The position numbers and the translations under genes were made by a program. Positions 1-40,105 of a stretch of DNA of 40,105 bases are shown here, piece after piece. Position 1 is the first letter of the stretch. The number at the start of each line of letters is the position of its first letter. Source of the stretch: an uncultured Synergistaceae bacterium (GTDB lineage Bacteria > Synergistota > Synergistia > Synergistales > Aminiphilaceae); the NCBI GenBank assembly GCA_937868015.1, contig CALMLW010000333.1, positions 1 to 40,105 of the forward strand, in the 5' to 3' direction. The notes below the pieces were generated by a model that did not search any database, was not told the DNA's origin, and saw only the letters and a list, made by a program, of their open reading frames with translations.

Positions 1-120
1 TTTTCGTCACCAAAACAAGGCATCGCCCATGGCCCCTAAAGGGTCGAGGCCCTCCGGGCCCCCGGACGTTACCCCGAGGATCCGGTCAGGCTTTCAATGG
101 CGCCTTTGCATTCTCTAGGA

Positions 121-340
121 TTTCACCCCTGCACATCTGGGGATTTTTGTCTTGCAACTTTGCCCACTTCTATTCTGCAACAAACAGAGCCTACCCGCTC
201 ATTGGGTGGCTCCCCCTCCGGAACGCCGGCTCCATCTCGCCGGAACGGTGGCTCACTTTCATCGGAGAGGTGGCTCCGTCAAGATCGGAACGGTGGCTCT
301 CGGAGACCGTAATAATCATATTCTGCAACAAACAAGCCTT
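121..340. mobile_element. Remnant of an IS21-like element end (tandem terminal repeats)
   Basis: Five imperfect units of about 20-23 bp, of the form GGTGGCTC followed by a short spacer and CCGGAAC, start near 205, 225, 247, 269 and 292. A 16-bp direct repeat, TATTCTGCAACAAACA, lies on both sides, at 171-186 and 319-334. From memory, IS21-family elements carry multiple terminal repeats of this kind, with a GGTGGCTC core spaced by CGGAA. No istA or istB coding sequence is present, so this would be a relic. The rest of 1-517 shows no credible gene: several frames are open but none has a ribosome site or recognisable protein. The family assignment is from pattern memory and is uncertain; the repeats themselves are plain in the sequence. 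Confidence 0.5.
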
Positions 341-517
341 TGGCCCCACGCCCTCTCTTCAGGTGGATGGTCCGGCCCCGGCGGTTTTTGTGGTACTCTT
401 GCCGAGGAAAGAAGAGAAAAAACCTCGCCGTCCGGGCCCCGGCCCCCCTTGGGGATCCCTAGGGTACCGAAGGCTCCCTCGGGAAGGCCCCAGGACGCAG
501 GAAAGGGGGGCGCCCCC

Positions 518-1876
518 ATGCCCCACGCCCAGAGCCAGTTCTTGAAGATGACCACCGTTCCTGTGGGAAGGCTTATCTCCTCCCTGGCGGTGCCGACGAT
601 CATCAGCATGCTGGTGACGTCGATTTACAACATGGCTGATACCTATTTCGTGTCCCAGATCGGCACCAGCGCCTCGGGGGCGGTGGGGGTGGTCTTTTCC
701 CTCATGGCCATCATTCAGGCCGTGGGGTTCACCATCGGCATGGGGGCGGGCACCTGGATCTCGCGCCTCCTGGGGGCGCGCCTCCTGGACGAAGCTCGGA
801 GCGTGGCCTCCAGCGCCTACTACCTCTCCCTGCTCCTCGGGGGAGCGGTGGCGGTGGGGGGGCTCGGGGCCATCGATCCCCTCATGCGCCTCCTGGGCGC
901 CACGGACACCATCCTTCCCTACGCCAAAGAGTACGCCTCCTACATCCTCTATGCGGCCCCCATCATGGCGGCGTCCTTCCTCCTGAACAACATCCTGCGG
1001 GCGGAAGGAAGGGCCCAGTTCGCCATGATCGGCATCACCGCCGGAGGGATCCTCAACATCTTCCTAGATCCCCTTTTCATCTTCACCTTCCGCCTGGGCA
1101 TTGCCGGGGCCGCCATCGCCACAGCGCTGAGCCAGTGCGTGAGCTTCTCTCTGCTACTATCCGGCTTTCTCACCCATCGCACCCAGACATCTCTCCATGT
1201 GAGGTACGTGGCGAAGGCCCCCGCTCTCTACGGGCAGATCGTCAAAAACGGCCTTCCCTCCTTCTGTCGCCAGGGGTTGGCCAGCGTGGCGGCCATCGCC
1301 ACGAACCTCAGCGCCGCCGTCTACGGCGACGCGGCGGTGGCGGCCCTGTCCATCGTGGGCAAAGTCTTCATGGTGGCTTTTTCCGTGGTCATCGGCGTGG
1401 GACAGGGATATCAGCCCGTTTTGGGGTACAACTATGGGGCGGGGAACTTCGACCGGGTGCGGGGGGCGTTTCTTTTCACCTTCAAGACCGCCACCGCCCT
1501 CATGGTCCTGTGCGCCCTGGGGGGGTGGTTCGGGGCCCCGGCGATCATGACGTGGTTCATCGCCAGCGACCCCCAGGTCATCGCCATTGGCACGGGAACC
1601 CTTAGGGCCATGGGGCTCGCCATGCCCCTGGTGCCCCTCATGGTGGTCTGCAACATGTCCTTCCAGTCCATCGGCAAGTCCTGGACGTCCCTTCTTCTCT
1701 CGTCCATGCGCCAGGGCTTCATCTTCCTGCCGCTGATCGTCCTGCTGCCCCGATTTTTCGGGTTGCCGGGGCTCCAGGTGGCCCAGCCGGTGGCCGACGT
1801 CTGCACCTTCCTGGTCTGCCTCCCCTTTGCCCGGCATTTCTTCGACGACTTGAAGCGCCGGGAAGGAGGGGTATGA
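518..1876 (+). CDS. MATE family multidrug/metabolite efflux transporter
   Basis: A 452-residue inner-membrane protein, the usual length for MATE exporters, which use a Na+ or H+ gradient to expel cationic drugs or metabolites. The sequence is a run of hydrophobic helices, about twelve, in two similar halves. Typical features are the early segment PTIISMLVTSIYNMADTYF and, mid-protein, GQGYQPVLGYNYGAG. The frame stays open far upstream, but the start at 518 is chosen because it is preceded by a G-rich Shine-Dalgarno (505-510) at seven bases and gives the normal MATE N-terminus; ATG 548 is an alternative. It stands alone, facing the minus-strand binding-protein gene, with a possible IS relic upstream. 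The substrate cannot be told from sequence. Confidence 0.9.
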   Translation: MPHAQSQFLKMTTVPVGRLISSLAVPTIISMLVTSIYNMADTYFVSQIGTSASGAVGVVFSLMAIIQAVGFTIGMGAGTWISRLLGARLLDEARSVASSAYYLSLLLGGAVAVGGLGAIDPLMRLLGATDTILPYAKEYASYILYAAPIMAASFLLNNILRAEGRAQFAMIGITAGGILNIFLDPLFIFTFRLGIAGAAIATALSQCVSFSLLLSGFLTHRTQTSLHVRYVAKAPALYGQIVKNGLPSFCRQGLASVAAIATNLSAAVYGDAAVAALSIVGKVFMVAFSVVIGVGQGYQPVLGYNYGAGNFDRVRGAFLFTFKTATALMVLCALGGWFGAPAIMTWFIASDPQVIAIGTGTLRAMGLAMPLVPLMVVCNMSFQSIGKSWTSLLLSSMRQGFIFLPLIVLLPRFFGLPGLQVAQPVADVCTFLVCLPFARHFFDDLKRREGGV

Positions 1877-1886
1877 CCCTTCGGTT

Positions 1887-1946
1887 CCCTAGGACCGGCC
1901 GCGCCCCTCCCCGACCGATAAGGCTCCCCGCAGGATCGTCCTAGGG
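1887..1946. terminator. Possible bidirectional terminator between convergent genes
   Basis: The inverted repeat CCCTAGGAC (1887-1895) and GTCCTAGGG (1938-1946) gives a 9-bp stem with a 42-nt loop. It fills the gap between the stop of the MATE gene and the stop of the convergent binding-protein gene. There is no clear T run, so its role is inferred from position. Confidence 0.3.
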
Positions 1947-1947
1947 G

Positions 1948-2688
1948 CTACTTCAGCCTGTAACCGGCGAGGACCCGGTCCAGGGTGCCGTCGGCCTTGA
2001 TCTCCTCAAGGCCCCGGTTGAAGGCGTCGATGATCTCCTGGCACCGGGGGTTGACTATGGCGCACGATATCGACAGCGTCTGGGTGGACAGGGAGTTTTT
2101 CGTGAGCTCGATCTCGTCGAGCAGGGCAGGATCGCTTTTTCTCAGCGTGTCGACGAGCACGATGCGGTCTTCCAGCGTCAGGTCGACGAGGCCGAAGACG
2201 AGCCTTTTGACGTTGCTCAGGGTATCGTTGGCCTCCCTGCGCCGGAAGTTCGTGGCCCCTTTGAAGGCCTCCGGATAGCCGTAGCCCCGCACGATGCCCA
2301 CGGTCTTGCCGCTCAGGCTCTCGATCCCCTCGTACTCGAAGGGGTCACCCTTCCTCTTGACGAATTTGACCTCGTTTATCGCGTAGGGCTCGCTGAAAAG
2401 AAGGCGCCTTCGGCGCTCTTCCGTGGTCCACGTGCTGGGGATGACGTCGATCTCTCCCGCCGTCACCCTCTCCTCCGCCCGGGTCCAGGGCATGAAGCGC
2501 AACTCCACCTCGTATCCCTGGGGGCCCACCGCCGCTCGCAGGATCTCCATCGAAAGGCCCTGGGTGGGGCTCCTCGGGTCGGTGAAGGGGGGCCAGGGAT
2601 CCGCCGCCGCCGTGATTTTTTTCCCCTCCGCCCCCGCCCCCGAAGCCGCCAGAAGCCCCACCAGAAGCGCCATCAGAAGTCTTTTCAT
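1948..2688 (-). CDS. Periplasmic amino-acid-type solute-binding protein (SBP_bac_3)
   Basis: A 246-residue protein of the family-3 solute-binding fold, which captures polar amino acids or related ligands for ABC importers. An N-terminal signal peptide (about residues 1-20) ends in SGAGA. It is followed by the family opening ITAAADPWPPFT, then EERVTAGEIDVIPSTWTTEER and LLFSEPYAI, the usual ligand-lobe motifs. Near the C-terminus are the helix IIDAFNRGLEEIKADGTL and the ending typical of these proteins. No permease or ATPase gene is adjacent, so it is an orphan receptor here, or the TRAP/ABC partner lies elsewhere. ATG 2688 has only a weak ribosome site (GATGAG). The ligand cannot be assigned. 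Confidence 0.85.
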   Translation of the reverse strand: MKRLLMALLVGLLAASGAGAEGKKITAAADPWPPFTDPRSPTQGLSMEILRAAVGPQGYEVELRFMPWTRAEERVTAGEIDVIPSTWTTEERRRRLLFSEPYAINEVKFVKRKGDPFEYEGIESLSGKTVGIVRGYGYPEAFKGATNFRRREANDTLSNVKRLVFGLVDLTLEDRIVLVDTLRKSDPALLDEIELTKNSLSTQTLSISCAIVNPRCQEIIDAFNRGLEEIKADGTLDRVLAGYRLK

Positions 2689-2729
2689 TTTCTCATCAAC
2701 CCTTCCGAGGCTAATCTTTACAAAGGCAG

Positions 2730-2757
2730 GGTATCATCAAAGGCCTCGGAGCGTCAA
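2730..2757 (-). promoter_or_regulatory. Candidate promoter for the solute-binding-protein gene
   Basis: On the minus strand TTGACG (2757-2752) is followed after 16 bp by GATACC (2735-2730), about 40 bp upstream of the start at 2688. The -35 is good and the -10 poor. It lies between the subtilase stop and the binding-protein start. Confidence 0.35.
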
Positions 2758-2794
2758 GAGAACCCCGGCGATGTGGCGGTTCCGCGCCCCCGGC

Positions 2795-4180
2795 CTACCT
2801 TTTCCTCCGCCACAGGAGCGGCAGGGCTCCCAGCAGGAGGGCCCCCGAGGCCTCGAAGCCCTGGCAGCCGCCCCCGGAGCTGCTTCGCTGAGGCGCGGGG
2901 GGGGAGAGGAGCTGTTCCATGCTTCCCCGGGCGTTCAGGATCCCTCCGGAGACGCACTTCCCCGCGAAGGCGTCGGAGAGGGTGACTCCTTTGAGGAGGG
3001 CGTCCCGGACCTGGGCCATGGAGGCGTCGGGACTCGCCGCCCACAACAGGGCCCCCAGGCCGGTGACGAAGGGCGCTGCGCTGCTGGTGCCCAAAAAAAC
3101 CCGGAAGTTGAATTCCCGCCCCGTGGTGAGAACTCCGTTCCCGGGGGCAAAGAGGTCCACGGTGCGGGCGCCGTAGTTGGAGAAGCTGCATCGGGTCCAG
3201 GTTTGGGGGTCCACGCCTCCCACGCTCACCACGTTGTCCGCGGAAAAACAGGCGGGGTACACGGGGGTGGCGTCGGTGTTTCGGCCGTCGTTCCCCGAAG
3301 CCGCCACCAAAAGGACGTTTTCGGCCTCCAGATCCCGGACAAAGTGCTCCTCCATGCCTCCGGGCCCTCCCTCCGAAGTCCCGAAAGAGGCGTTCACCAC
3401 CCGGATATTTACCCCGTGTCGTTTCAGCGCCAACACATACTGATAGGCCTTCATGACGTTGTATCGGTCCGATGGCGCCCGGGGGTCGGATCCCCACATC
3501 CGCACGGAGATCATCCGCACCGTCCAGTTCATCCCCGCCACGCCGAAGCCGTTGTTCCCCACGGCCCCGATGATCCCCGCCACGGAGGTGCCGTGGCCGA
3601 AGAGGTCGTCCGAGGCGTTCCCGTTGTCGTCGAAGGTGTTGTATCCGTTCACGTCGTCCACGTAGCCGTTGCGGTCGTCGTCCACGCCGTTGGCCGGAAT
3701 CTCCCCGGGGTTCACCCAGAGGTTCGGCCCCAGATCGGGGTGGGATCCCTGCATGCCGGTGTCCATCACCGCCACGATGACATCGGCGTTCCCGGTGGTG
3801 TGGTGCCAGGCTCCGGGAAGGTCCAGGCTCTCCATGATCTTCGATTGAAACATGGGGTAGTACTCGTCGTTGGGCACCTCCAGGAGCTCCACGGGGAAGT
3901 TGGGCTCCAGGTACCGCACGTCCGGATCGGCCCGGGCCGCTTCGAGGCGGGACGAAAAATCTCCCTGGGGGACGAGGTAGGGCTTGGCCTTCAGAAGGGC
4001 CTGGGCGGTGTGGGGAGACACCGCGTGGGGCGTTCGGTCGGGGCGGTCCGTCAGCAGGGCCAGGGTGCCGTCCCGGTACAGGATGATGTACTCCGTCGGG
4101 GGCGGTGCGGCGTTCCCCCGGAGGGGGACCAAAAGGGCGGCGGCCCAGAGCAGGATTCCAAAAACTTTGAGCGTTCGCAT
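2795..4180 (-). CDS. Secreted subtilisin-like (S8) serine protease with Synergist-CTERM anchor
   Basis: A 461-residue exported protease. A signal peptide (about 1-24) is followed by an inhibitor-like propeptide containing YIILYRDGTLALL. The S8 catalytic domain then shows Asp140 (VAVMDTG), His196 (FGHGTSVAG), oxyanion Asn297 (AASGNDG) and nucleophile Ser366 (GTSSAAP), so the triad is complete. The C-terminus has SSSGGGCQGF, a hydrophobic stretch and WRRKR, matching the Synergist-CTERM sorting signal. The mature enzyme is therefore probably processed and held at the cell surface. ATG 4180 is chosen because AAGGAGG sits directly upstream and a signal peptide follows; the upstream open frame lacks both. 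It follows sbcC by 77 bp in the same direction but probably has no functional tie to it. Confidence 0.92.
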   Translation of the reverse strand: MRTLKVFGILLWAAALLVPLRGNAAPPPTEYIILYRDGTLALLTDRPDRTPHAVSPHTAQALLKAKPYLVPQGDFSSRLEAARADPDVRYLEPNFPVELLEVPNDEYYPMFQSKIMESLDLPGAWHHTTGNADVIVAVMDTGMQGSHPDLGPNLWVNPGEIPANGVDDDRNGYVDDVNGYNTFDDNGNASDDLFGHGTSVAGIIGAVGNNGFGVAGMNWTVRMISVRMWGSDPRAPSDRYNVMKAYQYVLALKRHGVNIRVVNASFGTSEGGPGGMEEHFVRDLEAENVLLVAASGNDGRNTDATPVYPACFSADNVVSVGGVDPQTWTRCSFSNYGARTVDLFAPGNGVLTTGREFNFRVFLGTSSAAPFVTGLGALLWAASPDASMAQVRDALLKGVTLSDAFAGKCVSGGILNARGSMEQLLSPPAPQRSSSGGGCQGFEASGALLLGALPLLWRRKR

Positions 4181-4257
4181 GGGGCATTCCTCCTTGAGAA
4201 GTGAGTTTCCGATCCCGGGGGGGTATCCCCGCAGGAAGGGCCTTTGGGGGCGTTGCC

Positions 4258-7200
4258 CTACTTCGCGCCGCATCCCGGTCCCTGGAGGGCACTCTTGCCC
4301 CCCGGGCCGGGGATCACCTGAATGCGGGCGGCGAGGCGTTCCCGGATGGCGGGGACGTGGGAGATGACGCCGATGAGTTTGCCGCTCCGATGCAATCCCG
4401 CCAGGGTTTCCAGGGCGGTGTCCAGGGCGTCGTCGTCCAGGGTGCCGAAGCCTTCGTCCAGAAAGAGGGAGTCCACCCGCACCCGGCGGCTCACCATGTG
4501 GGAGAGCCCCAGCGCCAGGGCCAGGCTCACGAGAAAACTCTCGCCGCCGGAGAGGGTTTTGGTGGAACGGGCCACGCCCCCCTGGTAGGTGTCCACCACG
4601 GCGAGTTCCAGAGGAGCCTGGCGCTCCTGCACGAGGACGTAGCGGTCCGTCATGTTCCGGAGCTGGTGATTGGCGTGGCCGATCATGGCGCGAAAGGTCA
4701 ATCCCTGGGCGAAGTTGCGGAACTTCTTGCCGTCGGCGGATCCCACGAGGTGGTGCAGGTTTTCCCACCGGCGAAGTTCCCGCCGTTGGGCCTCGCACCG
4801 GGTTTGCTGGTCCCGGTGCTCTTGCCGGAGGGTGTCGAGGTCCCGGAGCTTTTCCTCAAGGACTCCCACGGCCCGCTGTGCTTCGCCGTGGAGCGTTTCG
4901 AGGTCGGCGATCTCCCGCAGGAGTTCTTCCCGGAGCACGGGATCTCCCTGGAGTTCCCGCAGTTCGTCGCGCTGCCGCCGCTGGCGCTCCAGGGTGCTTT
5001 TCCGGGCGGCCCCTTCTTCCTTCAGGAGTTGCGACGCCTCGGCGAGGGCGCGCCGTTGGGGTTCCTCCAGGTTCGCCGCCAGGAAGTCCTCTTCGTGGAG
5101 AAAGGCCCCTTCCTGAAGGCGTCGGGTCCAACGCTCCTCTTCGGAGGCGAGGTCTCGGTCCCGATTCTCCAGAGAACGGTTGAGGGTGTCCCGGCGGTCC
5201 TGGGCCCGGTTTCGCCCTTCCAGGGCCTGGTCTTTGTCCCTGCGGCGGAGGGCCAGGGTCTCTTCCGCTCGGGTGAGGGCCTCGACAAACTGTTGCTCTT
5301 CCTCGTCGGGGTGGCGGTCCTGAAAGAGGTTTTTCCGTTCCTCCTCCAGAAGGCGGTGCTCTCCCCGGCGGGCCTCCAGGTCCGCATCCTGGCGGGCCAG
5401 GGTGTCGGTGGCCTCGCGGATCCGGAGTGTCCACTGTTCCAGGGCGTGGTGTCCCATCTGGATGGTCTGGTCGAGGCGGATCTTTTCGTTGTGGTGCTGT
5501 TCCCACCGCTCTTTGCGGGCGCGGAGGGTTTGGCGGACGTCCTCCAGGGTTTCCTCGGCGAGGGATGCGTCGTTCCAGGGGGCGAGGCGTTGGCGGAGGT
5601 CCCGCCGGGCCTGGTCCACGTTGGTGGCGTGGGCGCTCCTTGCCCTCCGGGCGGCTTCCAGGGCCTGGAGGGCGGAGGCCTCGTCGTGAGCCGCCTTCTG
5701 GGCATTGAGCTTCGCGGCTTCCGCGAATTCCCGGAGTTCTTCCCGATCCTGTCCCCGCTTCGCCAGCTCGTGTTCTTCGGTGTCCCCCCGGATGACGGTG
5801 TCCTCGGTGCGGCGCAGGGCTTCGTCCTCCTCGCGCCGCCGGAGTTCGGCGTGGGCTTCCCAGCGATCCTGGGGAACCTCTTCGCCCCGTTGCTCCCAGA
5901 TGCGGCGGAGAGATTGCTCGGCCTCGGCGATGCTTTGCCGGGCCTCTTCCTGGTCTTGGACGTTCCTCTCCAGATCTTTCTGCACGGCGCCTTGCTGGTT
6001 CGTGATCCGGGCCCGGCGGTCGTGGAGCTCCTGGAGCTCCCGCTTGCTCCGGGCGAGGTCGTCGTCGGCGGCGTAGGGGGGAGGGAGCTGGCCCCAGGCG
6101 AGGGGGTGTTCCCGGGCGCCGCACAGGGGGCAGGGTTCTCCGTCCCGCAACTCTTTCCGCTGGTCCTCCAGGGCCTGGATGCGCAGGAGCAGGTCCCTCT
6201 GGATCTCCAGAAGTTCGGTCTCCCGGGCCAGCGTTTCCAGACGCGCTTCGGTGCGTTGCCGATCTTCCTTCAGGGCGCCCTCGCCGTCGGTGAGTTCCTG
6301 GGCGCGCTGCCGGGCGTTTTCCAGCAGGAGCTGGTGTTTTTCCCGGAGCTGGAGGGTCTGGATGCCCTGGTCGAGGAGGGCGCGGCGTTCCCGCAGGCGC
6401 TCCAGACTTTGCCGCCATTCTCCCAGAGAACGCCCTTGGAGGAGATCCTCCAGGGCTTTTCTCCTCCGGGCCACGGCGTCCTCCAGGGTGGCGAGGGCTT
6501 GTTGCCGCTCCTGAAGGAGCTGGTCCCGGCGCTGGCGCTCGGCGACGGCGGCGGCGTGGAGGTTTTCCGCCTCCGCCTCCTCCTGGTACCGGCGGGCGCT
6601 CTGGCGAGAGAGGTCCTGAAGGGCGTCTAACCGTTCGAGGAGGGCTCCCAGGGCTTCCCCCAGGGCGCCGTCGGCGGCGTTTTGCTCCAGCTCGCGCTCC
6701 AGCGTCTTTCGGGTGGCGGTCTCCTCGTCGAGGAGGCGTTGTTCTTTCGTCCGGTTTTCCTCCAGGGTTTCCAGATTCTTTTTTTGCGTTTCCCGTTCCG
6801 CCTCCCGGGTGCCCAGGACCTTTTCCCATTCCTGGAGCTGGAGGTCTTGTCCCCGGACGCGCTGCCACAGGGGGCGGAGGGTGGCCTCCCGGGCCTTGAG
6901 GTCCTGGAGGGAGGCTTGGGCTATTTGCCACGCCTCGTCCGCCTGGTGCAGGGCTTCGTCGAGTTCGGGGAGGCGGAGCCGAAGGTCTTCCAGAAGGTCG
7001 CTCTCCGCACGTCGGTCTTTTCGGAGGCGCTCCAGGGCGCCGTGCAGGCTCGCCAATTCCAGCGCCTGGAGGGCCCGGGCCAGGCGCTCTTCCTGGGGGG
7101 CGAAGGCTTCGGCCCGGTTCGTCCATTCCTGGAGCGACGCTTCGCCCTTCTCCAGTTCTTCCTCGGCGTGGGCCAGACGGTCGTGGAGGTCCAGGCGGTG

Positions 7201-7929
7201 CTTCTTGTCCTCCATGTCCTGGCGGAGGCGGGGCTCTTCGGTCTTTTTTTCCTCCAGGTCGTGGCGCCACGCCGCTGCCTGCCCTTCGTCGGGGATCTTC
7301 GTGCTCTGCAGAACGCTGTCGAGGGCGTCAAGTTTTTTCTGTTCCTCCCCCCGGCGTTCGTGCACGCGCTGAGAAATCTCGGTGTAGATGCCGGTCCCCG
7401 TGATCTGTTCCAGCAGGGGGCCCCGCTCGTCGGAAGAGGCCTGGAGGAAGGCGGCGAAATCTCCCTGGGCGAGGAGCATGGTGCGGGTGAAGCGCCGGAA
7501 ATCCAGCCCCGTGATCTCTTCCACCCGGCGAGGCACCTCCGAGAGCTTTTCTTCGAGGACGTTCCCCGTGGCGTGGTCGATGACTTCGTGCCTGGCCTGC
7601 TGGAGCTCTCCGCCGGCCTTCTTCCGGGCGGTGCGTTGGCTCCAGTGGCAGCGGAAGCACCCCTGGGGGGTTTCAAAGGTCACTTCGGCGAAGCACTCTC
7701 CGGTCTGGCGGGACATGATGCCGTTCGTCGTTTTGGTGATCCGTCCCAGGCGGGGGGTGGCGCCGTAGAGGGCCAGGCAGAGGGCGTCCAGCAGGGTGGA
7801 CTTGCCCGACCCCGTGGGGCCGGTGATGGCGAAGATCCCCTCCGAGACGTAGGCGGGGTGGGTCAGGTCCACGGTCCATTCTCCCTGCAGGGAGTTCAGA
7901 TTTTTGAAGTGGATGTGGAGGATGCGCAC
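4258..7929 (-). CDS. sbcC: Exonuclease SbcC, SMC-like ATPase subunit
   Basis: A 1223-residue Rad50-type subunit of the SbcCD nuclease, which opens hairpins and degrades blocked double-strand DNA ends in ATP-dependent fashion. The Walker A motif GPTGSGKST is at residues 37-45. Two long, Glu/Arg/Leu-rich coiled-coil arms follow, broken by the zinc-hook motif CPLC (Cys600 and Cys603) at mid-protein. The C-terminal head has the ABC signature LSGGESFLVSLALALGLS and Walker B with D-loop, LFLDEGFGTLDDDALD. Length and order match SbcC. Its start overlaps the end of sbcD by 34 bp, so the two are translationally coupled. The coding bias of the coiled coil leaves long meaningless open frames on the opposite strand. 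Confidence 0.97.
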   Translation of the reverse strand: MRILHIHFKNLNSLQGEWTVDLTHPAYVSEGIFAITGPTGSGKSTLLDALCLALYGATPRLGRITKTTNGIMSRQTGECFAEVTFETPQGCFRCHWSQRTARKKAGGELQQARHEVIDHATGNVLEEKLSEVPRRVEEITGLDFRRFTRTMLLAQGDFAAFLQASSDERGPLLEQITGTGIYTEISQRVHERRGEEQKKLDALDSVLQSTKIPDEGQAAAWRHDLEEKKTEEPRLRQDMEDKKHRLDLHDRLAHAEEELEKGEASLQEWTNRAEAFAPQEERLARALQALELASLHGALERLRKDRRAESDLLEDLRLRLPELDEALHQADEAWQIAQASLQDLKAREATLRPLWQRVRGQDLQLQEWEKVLGTREAERETQKKNLETLEENRTKEQRLLDEETATRKTLERELEQNAADGALGEALGALLERLDALQDLSRQSARRYQEEAEAENLHAAAVAERQRRDQLLQERQQALATLEDAVARRRKALEDLLQGRSLGEWRQSLERLRERRALLDQGIQTLQLREKHQLLLENARQRAQELTDGEGALKEDRQRTEARLETLARETELLEIQRDLLLRIQALEDQRKELRDGEPCPLCGAREHPLAWGQLPPPYAADDDLARSKRELQELHDRRARITNQQGAVQKDLERNVQDQEEARQSIAEAEQSLRRIWEQRGEEVPQDRWEAHAELRRREEDEALRRTEDTVIRGDTEEHELAKRGQDREELREFAEAAKLNAQKAAHDEASALQALEAARRARSAHATNVDQARRDLRQRLAPWNDASLAEETLEDVRQTLRARKERWEQHHNEKIRLDQTIQMGHHALEQWTLRIREATDTLARQDADLEARRGEHRLLEEERKNLFQDRHPDEEEQQFVEALTRAEETLALRRRDKDQALEGRNRAQDRRDTLNRSLENRDRDLASEEERWTRRLQEGAFLHEEDFLAANLEEPQRRALAEASQLLKEEGAARKSTLERQRRQRDELRELQGDPVLREELLREIADLETLHGEAQRAVGVLEEKLRDLDTLRQEHRDQQTRCEAQRRELRRWENLHHLVGSADGKKFRNFAQGLTFRAMIGHANHQLRNMTDRYVLVQERQAPLELAVVDTYQGGVARSTKTLSGGESFLVSLALALGLSHMVSRRVRVDSLFLDEGFGTLDDDALDTALETLAGLHRSGKLIGVISHVPAIRERLAARIQVIPGPGGKSALQGPGCGAK

Positions 7930-9191
7930 GCGCCGCTCCTTTCTTCTCCCAGGGGGTCGTCCTGGGCCAGGGAGAGGAGGATCTCCCGGTAGGCCCGGCG
8001 GAGCTCCTCCCGCTGGCTTTCGTCCACCGAGGCCTCTTCAAGACAGCGTTCAAAGACCTCGTTTTCGTTCAGGTCCGCCAGAGCTCCGTCTTCCTCCTCG
8101 CCGAAGAGGACGCATGCCGGAAGGCGGCGGTTCTTCACGCAGAGGAGGTCGAGGGCCGTGCCCGAGACGGCCTCTTCCAGGGAGGACCGCAGATCTCCCT
8201 GGATCTCTTCGCCGTCGTAGTCCGCTTCGAGCCACACGGATTTTCCTTCGGCGGCGAGGTTCCGGAGGCGGGAAAGCATCTCCTCCAGCGATCCCCGCAG
8301 GCGTTCCATGCGCTGGAAAACCGGCACGGGAAGAAGATCCACCGAGGCCCTCCGGCCGGAGAACTCCACCCGGCAGAGGCTTTTTTGCTGGGTGGCCTCG
8401 CCGAAGCCCATAGCCAGAGGGGCGCCGCTGTAGCGCCGGGTTTCCGCCCCGGCCACCCTTTGGGGGGCGTGGAGGTGCCCCAGGGCGACGTAATCCAGAT
8501 TTTGGGGGAAAATGTCCTCCGAAACCCGGGCCAGGGAGCCCACGTAGAGCTCCCGCACGCCATCCCCCTCGGCGGAGGTGCCCCCCGCCACGAAGAGGTG
8601 CCCCAGGGCCACCAGAGGAACACCGGGGGCTTCGCGTTGCCGGATCTCCTCTCCCAGGGCGGCGACCTGGGCGTAGTGGGCCCGGAGCCCCTCCACGAGC
8701 TTGCGGTCCTTGTCCTCGGGGGTTTCTCCCGCTTCGGCGGTGCGGAGGTCCCCGTCCCGGAGATAGGGCACGGCGCAGACCAGGAGCTCGGGATGGCCCT
8801 GGGGATTCCGGAGGATTTTCACCTCGTCCTCCCGGCGCGCTCCCGGAGCTCCCATCACGTGCACCGAAAGGGATTGCAGGAGCTCCCGGGGGGCGTCGAG
8901 GAAGGAGGGGGAGTCGTGATTTCCCCCCACGAGAACCGCATGGCGGCAGGAAGAAGGGGTGATCCGGCGGAGAAAGCGGTAGTAGAGCTCCTGGGCCCGG
9001 TGGCTGGGAACGCTGGAGTCGAAGATGTCCCCCGCCACCAGAAGGATGTCGATGTCCTCCCGGACGAGGATTTCGCCGAGCCAGTCCAGAAAGGCGCCGA
9101 ATTCAGCGTACCGTTTTCGGCCGTAGATGGCGTGTCCGATGTGCCAATCCGAGGTGTGCAGCAGGCGCAAGGGTTTGGAGCCATTTCCCAT
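7896..9191 (-). CDS. sbcD: Exonuclease SbcD, Mre11-like nuclease subunit
   Basis: A 431-residue manganese-dependent phosphoesterase, the catalytic partner of SbcC. The metallophosphatase motifs occur in order: LLHTSDWHIGH near the N-terminus, VAGDIFDSS, GGNHDSPSF and ALGHLHAPQ. These supply the Asp, His and Asn metal ligands. A capping and SbcC-binding region follows. ATG 9191 is preferred over ATG 9227 because GGAGG lies eight bases upstream. It is the first gene of an sbcD-sbcC pair. On the minus strand upstream a TAAAAT (9233-9228) could be a -10 box, but no good -35 is seen. The 263-bp gap before the next plus-strand gene therefore holds divergent promoters that I cannot define well. Confidence 0.96.
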   Translation of the reverse strand: MGNGSKPLRLLHTSDWHIGHAIYGRKRYAEFGAFLDWLGEILVREDIDILLVAGDIFDSSVPSHRAQELYYRFLRRITPSSCRHAVLVGGNHDSPSFLDAPRELLQSLSVHVMGAPGARREDEVKILRNPQGHPELLVCAVPYLRDGDLRTAEAGETPEDKDRKLVEGLRAHYAQVAALGEEIRQREAPGVPLVALGHLFVAGGTSAEGDGVRELYVGSLARVSEDIFPQNLDYVALGHLHAPQRVAGAETRRYSGAPLAMGFGEATQQKSLCRVEFSGRRASVDLLPVPVFQRMERLRGSLEEMLSRLRNLAAEGKSVWLEADYDGEEIQGDLRSSLEEAVSGTALDLLCVKNRRLPACVLFGEEEDGALADLNENEVFERCLEEASVDESQREELRRAYREILLSLAQDDPLGEERSGACASSTSTSKI

Positions 9192-9481
9192 GGTTTTTTC
9201 CTCCGGGCGGGGTGATGTGTGTTCCACATTTTACCCGTAAAACGAAAAAAAACCATCTTCCGGAAACACCCCATCGGTTTCTCCAGAAAAAAGGGAGAAA
9301 AGATGATGCGGCGCTCCGCTCTCCGGCGTATACTGGCTCTCATCCGGAGGCGAAGGCTCCCGGAAAAAAGCGGATGGAAAGGCGCGTCGTGGCCCGGGCC
9401 GGGAGGAAACATTCCGGGCCGGGCTCGGTGGGCAAGGTTTGACATGGAGGCACGGTGGGGCCGGAGGGGAGTGGATCAATC

Positions 9482-10663
9482 GTGAAAATCTCTTTCTGGA
9501 GCGATGGAGCCCGAAAAAGCGGGCGGAGAGCCTTGGGGGCGCTGGCGGCGGTGGCGCTGCTGGCCGGAGGAGCCGGGGCGGCGGATTCCGTGGCCCATCC
9601 CCTGATCTTTGGCGGGAACGTCCTGGGGGCGCCGGCGCTCCGGGGGGGCGCGGGGGCCCCGGAGGTTCCTTCCGGGGTGGAGGTGCGCCTCGCCACCGGC
9701 GACGTGATCGTTTTTGGCGTGCCCTCGGAGGCCTGGCGGCGGCGCGGAGGGCCTTCCCTCCTCACGCCTCTGGAGGAGTGGGGCACAAGGGCGTTGCCGG
9801 GGGCGCTCCGGGGCGGCGCCGAGGGCACCCTGCCCTCTCTGCCCACCACCCCCGACGCGGGGGCGGCGGGGGGCACGGGGACCCTCCCCTCCCTTTCCGG
9901 GGCCTTTGCTCCGGCCCCTTCTCCGGCGACGTCCGGCGGAGGGCAGCTCCCGCCCCTCGTGGGGGGGCAGGACACGGGGGGAGCGACGGGGAACCCGCCC
10001 CTCGTGGGAGGACAGGGCACGGGGGGGCTGTTGGGAAATCCCCTCCTCGCGGCGCCGAGTCCCGCGCCTCTGGTGGGCGGCACGGGGGGGCTGGGAGCTC
10101 TGGGACAGACCCCCGTGGGCGATCTGGCGGTGTGGAAAACCTTTGATCTTTCCACGGCCTTCGGCTTCAGCCAGTTTCCCCTGGGGCGGCTGGAATATCC
10201 GGGAAAATGGATGGTGCAGGTGGACACGTTCAACCGCACGGTGACCTTCGCCGAGGACGCCTCGGGGATGGTGTGCTTCACCATCGCCCCGGGGGCCACG
10301 GTGCAGGTGTCTTCCGCCCGCGATCTGGCCATTCAGGTGGCGACCCTTCTGACGTCGAACGTCCCCGATCTGGCGGTGGTCCGCGAGGAGTTCCGGGAGG
10401 ACCCCACCTTTCAGGGGAGCGGCTACGCCCTCACCTTCGGGAGATTCCTTCTGGCGGGGACGTTCCAGGGGCGGGCCATGATGGCCATGGTGCAGACCTA
10501 TGTCATGGCGTCCCAGATGTCCGGCGGCATGCCCTTCGCCCTGGGCACCGCCATGGTGTGCACCGCTCCCCGGGAGGTCTTCGACCAGCGCTTGCAGAGC
10601 GTGTTCAACCGGATGATCACGTCCTACGAGGCCTCGGTGAGCAAACCTTCCAAGAAGGACTAG
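9482..10663 (+). CDS. Exported Gly/Pro-rich protein with C-terminal PsbP/DcrB-like module
   Basis: A 393-residue protein of unknown function. A Lys/Arg-containing n-region and a hydrophobic core ending GGAGAADS make a signal peptide. A short N-terminal region and then a Gly/Pro-rich linker follow, containing a 15-residue tandem repeat (PPLVGGQDTGGATGN, then a close copy; 45 bp period from 9953). The last 170 residues look folded: PGKWMVQVDTFNRTVTFAED through to FDQRLQSVFNRMITSYEAS. That layout is reminiscent of PsbP/DcrB-type modules, a tentative call. GTG 9482 (GGAGGGG 12 bp upstream) gives the best signal peptide; GTG 9455 is an alternative. It precedes the CHAT gene by 10 bp, so they are almost surely co-transcribed. 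Confidence 0.75.
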   Translation: MKISFWSDGARKSGRRALGALAAVALLAGGAGAADSVAHPLIFGGNVLGAPALRGGAGAPEVPSGVEVRLATGDVIVFGVPSEAWRRRGGPSLLTPLEEWGTRALPGALRGGAEGTLPSLPTTPDAGAAGGTGTLPSLSGAFAPAPSPATSGGGQLPPLVGGQDTGGATGNPPLVGGQGTGGLLGNPLLAAPSPAPLVGGTGGLGALGQTPVGDLAVWKTFDLSTAFGFSQFPLGRLEYPGKWMVQVDTFNRTVTFAEDASGMVCFTIAPGATVQVSSARDLAIQVATLLTSNVPDLAVVREEFREDPTFQGSGYALTFGRFLLAGTFQGRAMMAMVQTYVMASQMSGGMPFALGTAMVCTAPREVFDQRLQSVFNRMITSYEASVSKPSKKD

Positions 10664-10673
10664 GAGGCGGGGC

Positions 10674-13646
10674 ATGAAGACCCTGTGCCTCATGGCCGTG
10701 CTCCTCTGGCTCGCGGGGGGGGCGGCGGGAGAAACGCCGGGGGCCCCCCCGCTCTCTCCGGACGGAGGGGGGCTTTTGGGAAGCGCCCCGGGGCCGGAGG
10801 AGGTGGACCGTCGCCGAGAGGAGCTCCGCCGCCGGATCATGGCCTTGGTGTATCAGGGGCGCTGGCACGACGCGGAAGCGGAGGCCTGGGCCTTCCGGCT
10901 CCTGCCCTCCTCCACCGGAGGCGCCCGGGAGCGGGGAGAAGAGCTCGTGGTGCGGGGCTACGTGCTCTCGCGCCGGGGGCGGGACGCCGAGGCCCGGGGG
11001 GCGGCGGATCGGGCTGCGGAGTTCCTGGAACAGGGAAAAGACCGGGAGGGGCTCCTGCGGGCTTTGGCGGTGGCCATCCGGGCTTCCCAGGGCATGGGGG
11101 ACTGGAACGGAAGCCGGGAGCGGCTGGACCGCCTTCAGGCGTTGGCCCGGGCCGCGTCCAGCGACTACGGCGCGAGTGTGGGGGCCCTGGAAGAGGGGAT
11201 TTGGGCCTACCACCGGGGAAATGTGCCCGGGGCGGTGGCCTTCTGGGAGCGGGCTTTTTCTCTGGGAAAAAATCTGGACAACCCCGAAATCCGGGGGCTG
11301 GCGGCGAACCACAACGCCCGGGGGCGGTATCTGCTGGGGCGCCACGACGAGGCCCGGCAGTGGTTTGACCGGGCCCTCGACGAGGCCCGGGGGGCCCCCT
11401 GGCTGGAGTTTGTGGTGCGGTTGAACCGGGCGGAGTTTTTGGCGGAGGGGCTTTTCAACTCCGCCGGAGCTCTGGGGGATCTCCAGCGGGCGGAGAAGCT
11501 GGCGGTGTCGCTGGATCTGGGCTCCGGGAGGCTCTGGGCCTGGAACAATCTGGGGACGTTCTTTCTTGCCCGGGGGGAGTACGGCAAGGCCAGCGAGTAT
11601 CTGGAGAAGGCCCTGGACTTTCAGATGGGTCACGACGTCCCCGAGGACGTGGGGGTGCTGATCAACGGGGCCACCCTCCGGCAGGAGCTGGGGCAGGAGG
11701 CCGAGGCGGACAAGCTCCTTCGCCGGGCTCTGGAGCTGGCCCAGGAGCGGGGAGATGTGCGCTCCCAGCCGGGGATTCTGGGAAATCTGGGCATCGTGGC
11801 CCGGCGGCTGGGGTATCTGGCCGAGGCCGAGGGGTACTACCGCCGGGCGCTGGAGCTCTGCCAGCGCCTGGGCATGGATCGCCAGGGGGCGGACCTTCTG
11901 GTGAACGTGGCGAACTTGAACGTGGAGATGGGGGCCTGGGACAACGCGGACAAAGCCCTGGGAGAGGCCCTCAGGGAGTACGAAGCGCGGGGGGATCTCG
12001 TGGGAGAAGCCCTGGTGCGGGCAAACCGGGGCTACGCCCGGTGCGCCGCGGGACGTCGGGCCTTGGGGGTGGAGGATCTTCTCCGGAGCGTGGAGATCGC
12101 CCGGAGGGTGGAGCACCGCCCCCTGATCTTCTTTTCCCTGTTGGAATATGCCCGGGAGCTGGTGGCCTCGGGAGATCGGCACCGGGCGTTGCCCCTCCTG
12201 GAGGAGGCCGCAGGGGTGCTGGAACGTTCCCGGTCGGAGCTGGCCTCCGTGGAGCACCGCATGGCGTTCATGGAGCGGCGCTACGAGGTCTACGATCTGC
12301 TCATGGATCTGTACGTGCGGTCGGGGCGGTTCGCCGAGGCCTTCGACGCGGCGGAGCGCATGAAGGCCCGGGCCTTTCTCGACGTGGTGGGGGGAGGCAC
12401 GGTGAAGCTCCTGCCGAAGGACCGGGATCTGGTGGGGGCGATCACCGCCCTGGAGGGAGAAGTGGAGGTTCTCTCCCGGAAAAAGAGCGACCTCCTGGCG
12501 GCCTCCGCCCCCGTGCCCCGGGTTCTGGAAGACCGCCTGCGGACCCTGCGGGACAAGCTGGCCTTTCTGCGGAGCGAGCTCTCCCTGGCTTCGCCGGAGC
12601 TCCTCTCCCTGGTGGCGGTGCGTCCCCTGTCGCTGGACCGGATTCAAAAGAGCATCCCCGAGGGCACGTTGGTGGCGGATTATCATCTTCTTGCCGATCG
12701 GGTCCTGGTCTTTCTTCTCTCCCGGAACGAGTTCTCCTGCCGGGAGCTCCCGCTCCTTTCCCGGGATGCGGTGTCGTCGGCGGTGCGGGCGGTGGCCCCC
12801 GCCCTGAAAGACTACAAGGCCGAGATTCCCTACGTGGAGCTTTCCCGGCTCTATCTGGGGCTGGTGGCTCCCCTGGAGGAGCCCTTCCGGAAGGCGGAGC
12901 GCGTGGTGGTGGTGCCCCAGGGGGTGCTCTCCTACGTGCCCTTCCAGGCCTTTTGGGACGGCGAGGGCTTTTTGGTGCGGCGCTTCGCCATCTCCTACGC
13001 CCCCTCCCTGAGCGTCTACGCCCTGTTGGCGGCAAGGGAGGGTCCCACGCCCAAAAATCTGGTGGGATTCGGCAACCCCGCCTTCGCCGACGCCGCCGTG
13101 CCCCCCCTGCCCTTTGCGGAAGAGGAGGCCCGGCAGGTGGCGGCCCTCTTTCCCCGCTCCCAGCTCCTGATCGGGCCGGACGCCACGGAATCGGCCCTCT
13201 ACGCCCGGGCTCCGGAAGCGGACGTGCTGCATCTGTCCACCCACGCCAAGGCCGATCCGAAACGCCCCTTAAACAGCGTGATTCTCCTCGCCCCCGGAGG
13301 AGGGCAGGACGGAAGACTCACGGCGGGGGAGGTCTTCGGCATGAATCTTTCGGCGGACTGTGTGGTGCTGAGTGCCTGTGAAACCGCCCTGGGAAGCATG
13401 AATCACCAGGAGGGGCTCGTGGGGTTCTCCCGGTCCTTTTTCCACGCGGGGGCGTCCTCCCTCTTCGTCAGCCTCTGGAGCGTGGCGGACGAGGCCACCC
13501 GGGATCTCTTCGTGGCGTTCTTCTCCCGGTGGCTCGGGGGGATGTCGAAGTCCCGGGCCCTCCAGGAGGCCCAGATGGCGGTGTTGTCCCGGACGAATCA
13601 TCCCATGTTCTGGGCCCCGTTCATCCTTTTGGGAAGAGAGCAGTAG
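10674..13646 (+). CDS. Exported TPR-CHAT domain protein, putative caspase-like protease
   Basis: A 990-residue protein with a signal peptide (MKTLCLMAVLLWLAGGAAG), about 550 residues of tetratricopeptide repeats (for example LGNLGIVARRLGYLAEAEGY) and a C-terminal CHAT domain (about 690-990). CHAT domains belong to the caspase/separase clan. The expected dyad is visible as His857 (VLHLSTHAKAD) and Cys902 (VVLSACETALG), and the end GLVGFSRSFFHAGASS to HPMFWAPFILLG is typical. TPRs usually bind the partner or substrate. CHAT proteins such as the CRISPR-linked TPR-CHAT Craspase are cytoplasmic, so export is notable. ATG 10674 has AGGAGG six bases upstream. It sits between two exported proteins with PsbP/DcrB-like modules, which are candidate partners or substrates. 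Confidence 0.9.
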   Translation: MKTLCLMAVLLWLAGGAAGETPGAPPLSPDGGGLLGSAPGPEEVDRRREELRRRIMALVYQGRWHDAEAEAWAFRLLPSSTGGARERGEELVVRGYVLSRRGRDAEARGAADRAAEFLEQGKDREGLLRALAVAIRASQGMGDWNGSRERLDRLQALARAASSDYGASVGALEEGIWAYHRGNVPGAVAFWERAFSLGKNLDNPEIRGLAANHNARGRYLLGRHDEARQWFDRALDEARGAPWLEFVVRLNRAEFLAEGLFNSAGALGDLQRAEKLAVSLDLGSGRLWAWNNLGTFFLARGEYGKASEYLEKALDFQMGHDVPEDVGVLINGATLRQELGQEAEADKLLRRALELAQERGDVRSQPGILGNLGIVARRLGYLAEAEGYYRRALELCQRLGMDRQGADLLVNVANLNVEMGAWDNADKALGEALREYEARGDLVGEALVRANRGYARCAAGRRALGVEDLLRSVEIARRVEHRPLIFFSLLEYARELVASGDRHRALPLLEEAAGVLERSRSELASVEHRMAFMERRYEVYDLLMDLYVRSGRFAEAFDAAERMKARAFLDVVGGGTVKLLPKDRDLVGAITALEGEVEVLSRKKSDLLAASAPVPRVLEDRLRTLRDKLAFLRSELSLASPELLSLVAVRPLSLDRIQKSIPEGTLVADYHLLADRVLVFLLSRNEFSCRELPLLSRDAVSSAVRAVAPALKDYKAEIPYVELSRLYLGLVAPLEEPFRKAERVVVVPQGVLSYVPFQAFWDGEGFLVRRFAISYAPSLSVYALLAAREGPTPKNLVGFGNPAFADAAVPPLPFAEEEARQVAALFPRSQLLIGPDATESALYARAPEADVLHLSTHAKADPKRPLNSVILLAPGGGQDGRLTAGEVFGMNLSADCVVLSACETALGSMNHQEGLVGFSRSFFHAGASSLFVSLWSVADEATRDLFVAFFSRWLGGMSKSRALQEAQMAVLSRTNHPMFWAPFILLGREQ

Positions 13647-13759
13647 GAGCCGGAGGCGAGGGGGGGCGAGGCAAGCACCCGCCCTCCGGCCGCGAAAAAA
13701 CCGGCCTTCGTCGGCGTGAAAGCCCCCGGGGCTTTCGGCCGGAGAACGAAGGGAGCACC

Positions 13760-13846
13760 ATGAGAGGCAAAGCGAAAGGATCCTCGCTCCGGCGGAGGCC
13801 CCATCGGGGCGGGGGAGAGCGGTCATTCGAGAGGAGGTTTTTCTAG
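13760..13846 (+). CDS. Possible 28-residue Arg-rich leader ORF
   Basis: ATG 13760 is preceded by GAAGGGAG and encodes 28 residues, MRGKAKGSSLRRRPHRG onward, ending in ERRFF. Its TAG stop shares its last base with the GTG start of the next gene (TAGTG at 13844-13848), an arrangement seen in translational coupling. The ribosome site of the next gene (GAGGAGG, about 13831-13837) lies inside it. It could be a coupling leader or chance; there is no homology evidence. Confidence 0.25.
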   Translation: MRGKAKGSSLRRRPHRGGGERSFERRFF

Positions 13847-15444
13847 TGCGCACCCTTGGGGAAGCAGTCCGAAGCGGGGGAGCCCTCGGGCTCCGGAGGA
13901 TCGGGGCCCGATGCGCCCCAAAAAGACGGAGGGGTCTTTTCGTGCTCCTGGTGCTGGGGGTGCTCCTGGGGGCGGGGGGCGCCGGAGCGTCGGATCTCAC
14001 CATCGATCTGACGCCGGGGTGGACCATGGGGAGCCCCGACGCGGGGGACATGGTGCGGTGCGATCTCACCCTGGAGCCCGGCAAGACCGCCGCAGTGTTC
14101 TATGTGAAGCGGCTCGACTTCGACACCGTCGAAGAGGCCGCCGGCTTTGGCAAGTACCTCCGGGAGCAAATGCGGTACGATGACAACACGACGCTGTTGA
14201 AGAACGCCGAAGGCCTGGTGTCCGGCATCCCCTCGGTGGTGCATCTGGTGGTGGAGCGGCGACAGTCCGGCACCTACCAGCGGGAGGTCTCCTACGTGCC
14301 CCTGGAAAAGGCCTGGTTTCAGTTCGGCGTGCTCACCACCCCGGAGCTCTTCGCCCAGGTGAAGCTCCGGAGCGACGAACTCCTGTCCCGGGTGCGCCTG
14401 GTGGGGGGCACCGCATGGCAGGGGGGGACCGGGGCCTCCGGCCAGGGCCCGGTCTCGGGGGGCGTTGCGGGACAGGGAGGGACCGGGGTCTCCGGCCAGG
14501 GCACGGTCTCGGGGAGCACCGCTGGCACAGGGGTGGCGGGCCTCGCCGGAGGGAGCTCGGGGGGAACGCCCCGCCTCACCTTCAACGTCCCCCCGCCCTG
14601 GGTGCCGGGAAATCCCCCGGATCCTTCCGTGAAGGCATCGTTCCTGCTTCCCGAGGGTTCCCAAGTGCGGGCGGAGCTCCTGGTGTTTGAAGAAGCCTTC
14701 ACCGATGGGAACGTGGACCTCTACTTCCAGCGGGTGCAGGCCTACGCCGCCACCGCCTTCGCCGCCTTCGAATCGCTGGGCACCGCTGCGGTGCCCCTGG
14801 CGGGAAGAGAGGGGCGCCGCCTGGACTTTCGCTTTTCTCCGGCGGGGGGGACGAATCGGCTCCGGGGGCGGTTTTTTGCCCTGGTGGAGAGGGGGAGGGC
14901 CTTTGGCTTCCTCTTCGACTGCGGCGCCCAGGACTTCGACGCCCTGGCGTCGGCCTTTGACGGCATCATGACCTCGGTGAGCTTTGCGGACGAGGGAGGA
15001 GCGGGCACCGGGGGCAGCGTCGGCACCACCACGGGACCGGCTCCGGCGGGGGTGTACACCGACGCCAAGGGACTCTATACGGTGCCCCTGCCCCCCGGAG
15101 CGGCGTTTCAGGAATCCCTGCTTTTTGGCGCCATCTATTCTCTGCCCGCCGGAGGACAGATTTCCTTCTTCACCTTCGAGGGGGAAGAGCCCGTGGCCAA
15201 CCTCCAAGCCCAGGTGGCGTCGGGGAAGACCCCCCACGGAGAATCCCGCATCGCCGCCCGGGGCAAGGAAGCCCTGGTGACGCTCTACTCGTCGGTGAAC
15301 GCGGAAACCAAGGTGGCCTACGCCACGCTCTTCGTCCGGTTCCCCGGCACGGGGGCGTTGGTCATCGTCTCGGTGCCCGCCGCCCGCTATCAGGAATCCC
15401 AGGGGTGGATCCTTCCCTTCATCCAGTCCTTCCAGTTCCGTTGA
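13846..15444 (+). CDS. Exported protein with three PsbP/DcrB-like modules
   Basis: A 532-residue exported protein, function unknown. The N-terminus carries an Arg-rich stretch and then a hydrophobic signal segment (LFVLLVLGVLLGAGGAGAS, about residues 30-48). Three similar-sized units follow: about 50-185, 235-385 and 400-532. Each alternates short beta-strands with a helix-like stretch and ends in a pattern such as FDALASAFDGIMTSVSF or GWILPFIQSFQF, as PsbP/DcrB (DUF1795-like) modules do. Units one and two are joined by an 18-residue, 54-bp tandem repeat (GTGASGQGPVSGGVAGQG and a copy, from 14427). GTG 13846 is selected by the GAGGAGG just upstream. It is downstream of the CHAT gene after 199 bp, and probably the same functional group. 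Confidence 0.75.
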   Translation: MRTLGEAVRSGGALGLRRIGARCAPKRRRGLFVLLVLGVLLGAGGAGASDLTIDLTPGWTMGSPDAGDMVRCDLTLEPGKTAAVFYVKRLDFDTVEEAAGFGKYLREQMRYDDNTTLLKNAEGLVSGIPSVVHLVVERRQSGTYQREVSYVPLEKAWFQFGVLTTPELFAQVKLRSDELLSRVRLVGGTAWQGGTGASGQGPVSGGVAGQGGTGVSGQGTVSGSTAGTGVAGLAGGSSGGTPRLTFNVPPPWVPGNPPDPSVKASFLLPEGSQVRAELLVFEEAFTDGNVDLYFQRVQAYAATAFAAFESLGTAAVPLAGREGRRLDFRFSPAGGTNRLRGRFFALVERGRAFGFLFDCGAQDFDALASAFDGIMTSVSFADEGGAGTGGSVGTTTGPAPAGVYTDAKGLYTVPLPPGAAFQESLLFGAIYSLPAGGQISFFTFEGEEPVANLQAQVASGKTPHGESRIAARGKEALVTLYSSVNAETKVAYATLFVRFPGTGALVIVSVPAARYQESQGWILPFIQSFQFR

Positions 15445-15462
15445 GCTTATTTTTCCCAAGAG

Positions 15463-15500
15463 CACAAGATCCCCGGGGGCATTCCCCCGGGGATCTTGTG
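15463..15500 (+). terminator. Strong hairpin ending the CHAT cluster
   Basis: A perfect 17-bp stem, 15463-15479 with 15484-15500, around a 4-nt loop (CATT), 18 bp after the stop at 15444. A T-rich tract precedes rather than follows the stem, so it may act on either strand or as an mRNA 3'-end stabiliser. Confidence 0.65.
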
Positions 15501-15541
15501 AGGAAGGTTGGGGCGTACCGGAGGACGACACGAAGGCGGTG

Positions 15542-15583
15542 GCTGGAGAGCGTTGTAGGGGCGAGCATATTTTTCGCCCCTAC
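15542..15583. repeat. Dispersed palindromic repeat, copy 1 (GTAGGGGCGA hairpin)
   Basis: GTAGGGGCGA (15555-15564) and TCGCCCCTAC (15574-15583) form a 10-bp stem with a 9-nt loop, preceded by CTGGAGAG. A near-identical copy lies at 17293-17333. The two copies bracket the Sel1-repeat gene. Confidence 0.85.
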
Positions 15584-15615
15584 GCCTTTTGCCCCGCGTC
15601 ACCTTTTACCCCGCC

Positions 15616-15755
15616 GGGCGTGCGAGCCGGGAGCGCCGGCTTCCAGCCGGCTCTCTTCAGCCTTTTGAGGTGTACATCAACTTCTAGGCTTTCGCCCCGC
15701 CGGGAAATTCCTCGGGCGTGCGAGCCGGGAGCGCTCACATTCCAGCCGGCTCTCT
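15616..15755. repeat. Two copies of a 41-42-bp dispersed repeat
   Basis: Two near-identical segments, 15616-15656 and 15714-15755, both read GGGCGTGCGAGCCGGGAGCG, a short variable part, and then TTCCAGCCGGCTCTCT (the first three bases of this vary). Each contains CCGGCT/AGCCGG complementarity and follows a CCCCGCCGGG run. They belong to the repeat-rich, gene-free stretch 15445-16199, which otherwise holds no credible coding sequence. Confidence 0.8.
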
Positions 15756-15757
15756 TT

Positions 15758-15825
15758 TTACCCCGCATCACCAGCGTGGCCCGAGGGGGATCCCTCCGGC
15801 GGAGCACTTCCTTCCGCACCTCTGC
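15758..15825. repeat. 68-bp dispersed repeat, copy 1
   Basis: The segment starts TTACCCCGCATCACCAGCGT and ends ACTTCCTTCCGCACCTCTGCC. It recurs with few changes at 17338-17406. In both places it stands near the GTAGGGGCGA hairpin, so the two units may form one composite repeat. From 15826 to 16199 I see no gene, tRNA or clear promoter. Confidence 0.85.
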
Positions 15826-16199
15826 CCTCCGTCGCCCCGATCTTGGCGAAGTCGTCCGCTCCGGGGCCTCTTCCGTGTGCGGCCCGGGAGAAGAGCGGCG
15901 GAAGGAATTTTCCAATTCTCATGTTCTGGCATACTTGCCGTGTCCAGAGTTCGTCAAGATTCGTTGCCTCGGCAGATGTCCCGTTTCCGGCCAGGGGGTT
16001 CTTGTGCGCTCCGTACCCCCTCAACGTCTCCGCACCGTGGCGGGAGCTTCCGTTTCCCTTGCCGGAGATGCGGACGAGGGCCCCACACGGGGGCGGCGCC
16101 ACCTCTCCACCGGAATCATCCTTTTCGTAAGGTCGTGGTGCGATGAAGAGAAATGTTAAAATGGTTATTCTGGTACACACTTTGAGAGGAGGTCGAACA

Positions 16200-17204
16200 A
16201 TGCGTTGGGCAACGGGATTTCTTGTGGCGGTGTTTTTGATGACATGCGGGACAACATCTTTGGCAGGCCAGCAACGGGACATGGGGGAGCTGCAAAAGGC
16301 GGCGGAGGGCGGCAAGGTCGAAGCGCAGTTTGAGATGGGGCTCGCGTACTGGTCCGGTGACGGGGTCCCCGTGAACGAACCCGAGGCGGCGAAATGGTTC
16401 GGCAAGGCCGCCGACCAGGGGCACCCTCTGGCACAGGCCTATCTCGGCCTGCAGTACTTCGAAGGCGCGGGCCTTCCGAAAGACGAAGCCCGGGGTCAAA
16501 GCCTCGCCGGAGCGGCGAAGGATGCGGTTGTCCGGATGGCGGAAGAAGGCAACGTTGCCGCGCAAGACGTTCTTGGAGAATTGTTCAGGGGTGGAATCGG
16601 CGTGCCGCAGGACGACGCGAAGGCGGTAGAGTGGTACCGCAAGGCGGCGGAGCAGGGGAATGCTGACGCCCAGTTCGAGCTCGGCGTGATGTACGCGAAC
16701 GGCCAGGGCGTGTCGCAGGACGACATGAAGGCGATGGAATGGTTCCGCAAGGCGACGGAGCAGGGGAATGCCTTCGTTCAGTGGCGTCTCGGCGCGATGT
16801 ACGAGTTTGGCCTGAACGTGTCGGAGGACTTCACGAAGGCGGTGGATTGGTACCGCAAGGCGGCGGAGCAGGGGTATGCCCCAGCCCAGCGCAGCCTCGG
16901 CAGTATGTACCGGGAAGGCCGGGGGGTGCCGCAGGACGACACGAAGGCGGTGGATTGGATCCGCAAGGCGGCGGAGCAGGGGTATGCCTTAGCCCAGGGC
17001 AACCTCGGCGAGATGTACCAGTGGGGTCGGGGCGTGAGGCAAAATGACAAAGAAGCGTACCGGTGGTACTACACCGCCGGTGTACTCGGGGACGCCGATG
17101 CCGCTGAAAGAGCGAAGAGGATCGTCGTGTCGGTGTCGGCAGAGGATGCCGCGAGAATCCGTCGCGAAGTGGACGAAAAAATACGGCGGCAGGGGTGGAA
17201 ATGA
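16200..17204 (+). CDS. Exported Sel1-like repeat protein
   Basis: A 334-residue protein with a signal peptide (about 1-23, ending TTSLAGQQ) and seven Sel1-type repeats of about 36 residues. These are an alpha/alpha solenoid used for protein-protein contacts at the envelope. A typical unit is AQFELGVMYANGQGVSQDD followed by KAMEWFRKATEQGN; unit two is degenerate and longer. At the DNA level units three to six repeat with a 108-bp period, a sign of recent duplication. ATG 16200 is chosen because GAGGAGG lies eight bases upstream; in-frame ATG 16143 lacks this. It is isolated between repeat clusters with no operon partner. No enzymatic domain is seen, and its partner is unknown. Confidence 0.88.
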   Translation: MRWATGFLVAVFLMTCGTTSLAGQQRDMGELQKAAEGGKVEAQFEMGLAYWSGDGVPVNEPEAAKWFGKAADQGHPLAQAYLGLQYFEGAGLPKDEARGQSLAGAAKDAVVRMAEEGNVAAQDVLGELFRGGIGVPQDDAKAVEWYRKAAEQGNADAQFELGVMYANGQGVSQDDMKAMEWFRKATEQGNAFVQWRLGAMYEFGLNVSEDFTKAVDWYRKAAEQGYAPAQRSLGSMYREGRGVPQDDTKAVDWIRKAAEQGYALAQGNLGEMYQWGRGVRQNDKEAYRWYYTAGVLGDADAAERAKRIVVSVSAEDAARIRREVDEKIRRQGWK

Positions 17205-17292
17205 ACGCCGCCCGGGGGACCGTCTGGAAGCCGGGGGTCTCTCCCCCTGGAGCGCTCGCGGTGTTGTAGGGGCGCATGGGGTTGCCTCGTGC

Positions 17293-17406
17293 CTGGAGAG
17301 TAATGTAGGGGCGAGCATATTTTTCGCCCCTACAGATTTAACCCCGCATCACCAGCGTGGCCCGGGGGGAAACCTTCCGGCGGGCACTTCCTTCCGCACT
17401 TCTGCC
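17293..17406. repeat. Dispersed repeats, second copies downstream of the Sel1 gene
   Basis: The GTAGGGGCGA hairpin recurs at 17305-17314 and 17324-17333, preceded by CTGGAGAG, and the 68-bp unit recurs at 17338-17406. A partial GTAGGGGCG copy begins at 17266. Together they fill the gap 17205-17429, which has no gene. Confidence 0.85.
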
Positions 17407-17429
17407 GGGGGTGTTTTCTGAGGTAAGGG

Positions 17430-17987
17430 TCAGTCGCCGCTCTGGAGCCGGGCGATCCATGCGTCGGTGGAGAGCACTTCGGCGAAGCGCAGGGCCTGGG
17501 TGACCAGAATGGCCCGGTGCAACTCCTCTGCGGTGACGGCTCCGACGGTGGTCTGAAAGGCCAGGGTGCCCGTGGCGTCGGAAAGGAACTCCACGTGGAA
17601 TCCCCGGTGAAACGCCTGGCGGGAGGTGGTGTCGCAGCACATCTGGGTCATGTACCCCGCGATGGTGACGGTGGAAATCTGCCGTTCCCGGAGCCAGCTT
17701 TCCAGTTCGGTGTTCGTGAAACTGCCGGGGAGCGTTTTCTCCAGGAGCAGATCCCGGGGATGGGCCGCCACGGAGGGGTGGAGCTCCCATCCCGGTGTGC
17801 CCGGACGGAAGGTCCGGGATTCGGGGGAGGTGGCGGAGTGCTGGATCACCACCACGGGGATCTGGGCCTCCCGGGCGGCCCCCAGAGCCCGGAGAATGTG
17901 GTCGAAAGAGCCGTGGGGGTAGGTGACGGGGAGGGCACCGTCGAAGTATTCGTTCTGCACGTCGATGACCAGAAGCGCTCTTTTCAC
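17430..17987 (-). CDS. Isochorismatase-like cysteine hydrolase
   Basis: A 185-residue cytoplasmic hydrolase of the isochorismatase/nicotinamidase superfamily. The expected catalytic triad is visible: Asp9 ([13 protein letters not shown]), Lys84 ([10 protein letters not shown]) and Cys117 ([11 protein letters not shown]), with the usual cis-peptide region just before the cysteine. The length is right for single-domain members acting on amides or isochorismate-like compounds; the substrate cannot be told. GTG 17987 is chosen because AAAGGAG lies nine bases upstream; TTG 17996 would put the Shine-Dalgarno directly against the start. It starts 37 bp after the HD-domain gene on the same strand, so they are probably co-transcribed. 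Confidence 0.9.
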
Positions 17988-18024
17988 AAAAACCAACTCC
18001 TTTCGCGGTGCGTTCTCGGGACCT

Positions 18025-19230
18025 TTAGGAGAAATAGTCGTACAGAGGGCGCAGTTCGTAGCCGTGGATGACGCACCGGGACCACTTTTCCGCCAGGCGC
18101 TGCTTCGCCGTCTGGAGCTGGGCGGTGCTGACGCCGTAGCGGATGGAAAGGGACGCCTCCACGAAGGCGGCGAACTTGTCGCAGGCCTCCACCACCGATC
18201 CCAGCACGGGCCAACCGCTGTCCGCGTTCTCCGGGGCGTAGGGGGTGACGCGGTCGTCGGGGTGCCGCAGGCGGTCCTGAAACTCGTTCCGGGTGAAAAG
18301 GCGCAGGTCCCGGACGCACCCTTCGGGCAGCGCCATGCGACGGTAAATCTTCTCTTCCATCACGTCCTGCTCGTAGTCTTTGATGAAGTCTTCCAGCCCT
18401 TCCACCGCCCTTTTGATGGGGGAGATGATGTCCCGGGTGAGCACCTCGGGGAGGTCGTGGAAGAGCCCCGTGAGCACGGTGCCCACCACCACGTTCCGGG
18501 GCAGGCCGGTCTCTCCCAGCACGAAGTACGTGAGGGCCGCCACGAAGAAGAGGTGCCCCAGCACCGATGTCTCCGGAATGCGGGGGGTCTGGGTCCAGCG
18601 CTTCTGGAAGCGGAGCTGTCCCACCAGGTCGATGAAGGCGGGGAGTCCGAGCCGATCTCCCTTGGCGGAGGCCACCATGAGGAGGTCCACGGCGCGGAGG
18701 TGGCGGTATCGCTCGATTTCCGCGTCGATCTCCCGCCCCGTCTCGTCGATGCCGTAGAGGGGGGCCCCCCAGGCCCGGATGAGGCCGAACTCCCAGCGCG
18801 TGGCGAGATAGTGGGCCGCCCGGAGAATGTCCCGCTCCAGGGCGACGGGGGTCTCCGGCGCGGTGGAGGAAAAATACCCCTGGAAGCGCCCGTAGAAGCC
18901 CCCCGCCAGAGGGGCAAGGTCGTCCTTCAGCTCCTGGGCGACCCAGGCGTTGATCTTCTCTCCGTGCTGGGCCATCATGCGATGAAAGACCGGGGGCTTG
19001 ATGTCCGTGAGCACCACCCGGTGGAGGAATTCAAACAGAACCCCCTCCACCAGGGCGAGCCAGTCCACGCTTTTTCCGTTCTCCTCCTCGTTCCGGGCGA
19101 TGAGCCACGCCAGCATGAACTTGTGGGCCTGCTTGGCCATTTCGGTGAAGTGCAGGGGCCGGGGGTGGTCGTTCCAACGTTCGATGCTCTCGGCGGAAAA
19201 CATGCGCTCCACCAGACTCCGGGGGATCAT
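18025..19230 (-). CDS. HD-domain protein (YfbR/HD_3-like), two HD-type halves
   Basis: A 401-residue, probably cytoplasmic protein. The clearest phosphohydrolase signature is in the second half: His226 ([12 protein letters not shown]), the His258-Asp259 pair ([14 protein letters not shown]) and a later Asp in EACDKFAAF. This is the metal site of HD-domain nucleotidases such as the 5'-deoxynucleotidase YfbR. The N-terminal half repeats the general helical plan (His36 in MAKQAHKF, His70 in [13 protein letters not shown]) but its HD pair is not evident, so it may be a decayed duplicate. It is the middle gene of a same-strand run: FAD oxidoreductase, HD protein, cysteine hydrolase. A nucleotide substrate is plausible but unproven. 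Confidence 0.82.
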
Positions 19231-19237
19231 GATCCCA

Positions 19238-19262
19238 GCCCCCTTCTCCCCCGAAGGGGGGC
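19238..19262 (-). terminator. Hairpin between FAD oxidoreductase and HD genes
   Basis: GCCCCCTTC (19238-19246) pairs with GAAGGGGGGC (19253-19262) with a 6-nt loop, within the 144-bp gap. It could partly end transcripts of the upstream oxidoreductase. No T run follows on the minus strand. Confidence 0.35.
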
Positions 19263-19374
19263 TTGGGGTGCCAGGACGGGGAAAAAACGGAAAAAGATGC
19301 CGGATTTTTTCATCATCATCCCTGCCTCCGTGTGGGTGTGCCCCGGGAAATCCCCGGGATGGTCTCCGCCGATG

Positions 19375-21396
19375 TCAGTGTTGGGCCAGGAGCACTTCCA
19401 GGGTGCGGGCCAGGGCCTCCCCCCGGGTGATTTCTCCCCGCAGGTCGTCCTGATAGACGGCGGTGGGGGGTAACGGCATTTCCGCCGAAAGGCCCATGCG
19501 CAGCAAAATCTCGAACTCTCCCCGGGTGATGAAGAACTCCATGGACGGGGCGGAGGTGTCCATGCCGAAGTGCCCCGGAAAGGCCCGGCGGAGGAGCTCC
19601 ATGGCGTGGCGCCGTTTCATGGGAAAGTCCGCGCCGAAGATCTTCTTTCCCAGAGAGGGCATGGTGTCGTAGAGCGAAGCGGCCTGCACGGCGGGCCACC
19701 AGTCGCTCTGTATGGGCACGTCCTGCCAGATCTCCATGGCGAGACGGCTCCGCCGCTGCCACAGGGCGTTCTGCACCCAGAGGGGCTTCACCCGGCGGGG
19801 TTCCACTCCCCGCTGCACCGCCACTGCGGCGAGGGTGCCCGCCGCCTGTCCCGTGAGGAGGGTGATGGGCTGAAGCCGGGTGGCGCCGTTCACCATGCGG
19901 GAAACGGAGATGTTCTTCTCCGCCGCCACCAGCCCGTCTACCTGTTCGGGGATGAGCACCTCCAGGGGCACCTGAAAGACCCCCTTGCTGGGACGCCACT
20001 TTTTGGGAAAGGTGTGCTCGAACTCTCCCAGATCGTGTTCCAGATAGCGGTCCAGATGGGAGCCGTGGATGTCCACAGGGTACTCCCCCAGGGCCACGGA
20101 GGAGGGAAAATTCCGGAAGGCCATCCCCGTCTTCTCGTTCCGTTCCACGTCGGCGGCGGTGAGGGTGCGGAGCCCCACGATGCGGCGGCTCTCCCGGACG
20201 TAGGGGGTGGGGGGAAAGTGGCGCAGGACGGAGGCATACTCCGGAGGCATGTCCTTCCACACTTCCCAGTTGCAGGAGAAGAACGAGCCGAAACCCTGGG
20301 TGGTGTCCACGGTCCAGTTCGAGGCCCCCGCTTCGGTCTGGAAATAGTACAGGAACTGAAGCGTCCGGAGCAGCGCCTGCCGGTCCACGGCCTTGCGGAA
20401 AAGCCGATCCTCAATGTAGCGCACCGACAGCCCCGGCTGATCCCCCGATTCCCCCGGCACGTCGTTGGCCCAGTTGATCCCCGTCTTGGAGATGTTGGGC
20501 CAGGTGTTGGCCCGGCCGCAGTCCACCGACAGGGGGTTTTCGGGATCCGGAAGCCCCCGGTAGGCGTTGTGCACCACGGGGTTCACGGGTTTGGTGCCGG
20601 GTTTCGGGCTTCCGTCTTTGGTGACCAGGATGCGGAAGTCCTCCACGTGGTCGTCGTACCCCGGAGGGGGGGTGGCGATGCGGAGCTCCGGAGGCAGATC
20701 CCCCGAGAGGCGCCGGATCACCGCCACGTAGGTGATGTCCTGGACGTTGGCTTCGGGGTCGATGTGGGGAGCGACGCAATTCCCCACCCGGTACCGGGCC
20801 CCCGTGAGGGGGATGAGGTCGCCGCACTCCGTGGCGTCGATGAAGACCTTGCCCCGGAAGACCAGGGGGCGGAAATTCCGCTCCCCCTTCACCGCCACGA
20901 GGCGAAACCCCTCCATGTGGGCGGAGGTTACCCGGGTTTCCGGAAAGAGCTCCACCCGCCCCGTCCCCTCGGGGCCGCCGCCCTGGGCCTCGGCGATCAT
21001 GTCGGAGAGGATTTTCTGCCCCACGGCGGGCTCACAGGCGATGGTGTCCGATCCCCAGTAACAGGTGTTCACCGTGCGCCCCAGGGCCTTGTAGTGGGCC
21101 ACGATGCGGGAGATCACCTCGCCGTAGAGGCCGCTGCGGTTCCGCCGCACGTCGTCCATGGTGGACACGGCGCTGGCGGTGAGCTGCCCTCCGATCCAGG
21201 TCGATTCCTCCACCAACGCCACCCGCATGCCCAGGCGGGCGGCGGAAATGGCGGCGGCACATCCCCCCGTCCCCGCCCCCACCACCACCACGTCGTAGGA
21301 ATCCGCAGGCACGGGAGGAAGGGGAAGGGCCCCTTCTCCCGCCGAAACGGACCCCAGGAACAACCAAAGTGCCATCATTGCCATGACAAAACGCAT
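19375..21396 (-). CDS. Exported FAD-dependent oxidoreductase (FAD_oxidored family)
   Basis: A 673-residue flavoprotein with a signal peptide (about 1-20, ending GSVSAGEGA). It begins with the dinucleotide-binding motif VVVVGAGTGGCAAA, then LVEESTWIGGQLTASAVSTMDD, which is characteristic of the FAD_oxidored family. Later landmarks are FIDATECGDLIPLTGARY, VDGLVAAEKNISVSRMVNG and ITLLTGQAAGTLAA, the C-terminal FAD-contact region. A C-terminal segment of about 120 residues follows. These proteins are often secreted, and their substrates are poorly known. ATG 21396 has AAGGAGG seven bases upstream. It is first in the run with the HD protein and cysteine hydrolase, and follows the beta-propeller gene by 166 bp. 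Confidence 0.88.
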   Translation of the reverse strand: MRFVMAMMALWLFLGSVSAGEGALPLPPVPADSYDVVVVGAGTGGCAAAISAARLGMRVALVEESTWIGGQLTASAVSTMDDVRRNRSGLYGEVISRIVAHYKALGRTVNTCYWGSDTIACEPAVGQKILSDMIAEAQGGGPEGTGRVELFPETRVTSAHMEGFRLVAVKGERNFRPLVFRGKVFIDATECGDLIPLTGARYRVGNCVAPHIDPEANVQDITYVAVIRRLSGDLPPELRIATPPPGYDDHVEDFRILVTKDGSPKPGTKPVNPVVHNAYRGLPDPENPLSVDCGRANTWPNISKTGINWANDVPGESGDQPGLSVRYIEDRLFRKAVDRQALLRTLQFLYYFQTEAGASNWTVDTTQGFGSFFSCNWEVWKDMPPEYASVLRHFPPTPYVRESRRIVGLRTLTAADVERNEKTGMAFRNFPSSVALGEYPVDIHGSHLDRYLEHDLGEFEHTFPKKWRPSKGVFQVPLEVLIPEQVDGLVAAEKNISVSRMVNGATRLQPITLLTGQAAGTLAAVAVQRGVEPRRVKPLWVQNALWQRRSRLAMEIWQDVPIQSDWWPAVQAASLYDTMPSLGKKIFGADFPMKRRHAMELLRRAFPGHFGMDTSAPSMEFFITRGEFEILLRMGLSAEMPLPPTAVYQDDLRGEITRGEALARTLEVLLAQH

Positions 21397-21508
21397 GTCG
21401 GATCCTCCTTACCTTGAATCGGAGCTCGCGCCGGGCGAACTCCTCCCGGAACCATCATACCAAAACCTCGTCATCGCGCCACCCTCCCGAGGATGGCGGG
21501 CACGGCAA

Positions 21509-21539
21509 GGCCCCCGGCGGCGCCTGCCGACCGGGGGCC
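21509..21539 (-). terminator. Hairpin after the beta-propeller gene
   Basis: GGCCCCCGG (21509-21517) pairs with CCGGGGGCC (21531-21539) around a 13-nt loop. It lies just past the stop of the PQQ-propeller gene (21563) on the minus strand. It lacks a T run. Confidence 0.35.
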
Positions 21540-21562
21540 CGAAAACTGAAGAAGCCGAGGGG

Positions 21563-22648
21563 TTAGCGCACCGCGAAGAGCGTGCCGTCGGCGGTGCCGA
21601 ACAACACCATGCCCTCCGCCACCACCGGAGCCCCCGAAATCTCGCTTCCGGCGGCAAAGCGCCAGAGCTCCCGCCCCGAAGCGGCGTCCACGGCGTAGAG
21701 GGTGCCGCCCGAACTGCCGAAGTAGAGCGTGCCCCGGGCGTAGGCCGGAGAGGAAAGCACCGGCCCTTCGGTGAGAAACGTCCAGCGCACGGCCCCCGTG
21801 CGGGCGTCCAGGGCGTAGACCTGGCCGTCGTGGCATCCGGCGAACACCAGCCCTCCGGCCACCCCCAGGGATGAGGCGATCCCCGCCCCCAGTTTGACCT
21901 GCCATTTGGGGATCACCTTCTTGATCTGCACGGCGGCGATGCGCCCGTCGTCGCTGCCGTAGAACACCCACCCTCCGGAGACCACCGGCGAGGGATCCAC
22001 GGAACCCCCGGCGTTGGCTCCCCAGACCTCCGTTCCCCGGGCGGGATCAATGGCCCGGAAGCGTCCTCCGTGGTCCCCCACGAAGAGAAGCCCTTCTCCC
22101 GCAGCGGGAGTTCCCGCGAACCAGCCGTTGCCGGTGAAGACCCATCGCTCCCGCCCCGAAGCGGCGTCGAAGGCCCGGAGCTGTCCCAGGGCGTTCCCCA
22201 CGTAGACCGTGGACCCCACCACCGCCGGAGCGCCGAAGATCGCCCCCTTGGTGGAGGCGTGCCACAGGGTGGTGCCCCGGGAGGTGGAGAAGGCGAAGAT
22301 CGTACCTTCGTAGGTCCCCACGAAGAGGGTCTGCCCCGCCACGGCGGGAGATCCGAGGACGGAGCCATCAAGACGCAGGGCCCACCGCCCCTGTCCCGTG
22401 CGAAGATCCGACGCCACCAGCTCCCCTGCGGCGTTGGCAAAAAACACCGTCCCCCCCGCCACCACGGGAGATCCCGCGATGCGGGCGCTGGTGGGAATTT
22501 GCCAGGCCAGCACTCCCTGGGGCAGGCGGGAAACGGGGAAAATCCCCGTGTTGGCCGTATCTCCCCGGAAGAGCCCCTCCGCCGATGCGGAAACCGCGCC
22601 TCCCAGGATGCCCAGGACCGCAAGACAAACCAAAAGTCGTTGTCGCAT
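21563..22648 (-). CDS. Exported PQQ-type beta-propeller protein (BamB-like fold)
   Basis: A 361-residue protein with a signal peptide (about 1-23, VCLAVLGILGGAVSASAEG) and then seven to eight blades of about 40 residues. Each has the PQQ_2 pattern of a Gly-rich turn, FVGTYEGTIFAFSTSRGTTLW and similar, with a conserved Trp. This is the scaffold of BamB and related propellers. There is no Cys in a lipobox, so it is probably periplasmic, not a lipoprotein. The propeller makes up the whole mature chain, so it is likely a binding protein and not a quinoprotein dehydrogenase. ATG 22648 has AGGGGTGG upstream and gives the signal peptide; the frame remains open upstream without one. Confidence 0.88.
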   Translation of the reverse strand: MRQRLLVCLAVLGILGGAVSASAEGLFRGDTANTGIFPVSRLPQGVLAWQIPTSARIAGSPVVAGGTVFFANAAGELVASDLRTGQGRWALRLDGSVLGSPAVAGQTLFVGTYEGTIFAFSTSRGTTLWHASTKGAIFGAPAVVGSTVYVGNALGQLRAFDAASGRERWVFTGNGWFAGTPAAGEGLLFVGDHGGRFRAIDPARGTEVWGANAGGSVDPSPVVSGGWVFYGSDDGRIAAVQIKKVIPKWQVKLGAGIASSLGVAGGLVFAGCHDGQVYALDARTGAVRWTFLTEGPVLSSPAYARGTLYFGSSGGTLYAVDAASGRELWRFAAGSEISGAPVVAEGMVLFGTADGTLFAVR

Positions 22649-22713
22649 GATGCCACCCCTTTTCTCCCTGAAGAGTTCTCCGCCGGCGGCGCCGGTGGAA
22701 CTTCCGAAATCCG

Positions 22714-22741
22714 AGTATAAAACTTTGGGGGAAGAACACAA
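22714..22741 (-). promoter_or_regulatory. Candidate promoter for the beta-propeller gene
   Basis: On the minus strand TTGTGT (22741-22736) and TATACT (22719-22714) are separated by 16 bp and lie about 65 bp before the start at 22648. Confidence 0.45.
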
Positions 22742-22828
22742 GCGAACAAAGGGAGAAAAGCTCCTGATGCGCCCCGGGATTTGCGGAAGGAGGGGCTGGC
22801 AAAAGGGCTGGAAGGAGATGTCCTGCGG

Positions 22829-22834
22829 TATAAT
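22829..22834 (+). promoter_or_regulatory. TATAAT -10 box upstream of the small ORF
   Basis: A perfect TATAAT 41 bp before ATG 22876, with no convincing -35 at the normal distance. Confidence 0.3.
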
Positions 22835-22875
22835 GACCTCCGAGGGGACGCGCGTTTCGTGGGGAGGGAAGGCCC

Positions 22876-23130
22876 ATGGCGGGAACGATTTTCTACCGGG
22901 AACGGCGCAAAGTGGGAGAGCAGGATCGGCAACCGCGTTTTCGCGTGGTGGCCGTGGCGGGGGCGGAGATCCATTTTTTCGCCACCCATCTGCGCCTCCA
23001 GGAGTTGGAATCCATGGCCCAGGCGGTGGGAGCCACCCTGGTGGCCCTCCCCGCAGGTGAGGGACACGAGGGGGGGCACGGAGGGCGCCGGGGATGTGGC
23101 GGGCACCGGGGAGGAACTCCCTGTTCCTAG
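22876..23130 (+). CDS. Small conserved-looking protein of unknown function
   Basis: An 84-residue protein. Residues 1-60 look like a real folded domain: a charged start (MAGTIFYRERRKVGEQ), a beta-strand RFRVVAVAGAEIHFFA, an amphipathic helix LRLQELESMAQAVG and the strand ATLVALPAG. The last 25 residues are a Gly/His/Arg-rich tail (HEGGHGGRRGCGGHRGG) of low complexity. The ATG is preceded by GGGAGGGAAGG at a good distance, with a perfect TATAAT upstream. It is transcribed towards the riboswitch operon, but a separate promoter lies between. I do not recognise a named family. Confidence 0.6.
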   Translation: MAGTIFYRERRKVGEQDRQPRFRVVAVAGAEIHFFATHLRLQELESMAQAVGATLVALPAGEGHEGGHGGRRGCGGHRGGTPCS

Positions 23131-23160
23131 AAAACAATAACAAAGACTTCCTTCATTTGC

Positions 23161-23190
23161 TTGACGGAACGACGGTTCCTTGCGTAAAAT
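23161..23190 (+). promoter_or_regulatory. Promoter of the riboswitch-controlled tungstate/molybdate operon
   Basis: TTGACG (23161-23166) and TAAAAT (23185-23190) are 18 bp apart. They are correctly placed to start a transcript about 70 nt ahead of the riboswitch aptamer, with only AT-rich sequence nearby. Confidence 0.6.
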
Positions 23191-23268
23191 CAAAACGGAG
23201 CAAAAAAAGATCCTCCCCCCTTACGAAGCGTCGCAAAAAAGGGCGGAGAATTGTTGAAAATCTATGAA

Positions 23269-23380
23269 TACGACCTCCGAGTTCGTTGGCCTACAGAGGA
23301 ATCTCCATGGCGGCGAACCGATGGGTTTTCCTGGAAACGGGAAAGCCTCCCGGAATGGAAAGGGCGGTCGCCGGAGCGTA
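23269..23380 (+). promoter_or_regulatory. Moco-type riboswitch aptamer (molybdenum/tungsten cofactor)
   Basis: A 112-nt structured leader. P1: TACG and CTCCG (23269-23279, with a 2-nt bulge) pair with CGGAG and CGTA (23372-23380). P2: GTTCG (23281-23285) pairs with CGAAC (23314-23318) and encloses a hairpin with CCTACAG (23290-23296) opposite CATGG (23306-23310), close to the 11-nt tetraloop receptor. P3: 23324-23333 pairs with 23338-23347, a 10-bp stem capped by a GAAA tetraloop. The conserved-looking GCCTCCCGG and GGAAAGGG follow (23345-23363). A GNRA loop with a receptor and this sequence skeleton are features of the Moco RNA motif, which senses molybdenum cofactor. A terminator follows at once and the operon encodes tungstate/molybdate functions, so context and structure agree. 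Confidence 0.82.
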
Positions 23381-23399
23381 CTGATGCGTGCGTCCCTCG

Positions 23400-23436
23400 C
23401 CGTCTTCCATAAATTCTTTGGAAGACGGTTTTTTTT
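23400..23436 (+). terminator. Intrinsic terminator of the riboswitch expression platform
   Basis: CCGTCTTCC (23400-23408) and GGAAGACGG (23420-23428) form a perfect 9-bp stem with an 11-nt loop, followed by eight Ts (23429-23436). It starts 20 nt after the aptamer and ends 28 nt before the first start codon. It is thus a premature terminator whose formation the aptamer would control. Confidence 0.93.
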
Positions 23437-23464
23437 GGGGGCCACCGAGCGAGGAGAGAAATCA

Positions 23465-24214
23465 ATGCGTTGGTTTGTGGGCATGGACGATACGGATGTG
23501 GTGGGGGCTCCCCAAGGCACGGGGAAGGTAGCCCGGTTCTTCGGCGGAGCTCTTCCCGAGGGATGGCGCTGTCTGGGCGTGGTGCGCCAGCAGCTTTTGG
23601 TGGATCCCCGGATTCCCTACACGTCGCACAACAGCGCCGCGTGCGTGGTGTTGGAGGGAGAAGGGGAAAAAGAAAAACCGGGGGAGCTCCTGGCGACCCT
23701 GGGGGCGGCCCATCTGGGGGCTTTTGCCCTCCCGGGGAGCGACCCCGGGCTCTGCGTGGCGCCGGAGGGGCACCCCGCGCTGAAACTCCTGGGAGATTTC
23801 GGGGAGCGGGCTCTTCGGGAAGTGCTCTCCCAGGACGATGCCCGGGAGGCGGCGCGGGAGGTGCACCTTTCCGCCCACGGAGGTACGGGGGACGGCATCA
23901 TCGGCGCCGCCGCCGCCGTGGGGCTCACGGCGGCGGGGTGGCGCGGCAGGTGCATTTCCTGGGGGGATCTGCGGGAGCTTCCCGAGGCTGTTCCCGTGGA
24001 GGAGCTGGAGCGCCGGGGCCTGCGGGTGGTGTGGCTGGAGCGGGACGCCTTTTCCGTGCCTCCCGGGGCGTTGATTCGGGGAGGCGGGTGGTTTCGCCCC
24101 TTTCTCCTGGGGGGATCTCCGGTGCTTTTGGTGCACCGGGAAGAGGACGGAACCTTTCGGACGGTGCCCGGCAAGGAACGAATCCAAAGGAACGACCGGA
24201 AGAGGGAGGGATGA
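23465..24214 (+). CDS. TiaS-like protein (tRNA-Ile2 agmatinylcytidine synthase related), role unknown
   Basis: A 249-residue protein whose start MRWFVGMDDTD matches the DDTD opening of TiaS, the archaeal enzyme that modifies the tRNA-Ile2 wobble cytidine. LLVDPRIPYTSHNSAACVVL aligns with the TiaS LNP-N-IPYKTRGNAA region, and GGTGDGIIGAAAAVGLTAAG with its ferredoxin-like part. It is shorter than archaeal TiaS and lacks its C-terminal OB-fold and zinc ribbon, so tRNA modification is unlikely. It is the first gene after the riboswitch and runs into the MoSto-like gene with almost no gap, which suggests a molybdenum/tungsten-related role. ATG 23465 is chosen because GAGGAGAG precedes it and the DDTD motif follows; the frame is open to 23264, but that part covers the riboswitch and terminator. 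Confidence 0.75.
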   Translation: MRWFVGMDDTDVVGAPQGTGKVARFFGGALPEGWRCLGVVRQQLLVDPRIPYTSHNSAACVVLEGEGEKEKPGELLATLGAAHLGAFALPGSDPGLCVAPEGHPALKLLGDFGERALREVLSQDDAREAAREVHLSAHGGTGDGIIGAAAAVGLTAAGWRGRCISWGDLRELPEAVPVEELERRGLRVVWLERDAFSVPPGALIRGGGWFRPFLLGGSPVLLVHREEDGTFRTVPGKERIQRNDRKREG

Positions 24215-24216
24215 CC

Positions 24217-25047
24217 ATGGCGCTGGAGCGCGAGCGAGACGGAAAACGGTTGCATGTGAAGAGTCGGCTCATGGGAGAGAGCCTGGTGAGCCGGAGTTTC
24301 GCCGAACAGTTGGAAACGGCGCCCCAGGTGCGCCTCTTCCCCGATGTGCACGTGCTGAAGATCGGCGGGCAGTCCCTCTGTGACCGGGGAGCCAAGGCCC
24401 TTCCGGCGTTGGCCCGGGAGATCGTGGAAAACAAGGCCCGGCACAAGATGCTCTTCACCACCGGAGGGGGCACCCGGAGTCGCCACATCTACGCCATCGG
24501 CCTGGAGCTGGGGATGCCCACAGGGATCATCGCCAAGTTCGGGAGCTCGGTGTCGGAGCAGAACGCCCTGCTCGTGGCCACTCTCCTGGCCCCCTGGGGG
24601 GGACTCAAGATCGGCCACGACGAAATCGTGAAGCTCGCCACCTATTTTGGCCAGGGGTGCATTCCCGTGATGCACGGCATGCCCCCCTACGACTACTTCG
24701 CCCTGCCGCCGGAGAAGGGGCGTATTCCGTTGCACCGTACCGACGTGGGGACGCTCCTTCTGGCGGAGCTCATCGGCGCCAAGAGCTGCATCTTTTTGAA
24801 GGACGAACGGGGGCTCTACACCGACGATCCCAAGAAAAACCCCGGGGCGGAGTTTATTCCCGAGATCTCTGTGGCGGAGTTGCGCGAGCTCGATCTGGAC
24901 GATCTGGTGCTGGAGCGTCCCTGCCTGGAGATCCTGGAACGGAGCGAGGTGCTGGACCGCATTCTCGTCGTCAACGCCCTGGAAGAGGGAAACCTCACCC
25001 GGGCACTCGACGGGGAAGCGGTGGGAACGGTGATCCGTCGGAAGTGA
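24217..25047 (+). CDS. Molybdenum storage protein (MoSto) subunit homologue, amino-acid-kinase fold
   Basis: A 276-residue protein, the size of Azotobacter MosA/MosB. Those proteins form a heterohexameric cage that packs molybdate or tungstate as polyoxometalate clusters at the expense of ATP. Matching stretches are VLKIGGQSLCDRGAKALPAL, FTTGGGTRSRHIYAIGLELG, FGSSVSEQNA, the short GMPPYDYF, RTDVGTLLLAELIG, FLKDERGLYTDDPKKNPGA and VNALEEGNLTRALDGEAVGT. These give the kinase fold and nucleotide site. Unlike Azotobacter only one subunit gene is present, so a homohexamer is inferred. UMP kinase is the nearest alternative, but the GMPPY region and long N-terminal extension favour MoSto. ATG 24217 fits the GAGGGAGGG better than ATG 24211. 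It lies between the TiaS-like gene and the oxoanion importer genes. Confidence 0.88.
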   Translation: MALERERDGKRLHVKSRLMGESLVSRSFAEQLETAPQVRLFPDVHVLKIGGQSLCDRGAKALPALAREIVENKARHKMLFTTGGGTRSRHIYAIGLELGMPTGIIAKFGSSVSEQNALLVATLLAPWGGLKIGHDEIVKLATYFGQGCIPVMHGMPPYDYFALPPEKGRIPLHRTDVGTLLLAELIGAKSCIFLKDERGLYTDDPKKNPGAEFIPEISVAELRELDLDDLVLERPCLEILERSEVLDRILVVNALEEGNLTRALDGEAVGTVIRRK

Positions 25048-25066
25048 GGAGACGGCGTCACAAAAG

Positions 25067-25082
25067 CCGGAGTGTGCTCCGG
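25067..25082 (+). other. Intercistronic hairpin (MoSto-like to wtpA-like)
   Basis: CCGGAG, loop TGTG, CTCCGG in the 60-bp gap. With the hairpins at 26098 and 27003 it is one of three in successive gaps of the operon. Confidence 0.5.
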
Positions 25083-25107
25083 AACATGTTGAAGGGAGTG
25101 GTTTTTT

Positions 25108-26061
25108 TTGAAGGGGAAACGGCTGATGGGAGTGTTGTTGGCGGCGGCGGTGATTCTGGGGGCGGCGGGGGTCTCCGGAGCCAAGGAAACGTTGACGGTG
25201 TGGCATGCGGGAAGCCTGAATGCGGCGCTGAAGGATGTGGAGGCCCGCTTTCTGGAGAAATATCCCGATCTGGAGATCCAGGACAAGGGGGCGGGGAGCG
25301 TGGAGCTCGCCCAGGCCATCGTGGACAAGGGGGGGTGCGACCTCTACCTCACGGCGGACTACCGGAACATTGAAGATCTGCTGAAGCCCCAGCACGCCAC
25401 GTGGAACCTCCTCTTCTGCACCAACGCCATGGTCATTGCCTACAGCCCCAAGGCTCCCCGGGCGGGGGAAATTTCGGCGGCGAACTGGTTCCGGGTGCTG
25501 GCCCGGCCCGACGTGGCGTGGGGGCACACCGATCCGAACAAAGACCCCGGGGGATACCGGGCGATCATGGTGTTGCAGCTCGCCGAGGCGTTCTACGGCC
25601 AGCCGGGGTTGGAAAAAAGCCTCATGGAAGCTCCGGGGCACCGGGTGGTGGACGGGATCAACGCCAAGGGAGTCAAGAAGCTCATGGAGTGGGGTTCTCT
25701 GGGGTACATGCTCAAGTACCGTTCCTACGCCGTGGCGGACGGCATGCAGATGATCGACCTCCCGGCGGAGATCAACCTGGGAGATCCCACCTTCGCGGAA
25801 AACTACGCCAAGGCGTCGGTGGAGATCAAGGGCAAGGGGGACGAGAAGATCACCATGCGGGGTGAGCCCGTGGTCTACGGCCTCACCATCCCCACGTCGG
25901 CGAAAAACGGAGCCCGGGCGCTGGAGTTCGTCCAGTTCCTCCTCTCCCCCGAAGGCAAGCAGATCCTGGAGAAGCGGGGATTCGGCCTCATGACCCCCGC
26001 CCCCGCCACCCCCCGGGACAAGCTGCCGGCGGAAATCGCCGCCCTCACTGCGGCGCAGTAG
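25108..26061 (+). CDS. wtpA: WtpA/ModA-type tungstate-molybdate binding protein
   Basis: A 317-residue periplasmic binding protein. A signal peptide (about 1-24, VILGAAGVSGAKE) is followed by TVWHAGSLNAALKDVEARF, then DKGAGSVELAQAIVD, CTNAMVIAYSPKAPRAGEIS, NWFRVLARPDVAWGHTDPN and DPGGYRAIMVLQLAE. These match the WtpA group of high-affinity tungstate/molybdate receptors, rather than the shorter classical ModA. A second oxoanion receptor, TupA, is encoded next, so the single permease and ATPase may serve both, or the WtpA permease lies elsewhere. TTG 25108 with GGGAG ten bases upstream gives a full signal peptide; ATG 25126 would remove the positive n-region. The gene is third in the riboswitch operon. 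Confidence 0.87.
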   Translation: MKGKRLMGVLLAAAVILGAAGVSGAKETLTVWHAGSLNAALKDVEARFLEKYPDLEIQDKGAGSVELAQAIVDKGGCDLYLTADYRNIEDLLKPQHATWNLLFCTNAMVIAYSPKAPRAGEISAANWFRVLARPDVAWGHTDPNKDPGGYRAIMVLQLAEAFYGQPGLEKSLMEAPGHRVVDGINAKGVKKLMEWGSLGYMLKYRSYAVADGMQMIDLPAEINLGDPTFAENYAKASVEIKGKGDEKITMRGEPVVYGLTIPTSAKNGARALEFVQFLLSPEGKQILEKRGFGLMTPAPATPRDKLPAEIAALTAAQ

Positions 26062-26097
26062 GCCCAAGGATCCAAGACCGAAGACGAGAGGAACCCC

Positions 26098-26115
26098 CTG
26101 GACCCTGGGGTCCAG
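26098..26115 (+). other. Intercistronic hairpin (wtpA-like to tupA)
   Basis: CTGGACCC (26098-26105) pairs with GGGTCCAG (26108-26115), 8 bp with a minimal loop that would open by one or two pairs in RNA. Confidence 0.5.
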
Positions 26116-26143
26116 ATCATGTCCTTGAGGAGGATGAAAAAGA

Positions 26144-26968
26144 ATGAAACGTACAATGCGCATCTTGTCCCTCGTCACGCTGGTTCTGATGCTCGCCACG
26201 GCGGCGTTTGCCGCCCCCGTGCTCCGCATGGCCACCACCACCAGCACCGAGGACACGGGGCTTTTGGACTACATGGAGCCCTTCTTCCGCCAGGCCACGG
26301 GGATTGAGTTGCAGTGGGTGGCAGTGGGCACCGGCAAGGCCCTGGAACTGGGCAAGAACTGCGATGTGGACGTGCTCCTGGTGCACGCCCCCAGCGCGGA
26401 GAAGATCTACGTGCAGGAAGGGCACGGGGTCAACCGGCGCCAAGTGATGTACAACGACTTCGTGCTCCTGGGCCCCGCCGCCGACCCCGCCAAGGTGAAG
26501 GGCCTCGCCGTGGGTGAGGCCCTGAAGGCCATCGCTGCGGCGAAACAACCCTTTGTGAGCCGGGGAGACAAGTCGGGAACCCACGTGGCGGAACTGGTTC
26601 TTTGGAAGGGCGCGGGGATGGAGGCTCCGGACAAGGACGCATGGTACATCTCCACGGGGCAGGGCATGATCCAGACCATCAACGTGGCCGGGGAGAAAAA
26701 TGGCTACACCCTGGCGGACCGGGGCACGTTTATTAAATACGAGGCCAATGCCAAGGGCAATCCCCCTGTGGTGATCCTCGTGGAGGGAGATTCGGCCCTG
26801 CGCAACCAGTACAGCGTCATCGCCGTCAACCCCGCCAAGTGTGCCAACGTCCAGTACGACCTGGCGCTGAAGTACGCCGACTGGATGGTTTCCCCCGAGA
26901 CCCAGAAGCTCATCGCGGACTTCAAGCTCGAAGGTAAGCAGCTCTTTTTCCCCAACGCCGACGAGTAG
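26144..26968 (+). CDS. tupA: Tungstate ABC transporter substrate-binding protein TupA
   Basis: A 274-residue exported binding protein. The signal peptide (about 1-23, LATAAFAAP) is followed by the TupA hallmark MATTTSTEDTGLLDYMEPFF. Further hallmarks are VGTGKALELGKNCDVDVLLVHA, VMYNDFVLLGP and SRGDKSGTHVAE, the strongly conserved oxoanion-binding segment. TupA proteins bind tungstate with very high affinity and selectivity over molybdate. ATG 26144 has AGGAGGATG upstream. It is followed by tupB and tupC, giving a complete importer. Together with the WtpA-like protein the operon has two receptors and one transporter core. Confidence 0.95.
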   Translation: MKRTMRILSLVTLVLMLATAAFAAPVLRMATTTSTEDTGLLDYMEPFFRQATGIELQWVAVGTGKALELGKNCDVDVLLVHAPSAEKIYVQEGHGVNRRQVMYNDFVLLGPAADPAKVKGLAVGEALKAIAAAKQPFVSRGDKSGTHVAELVLWKGAGMEAPDKDAWYISTGQGMIQTINVAGEKNGYTLADRGTFIKYEANAKGNPPVVILVEGDSALRNQYSVIAVNPAKCANVQYDLALKYADWMVSPETQKLIADFKLEGKQLFFPNADE

Positions 26969-27002
26969 ATCCCTCCGGCGGCGTCTGAGGGCGACATGAG
27001 AT

Positions 27003-27031
27003 CCGGGGGGTGCGAAAGGCTCACCCCCCGG
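27003..27031 (+). other. Intercistronic hairpin (tupA to tupB)
   Basis: CCGGGGGGTG (27003-27012) pairs with CACCCCCCGG (27022-27031), a 10-bp stem with a 9-nt loop, followed by CGTTTTG. It may stabilise the receptor part of the transcript or partly terminate it, a common way to make more binding protein than permease. Confidence 0.6.
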
Positions 27032-27056
27032 CGTTTTGTGTGAAGGAGGTTTCCCC

Positions 27057-27752
27057 ATGGACTACATCGCCCAGGGAGTGATCCAGGCCTTCGTCCTGCT
27101 GTGGACGGGGGACGAAGAGACCTGGTCCGCGATCTACACCACGGTGAAGATGTCTTCCATCTCCATCGCCGTGTGCCTCGCCCTGGGGACTCCCTTGGGA
27201 TTCATCCTGGGGTACGCGGATTTCCCCGGGAAAAAGGGCGTGCGCACGGTGGTGAACACCCTGTTGGCCCTCCCCACAGTGGCGGTGGGGCTGGTGGTTT
27301 ACGCCTTCATCTCCCGGAGGGGTCCCCTGGGAGAGCTGGGGCTCCTTTTCACGGTCTCCGGCATGGCGGTGGGGCAGATCATCCTGGCCCTGCCCGTCGT
27401 GGTGGCCCTGACGGCCAATGCGGTGGAGAGCATGGACGAACGCCTCCGCCTGACCCTCCTCACCCTGGGGGCCGACGGAAAGCGCCTGGCCCTTTCCACC
27501 CTCTACGAGGCCCGTTACGCCGTCCTCTTGGCGGCGGCCAACGCCTACGGCCGGGTCATCTCCGAGGTGGGGGTCTCCATGATGCTCGGGGGCAACATCA
27601 AGTGGCACACCCGGACCATCACCACGGCGATTTCCCTGGAGACCGGCAAGGGGGAGTTTGCCCTGGGCATCGCCCTGGGACTGGTGCTCTTGATCCTGGC
27701 CTTCGCCGTGAACTCTGTCCTATCCTTGGCGCGTCAGAGGGCGACGATATGA
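27057..27752 (+). CDS. tupB: Tungstate ABC transporter permease TupB
   Basis: A 231-residue inner-membrane permease with about five or six hydrophobic helices, for example SSISIAVCLALGTPLGFILG and IALGLVLLILAFAVNSVL. The cytoplasmic loop ERLRLTLLTLGADGKRLALS includes the ABC-coupling EAA-type motif. The length and N-terminus (MDYIAQGVIQAFVLLWTGDE) fit TupB. ATG 27057 has AAGGAGG eight bases upstream. Its stop overlaps the tupC start (ATGA at 27749-27752), the classic sign of translational coupling between a permease and its ATPase. Confidence 0.95.
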   Translation: MDYIAQGVIQAFVLLWTGDEETWSAIYTTVKMSSISIAVCLALGTPLGFILGYADFPGKKGVRTVVNTLLALPTVAVGLVVYAFISRRGPLGELGLLFTVSGMAVGQIILALPVVVALTANAVESMDERLRLTLLTLGADGKRLALSTLYEARYAVLLAAANAYGRVISEVGVSMMLGGNIKWHTRTITTAISLETGKGEFALGIALGLVLLILAFAVNSVLSLARQRATI

Positions 27753-28768
27753 CCCCCCTCTACGAACTGCAGGGAGTGGTGCGGCGCTACGGAGACCGAG
27801 TGGCCCTGGACGTCCCCGAGCTCGCCATCCACCCGGGGGAGATCGTGGGCCTAGTGGGGCCCAACGGTAGCGGCAAGAGCACCCTCTTGCGGACCCTGGC
27901 CTTTTTAGACCCCCCCGACGAAGGGATGCTCCTCTTTCGGGGGGCTCCTGCGTGCCCCGCCACGCCGGAGCTCCGGCGCCAGGCCACCTTGCTCCTGCAG
28001 GAGCCCTACCTTCTCAAGACATCGATCTTCGAGAACGTGGCATACGGGGTGCGCCTCCGGGGGGAAAAAGACCCCGTCGGGCGGGTGAGAAAGGCCCTGG
28101 AAGCCGTGGGGCTGGATTACGACGCCTTCGCCCGACGCCCCTGGCACGCCCTCTCCGGAGGAGAGGCCCAGCGGGTGGCGCTGGCGAGCCGCCTGGCCCT
28201 CCGCCCGGCGGTGCTCCTTCTGGACGAACCCACGGCCAGCGTGGATGCATCTAGCGCTGGCGCCGTGCGGAACGCCATCCTGTCGGCGGTGCGCCAGGAC
28301 GGCACCACCCTGGTGGTGGTGAGCCACGACCTCTTGTGGCTCTACGAGGTGGCCAGCCGCACGGTGGGGCTCCGGGGGGGGCGCGTCGTCGCCTCCGGGG
28401 CGGAAAACGTGCTGGCGGGCCGGTGGGAACGGAAAGAAGGGGAGCCGGGGCACCTGGTGCTGGAGGACGGTCAGGGGGTGATGGCCCCCCCTATGCCCCT
28501 CGGAGCCACGATGGGGCTCCTATCCCCAGAAGCCATTGCCCTATCTATCCTTCCCCCCGGAGGGAGCGCCCCCCGCAACGTCTTGAAGGGAACCGTGGGG
28601 CAGATGTTCTGGGAAAGGGGTCCTCACCGGGTGCTGGTGCGCGTGGGGGTGGGGTCTCTTTCCCTCGCGGTTCGGATGACCGCAGACGCCGTGCGCGACC
28701 AGGGAATCCACCCGGGACGAGAAGTGTGGCTCTCCTTCGACCCCTCTGCCCTGCGCTGGGGTTCCTAA
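27749..28768 (+). CDS. tupC: Tungstate ABC transporter ATP-binding protein TupC
   Basis: A 339-residue ABC ATPase. Walker A GPNGSGKST is at residues 37-45, the Q-loop near LLLQEPYLL, the signature LSGGEAQRVALASRLAL, Walker B VLLLDEPTASVD and the switch His in VVVSHDLLWL. After the ATPase domain a C-terminal part of about 90 residues (from NVLKGTVGQMF) looks like a Mop/TOBE domain, which in molybdate and tungstate ATPases binds the oxoanion and can inhibit transport. It is the last gene of the riboswitch operon. Confidence 0.95.
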   Translation: MTPLYELQGVVRRYGDRVALDVPELAIHPGEIVGLVGPNGSGKSTLLRTLAFLDPPDEGMLLFRGAPACPATPELRRQATLLLQEPYLLKTSIFENVAYGVRLRGEKDPVGRVRKALEAVGLDYDAFARRPWHALSGGEAQRVALASRLALRPAVLLLDEPTASVDASSAGAVRNAILSAVRQDGTTLVVVSHDLLWLYEVASRTVGLRGGRVVASGAENVLAGRWERKEGEPGHLVLEDGQGVMAPPMPLGATMGLLSPEAIALSILPPGGSAPRNVLKGTVGQMFWERGPHRVLVRVGVGSLSLAVRMTADAVRDQGIHPGREVWLSFDPSALRWGS

Positions 28769-29094
28769 GTCTTCCGTCGCTTCCCTCCTAGATCGTCCCC
28801 TTGGCTCCGAGATCTCCCCCGGCCTCCGGGGTGGCCCCTGGGACGAACGGAGCCCGCCCCGGAGGGCAAAGGCCGCATGGAGAGCTCTCCGCGCCCCCCG
28901 AGGGGCGTGGCGCGGATTTCCCTTTCGCGAATTAAAGGCTTCCCGACGGGATTCCTTTTTTGAGGAGGGGCGCTTATACTAGAAAATCCAAGAGATGGGC
29001 ACCGGAGACCCTCCCGTTGGCGCCGCCCGGCAGGGGGAAGAAAACGCTCCAAAAGGCGAGAGATCTGCCCGTCGCGAGGAGGTGGAGTGCGTTG
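28769..29094 (+). other. Gene-free gap after the tungstate operon
   Basis: Contains a 12-bp hairpin, 28823-28834 with 28854-28865, containing one G-T pair and with no T run, which may end the tup transcript. Further on, TATACT (28975-28980), with a weak TTCCTT 17 bp upstream (28952-28957), is a possible promoter for the next gene. I see no RNA gene or protein here. Confidence 0.4.
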
Positions 29095-29625
29095 ATGCAC
29101 ATCAAGGATCTCATGCAGCGCGGAGCTCTTTGCAAGGGCGATGTGGTGATCTATAAGTGGCTAAAAGAGGAGATCCAGGCCAAGGATTTCTTTGCCCCCC
29201 TTCGCATGGTGGAGTTTTTTATGGGATTTATGATATCCCAGGTAAGGGACGGGCGGATCTACGACGCCCTGGGGCCCTTTCCCCAGGAGAACGTGGTGGC
29301 AGTGTTTAAGCCCATCATGGCCGTCGACAAATCCCTCCTGGTGTGGAAGATGAGCGAAGAGCGCATGTGCACGGAGACCTTGAGCCTCCTGATCAACCGC
29401 CTTCTCGACGTTTTCCCCGAGGCCTACCTGTTCCAGGACGAGACCTATTTCGAGATCCTGCGCCGCCGATCCCTGACGCACTACGACCTGGTGGAGGTGG
29501 GAGCGGAGCTGGTGGCCCAGCTGGAAAGGGGCCGATACCGGGAGGAGGGGAAGGACGTGGTGGGAAAGTTTAACCAGATCGTGGCCCATCGCTCCCCAGG
29601 GGGAGACCCTCACCGAAGGCGATGA
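29095..29625 (+). CDS. Hypothetical protein, 176 residues
   Basis: I do not recognise this family. The protein is soluble-looking and helix-rich, with no signal peptide. It has long hydrophobic/charged segments such as LRMVEFFMGFMISQVRDGRI and LSLLINRLLDVFPEAYLFQD, and a charged tail ending GDPHRRR. Two Cys (LCKGD, ERMCTETL) are too far apart to suggest a metal site. ATG 29095 is preceded by GAGGAGGTGG, a strong ribosome site. The clear coding bias and good start make it a real gene. It stands between the tungstate operon and the DHH phosphoesterase, in the same direction but with gaps of 326 and 199 bp, so it need not be linked to either. Confidence 0.7.
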   Translation: MHIKDLMQRGALCKGDVVIYKWLKEEIQAKDFFAPLRMVEFFMGFMISQVRDGRIYDALGPFPQENVVAVFKPIMAVDKSLLVWKMSEERMCTETLSLLINRLLDVFPEAYLFQDETYFEILRRRSLTHYDLVEVGAELVAQLERGRYREEGKDVVGKFNQIVAHRSPGGDPHRRR

Positions 29626-29789
29626 TCGGCGCGGGATGAGCGAGGCTTGGTCGGAAGTCCTTCGGGAGCCGGACGAACCCTCCCGCCGCCCTCTGCTGGC
29701 GGCGGAAAGGGGGGAGCTTTTTCGATTTTTTTCTCCGGCGATAGGGGCAAGCTTGGCCCGTCGCAGGGAGATGGGGGCCCAAGATGAGG

Positions 29790-29795
29790 TATAAT
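29790..29795 (+). promoter_or_regulatory. TATAAT box upstream of the DHH gene
   Basis: A perfect TATAAT 29 bp before the start at 29825, with no good -35 at 16-18 bp. It would give a very short leader. Confidence 0.3.
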
Positions 29796-29824
29796 GAGCG
29801 GCGATCCTATGTGGGGGTGACGGA

Positions 29825-30745
29825 ATGAGACTCTTGACCCGATCGGACTTTGATGGCCTCATGTGCGCCGTTCTCCTGAAAGAGCTAGACCTCTTCGACG
29901 AAAGAAAGTTTGTCCATCCGAAAGACATCCAAGATGGCCTGGTGGAGGTTAATGAGAAGGACATCCTCGTCAACATCCCCTTCGTCCCGGGGTGCGGCAT
30001 GTGGTTCGACCATCACTCCAGCGAGGAAGAGCGGGGGCTCATGAATGCCTACAGCTTCAGGGGCGCCGCGTGGCCCGCCCCCAGCTGCGCCCGGGTGGTC
30101 TACGAGTACTACGGGGGAGATCAGGGGCCCCTGGGGCACCTCAAGGACGTGGTGGCCATGGCGGACAAATGCGACTCTGCTCAGTTCACCCGGGATGAGA
30201 TCTTAAACCCCTCGGGATGGGTGCTTCTATCCTTCGTCATGGACCCCCGCACGGGGCTGGGGCGCTATCGGGACTACCGCATATCCAACTACCAGCTCAT
30301 GGACGACCTGGCGGACCTTCTCCGGACGCACTCCATCGAGGAGATCTTAGGTCTTCCCGACGTGCAGGAGCGGGTGCGTCGCTACTTCAACCAAGAGGCC
30401 CTCTTCAGGGAGATGATCCTGGCCCACTCCTGGACCCAGGGCAATGCCATCGTCACGGACCTGCGGGGCATCCCCGAGACCTTCGTGGGAAATCGCCACA
30501 TGGTCTACGCCCTTTTTCCCGAGCAAAACATCTCGGTCAGGGTTTTCGATGGCAGAGAAAAGGCCTTCTGCGTGTTTTCCGTGGGGCACAGCATCCTCCA
30601 GCGGACCTCCCACACCAACGTGGGGGCCCTGATGCTGGCCTACGGCGGCGGGGGCCACCCCCGGGTGGGCACCTGCCAGGTGCCCTACGAGGAGGCCGAC
30701 CGGGTCCTGAGGGAGATGCTCGCCGTCATCAACCGGGACGGATAG
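29825..30745 (+). CDS. DHH-family phosphoesterase (exopolyphosphatase/NrnA-like)
   Basis: A 306-residue cytoplasmic phosphoesterase. Metal-ligand motifs are Asp8 and Asp10 (RSDFDGLMCAVLLKE) and Asp62-His63-His64 (GMWFDHHSSEEER), with VVAMADKCDSAQF after them. The C-terminal DHHA1-type part ends with AYGGGGHPRVGTCQVP, the RNA/phosphate-binding glycine loop. Relatives are annotated as exopolyphosphatase or nano-RNase; the exact substrate, polyphosphate or short oligonucleotides, cannot be fixed. ATG 29825 follows GGGGGTGACGGA and gives the normal N-terminus. It converges on the flavoenzyme gene at 30865, with a long perfect hairpin between them. Confidence 0.85.
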   Translation: MRLLTRSDFDGLMCAVLLKELDLFDERKFVHPKDIQDGLVEVNEKDILVNIPFVPGCGMWFDHHSSEEERGLMNAYSFRGAAWPAPSCARVVYEYYGGDQGPLGHLKDVVAMADKCDSAQFTRDEILNPSGWVLLSFVMDPRTGLGRYRDYRISNYQLMDDLADLLRTHSIEEILGLPDVQERVRRYFNQEALFREMILAHSWTQGNAIVTDLRGIPETFVGNRHMVYALFPEQNISVRVFDGREKAFCVFSVGHSILQRTSHTNVGALMLAYGGGGHPRVGTCQVPYEEADRVLREMLAVINRDG

Positions 30746-30781
30746 CTTCTCTCCAAAATCCCCTCAGGAGGCTCTCTGTGT

Positions 30782-30839
30782 GTAGACCCCGGATCCTCGC
30801 CGCTCTCGATGCCGAGAGCGGCGAGGATCCGGGGTCTAC
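30782..30839. terminator. Very long perfect hairpin between convergent genes
   Basis: A perfect 27-bp inverted repeat, 30782-30808 with 30813-30839, around the 4-nt loop ATGC. It lies in the 119-bp gap between the DHH gene and the minus-strand flavoenzyme gene. A run of seven Ts follows on the plus strand at 30855-30861. It is probably a two-way terminator, though much longer than usual. Confidence 0.7.
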
Positions 30840-30864
30840 CGAAGCCCCGACGGGTTTTTTTGCC

Positions 30865-32862
30865 CTAGAGCTGCCGCGCCACCTCGTAGGCGGTCCACAC
30901 CGCGTGCTGCACGTTGGCGGGTCGCAGGGCGTCTCCCACCAGATAGGCCTCGGGGAAGGCCCCAGAGACCTCTTGCCAGATGCCCCGGTCGGAGCGGTAT
31001 CCCGTGGCCAGCACCAGCGTGTCGCAGGGAAGGAGACGCTCCCCGTCGGCGCTCTGGATCGTCGCCCCCTCGGGGGCCAGGAGCGAGAGCCGCGCCCCCG
31101 TCCACACCCCCACCCGGTGGAAGGTCAAAAGATCCAGGAGCATGATCCGGTTGGGGTGGGGCACGTCCCCCGTCGTCATGAGCCCCTCCCGGACCTCCAC
31201 CAGCTCCACCTCATGCCCCTGCTGGGTGAACCACACCGCCAGCTCGCACCCCACAAAGCCTCCCCCCAGCACCACCAGGCGCCGCCCCAGGGGCCGTTCT
31301 CCCCGCAGGGCCTCCTGGGCGGTGAGGACTTCGGGGGCTCCTTCCCGACGTTTCCCCAGGGGGGGCACGAGGGGGAGGGATCCCGTGGCCACCACCACCG
31401 CATCGGGGTTCACGGCGTCCAGGACCGCTCGGTCTCCCCGGTGGTGCAGCCGCACGTCGACGTGTCCCCGCTCCAGCTCCCGGCGGTACCAGGCCAAAAG
31501 CCTTCGGTCGTCGCGCTTAAACTCCGGGACGGAGCCCTCGATGACGTGCCCCCCCAGCTCTCCGGTGCCCTCGAAGAGCACCACGGCATGGCCTCGGAGG
31601 GCGGCCACCCGGGCCGCCTCCATGCCCGCGATGCCTCCGCCCACCACGGCGATCCTCCGCCGCTCCCGGGCGGGGGTCAGGGCAAATTCGCGCTCGCGCC
31701 CCGTGGCGGGGTTCACGGTGCAGGAAAGGGGCTTTCCCTTGGCAATCCGATTCATGCAGGCGTCGTGACACCCGATGCAGGGACGGATGGAAGCGACGTC
31801 CCGGCGCCGGACCTTGAGGGGCCAGGCGGGGTCCGCCAGCAGAGGGCGGCCGAGGGATACGCCGTCGGCCCGCCCCTCCCGGAGGGCTCGCTCCGCCCGG
31901 TCGGGGTCTCCCAGCTTGCCCGCAGCGATGACGGGCACCGAGACCACTCCCTTCAGCGCCTCCGTGTAGGGAAGGTAGCACCCCTCCTCCAGGTACACCG
32001 GGGGATGGGCCCAGTACCACGATTCGTAGGTTCCCGCATCGGCGTTGAAGGCGTCGTATCCCGATTCTTCCAGGATCTTTCCCGCCTCGAGCCCCTCGGC
32101 CATGTCTCGGCCGAACTCCTGGAACTCTTCCCCCGGAAGCCCCCCCTGACGCCACCCCTTCATGAAGCTCTTGAGGGTATAGCGCAGCATCACGGGAAAA
32201 TCCTCCCCCGCGTACCGGGCGATGGCCCCCCGGACCTCCCGGGCCGCCGTCAGCCGCCCCCGGAGATCGCCCCCGTACTTGTCCGTGCGACGGTTACAGC
32301 AGGCCAGGGCAAATTGGTCCAGCAGGTACCCCTCGTGGACCGCGTGGACTTCAATGCCATCGAAGCCGCACTCCCGGGCGATGAGGGCGCTGGCGCCGAA
32401 GGCGTCGATGAGGCGTGTCACCTCGTCGATATCGAGCTCCCGGCAGAGGATGGAAGGGTCCCAGTAGTTGGGTATGGGAGAAGGGGCCACAGGGCGAGGG
32501 ACCAAGGTAGGGGGGGCTACCCGGCCGAATCCCATGGTGAGCTGGAGGAAAATTCGGCAGTCGAAGGCGTGGACCCGTTCCGTGAGCTCCAGGGCCCGGA
32601 GGCGGAAGTGGGCGGGATTCACCAGGGGAGCGGGCTGGGAGGGCATGGGGAAGGGTTCGATGTCATTTTCCACCTTCACCGTCCCCGTGATGAGGAGCCC
32701 CGCCCCTCCCCGGGCGCGCTCCACGAAGAACTCCACCGCCCGCTCCTCGAACCCCCCCTGGGGAGTCGCGAGCCCCGTGAGTCCCATGGGGGCCATGGAA
32801 ATGCGGTTTTTTAGCTCTACATTGCCGATGCGCATGGGTTCAAAAAGCTTTTCGTAGGCCAT
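30865..32862 (-). CDS. Old Yellow Enzyme/FadH-type NAD(P)H:flavin oxidoreductase A
   Basis: A 665-residue multidomain flavoenzyme. Residues 1-350 form the FMN TIM barrel (KLFEPMRIGNVELKNRISMA, then LGRPLLADP). Next is the cluster-binding CIGCHDACMN with a fourth Cys 11 residues later, for one 4Fe-4S. Two dinucleotide folds follow, VVGGGIAGMEAARVAALRG and VVLGGGFVGCELAVWF, for FAD and NAD(P)H. This is the plan of 2,4-dienoyl-CoA reductase and BaiCD/BaiH-type enoate reductases. The barrel segment CCNRRTDKYGGDL departs from the usual SP-NxR form, so the substrate may differ. ATG 32862 has GGAG 11 bases upstream; ATGs at 32871 and 32883 are possible. It is divergent from the second flavoenzyme, across a shared operator. 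Confidence 0.9.
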   Translation of the reverse strand: MAYEKLFEPMRIGNVELKNRISMAPMGLTGLATPQGGFEERAVEFFVERARGGAGLLITGTVKVENDIEPFPMPSQPAPLVNPAHFRLRALELTERVHAFDCRIFLQLTMGFGRVAPPTLVPRPVAPSPIPNYWDPSILCRELDIDEVTRLIDAFGASALIARECGFDGIEVHAVHEGYLLDQFALACCNRRTDKYGGDLRGRLTAAREVRGAIARYAGEDFPVMLRYTLKSFMKGWRQGGLPGEEFQEFGRDMAEGLEAGKILEESGYDAFNADAGTYESWYWAHPPVYLEEGCYLPYTEALKGVVSVPVIAAGKLGDPDRAERALREGRADGVSLGRPLLADPAWPLKVRRRDVASIRPCIGCHDACMNRIAKGKPLSCTVNPATGREREFALTPARERRRIAVVGGGIAGMEAARVAALRGHAVVLFEGTGELGGHVIEGSVPEFKRDDRRLLAWYRRELERGHVDVRLHHRGDRAVLDAVNPDAVVVATGSLPLVPPLGKRREGAPEVLTAQEALRGERPLGRRLVVLGGGFVGCELAVWFTQQGHEVELVEVREGLMTTGDVPHPNRIMLLDLLTFHRVGVWTGARLSLLAPEGATIQSADGERLLPCDTLVLATGYRSDRGIWQEVSGAFPEAYLVGDALRPANVQHAVWTAYEVARQL

Positions 32863-33098
32863 TTTATCCATTGCTCCTTCCATCGACTCTCACCGAAGGG
32901 GGGCCCTTTTGGCCCGGGGAGTCCGGGGGACGGGGCGGGGCGGTCTTCCCCCTTCGGATATGCCCCTTTCCCCCATGGTGGCTCGGAGCCCCTCCGGTGT
33001 CAAGGGGAGTGGGGCCTTTGCCCCCTCGCCCCCGGGGGAGTAGGGCGAACCGAAGTACCCTAAGGAGAAGTTTTTTTACTCCGAGGGTACAAGAGGGC

Positions 33099-33127
33099 TT
33101 GACAAGACTGTACATGTACAAGAGAAT
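33099..33127 (+). promoter_or_regulatory. Promoter for flavoenzyme B
   Basis: A perfect -35 TTGACA (33099-33104) and GAGAAT (33122-33127) 17 bp later. The first operator palindrome fills the spacer, so a bound repressor would block polymerase. The rest of 32863-33316 shows no gene; the inverted repeat 32893-32902 with 32948-32957 lies in the leader of the minus-strand gene. Confidence 0.6.
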
Positions 33128-33146
33128 GTCTTTGTACATGTACAGT
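33107..33146. promoter_or_regulatory. Double palindromic operator TGTACATGTACA
   Basis: The 12-bp perfect palindrome TGTACATGTACA occurs twice, at 33109-33120 and 33133-33144, with centres 24 bp apart. The two are themselves parts of a larger inverted repeat with 15-bp arms (33107-33121 and 33132-33146). It sits in the promoter spacer and just downstream, between divergent flavoenzyme genes. The TetR-family gene at 37066 in the same cluster is the obvious candidate to bind it; this is inference. Confidence 0.82.
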
Positions 33147-33316
33147 TCCTCCTGCGCAGGATTTCCAAATCGAAGTCATCGCCCATCCTCGAGTGATGGG
33201 GCCTTGGCTTTCCGTGTCTTGTCGTGCCCCATGGCGACGCGGGGTCCGAAGGCGCGTCAGCGCCGGGGCGGCTGCGTCTCCACGGGCTCCAAAAGGGAGA
33301 GGAGGAGTCTTTCGTC

Positions 33317-35290
33317 ATGGCCATGGTCGTAAAAAAATTTCCCCACCTGTTTAGCCCCATCCGGATCGGGTCTCTGGTGGCGCGTAACCGGATCGAATCG
33401 GCCCCCATCAGCATGGGAGATCTGACCCCCGAGGGATATCTGACGCGGGAGAACGTCGCCGCCTACGAGGTGAAGGCCCGGGGGGGCGCCGCCATCGTCA
33501 ACATCGGCGAGAGCAACGTGCACACCCGGACGGGGAAGGCCCATGGGCGCATGGTCCCCCTGGACGACGAAGAGGTGTTGCCCTCCCTCATCAACACCAC
33601 CGACGCCATAAAGCGCCACGGCGCCATCGCCTCCATCGAGCTGATTCACCCGGGGCGTCGGGCCAATCCTCGCTACTTCGACGGCGACACCTACGGCCCC
33701 ACGGGGGGGCCGGGGCTCTTTGGCAAGCCCGTGATCGAGCTCACCGAAGAGCTCATCGAAGAGATCGTGGAGGCCTTCGGCGACGCGGCGGAAATGGCCC
33801 GCCTCGGGGGCATGGACATGTGCATGGTCCACGCGGGGCACGGCTGGCTGGTACACCAATTCTTCTCCCCGCTGAACAATCAGCGCACGGATCGCTTCGG
33901 TGGCAGCCTGGAAAATCGGGTGCGCTTCGCCTTCATGATCGTGGACAACATCAGGAAAAAATGCGGCCGGGACTTTCCCATCGAGTTCCGCATCAGCGGC
34001 TCGGAGCTGACCCCTGGGGGGTTCGACCTCGATGACATGATGGAGTTTGCCCGGATGGCGGACGGCCGCATCGACCTCTTGAACGTCTCCGACGGCACGT
34101 TCCACGTCCCCTCCACCAACACCACCATGGTGCCTTCCATGTTCCTCCCCCACGGATGCAACGTCTATCTGGCCGAGGGTATTAAAAAAGCCGTGAAGAA
34201 AACCCCCGTGTCCGCCCTGGGGGGTATCGGCGATCCCGAGATGATGGAAGAGATCATCGCCAGCGGCAAGGCCGACATGGTGGCCCTGGGGCGGGCCCTC
34301 ATCGCCGATCCCGACCTTCCCCGCAAGGCCAAGACGGGGAGGGCGGACGACATCACGCCCTGCCAGCGCTGCATCGTCTGCATGAGCGGCTCCTTTGTCC
34401 CCTACGTCAAGTATCCCACCCGGGTGGGCAAGTGCACCGTGAACCCCACCATCGGCAAGGAGTATGAGCTTTTCACCTCTGTGCCCTCCGAGGGGCGCAA
34501 GCGGGTGGTCATCGCCGGGGGAGGCCCAGCGGGCCTGCAGGCCGCCATCACCGCCGCCGACCGGGGGCACGAGGTCTTCCTCTTCGAAAAAAGCGGGAGT
34601 CTGGGGGGAGCCATTCAGTTCGCCGAGCACGTGCCCTTCAAGGCCGATCTCAAGAAATTTATGGATGTCCTGATCCGCCGGGTGGAGCGTCGGGCCATCA
34701 CGGTGCACCTTAACACTCTCCTGACGCCGGATCTGGCTCGAGAGCTGAGGGCCGACGTGATCATCGCCGCCGTGGGGGCCGATCCCATCGTCCCCTCGCT
34801 GCCCGGCATCGACGGGCCTCACGTGGTGCGAGCGGTGGATCTTCACGACGAAGGGGTCACCGTGGGCCCCCGCGTGGTCTTCATCGGCGGAGGGCTCGTG
34901 GGGTGCGAGGAGGGGCTCGACCTGGCCCAGCGGGGGCACAGGGTGACGGTGCTGGAGATGCGGGAGAACGTGGCCATCGACGCGGCCTACCTCCACCGGG
35001 AGGCCCTGCTGCTGGAGATCGCCAAACACCCCGAGGCCATCACCTTGCTCACCCACATGCGGTGCAAAGAAGTCACCCTCGAAGGGGTGGTGGCGGTGGA
35101 CGAAGCGGGGACGACCCGTTTCTTCGAGGCCGACACGGTGGTGGTGGCGGCGGGCATGCGTCCCCGATCCGAGGCGGTGGAAAGCCTCCGGGATTGCGCT
35201 CCGGACTTCCTGGTTATCGGCGACGGGCGGAAACCCCAGCGGGTCCTCGAGGCGGTGCGATCGGGGTATGACGCGGGGATGCACCTATGA
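33317..35290 (+). CDS. Old Yellow Enzyme/FadH-type NAD(P)H:flavin oxidoreductase B
   Basis: A 657-residue paralogue of the divergent flavoenzyme, with the same plan. The FMN barrel starts FPHLFSPIRIGSLVARNRIE and contains the typical HAGHGWLVHQFFSPLNNQR then TDRFGGSLENRVRF, which supply FMN and substrate contacts. The iron-sulfur region is CQRCIVCMSG plus a later Cys in GKCTVNP; its spacing, CxxCxxC, is tighter than the usual CxxCxxxC. Dinucleotide folds are VIAGGGPAGLQAAITAADRG and VFIGGGLVGCEEGLDLAQRG. It probably reduces an enoate or enoyl-CoA-like double bond. ATG 33317 has GAGGAGG upstream. It is followed by the APC permease after 138 bp, and is under the TTGACA promoter with the TGTACATGTACA operators. 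Confidence 0.92.
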   Translation: MAMVVKKFPHLFSPIRIGSLVARNRIESAPISMGDLTPEGYLTRENVAAYEVKARGGAAIVNIGESNVHTRTGKAHGRMVPLDDEEVLPSLINTTDAIKRHGAIASIELIHPGRRANPRYFDGDTYGPTGGPGLFGKPVIELTEELIEEIVEAFGDAAEMARLGGMDMCMVHAGHGWLVHQFFSPLNNQRTDRFGGSLENRVRFAFMIVDNIRKKCGRDFPIEFRISGSELTPGGFDLDDMMEFARMADGRIDLLNVSDGTFHVPSTNTTMVPSMFLPHGCNVYLAEGIKKAVKKTPVSALGGIGDPEMMEEIIASGKADMVALGRALIADPDLPRKAKTGRADDITPCQRCIVCMSGSFVPYVKYPTRVGKCTVNPTIGKEYELFTSVPSEGRKRVVIAGGGPAGLQAAITAADRGHEVFLFEKSGSLGGAIQFAEHVPFKADLKKFMDVLIRRVERRAITVHLNTLLTPDLARELRADVIIAAVGADPIVPSLPGIDGPHVVRAVDLHDEGVTVGPRVVFIGGGLVGCEEGLDLAQRGHRVTVLEMRENVAIDAAYLHREALLLEIAKHPEAITLLTHMRCKEVTLEGVVAVDEAGTTRFFEADTVVVAAGMRPRSEAVESLRDCAPDFLVIGDGRKPQRVLEAVRSGYDAGMHL

Positions 35291-35428
35291 TGGATCCTCC
35301 GGGCCCGGGGCGTAAGGGGCTTTTGATCCTCCCTGGGGCCTTTCTGCGGCCATCGGGGGACCGGGACGGAAGAAATCGGGCCTTTTGAAACGATACGCCA
35401 GTCACCACAACCCTTGGAGGTGTTCGTT

Positions 35429-36769
35429 GTGTCCCAAGTGAAGTCCACAAAGGAACTGGATCGCGTTCTCGGAAGAAAGGATCTCATGTCCATCGCCATC
35501 GGCCAGACCATCGGCTCCGGCATCTTTGCCCTCATGGGCGTGGGGCTCGCCATGACCGGGCGATCCGCCAGCCTTTCCATGATCGTGGGGGCCCTCTTCG
35601 TCATTCTCATATCCATTCCGAACATCTTCGTCGGTGGGACCATCCGCATGAGGGGGGGCTTTTATACCCAGCTGGGGCTCCTGGTCAACAAGACGTGCAG
35701 CGGTTTTTTTGTCATCGTGCACATCCTGGCCTGGACGGCCCTGGCGCTCTACGCCCTGAGCTTTGCGGATTACACCCTGGCGATGATCCCGGGGATCAAT
35801 AAGACCCTCGTAGCCTTCTCGGTCCTGACGTTCTTCTACGTCGTCAACCTCCTGGGAATCCAGAGCGCCGCCCGGGTCCAGAACCTCATGACCCTCGCCA
35901 TGGTGGTGGCCCTCACGGTGTTCATATGCTTCGGCCTTCCCCAGGTCCAGCCGGGGTACTTCGAAGGCCCGGACTTCATGACCGGCGGATGGCAGGGACT
36001 TCTGGCCGCCGGGGCGCTATATACCTGGGCCATCGGCGGTGCCAACGTCATCGTCTACTTGGGAGCCGAGGCCAAAAATCCTACAAAAGACATCCCCTTC
36101 GTCATCATCGTGGCCACCCTGGTCATCGCCCTCTTCTACGCCCTCATGGCCACCGTGGCGGCGGGGGTCTTGCCGATCTCCGAAGTGGCAAACCAGCCCC
36201 TCTCGGTGGTGGCGGCAAAGATCCTCCCCCGGCCGGTCTATATCTTCTTCATCGTGGGAGGCGCCATGTTTGCCCTTACCACCACGTTGAATGCCGCCCT
36301 GGGATGGGTCACCAAGCCGATCCTGCAGGCCTGTGTGGATGGGTGGCTCCCCTCAGGCCTGGGGGCCATCAGCAAAAAGTACAAGACCCCCTACATCATC
36401 CTCACGCTGCTCTATCTGGAGAGCCTGGTCCCCATCTTTTTTGAGTTTAACATTTCCACCATCGGAAACATGGCGGTGATCCTGAACAACGTGCTCTTTG
36501 CCATCATCTGCTTCTCGGCGATCCGCATGACCGCAGTGATCCCCGAGATATGGGGCCAGTCCAAGTTCCACGTCTCGAAGGGCACCCTGGCTTTCTGGAG
36601 CATCCTGGGGGGCGTGGCTACCCTGGGACAGACCGCCCTGCTATTTAGCGTATTAAAGCCCTACGAAATGGTGGGTAACGTGGTGGTGGTGGTCTTTGCC
36701 CTCGGGTACGCCATGCTTCGGATGAGAAGCGGTAAGGTGAACATGGAAGTGAGCTACGAGGAGGTTTAG
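35429..36769 (+). CDS. APC superfamily amino acid/polyamine permease
   Basis: A 446-residue inner-membrane permease with about twelve helices. The opening LGRKDLMSIAIGQTIGSGIF is the APC hallmark, with the GSGIF bend of TM1 that binds the substrate backbone. TM6 appears as GALYTWAIGGANVIVYLGAE. The protein would import an amino acid or related compound by proton or sodium symport, or exchange it. GTG 35429 is chosen because GGAGG lies eight to nine bases upstream; TTG 35414 overlaps that ribosome site. It is between flavoenzyme B and the TetR gene on the same strand, so the transported compound may be the precursor of the flavoenzymes' substrate. Confidence 0.92.
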   Translation: MSQVKSTKELDRVLGRKDLMSIAIGQTIGSGIFALMGVGLAMTGRSASLSMIVGALFVILISIPNIFVGGTIRMRGGFYTQLGLLVNKTCSGFFVIVHILAWTALALYALSFADYTLAMIPGINKTLVAFSVLTFFYVVNLLGIQSAARVQNLMTLAMVVALTVFICFGLPQVQPGYFEGPDFMTGGWQGLLAAGALYTWAIGGANVIVYLGAEAKNPTKDIPFVIIVATLVIALFYALMATVAAGVLPISEVANQPLSVVAAKILPRPVYIFFIVGGAMFALTTTLNAALGWVTKPILQACVDGWLPSGLGAISKKYKTPYIILTLLYLESLVPIFFEFNISTIGNMAVILNNVLFAIICFSAIRMTAVIPEIWGQSKFHVSKGTLAFWSILGGVATLGQTALLFSVLKPYEMVGNVVVVVFALGYAMLRMRSGKVNMEVSYEEV

Positions 36770-36857
36770 CCCGGGACCCCCGGCGGAAGCTTCGCAACGA
36801 AAGATCCGCTCTCGCCGCACCGAGGCGAGGATGAGTCGGCCCCCGGCCCTTTCGGAA

Positions 36858-36902
36858 GCTCCTCCTCCGACGGGGCGGGGGCCGCGCCGCCGGAGGAGGA
36901 GC
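36858..36902. terminator. Hairpin after the permease gene
   Basis: GCTCCTCCTCCG (36858-36869) pairs perfectly with CGGAGGAGGAGC (36891-36902), a 12-bp stem with a 21-nt loop, in the 296-bp gap before the TetR gene. It has no T run. Together with the following promoter it suggests the TetR gene is transcribed separately. Confidence 0.5.
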
Positions 36903-36922
36903 GCCCCGGGCCCCCGGGTCCG

Positions 36923-36951
36923 TTGTGTCTTCCGAAAAAGGGCATTATAAT
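36923..36951 (+). promoter_or_regulatory. Promoter of the TetR-family gene
   Basis: TTGTGT (36923-36928) and a perfect TATAAT (36946-36951) are separated by 17 bp, and lie 115 bp before ATG 37066. No TGTACATGTACA site is seen here. Confidence 0.65.
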
Positions 36952-37065
36952 CGCGGGAGCCTCCGGGGCCCCGGAGGGAGGGGCGCGAAAGGCGCCCCGG
37001 GAAGGGCCCCGGGCGCGCGCGAAGGTCCCTGCGGGGACGATGGGAAGGCGGCGGGGGAGGCGACG

Positions 37066-37761
37066 ATGAGGGAACCGGAAAACAAAAAGCACAAAATCCT
37101 GAACCGGGCCTGGCGGCTATTCCTTCGCCATGGCTTCACTAGGACGAGCATGCGTGCCATCGCCGAAGACGCCGGAGTGAGCCTGGGGCTTCTCACCTAT
37201 TACTTCACCACGAAAGACAACATCGCCCTGGAGCTCCTGGAAAAACAGATCGCCGATTTCAAGGCGGCCCTGAACCGGGTCATAGACCTGGACGAAGATC
37301 CCGTGCTCTACTCGGCCTCCCTGGTGCGCATCAACTATAAAGTGATGTCCATGCCGGAGTTTCGGGTCTTTTATCTGGACGCCATGAGGAACGACCTCTA
37401 CTTTAAGACCATCCCCAACCGCCGACTCTTTCCCGATCGAGGGCTGGAAAGTCTGTCGCGGATCAATGACAAGTATCGCCTGGGGCACAGCCCGGAGTAC
37501 CTGGAGCTCTTCGGGAACTACCTTTGCGTCAGCATGGAGCGGACCCTGGTGCTCTACCCGGATATCCTGGAGGCCATGGGGCACTTGCCCGACCTGGTCT
37601 TTCGGACCTATATGGGGCACCTCGATCCCCATTTTCGGGACTTTGACGCCTACTGCCAAAGGAGCGAGGCGGCGGTGCAGCGCGTCCTGCGGGAGCACCC
37701 CGAGGTGCGGACGGTGCATGACCTCTTCGACGAAGGGCCGGAAGGGCCGGAGGAGGGGTAG
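37066..37761 (+). CDS. TetR family transcriptional regulator
   Basis: A 231-residue regulator. The N-terminal helix-turn-helix is clear: HKILNRAWRLFLRHGFTRTS, MRAIAEDAGVSLGLLTYYFT and KDNIALELL, residues about 8-60. The ligand-binding C-terminal part (residues 60-231) is all-helical and not assignable; it contains a Tyr/Phe-rich segment (EFRVFYLDAMRNDLYFK) that could line a hydrophobic pocket. ATG 37066 has GGGGGAGG upstream. Position after the flavoenzyme-permease genes makes it the likely repressor acting at the double operator 4 kb upstream, released by a substrate or product of the pathway. No operator copy is seen in its own promoter. Confidence 0.92.
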   Translation: MREPENKKHKILNRAWRLFLRHGFTRTSMRAIAEDAGVSLGLLTYYFTTKDNIALELLEKQIADFKAALNRVIDLDEDPVLYSASLVRINYKVMSMPEFRVFYLDAMRNDLYFKTIPNRRLFPDRGLESLSRINDKYRLGHSPEYLELFGNYLCVSMERTLVLYPDILEAMGHLPDLVFRTYMGHLDPHFRDFDAYCQRSEAAVQRVLREHPEVRTVHDLFDEGPEGPEEG

Positions 37762-37816
37762 GGGCGCCCTCTGCGGGGGGATCTTATCGGGGCGCCGGGG
37801 GCGAGGGGGGGCATGC

Positions 37817-38323
37817 CTAGGCCTTCCGCAGGAGCCTATTCGGTTTGATGCCGGAACGGGACCAGTGTTGCTCGACGGATTGAATAAAATCATGGCGAAC
37901 TAACTTGGCCCTCTGAACAAGCCAATCGCCCTGGTCGGATCGGAGGTAGAGTCCCTCCATCGGTTTGTCCCCGAGCCGTGACTGCGACAGAAATTCGCCC
38001 AAGCCTGCGATGGTAAAACGGCCATGGCCTAATCTCGGAACTTGGTCTAAGCGAAGAGCTTGAAACCACGCGTCTCGGCGGGGGGAAGAGAAAAACCGAC
38101 CGGAGACTTTGTCGTAGACGTCGAATCCGAGAAACCAACTCGGCAATTGGTCATACTCGACCGAGTGCCGCGCATAGCACCACTCTCCGAAGAGCATGTA
38201 GCGGCTGGTCAGGTGTGCGAAAAAGATATCGGTTCTTGGAGCCAACCACGCCGCCAATCCCTTCCACTGCCCGGTGCCGGGAAGTTCCAAGTACGCTCCT
38301 CGATTCTGGGCCCAGACGTCTCC
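37817..38323 (-). pseudogene. RNA ligase family protein, N-terminally truncated
   Basis: The frame holds the C-terminal two thirds of an ATP-dependent RNA ligase (Rnl2-like). VWAQNRGAYLELPG follows where motif I should be. MLFGEWCYARHSVEYDQLP and FLGFDVYDK are motif III, MEGLYLRSD is motif IV and RAKLVRHDF is motif V with its lysine. The upstream part, including the motif-I lysine that takes AMP, is missing. Near 38323 the family similarity stops and transposon end sequence begins. The gene was thus probably cut by the insertion beside it. The frame runs on upstream without a stop, but TTG 38290 would start inside the domain. It is almost surely inactive. Confidence 0.78.
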
Positions 38324-38390
38324 TGTAGCGGCCCGCTCTTTCTGCCCGGTAATTGCCCTCGCTTTGTGGCCGCGAAATCAGCTTGGGATT

Positions 38391-38424
38391 GGCGATCGGG
38401 GCGGGGTACCCCGCCCCGATCGCC
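38391..38424. repeat. Perfect 34-bp palindrome
   Basis: The sequence from 38391 to 38424 equals its own reverse complement, 17 bp each side with no spacer; the centre is GGGGTACCCC. It lies four bases beyond the stop of the chimeric transposase gene, near the left end of the element. It could be a terminator for the element's genes. Confidence 0.9.
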
Positions 38425-38428
38425 GTCA

Positions 38429-39238
38429 CTATATTTCAAACTCGCTGGCCACGACGACGCGCACCATATGGTCGTCCACCAGCCGGGATTGTGAACAGGC
38501 CGCCGACATCAGACAGGCCGTCGCTACCTTGTTAATCTTTCGAGGAATGCCTCCGGAATACTCATATAACATCGCCACGGCGGCCTGAGTGAAAATTTCC
38601 CCCGGGGATTTCACCGCCTCCAGATGGCTCCTCACGTAACGCATGGTCTCTTCGGCTGTCAGGGGACCAAGATGGAACCGCAGGTCCACCCTCCCCGCAA
38701 TGGCCTGATGAATCTGAAGCTTCAATCGATCTTTTAACTCGGTCTGCCCCGCCATGAGGTGGGTCCGCTGCTTTTTGCCACCTCCAGGGGAGGGGATAAA
38801 GGGACCGTGGCCCGCCCCCGGAGTGGCCCCTTGGGCCATGAGCGCCCGGCCAGAGAGGCCCCTTTGCCTTAAGTGGCGTTCCAGCGTCGATCGGGCCACG
38901 GTATGGCCCTGATGTTTTAGCCAGTCATGTATGAGGCCCGCACTGCGGCGGGGCAATTCCTTGCGGCAGGCTTCGGCCAACGCCAGCACCTCGGGGGATA
39001 GGGCCTTGCAGAGTCCCTTATCTTTGCGCGGAGCCTTTACCAGTGCTTCGAAGCCTCCCTTTCGGTAAGCCGCCACCCAGCGACGCAGGGTGCGTTCGGA
39101 GATGCCCTGCTGTTCGCGAAGCAGGCTTCGCCGCCGGGCCATCTCAAAAGCGGGCACGCCTTCTTCCAGCAGAGGGGCTATAAGGGCGTATTTTCGAAGC
39201 CCTTCTTCTCGTCCGCAGTCAGTCTTCTCATCTTTCAC
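38429..39238 (-). pseudogene. Chimera of transposase N-terminus and ExeA-type ATPase C-terminus
   Basis: An open frame of 269 residues made of two unrelated parts. Residues 1-137 are the helix-turn-helix part of a DDE transposase: QQGISERTLRRWVAAYRKGG, PRRSAGLIHDWLKHQGHTVA, STLERHLRQRGLSG. Residues 161-269 are the end of an ExeA/TniB-like AAA ATPase: LMAGQTELKDRLKLQIHQAI, VDLRFHLGPLTAEETMRYV, YEYSGGIPRKINKVATACL. The catalytic DDE core and the ATPase Walker A and B are gone. The junction is at about 38760-38827. An in-frame internal deletion fused two adjacent genes. GTG 39238 still has AAAGGAG nine bases upstream, so the chimera may be translated, but it cannot transpose by itself. Confidence 0.8.
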
Positions 39239-39296
39239 GGGTCTTCACTCCTTTGTGTTTCCGGATGTGAGGACCAGCTTAGCCCCTGCCCTGCGG

Positions 39297-39839
39297 TCAC
39301 CCAAGGCAAAGTGGGTGGGCCAGAGAGAGATGGAACGCGCGGCTGAGGCGCGACACTCCTTCGGGGACATTTTCAAGGTGCGAGACGGCCCGGTACACTC
39401 GCTGCAGGGCCCCATAGTGCTCCACCAGGGAGGGCAGGGAGGGCAGGGAGGGCACAGAATGGGAAAAGAGCGCCCCCAGGGATTCCAGTTTCGCGGCCAG
39501 CTCGGGAAGGACCCAGGAGAAATGCCGCTTCCAGCGTCTGATGGTGCTTTCTTCCGCCCCCGAGGTGCCTTTGGCCTTTCCTTTGCCATCCGCCTCCCCC
39601 GCCAGGGTCTCTTCCACGTCGAAGGCGTTGTAATGCTTGTGCGGAAGCATCCAGGGCGGTAGGTGGGTAAAGGTCTGCCCGCATCCGTCCAGGCAGCGAT
39701 AGCGGTGCACCCGAAACCACCGCTTCCCGGCCTCGAAAACTCCGTGACGGGCCCGCGTCCCATGCCCGTGGATGCGTCCTCCGCAGCGCGGACAACATTT
39801 GGGGGGTGGGTATGCGCCTTCCGGTATTTCTGATACAAT
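39297..39839 (-). CDS. DUF6431 domain protein of the transposon
   Basis: About 180 residues. The N-terminus has a zinc-ribbon pattern: CPRCGGRIHGHGTRARHG, then a conserved KRWFRVHRYRC, CLDGCGQTFTHLPPWMLPH and HYNAFDVEETLAG. The four Cys (CPRC and CLDGC regions) would hold zinc. The rest is helical, including STIRRWKRHFSW and a PSLPSLPSL stretch coded by a 9-bp triplet repeat (39429-39456). This domain accompanies DDE transposase plus ATPase elements and its role is unknown. No ATG, GTG or TTG precedes the zinc ribbon in frame. ATT 39839 with AGGA seven bases upstream is the best candidate; GTG 39710 would remove the ribbon. The gene may be decaying. Confidence 0.68.
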   Translation of the reverse strand: MVSEIPEGAYPPPKCCPRCGGRIHGHGTRARHGVFEAGKRWFRVHRYRCLDGCGQTFTHLPPWMLPHKHYNAFDVEETLAGEADGKGKAKGTSGAEESTIRRWKRHFSWVLPELAAKLESLGALFSHSVPSLPSLPSLVEHYGALQRVYRAVSHLENVPEGVSRLSRAFHLSLAHPLCLG

Positions 39840-39970
39840 GCGGGGGTCCTGGTGGTTTTAGGATTTTTCACCTAGGTCCCCTGTTTCAACCTGGTCTCTT
39901 GGCGGAGGGGTTGACTCGGGGGACTCCCTTTTTTTCTACAAACCTTACCCTAAAAGGCCACCGATGTTAA

Positions 39971-40105
39971 GCCGTTCCCGGACAGACAGAGGGAGCGGGA
40001 ACACGGACGCTCAAGTACCGTCCCGAATATCCGGTTTTTGGCTTCGAGAACCTCCAGGCGGCCAGAGAGTGGACGCACCGCTTCGTACATTGGTACAACG
40101 AGATT
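39971..40105 (+). pseudogene. IS3-family transposase (OrfB) fragment, runs off the window
   Basis: From 40007 the frame reads TLKYRPEYPVFGFENLQAAR then EWTHRFVHWYNEI, the well-conserved integrase-core stretch of IS3-type OrfB just before its C-terminus. An in-frame stop at 39968 and the non-matching residues before TLKY show that the upstream part, with the first catalytic acids, is missing. The 3' end lies beyond the window. Confidence 0.75.

Follow-up and report, generated by a model that had tools for sequence, protein, structure and literature searches.

The operon described here, from an uncultured Synergistaceae bacterium, joins one gene of the MoSto family (the storage proteins known from Azotobacter) to a WtpA-like receptor and a TupABC importer, all lying 3' of a Moco-family riboswitch. 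According to our sequence analysis, this gene is a member of a third, single-gene MoSto lineage, apart from true UMP kinases and accompanied by two partner genes. We lean towards the view that its product is an ATP-using, homo-oligomeric tungstate-holding protein, which would be fed by TupABC and served by two accessory proteins with no second MoSto subunit. By "the window" we mean the whole analysed stretch of 40,105 nucleotides; the features of the operon are collected in Table 1.

Results

Table 1. Positions of the genes and control elements of the operon in the window (all E-values and scores refer to the named models)
Feature	Position	Strand	Remarks
Small basic protein, no known family	22876..23130	+	84 aa; just 5' of the riboswitch
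Promoter-like site TTGACG-18-TAAAAT	23161..23190	+	just 5' of the riboswitch; 10/12 consensus match
Moco/Tuco riboswitch aptamer (RF01055), without stem P3	23263..23382	+	59.7 bits against a gathering score of 36
Intrinsic terminator (CCGTCTTCCA-N9-TGGAAGACGG-T run)	23400..23437	+	expression platform 3' of the aptamer; read in the sequence
Stand-alone TiaS-type kinase-domain (TCKD) protein	23465..24214	+	249 aa; without TiaS tRNA-binding domains
MoSto-like amino-acid-kinase-fold protein	24217..25047	+	276 aa, single copy; PF00696 fold
WtpA-like tungstate/molybdate-binding protein, without its own permease	25108..26061	+	NF003196 3e-78, TIGR03730 8e-69, both under curated cut-offs
TupA tungstate-binding protein	26144..26968	+	NF041772 4e-108 (under cut-off)
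TupB permease	27036..27752	+	NF041773 7e-91 (under cut-off)
TupC-like ATPase with C-terminal TOBE domain	about 27746..28768	+	NF041774 6e-42 (under cut-off); PF00005, PF03459 TOBE

The MoSto-like product matches MosB in the PDB with an E-value of 1e-62 and MosA with 9e-43, while the best UMP kinase reaches 6e-9; it is 43% identical to MosB over the full length and 35% to MosA, and belongs by sequence to the MoSto subclass of amino-acid kinases. All NCBIfam UMP-kinase models stay far under their cut-offs (28 and 60 bits for TIGR02075 and TIGR02076, against 244 and 158), and a separate true PyrH is encoded in all five genomes tested, the bacterium's own and four others. In a maximum-likelihood tree all MoSto proteins split from the PyrH proteins of the same genomes with support of 100/100. 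PDB E-values, NCBIfam scores, the separate PyrH and the tree together rule out a UMP-kinase identity. An earlier note on this DNA had read the gene as a full-length MoSto-subunit homologue, with coordinates that proved right, and had named UMP kinases or other amino-acid kinases as the nearest relatives that would speak against it; in both the PDB search and the tree the nearest are MoSto proteins.

The same tree shows three MoSto lineages, namely MosA, MosB and that of the window, in an order that it does not resolve (80/39); the single gene may or may not predate the MosA/MosB duplication. One copy was found in the bacterium's own genome (an 84%-complete MAG) and one in 14 of 15 other carriers tested, among which are the finished chromosomes of Synergistota L-13, Desulfonema magnum, Desulfosarcina widdelii and D. 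alkanivorans. In neither that MAG nor those 14 carriers was a MosA/MosB pair or a second MoSto subunit found, unlike MoSto, whose two paralogous subunits are encoded together. The exception is a Desulfobacterales genome, where a second MoSto-like protein, about 50% identical (51% for the copy as measured), adjoins the first (L051:8885-9724, minus strand); its branch in the tree falls outside the main family, and it may represent a further MoSto-like type. Pairs in the order mosB-mosA occur on Azospirillum plasmids (for instance NC_013859.1, 8001-9658), where public annotation calls the MosB homologues 'uridine kinase' or UMP kinase, the former label being likely a misannotation.

A scan of species genomes returned 339 relatives, and the best 80 of these, 65-79% identical, come almost all from Desulfobacterota, Syntrophia and Synergistota. 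Within Synergistota the gene is present in 8 of 188 genomes spanning 5 genera, a pattern that suggests horizontal spread; the gene set reaches beyond this phylum, and the lineage is common in Desulfobacterota and Syntrophia.

The residues of the ATP site (K48, GGQS and K195-D196-E197) are as in MosB, including the two lysines K48 and K195, one of which is replaced by Glu190 in MosA. The positions of MosA Glu129, His156 and His140, the last of which we take to be the histidine of the tungstate cluster in MosA, are occupied by Gly133, Asp159 and Tyr143. In MosA, Glu129 and His156 are covalent ligands of octamolybdate (Mo8), and tungstate is found in a three-histidine cluster on the three-fold axis (PMC4504029). 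Relatives of the window protein show Gly, Ser or Ala at the Glu129 position, Asp at the His156 position (83/83) and Tyr at the His140 position (82/83). Since the cluster ligands are replaced throughout the family, the metal would not be held in the manner of MosA. Absence of the residues that hold polyoxometalate was another observation which, according to the earlier note, would count against its reading, and for these three positions it is what we see; the cluster residues speak against a mechanism copied from Azotobacter. The family nevertheless has near-invariant residues of its own (His134 82/83, Lys139 83/83, Tyr143 82/83, His153 80/83, Asp159 83/83, His173 80/83), and its 65-79% identity across phyla goes together with a nearly invariant N-terminus and loop. 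Such a conservation pattern looks more like that of an enzyme or a specific complex than of a passive store.

The family of the small basic protein has about 65-84 residues and a median pI of 9.6. Of 98 loci, 97 have its gene next to the MoSto-like one (E<1e-3), and the 98th is cut by a contig end; in 76 of 79 it immediately precedes the MoSto-like gene. Searches of Pfam, NCBIfam and the PDB gave no relative. Structures were predicted for both partners, each as a monomer; for the small protein a beta-beta-alpha-beta core was obtained (pLDDT 75), and this fold has no PDB match. By its recurrence in the loci, this protein of about 70 residues is an almost obligate, undescribed companion of the MoSto-like gene. 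The earlier note's "one-subunit" protein is right as to a single gene per genome and takes no account of this partner.

The other partner, the TCKD protein, matches the NCBIfam TiaS model over positions 1-153 of 422 (9e-7) and, as a profile, TiaS in the PDB (4e-8); its monomer model (pLDDT 90.7) finds TiaS by Foldseek at 3.5e-9 over 160 residues, and the DDTD motif is kept in 50 of 50 sequences. The likeness to TiaS, tRNA-Ile2 agmatidine synthetase, extends over the N-terminal 160 residues and this motif, whereas the TCKD protein is bacterial and linked to MoSto-like genes; absence of the tRNA-binding domains rules it out as a real TiaS. About two thirds of loci have the TCKD gene close to the MoSto-like one, and it was found in 12 of 15 whole genomes of carriers tested. 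A TCKD type of Desulfobulbaceae that is transcribed divergently, seen in L079:5601-6344 and similar loci, has a match to 'methanogenesis marker protein 11' (7e-10), a hint that the same kinase domain is part of this orphan marker of archaea.

Across Synergistota, one identical set of 8 genomes out of 188 carries the small-protein, the TCKD and the MoSto-like gene; the two partners had escaped the earlier note, as had the missing P3 stem of the riboswitch and the terminator behind it. As neighbouring genes travel together, this co-occurrence is a sign that they are linked and does not count as a series of separate events. Both partner genes are missing from the Azospirillum mosBA pair, which makes the partners specific to the lineage of the window. 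The order riboswitch, MoSto-like gene, importer, as first described, also holds; the riboswitch is not adjacent to the MoSto-like gene, the TCKD gene standing between them with its stop two bases 5' of the MoSto-like start codon.

TupA, TupB and a TOBE-bearing TupC stand in one operon, their matches being strong, yet under NCBIfam cut-offs; the complete Tup importer with an extra WtpA-like receptor is thereby confirmed. Close to the operon are two divergent old-yellow-enzyme/FAD oxidoreductases (30865-32883, minus strand, and 33224-35290, plus strand), and elsewhere the window encodes a protein of 990 residues that combines TPR repeats with a CHAT protease domain (10674-13646) and a protein of Sel1 repeats (16143-17204).

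The aptamer aligns to RF01055 over its full length with the P3 columns absent, as does every riboswitch near the module whose alignment was read, all of them in Synergistota. P3-less Moco-family RNAs were assigned to the tungsten cofactor by Regulski et al. in the part of their paper on which we draw (PMC2408646). The window aptamer resembles that class in its full-length match, its lack of P3 and the nearby Tup genes, and differs in its target, a TCKD/MoSto-like gene pair, which goes unmentioned in that part of the paper (PMC2408646). A riboswitch stands 5' of the TCKD/MoSto genes themselves in the window and in two related loci, L040 and L085. In each of those two loci, Moco-family riboswitches occur two or three times in a few kilobases of DNA (L040:5482, 7851 and 13593; L085:125 and 2361), in front of the TCKD/MoSto genes and again in front of TupA, and the ones in L040 are without P3. 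None of eight Desulfobacterota/Syntrophia loci tested has a Moco-family riboswitch, so this control is a feature of Synergistota.

Terminators follow 7 of 9 related aptamers as well, which puts control at transcription termination. The antiterminator pairing between aptamer and terminator ranks best of all windows in the riboswitch studied here and no better than other stretches in its relatives, so the OFF direction is only likely; judged from these elements, the cofactor likely represses the operon. The promoter-like site is a weak indication, as 0.8 such sites are expected by chance per region.

Among 69 loci that span 8 kb or more, 45 have at least one Mo/W gene (counting Tup, ModA, MOT1, FmdE, formate dehydrogenase, HTH-PBP regulator and AOR), and TupA/TupB-like genes lie near the MoSto-like gene also in distant taxa; about a third of loci have no Mo/W gene within about 7 kb. 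AOR genes occur in all 8 Synergistota carriers and also in 83 non-carriers, so that the module is an optional addition. TupABC, the WtpA-like receptor, the P3-less riboswitch and the AORs uphold the link to tungsten that had been proposed from the sequence. The bacterium's own genome encodes a formate dehydrogenase alpha subunit (G000:C239:6784-8799) with one in-frame TGA, which is probably read as selenocysteine. The gene nifD is absent from all 8 Synergistota carriers, in agreement with the lack of a nitrogenase context noted before, and is above cut-off in 9 of 13 other carriers tested (Desulfobacterota). Supply of metal to nitrogenase is ruled out as a role in Synergistota, whose carriers are without nifD.

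Discussion

We propose that tungstate would be imported by TupABC, aided by the extra WtpA-like receptor, and drawn into an internal cavity of the MoSto-like protein. This protein is most likely a homo-oligomer, built of catalytic subunits like MosB, and would use ATP to take up tungstate or molybdate. The metal would then be held for tungsten enzymes, for example aldehyde oxidoreductases or formate dehydrogenase, with the small basic and TCKD proteins serving as accessory factors, probably in loading, gating or release. The operon would be controlled by the tungsten-cofactor riboswitch and its terminator, and under such control the set would probably be expressed as the cofactor runs short. 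A role in metal storage is suggested here by homology and gene context.

To our knowledge, MoSto has been studied only in nitrogen fixers. The protein of Azotobacter vinelandii (PDB 2OGX, 4F6T), which itself takes up tungstate too, shares with the window protein the family over the full length and the MosB-type ATP-site lysines. MoSto is an (alpha-beta)3 assembly of a pair, whereas the window lineage has one gene; it differs further in lacking the MosA cluster ligands, in its link to the small protein, TCKD and Tup import, and in Synergistota carriers that have no nitrogenase. According to one paper, no homologues of MoSto are known (PMC6448029). The Tub protein of Eubacterium limosum, a 7-kDa TOBE-domain tungsten storage protein that forms a hexamer binding 8 tungstates, offers a parallel, as its proposed task is to hold the tungstate needed by AOR and formate dehydrogenase, in an anaerobe that likewise has TupABC (PMC11980592), while its fold is unrelated to that of the MoSto-like protein. 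Our search of the open-access literature returned no description of the module.

The main alternative to storage is an ATP-dependent oxyanion-processing enzyme or a metal chaperone, which would activate tungstate or molybdate or hand it over to cofactor synthesis or to the maturation of formate dehydrogenase or AOR, the TCKD and small proteins being working parts of one complex and bulk storage having no place in it. Very strong conservation, with Asp159, Lys139 and Tyr143 invariant or nearly so where MosA holds its clusters, speaks for it, as do the almost obligate small partner, the joint regulation with import by a cofactor riboswitch, and the formate dehydrogenase, FdhE-like and FmdE genes close by in some loci; the conservation and the riboswitch fit it about as well as they fit storage. 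The nearest characterised relatives are nevertheless true storage subunits, and riboswitch-linked import genes suit a storage-plus-uptake unit too, so we regard this alternative as rather unlikely, though it deserves serious attention. We find it improbable that the protein is an oxyanion sensor or regulator reporting internal tungstate or molybdate to transporters or enzymes: importers and ModE-like and HTH-PBP regulators do co-occur with it in some loci, but it has no DNA- or membrane-binding part, its ATP-site lysines are intact and the riboswitch already senses the cofactor.

Its MosB identity over the full length could also be taken to mean a plain MoSto homologue, building polyoxometalate clusters exactly as in Azotobacter, with incidental partners; the missing cluster ligands, the lack of a MosA gene and the lineage-specific partners, which the Azospirillum pair does without, make this very improbable. 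Hardly any credence is left for a UMP kinase, or another nucleotide or amino-acid kinase, sitting by chance in a tungstate operon, a thought invited by the amino-acid-kinase fold and the 'uridine kinase' annotation of MosB homologues, when true PyrH is encoded separately, the kinase models and the tree exclude it and the Mo/W context recurs in distant taxa.

Returning to the tungstate-holding protein that we prefer, a more specific picture can be offered as a tentative possibility, in which we place rather low confidence: strict anaerobes would have a machine of three proteins that holds tungsten and is switched by the tungsten cofactor. In it, a homo-oligomeric MoSto-like cage would have its own, different cluster-binding residues, the 70-aa protein would be built in as a subunit or act as a gate, and loading or release would be driven by the stand-alone TiaS-type kinase.

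For strict anaerobes such as this Synergistota bacterium, our analysis points to a way of handling tungsten that stands apart from nitrogen fixation. Through the widespread third lineage, ATP-driven metalate storage would extend to tungsten-dependent sulfate reducers, syntrophs and Synergistota, and the lineage would supply the first candidates for partner proteins that act in loading and release, offering a testable function for an orphan 70-aa family and for a stand-alone TiaS kinase domain.
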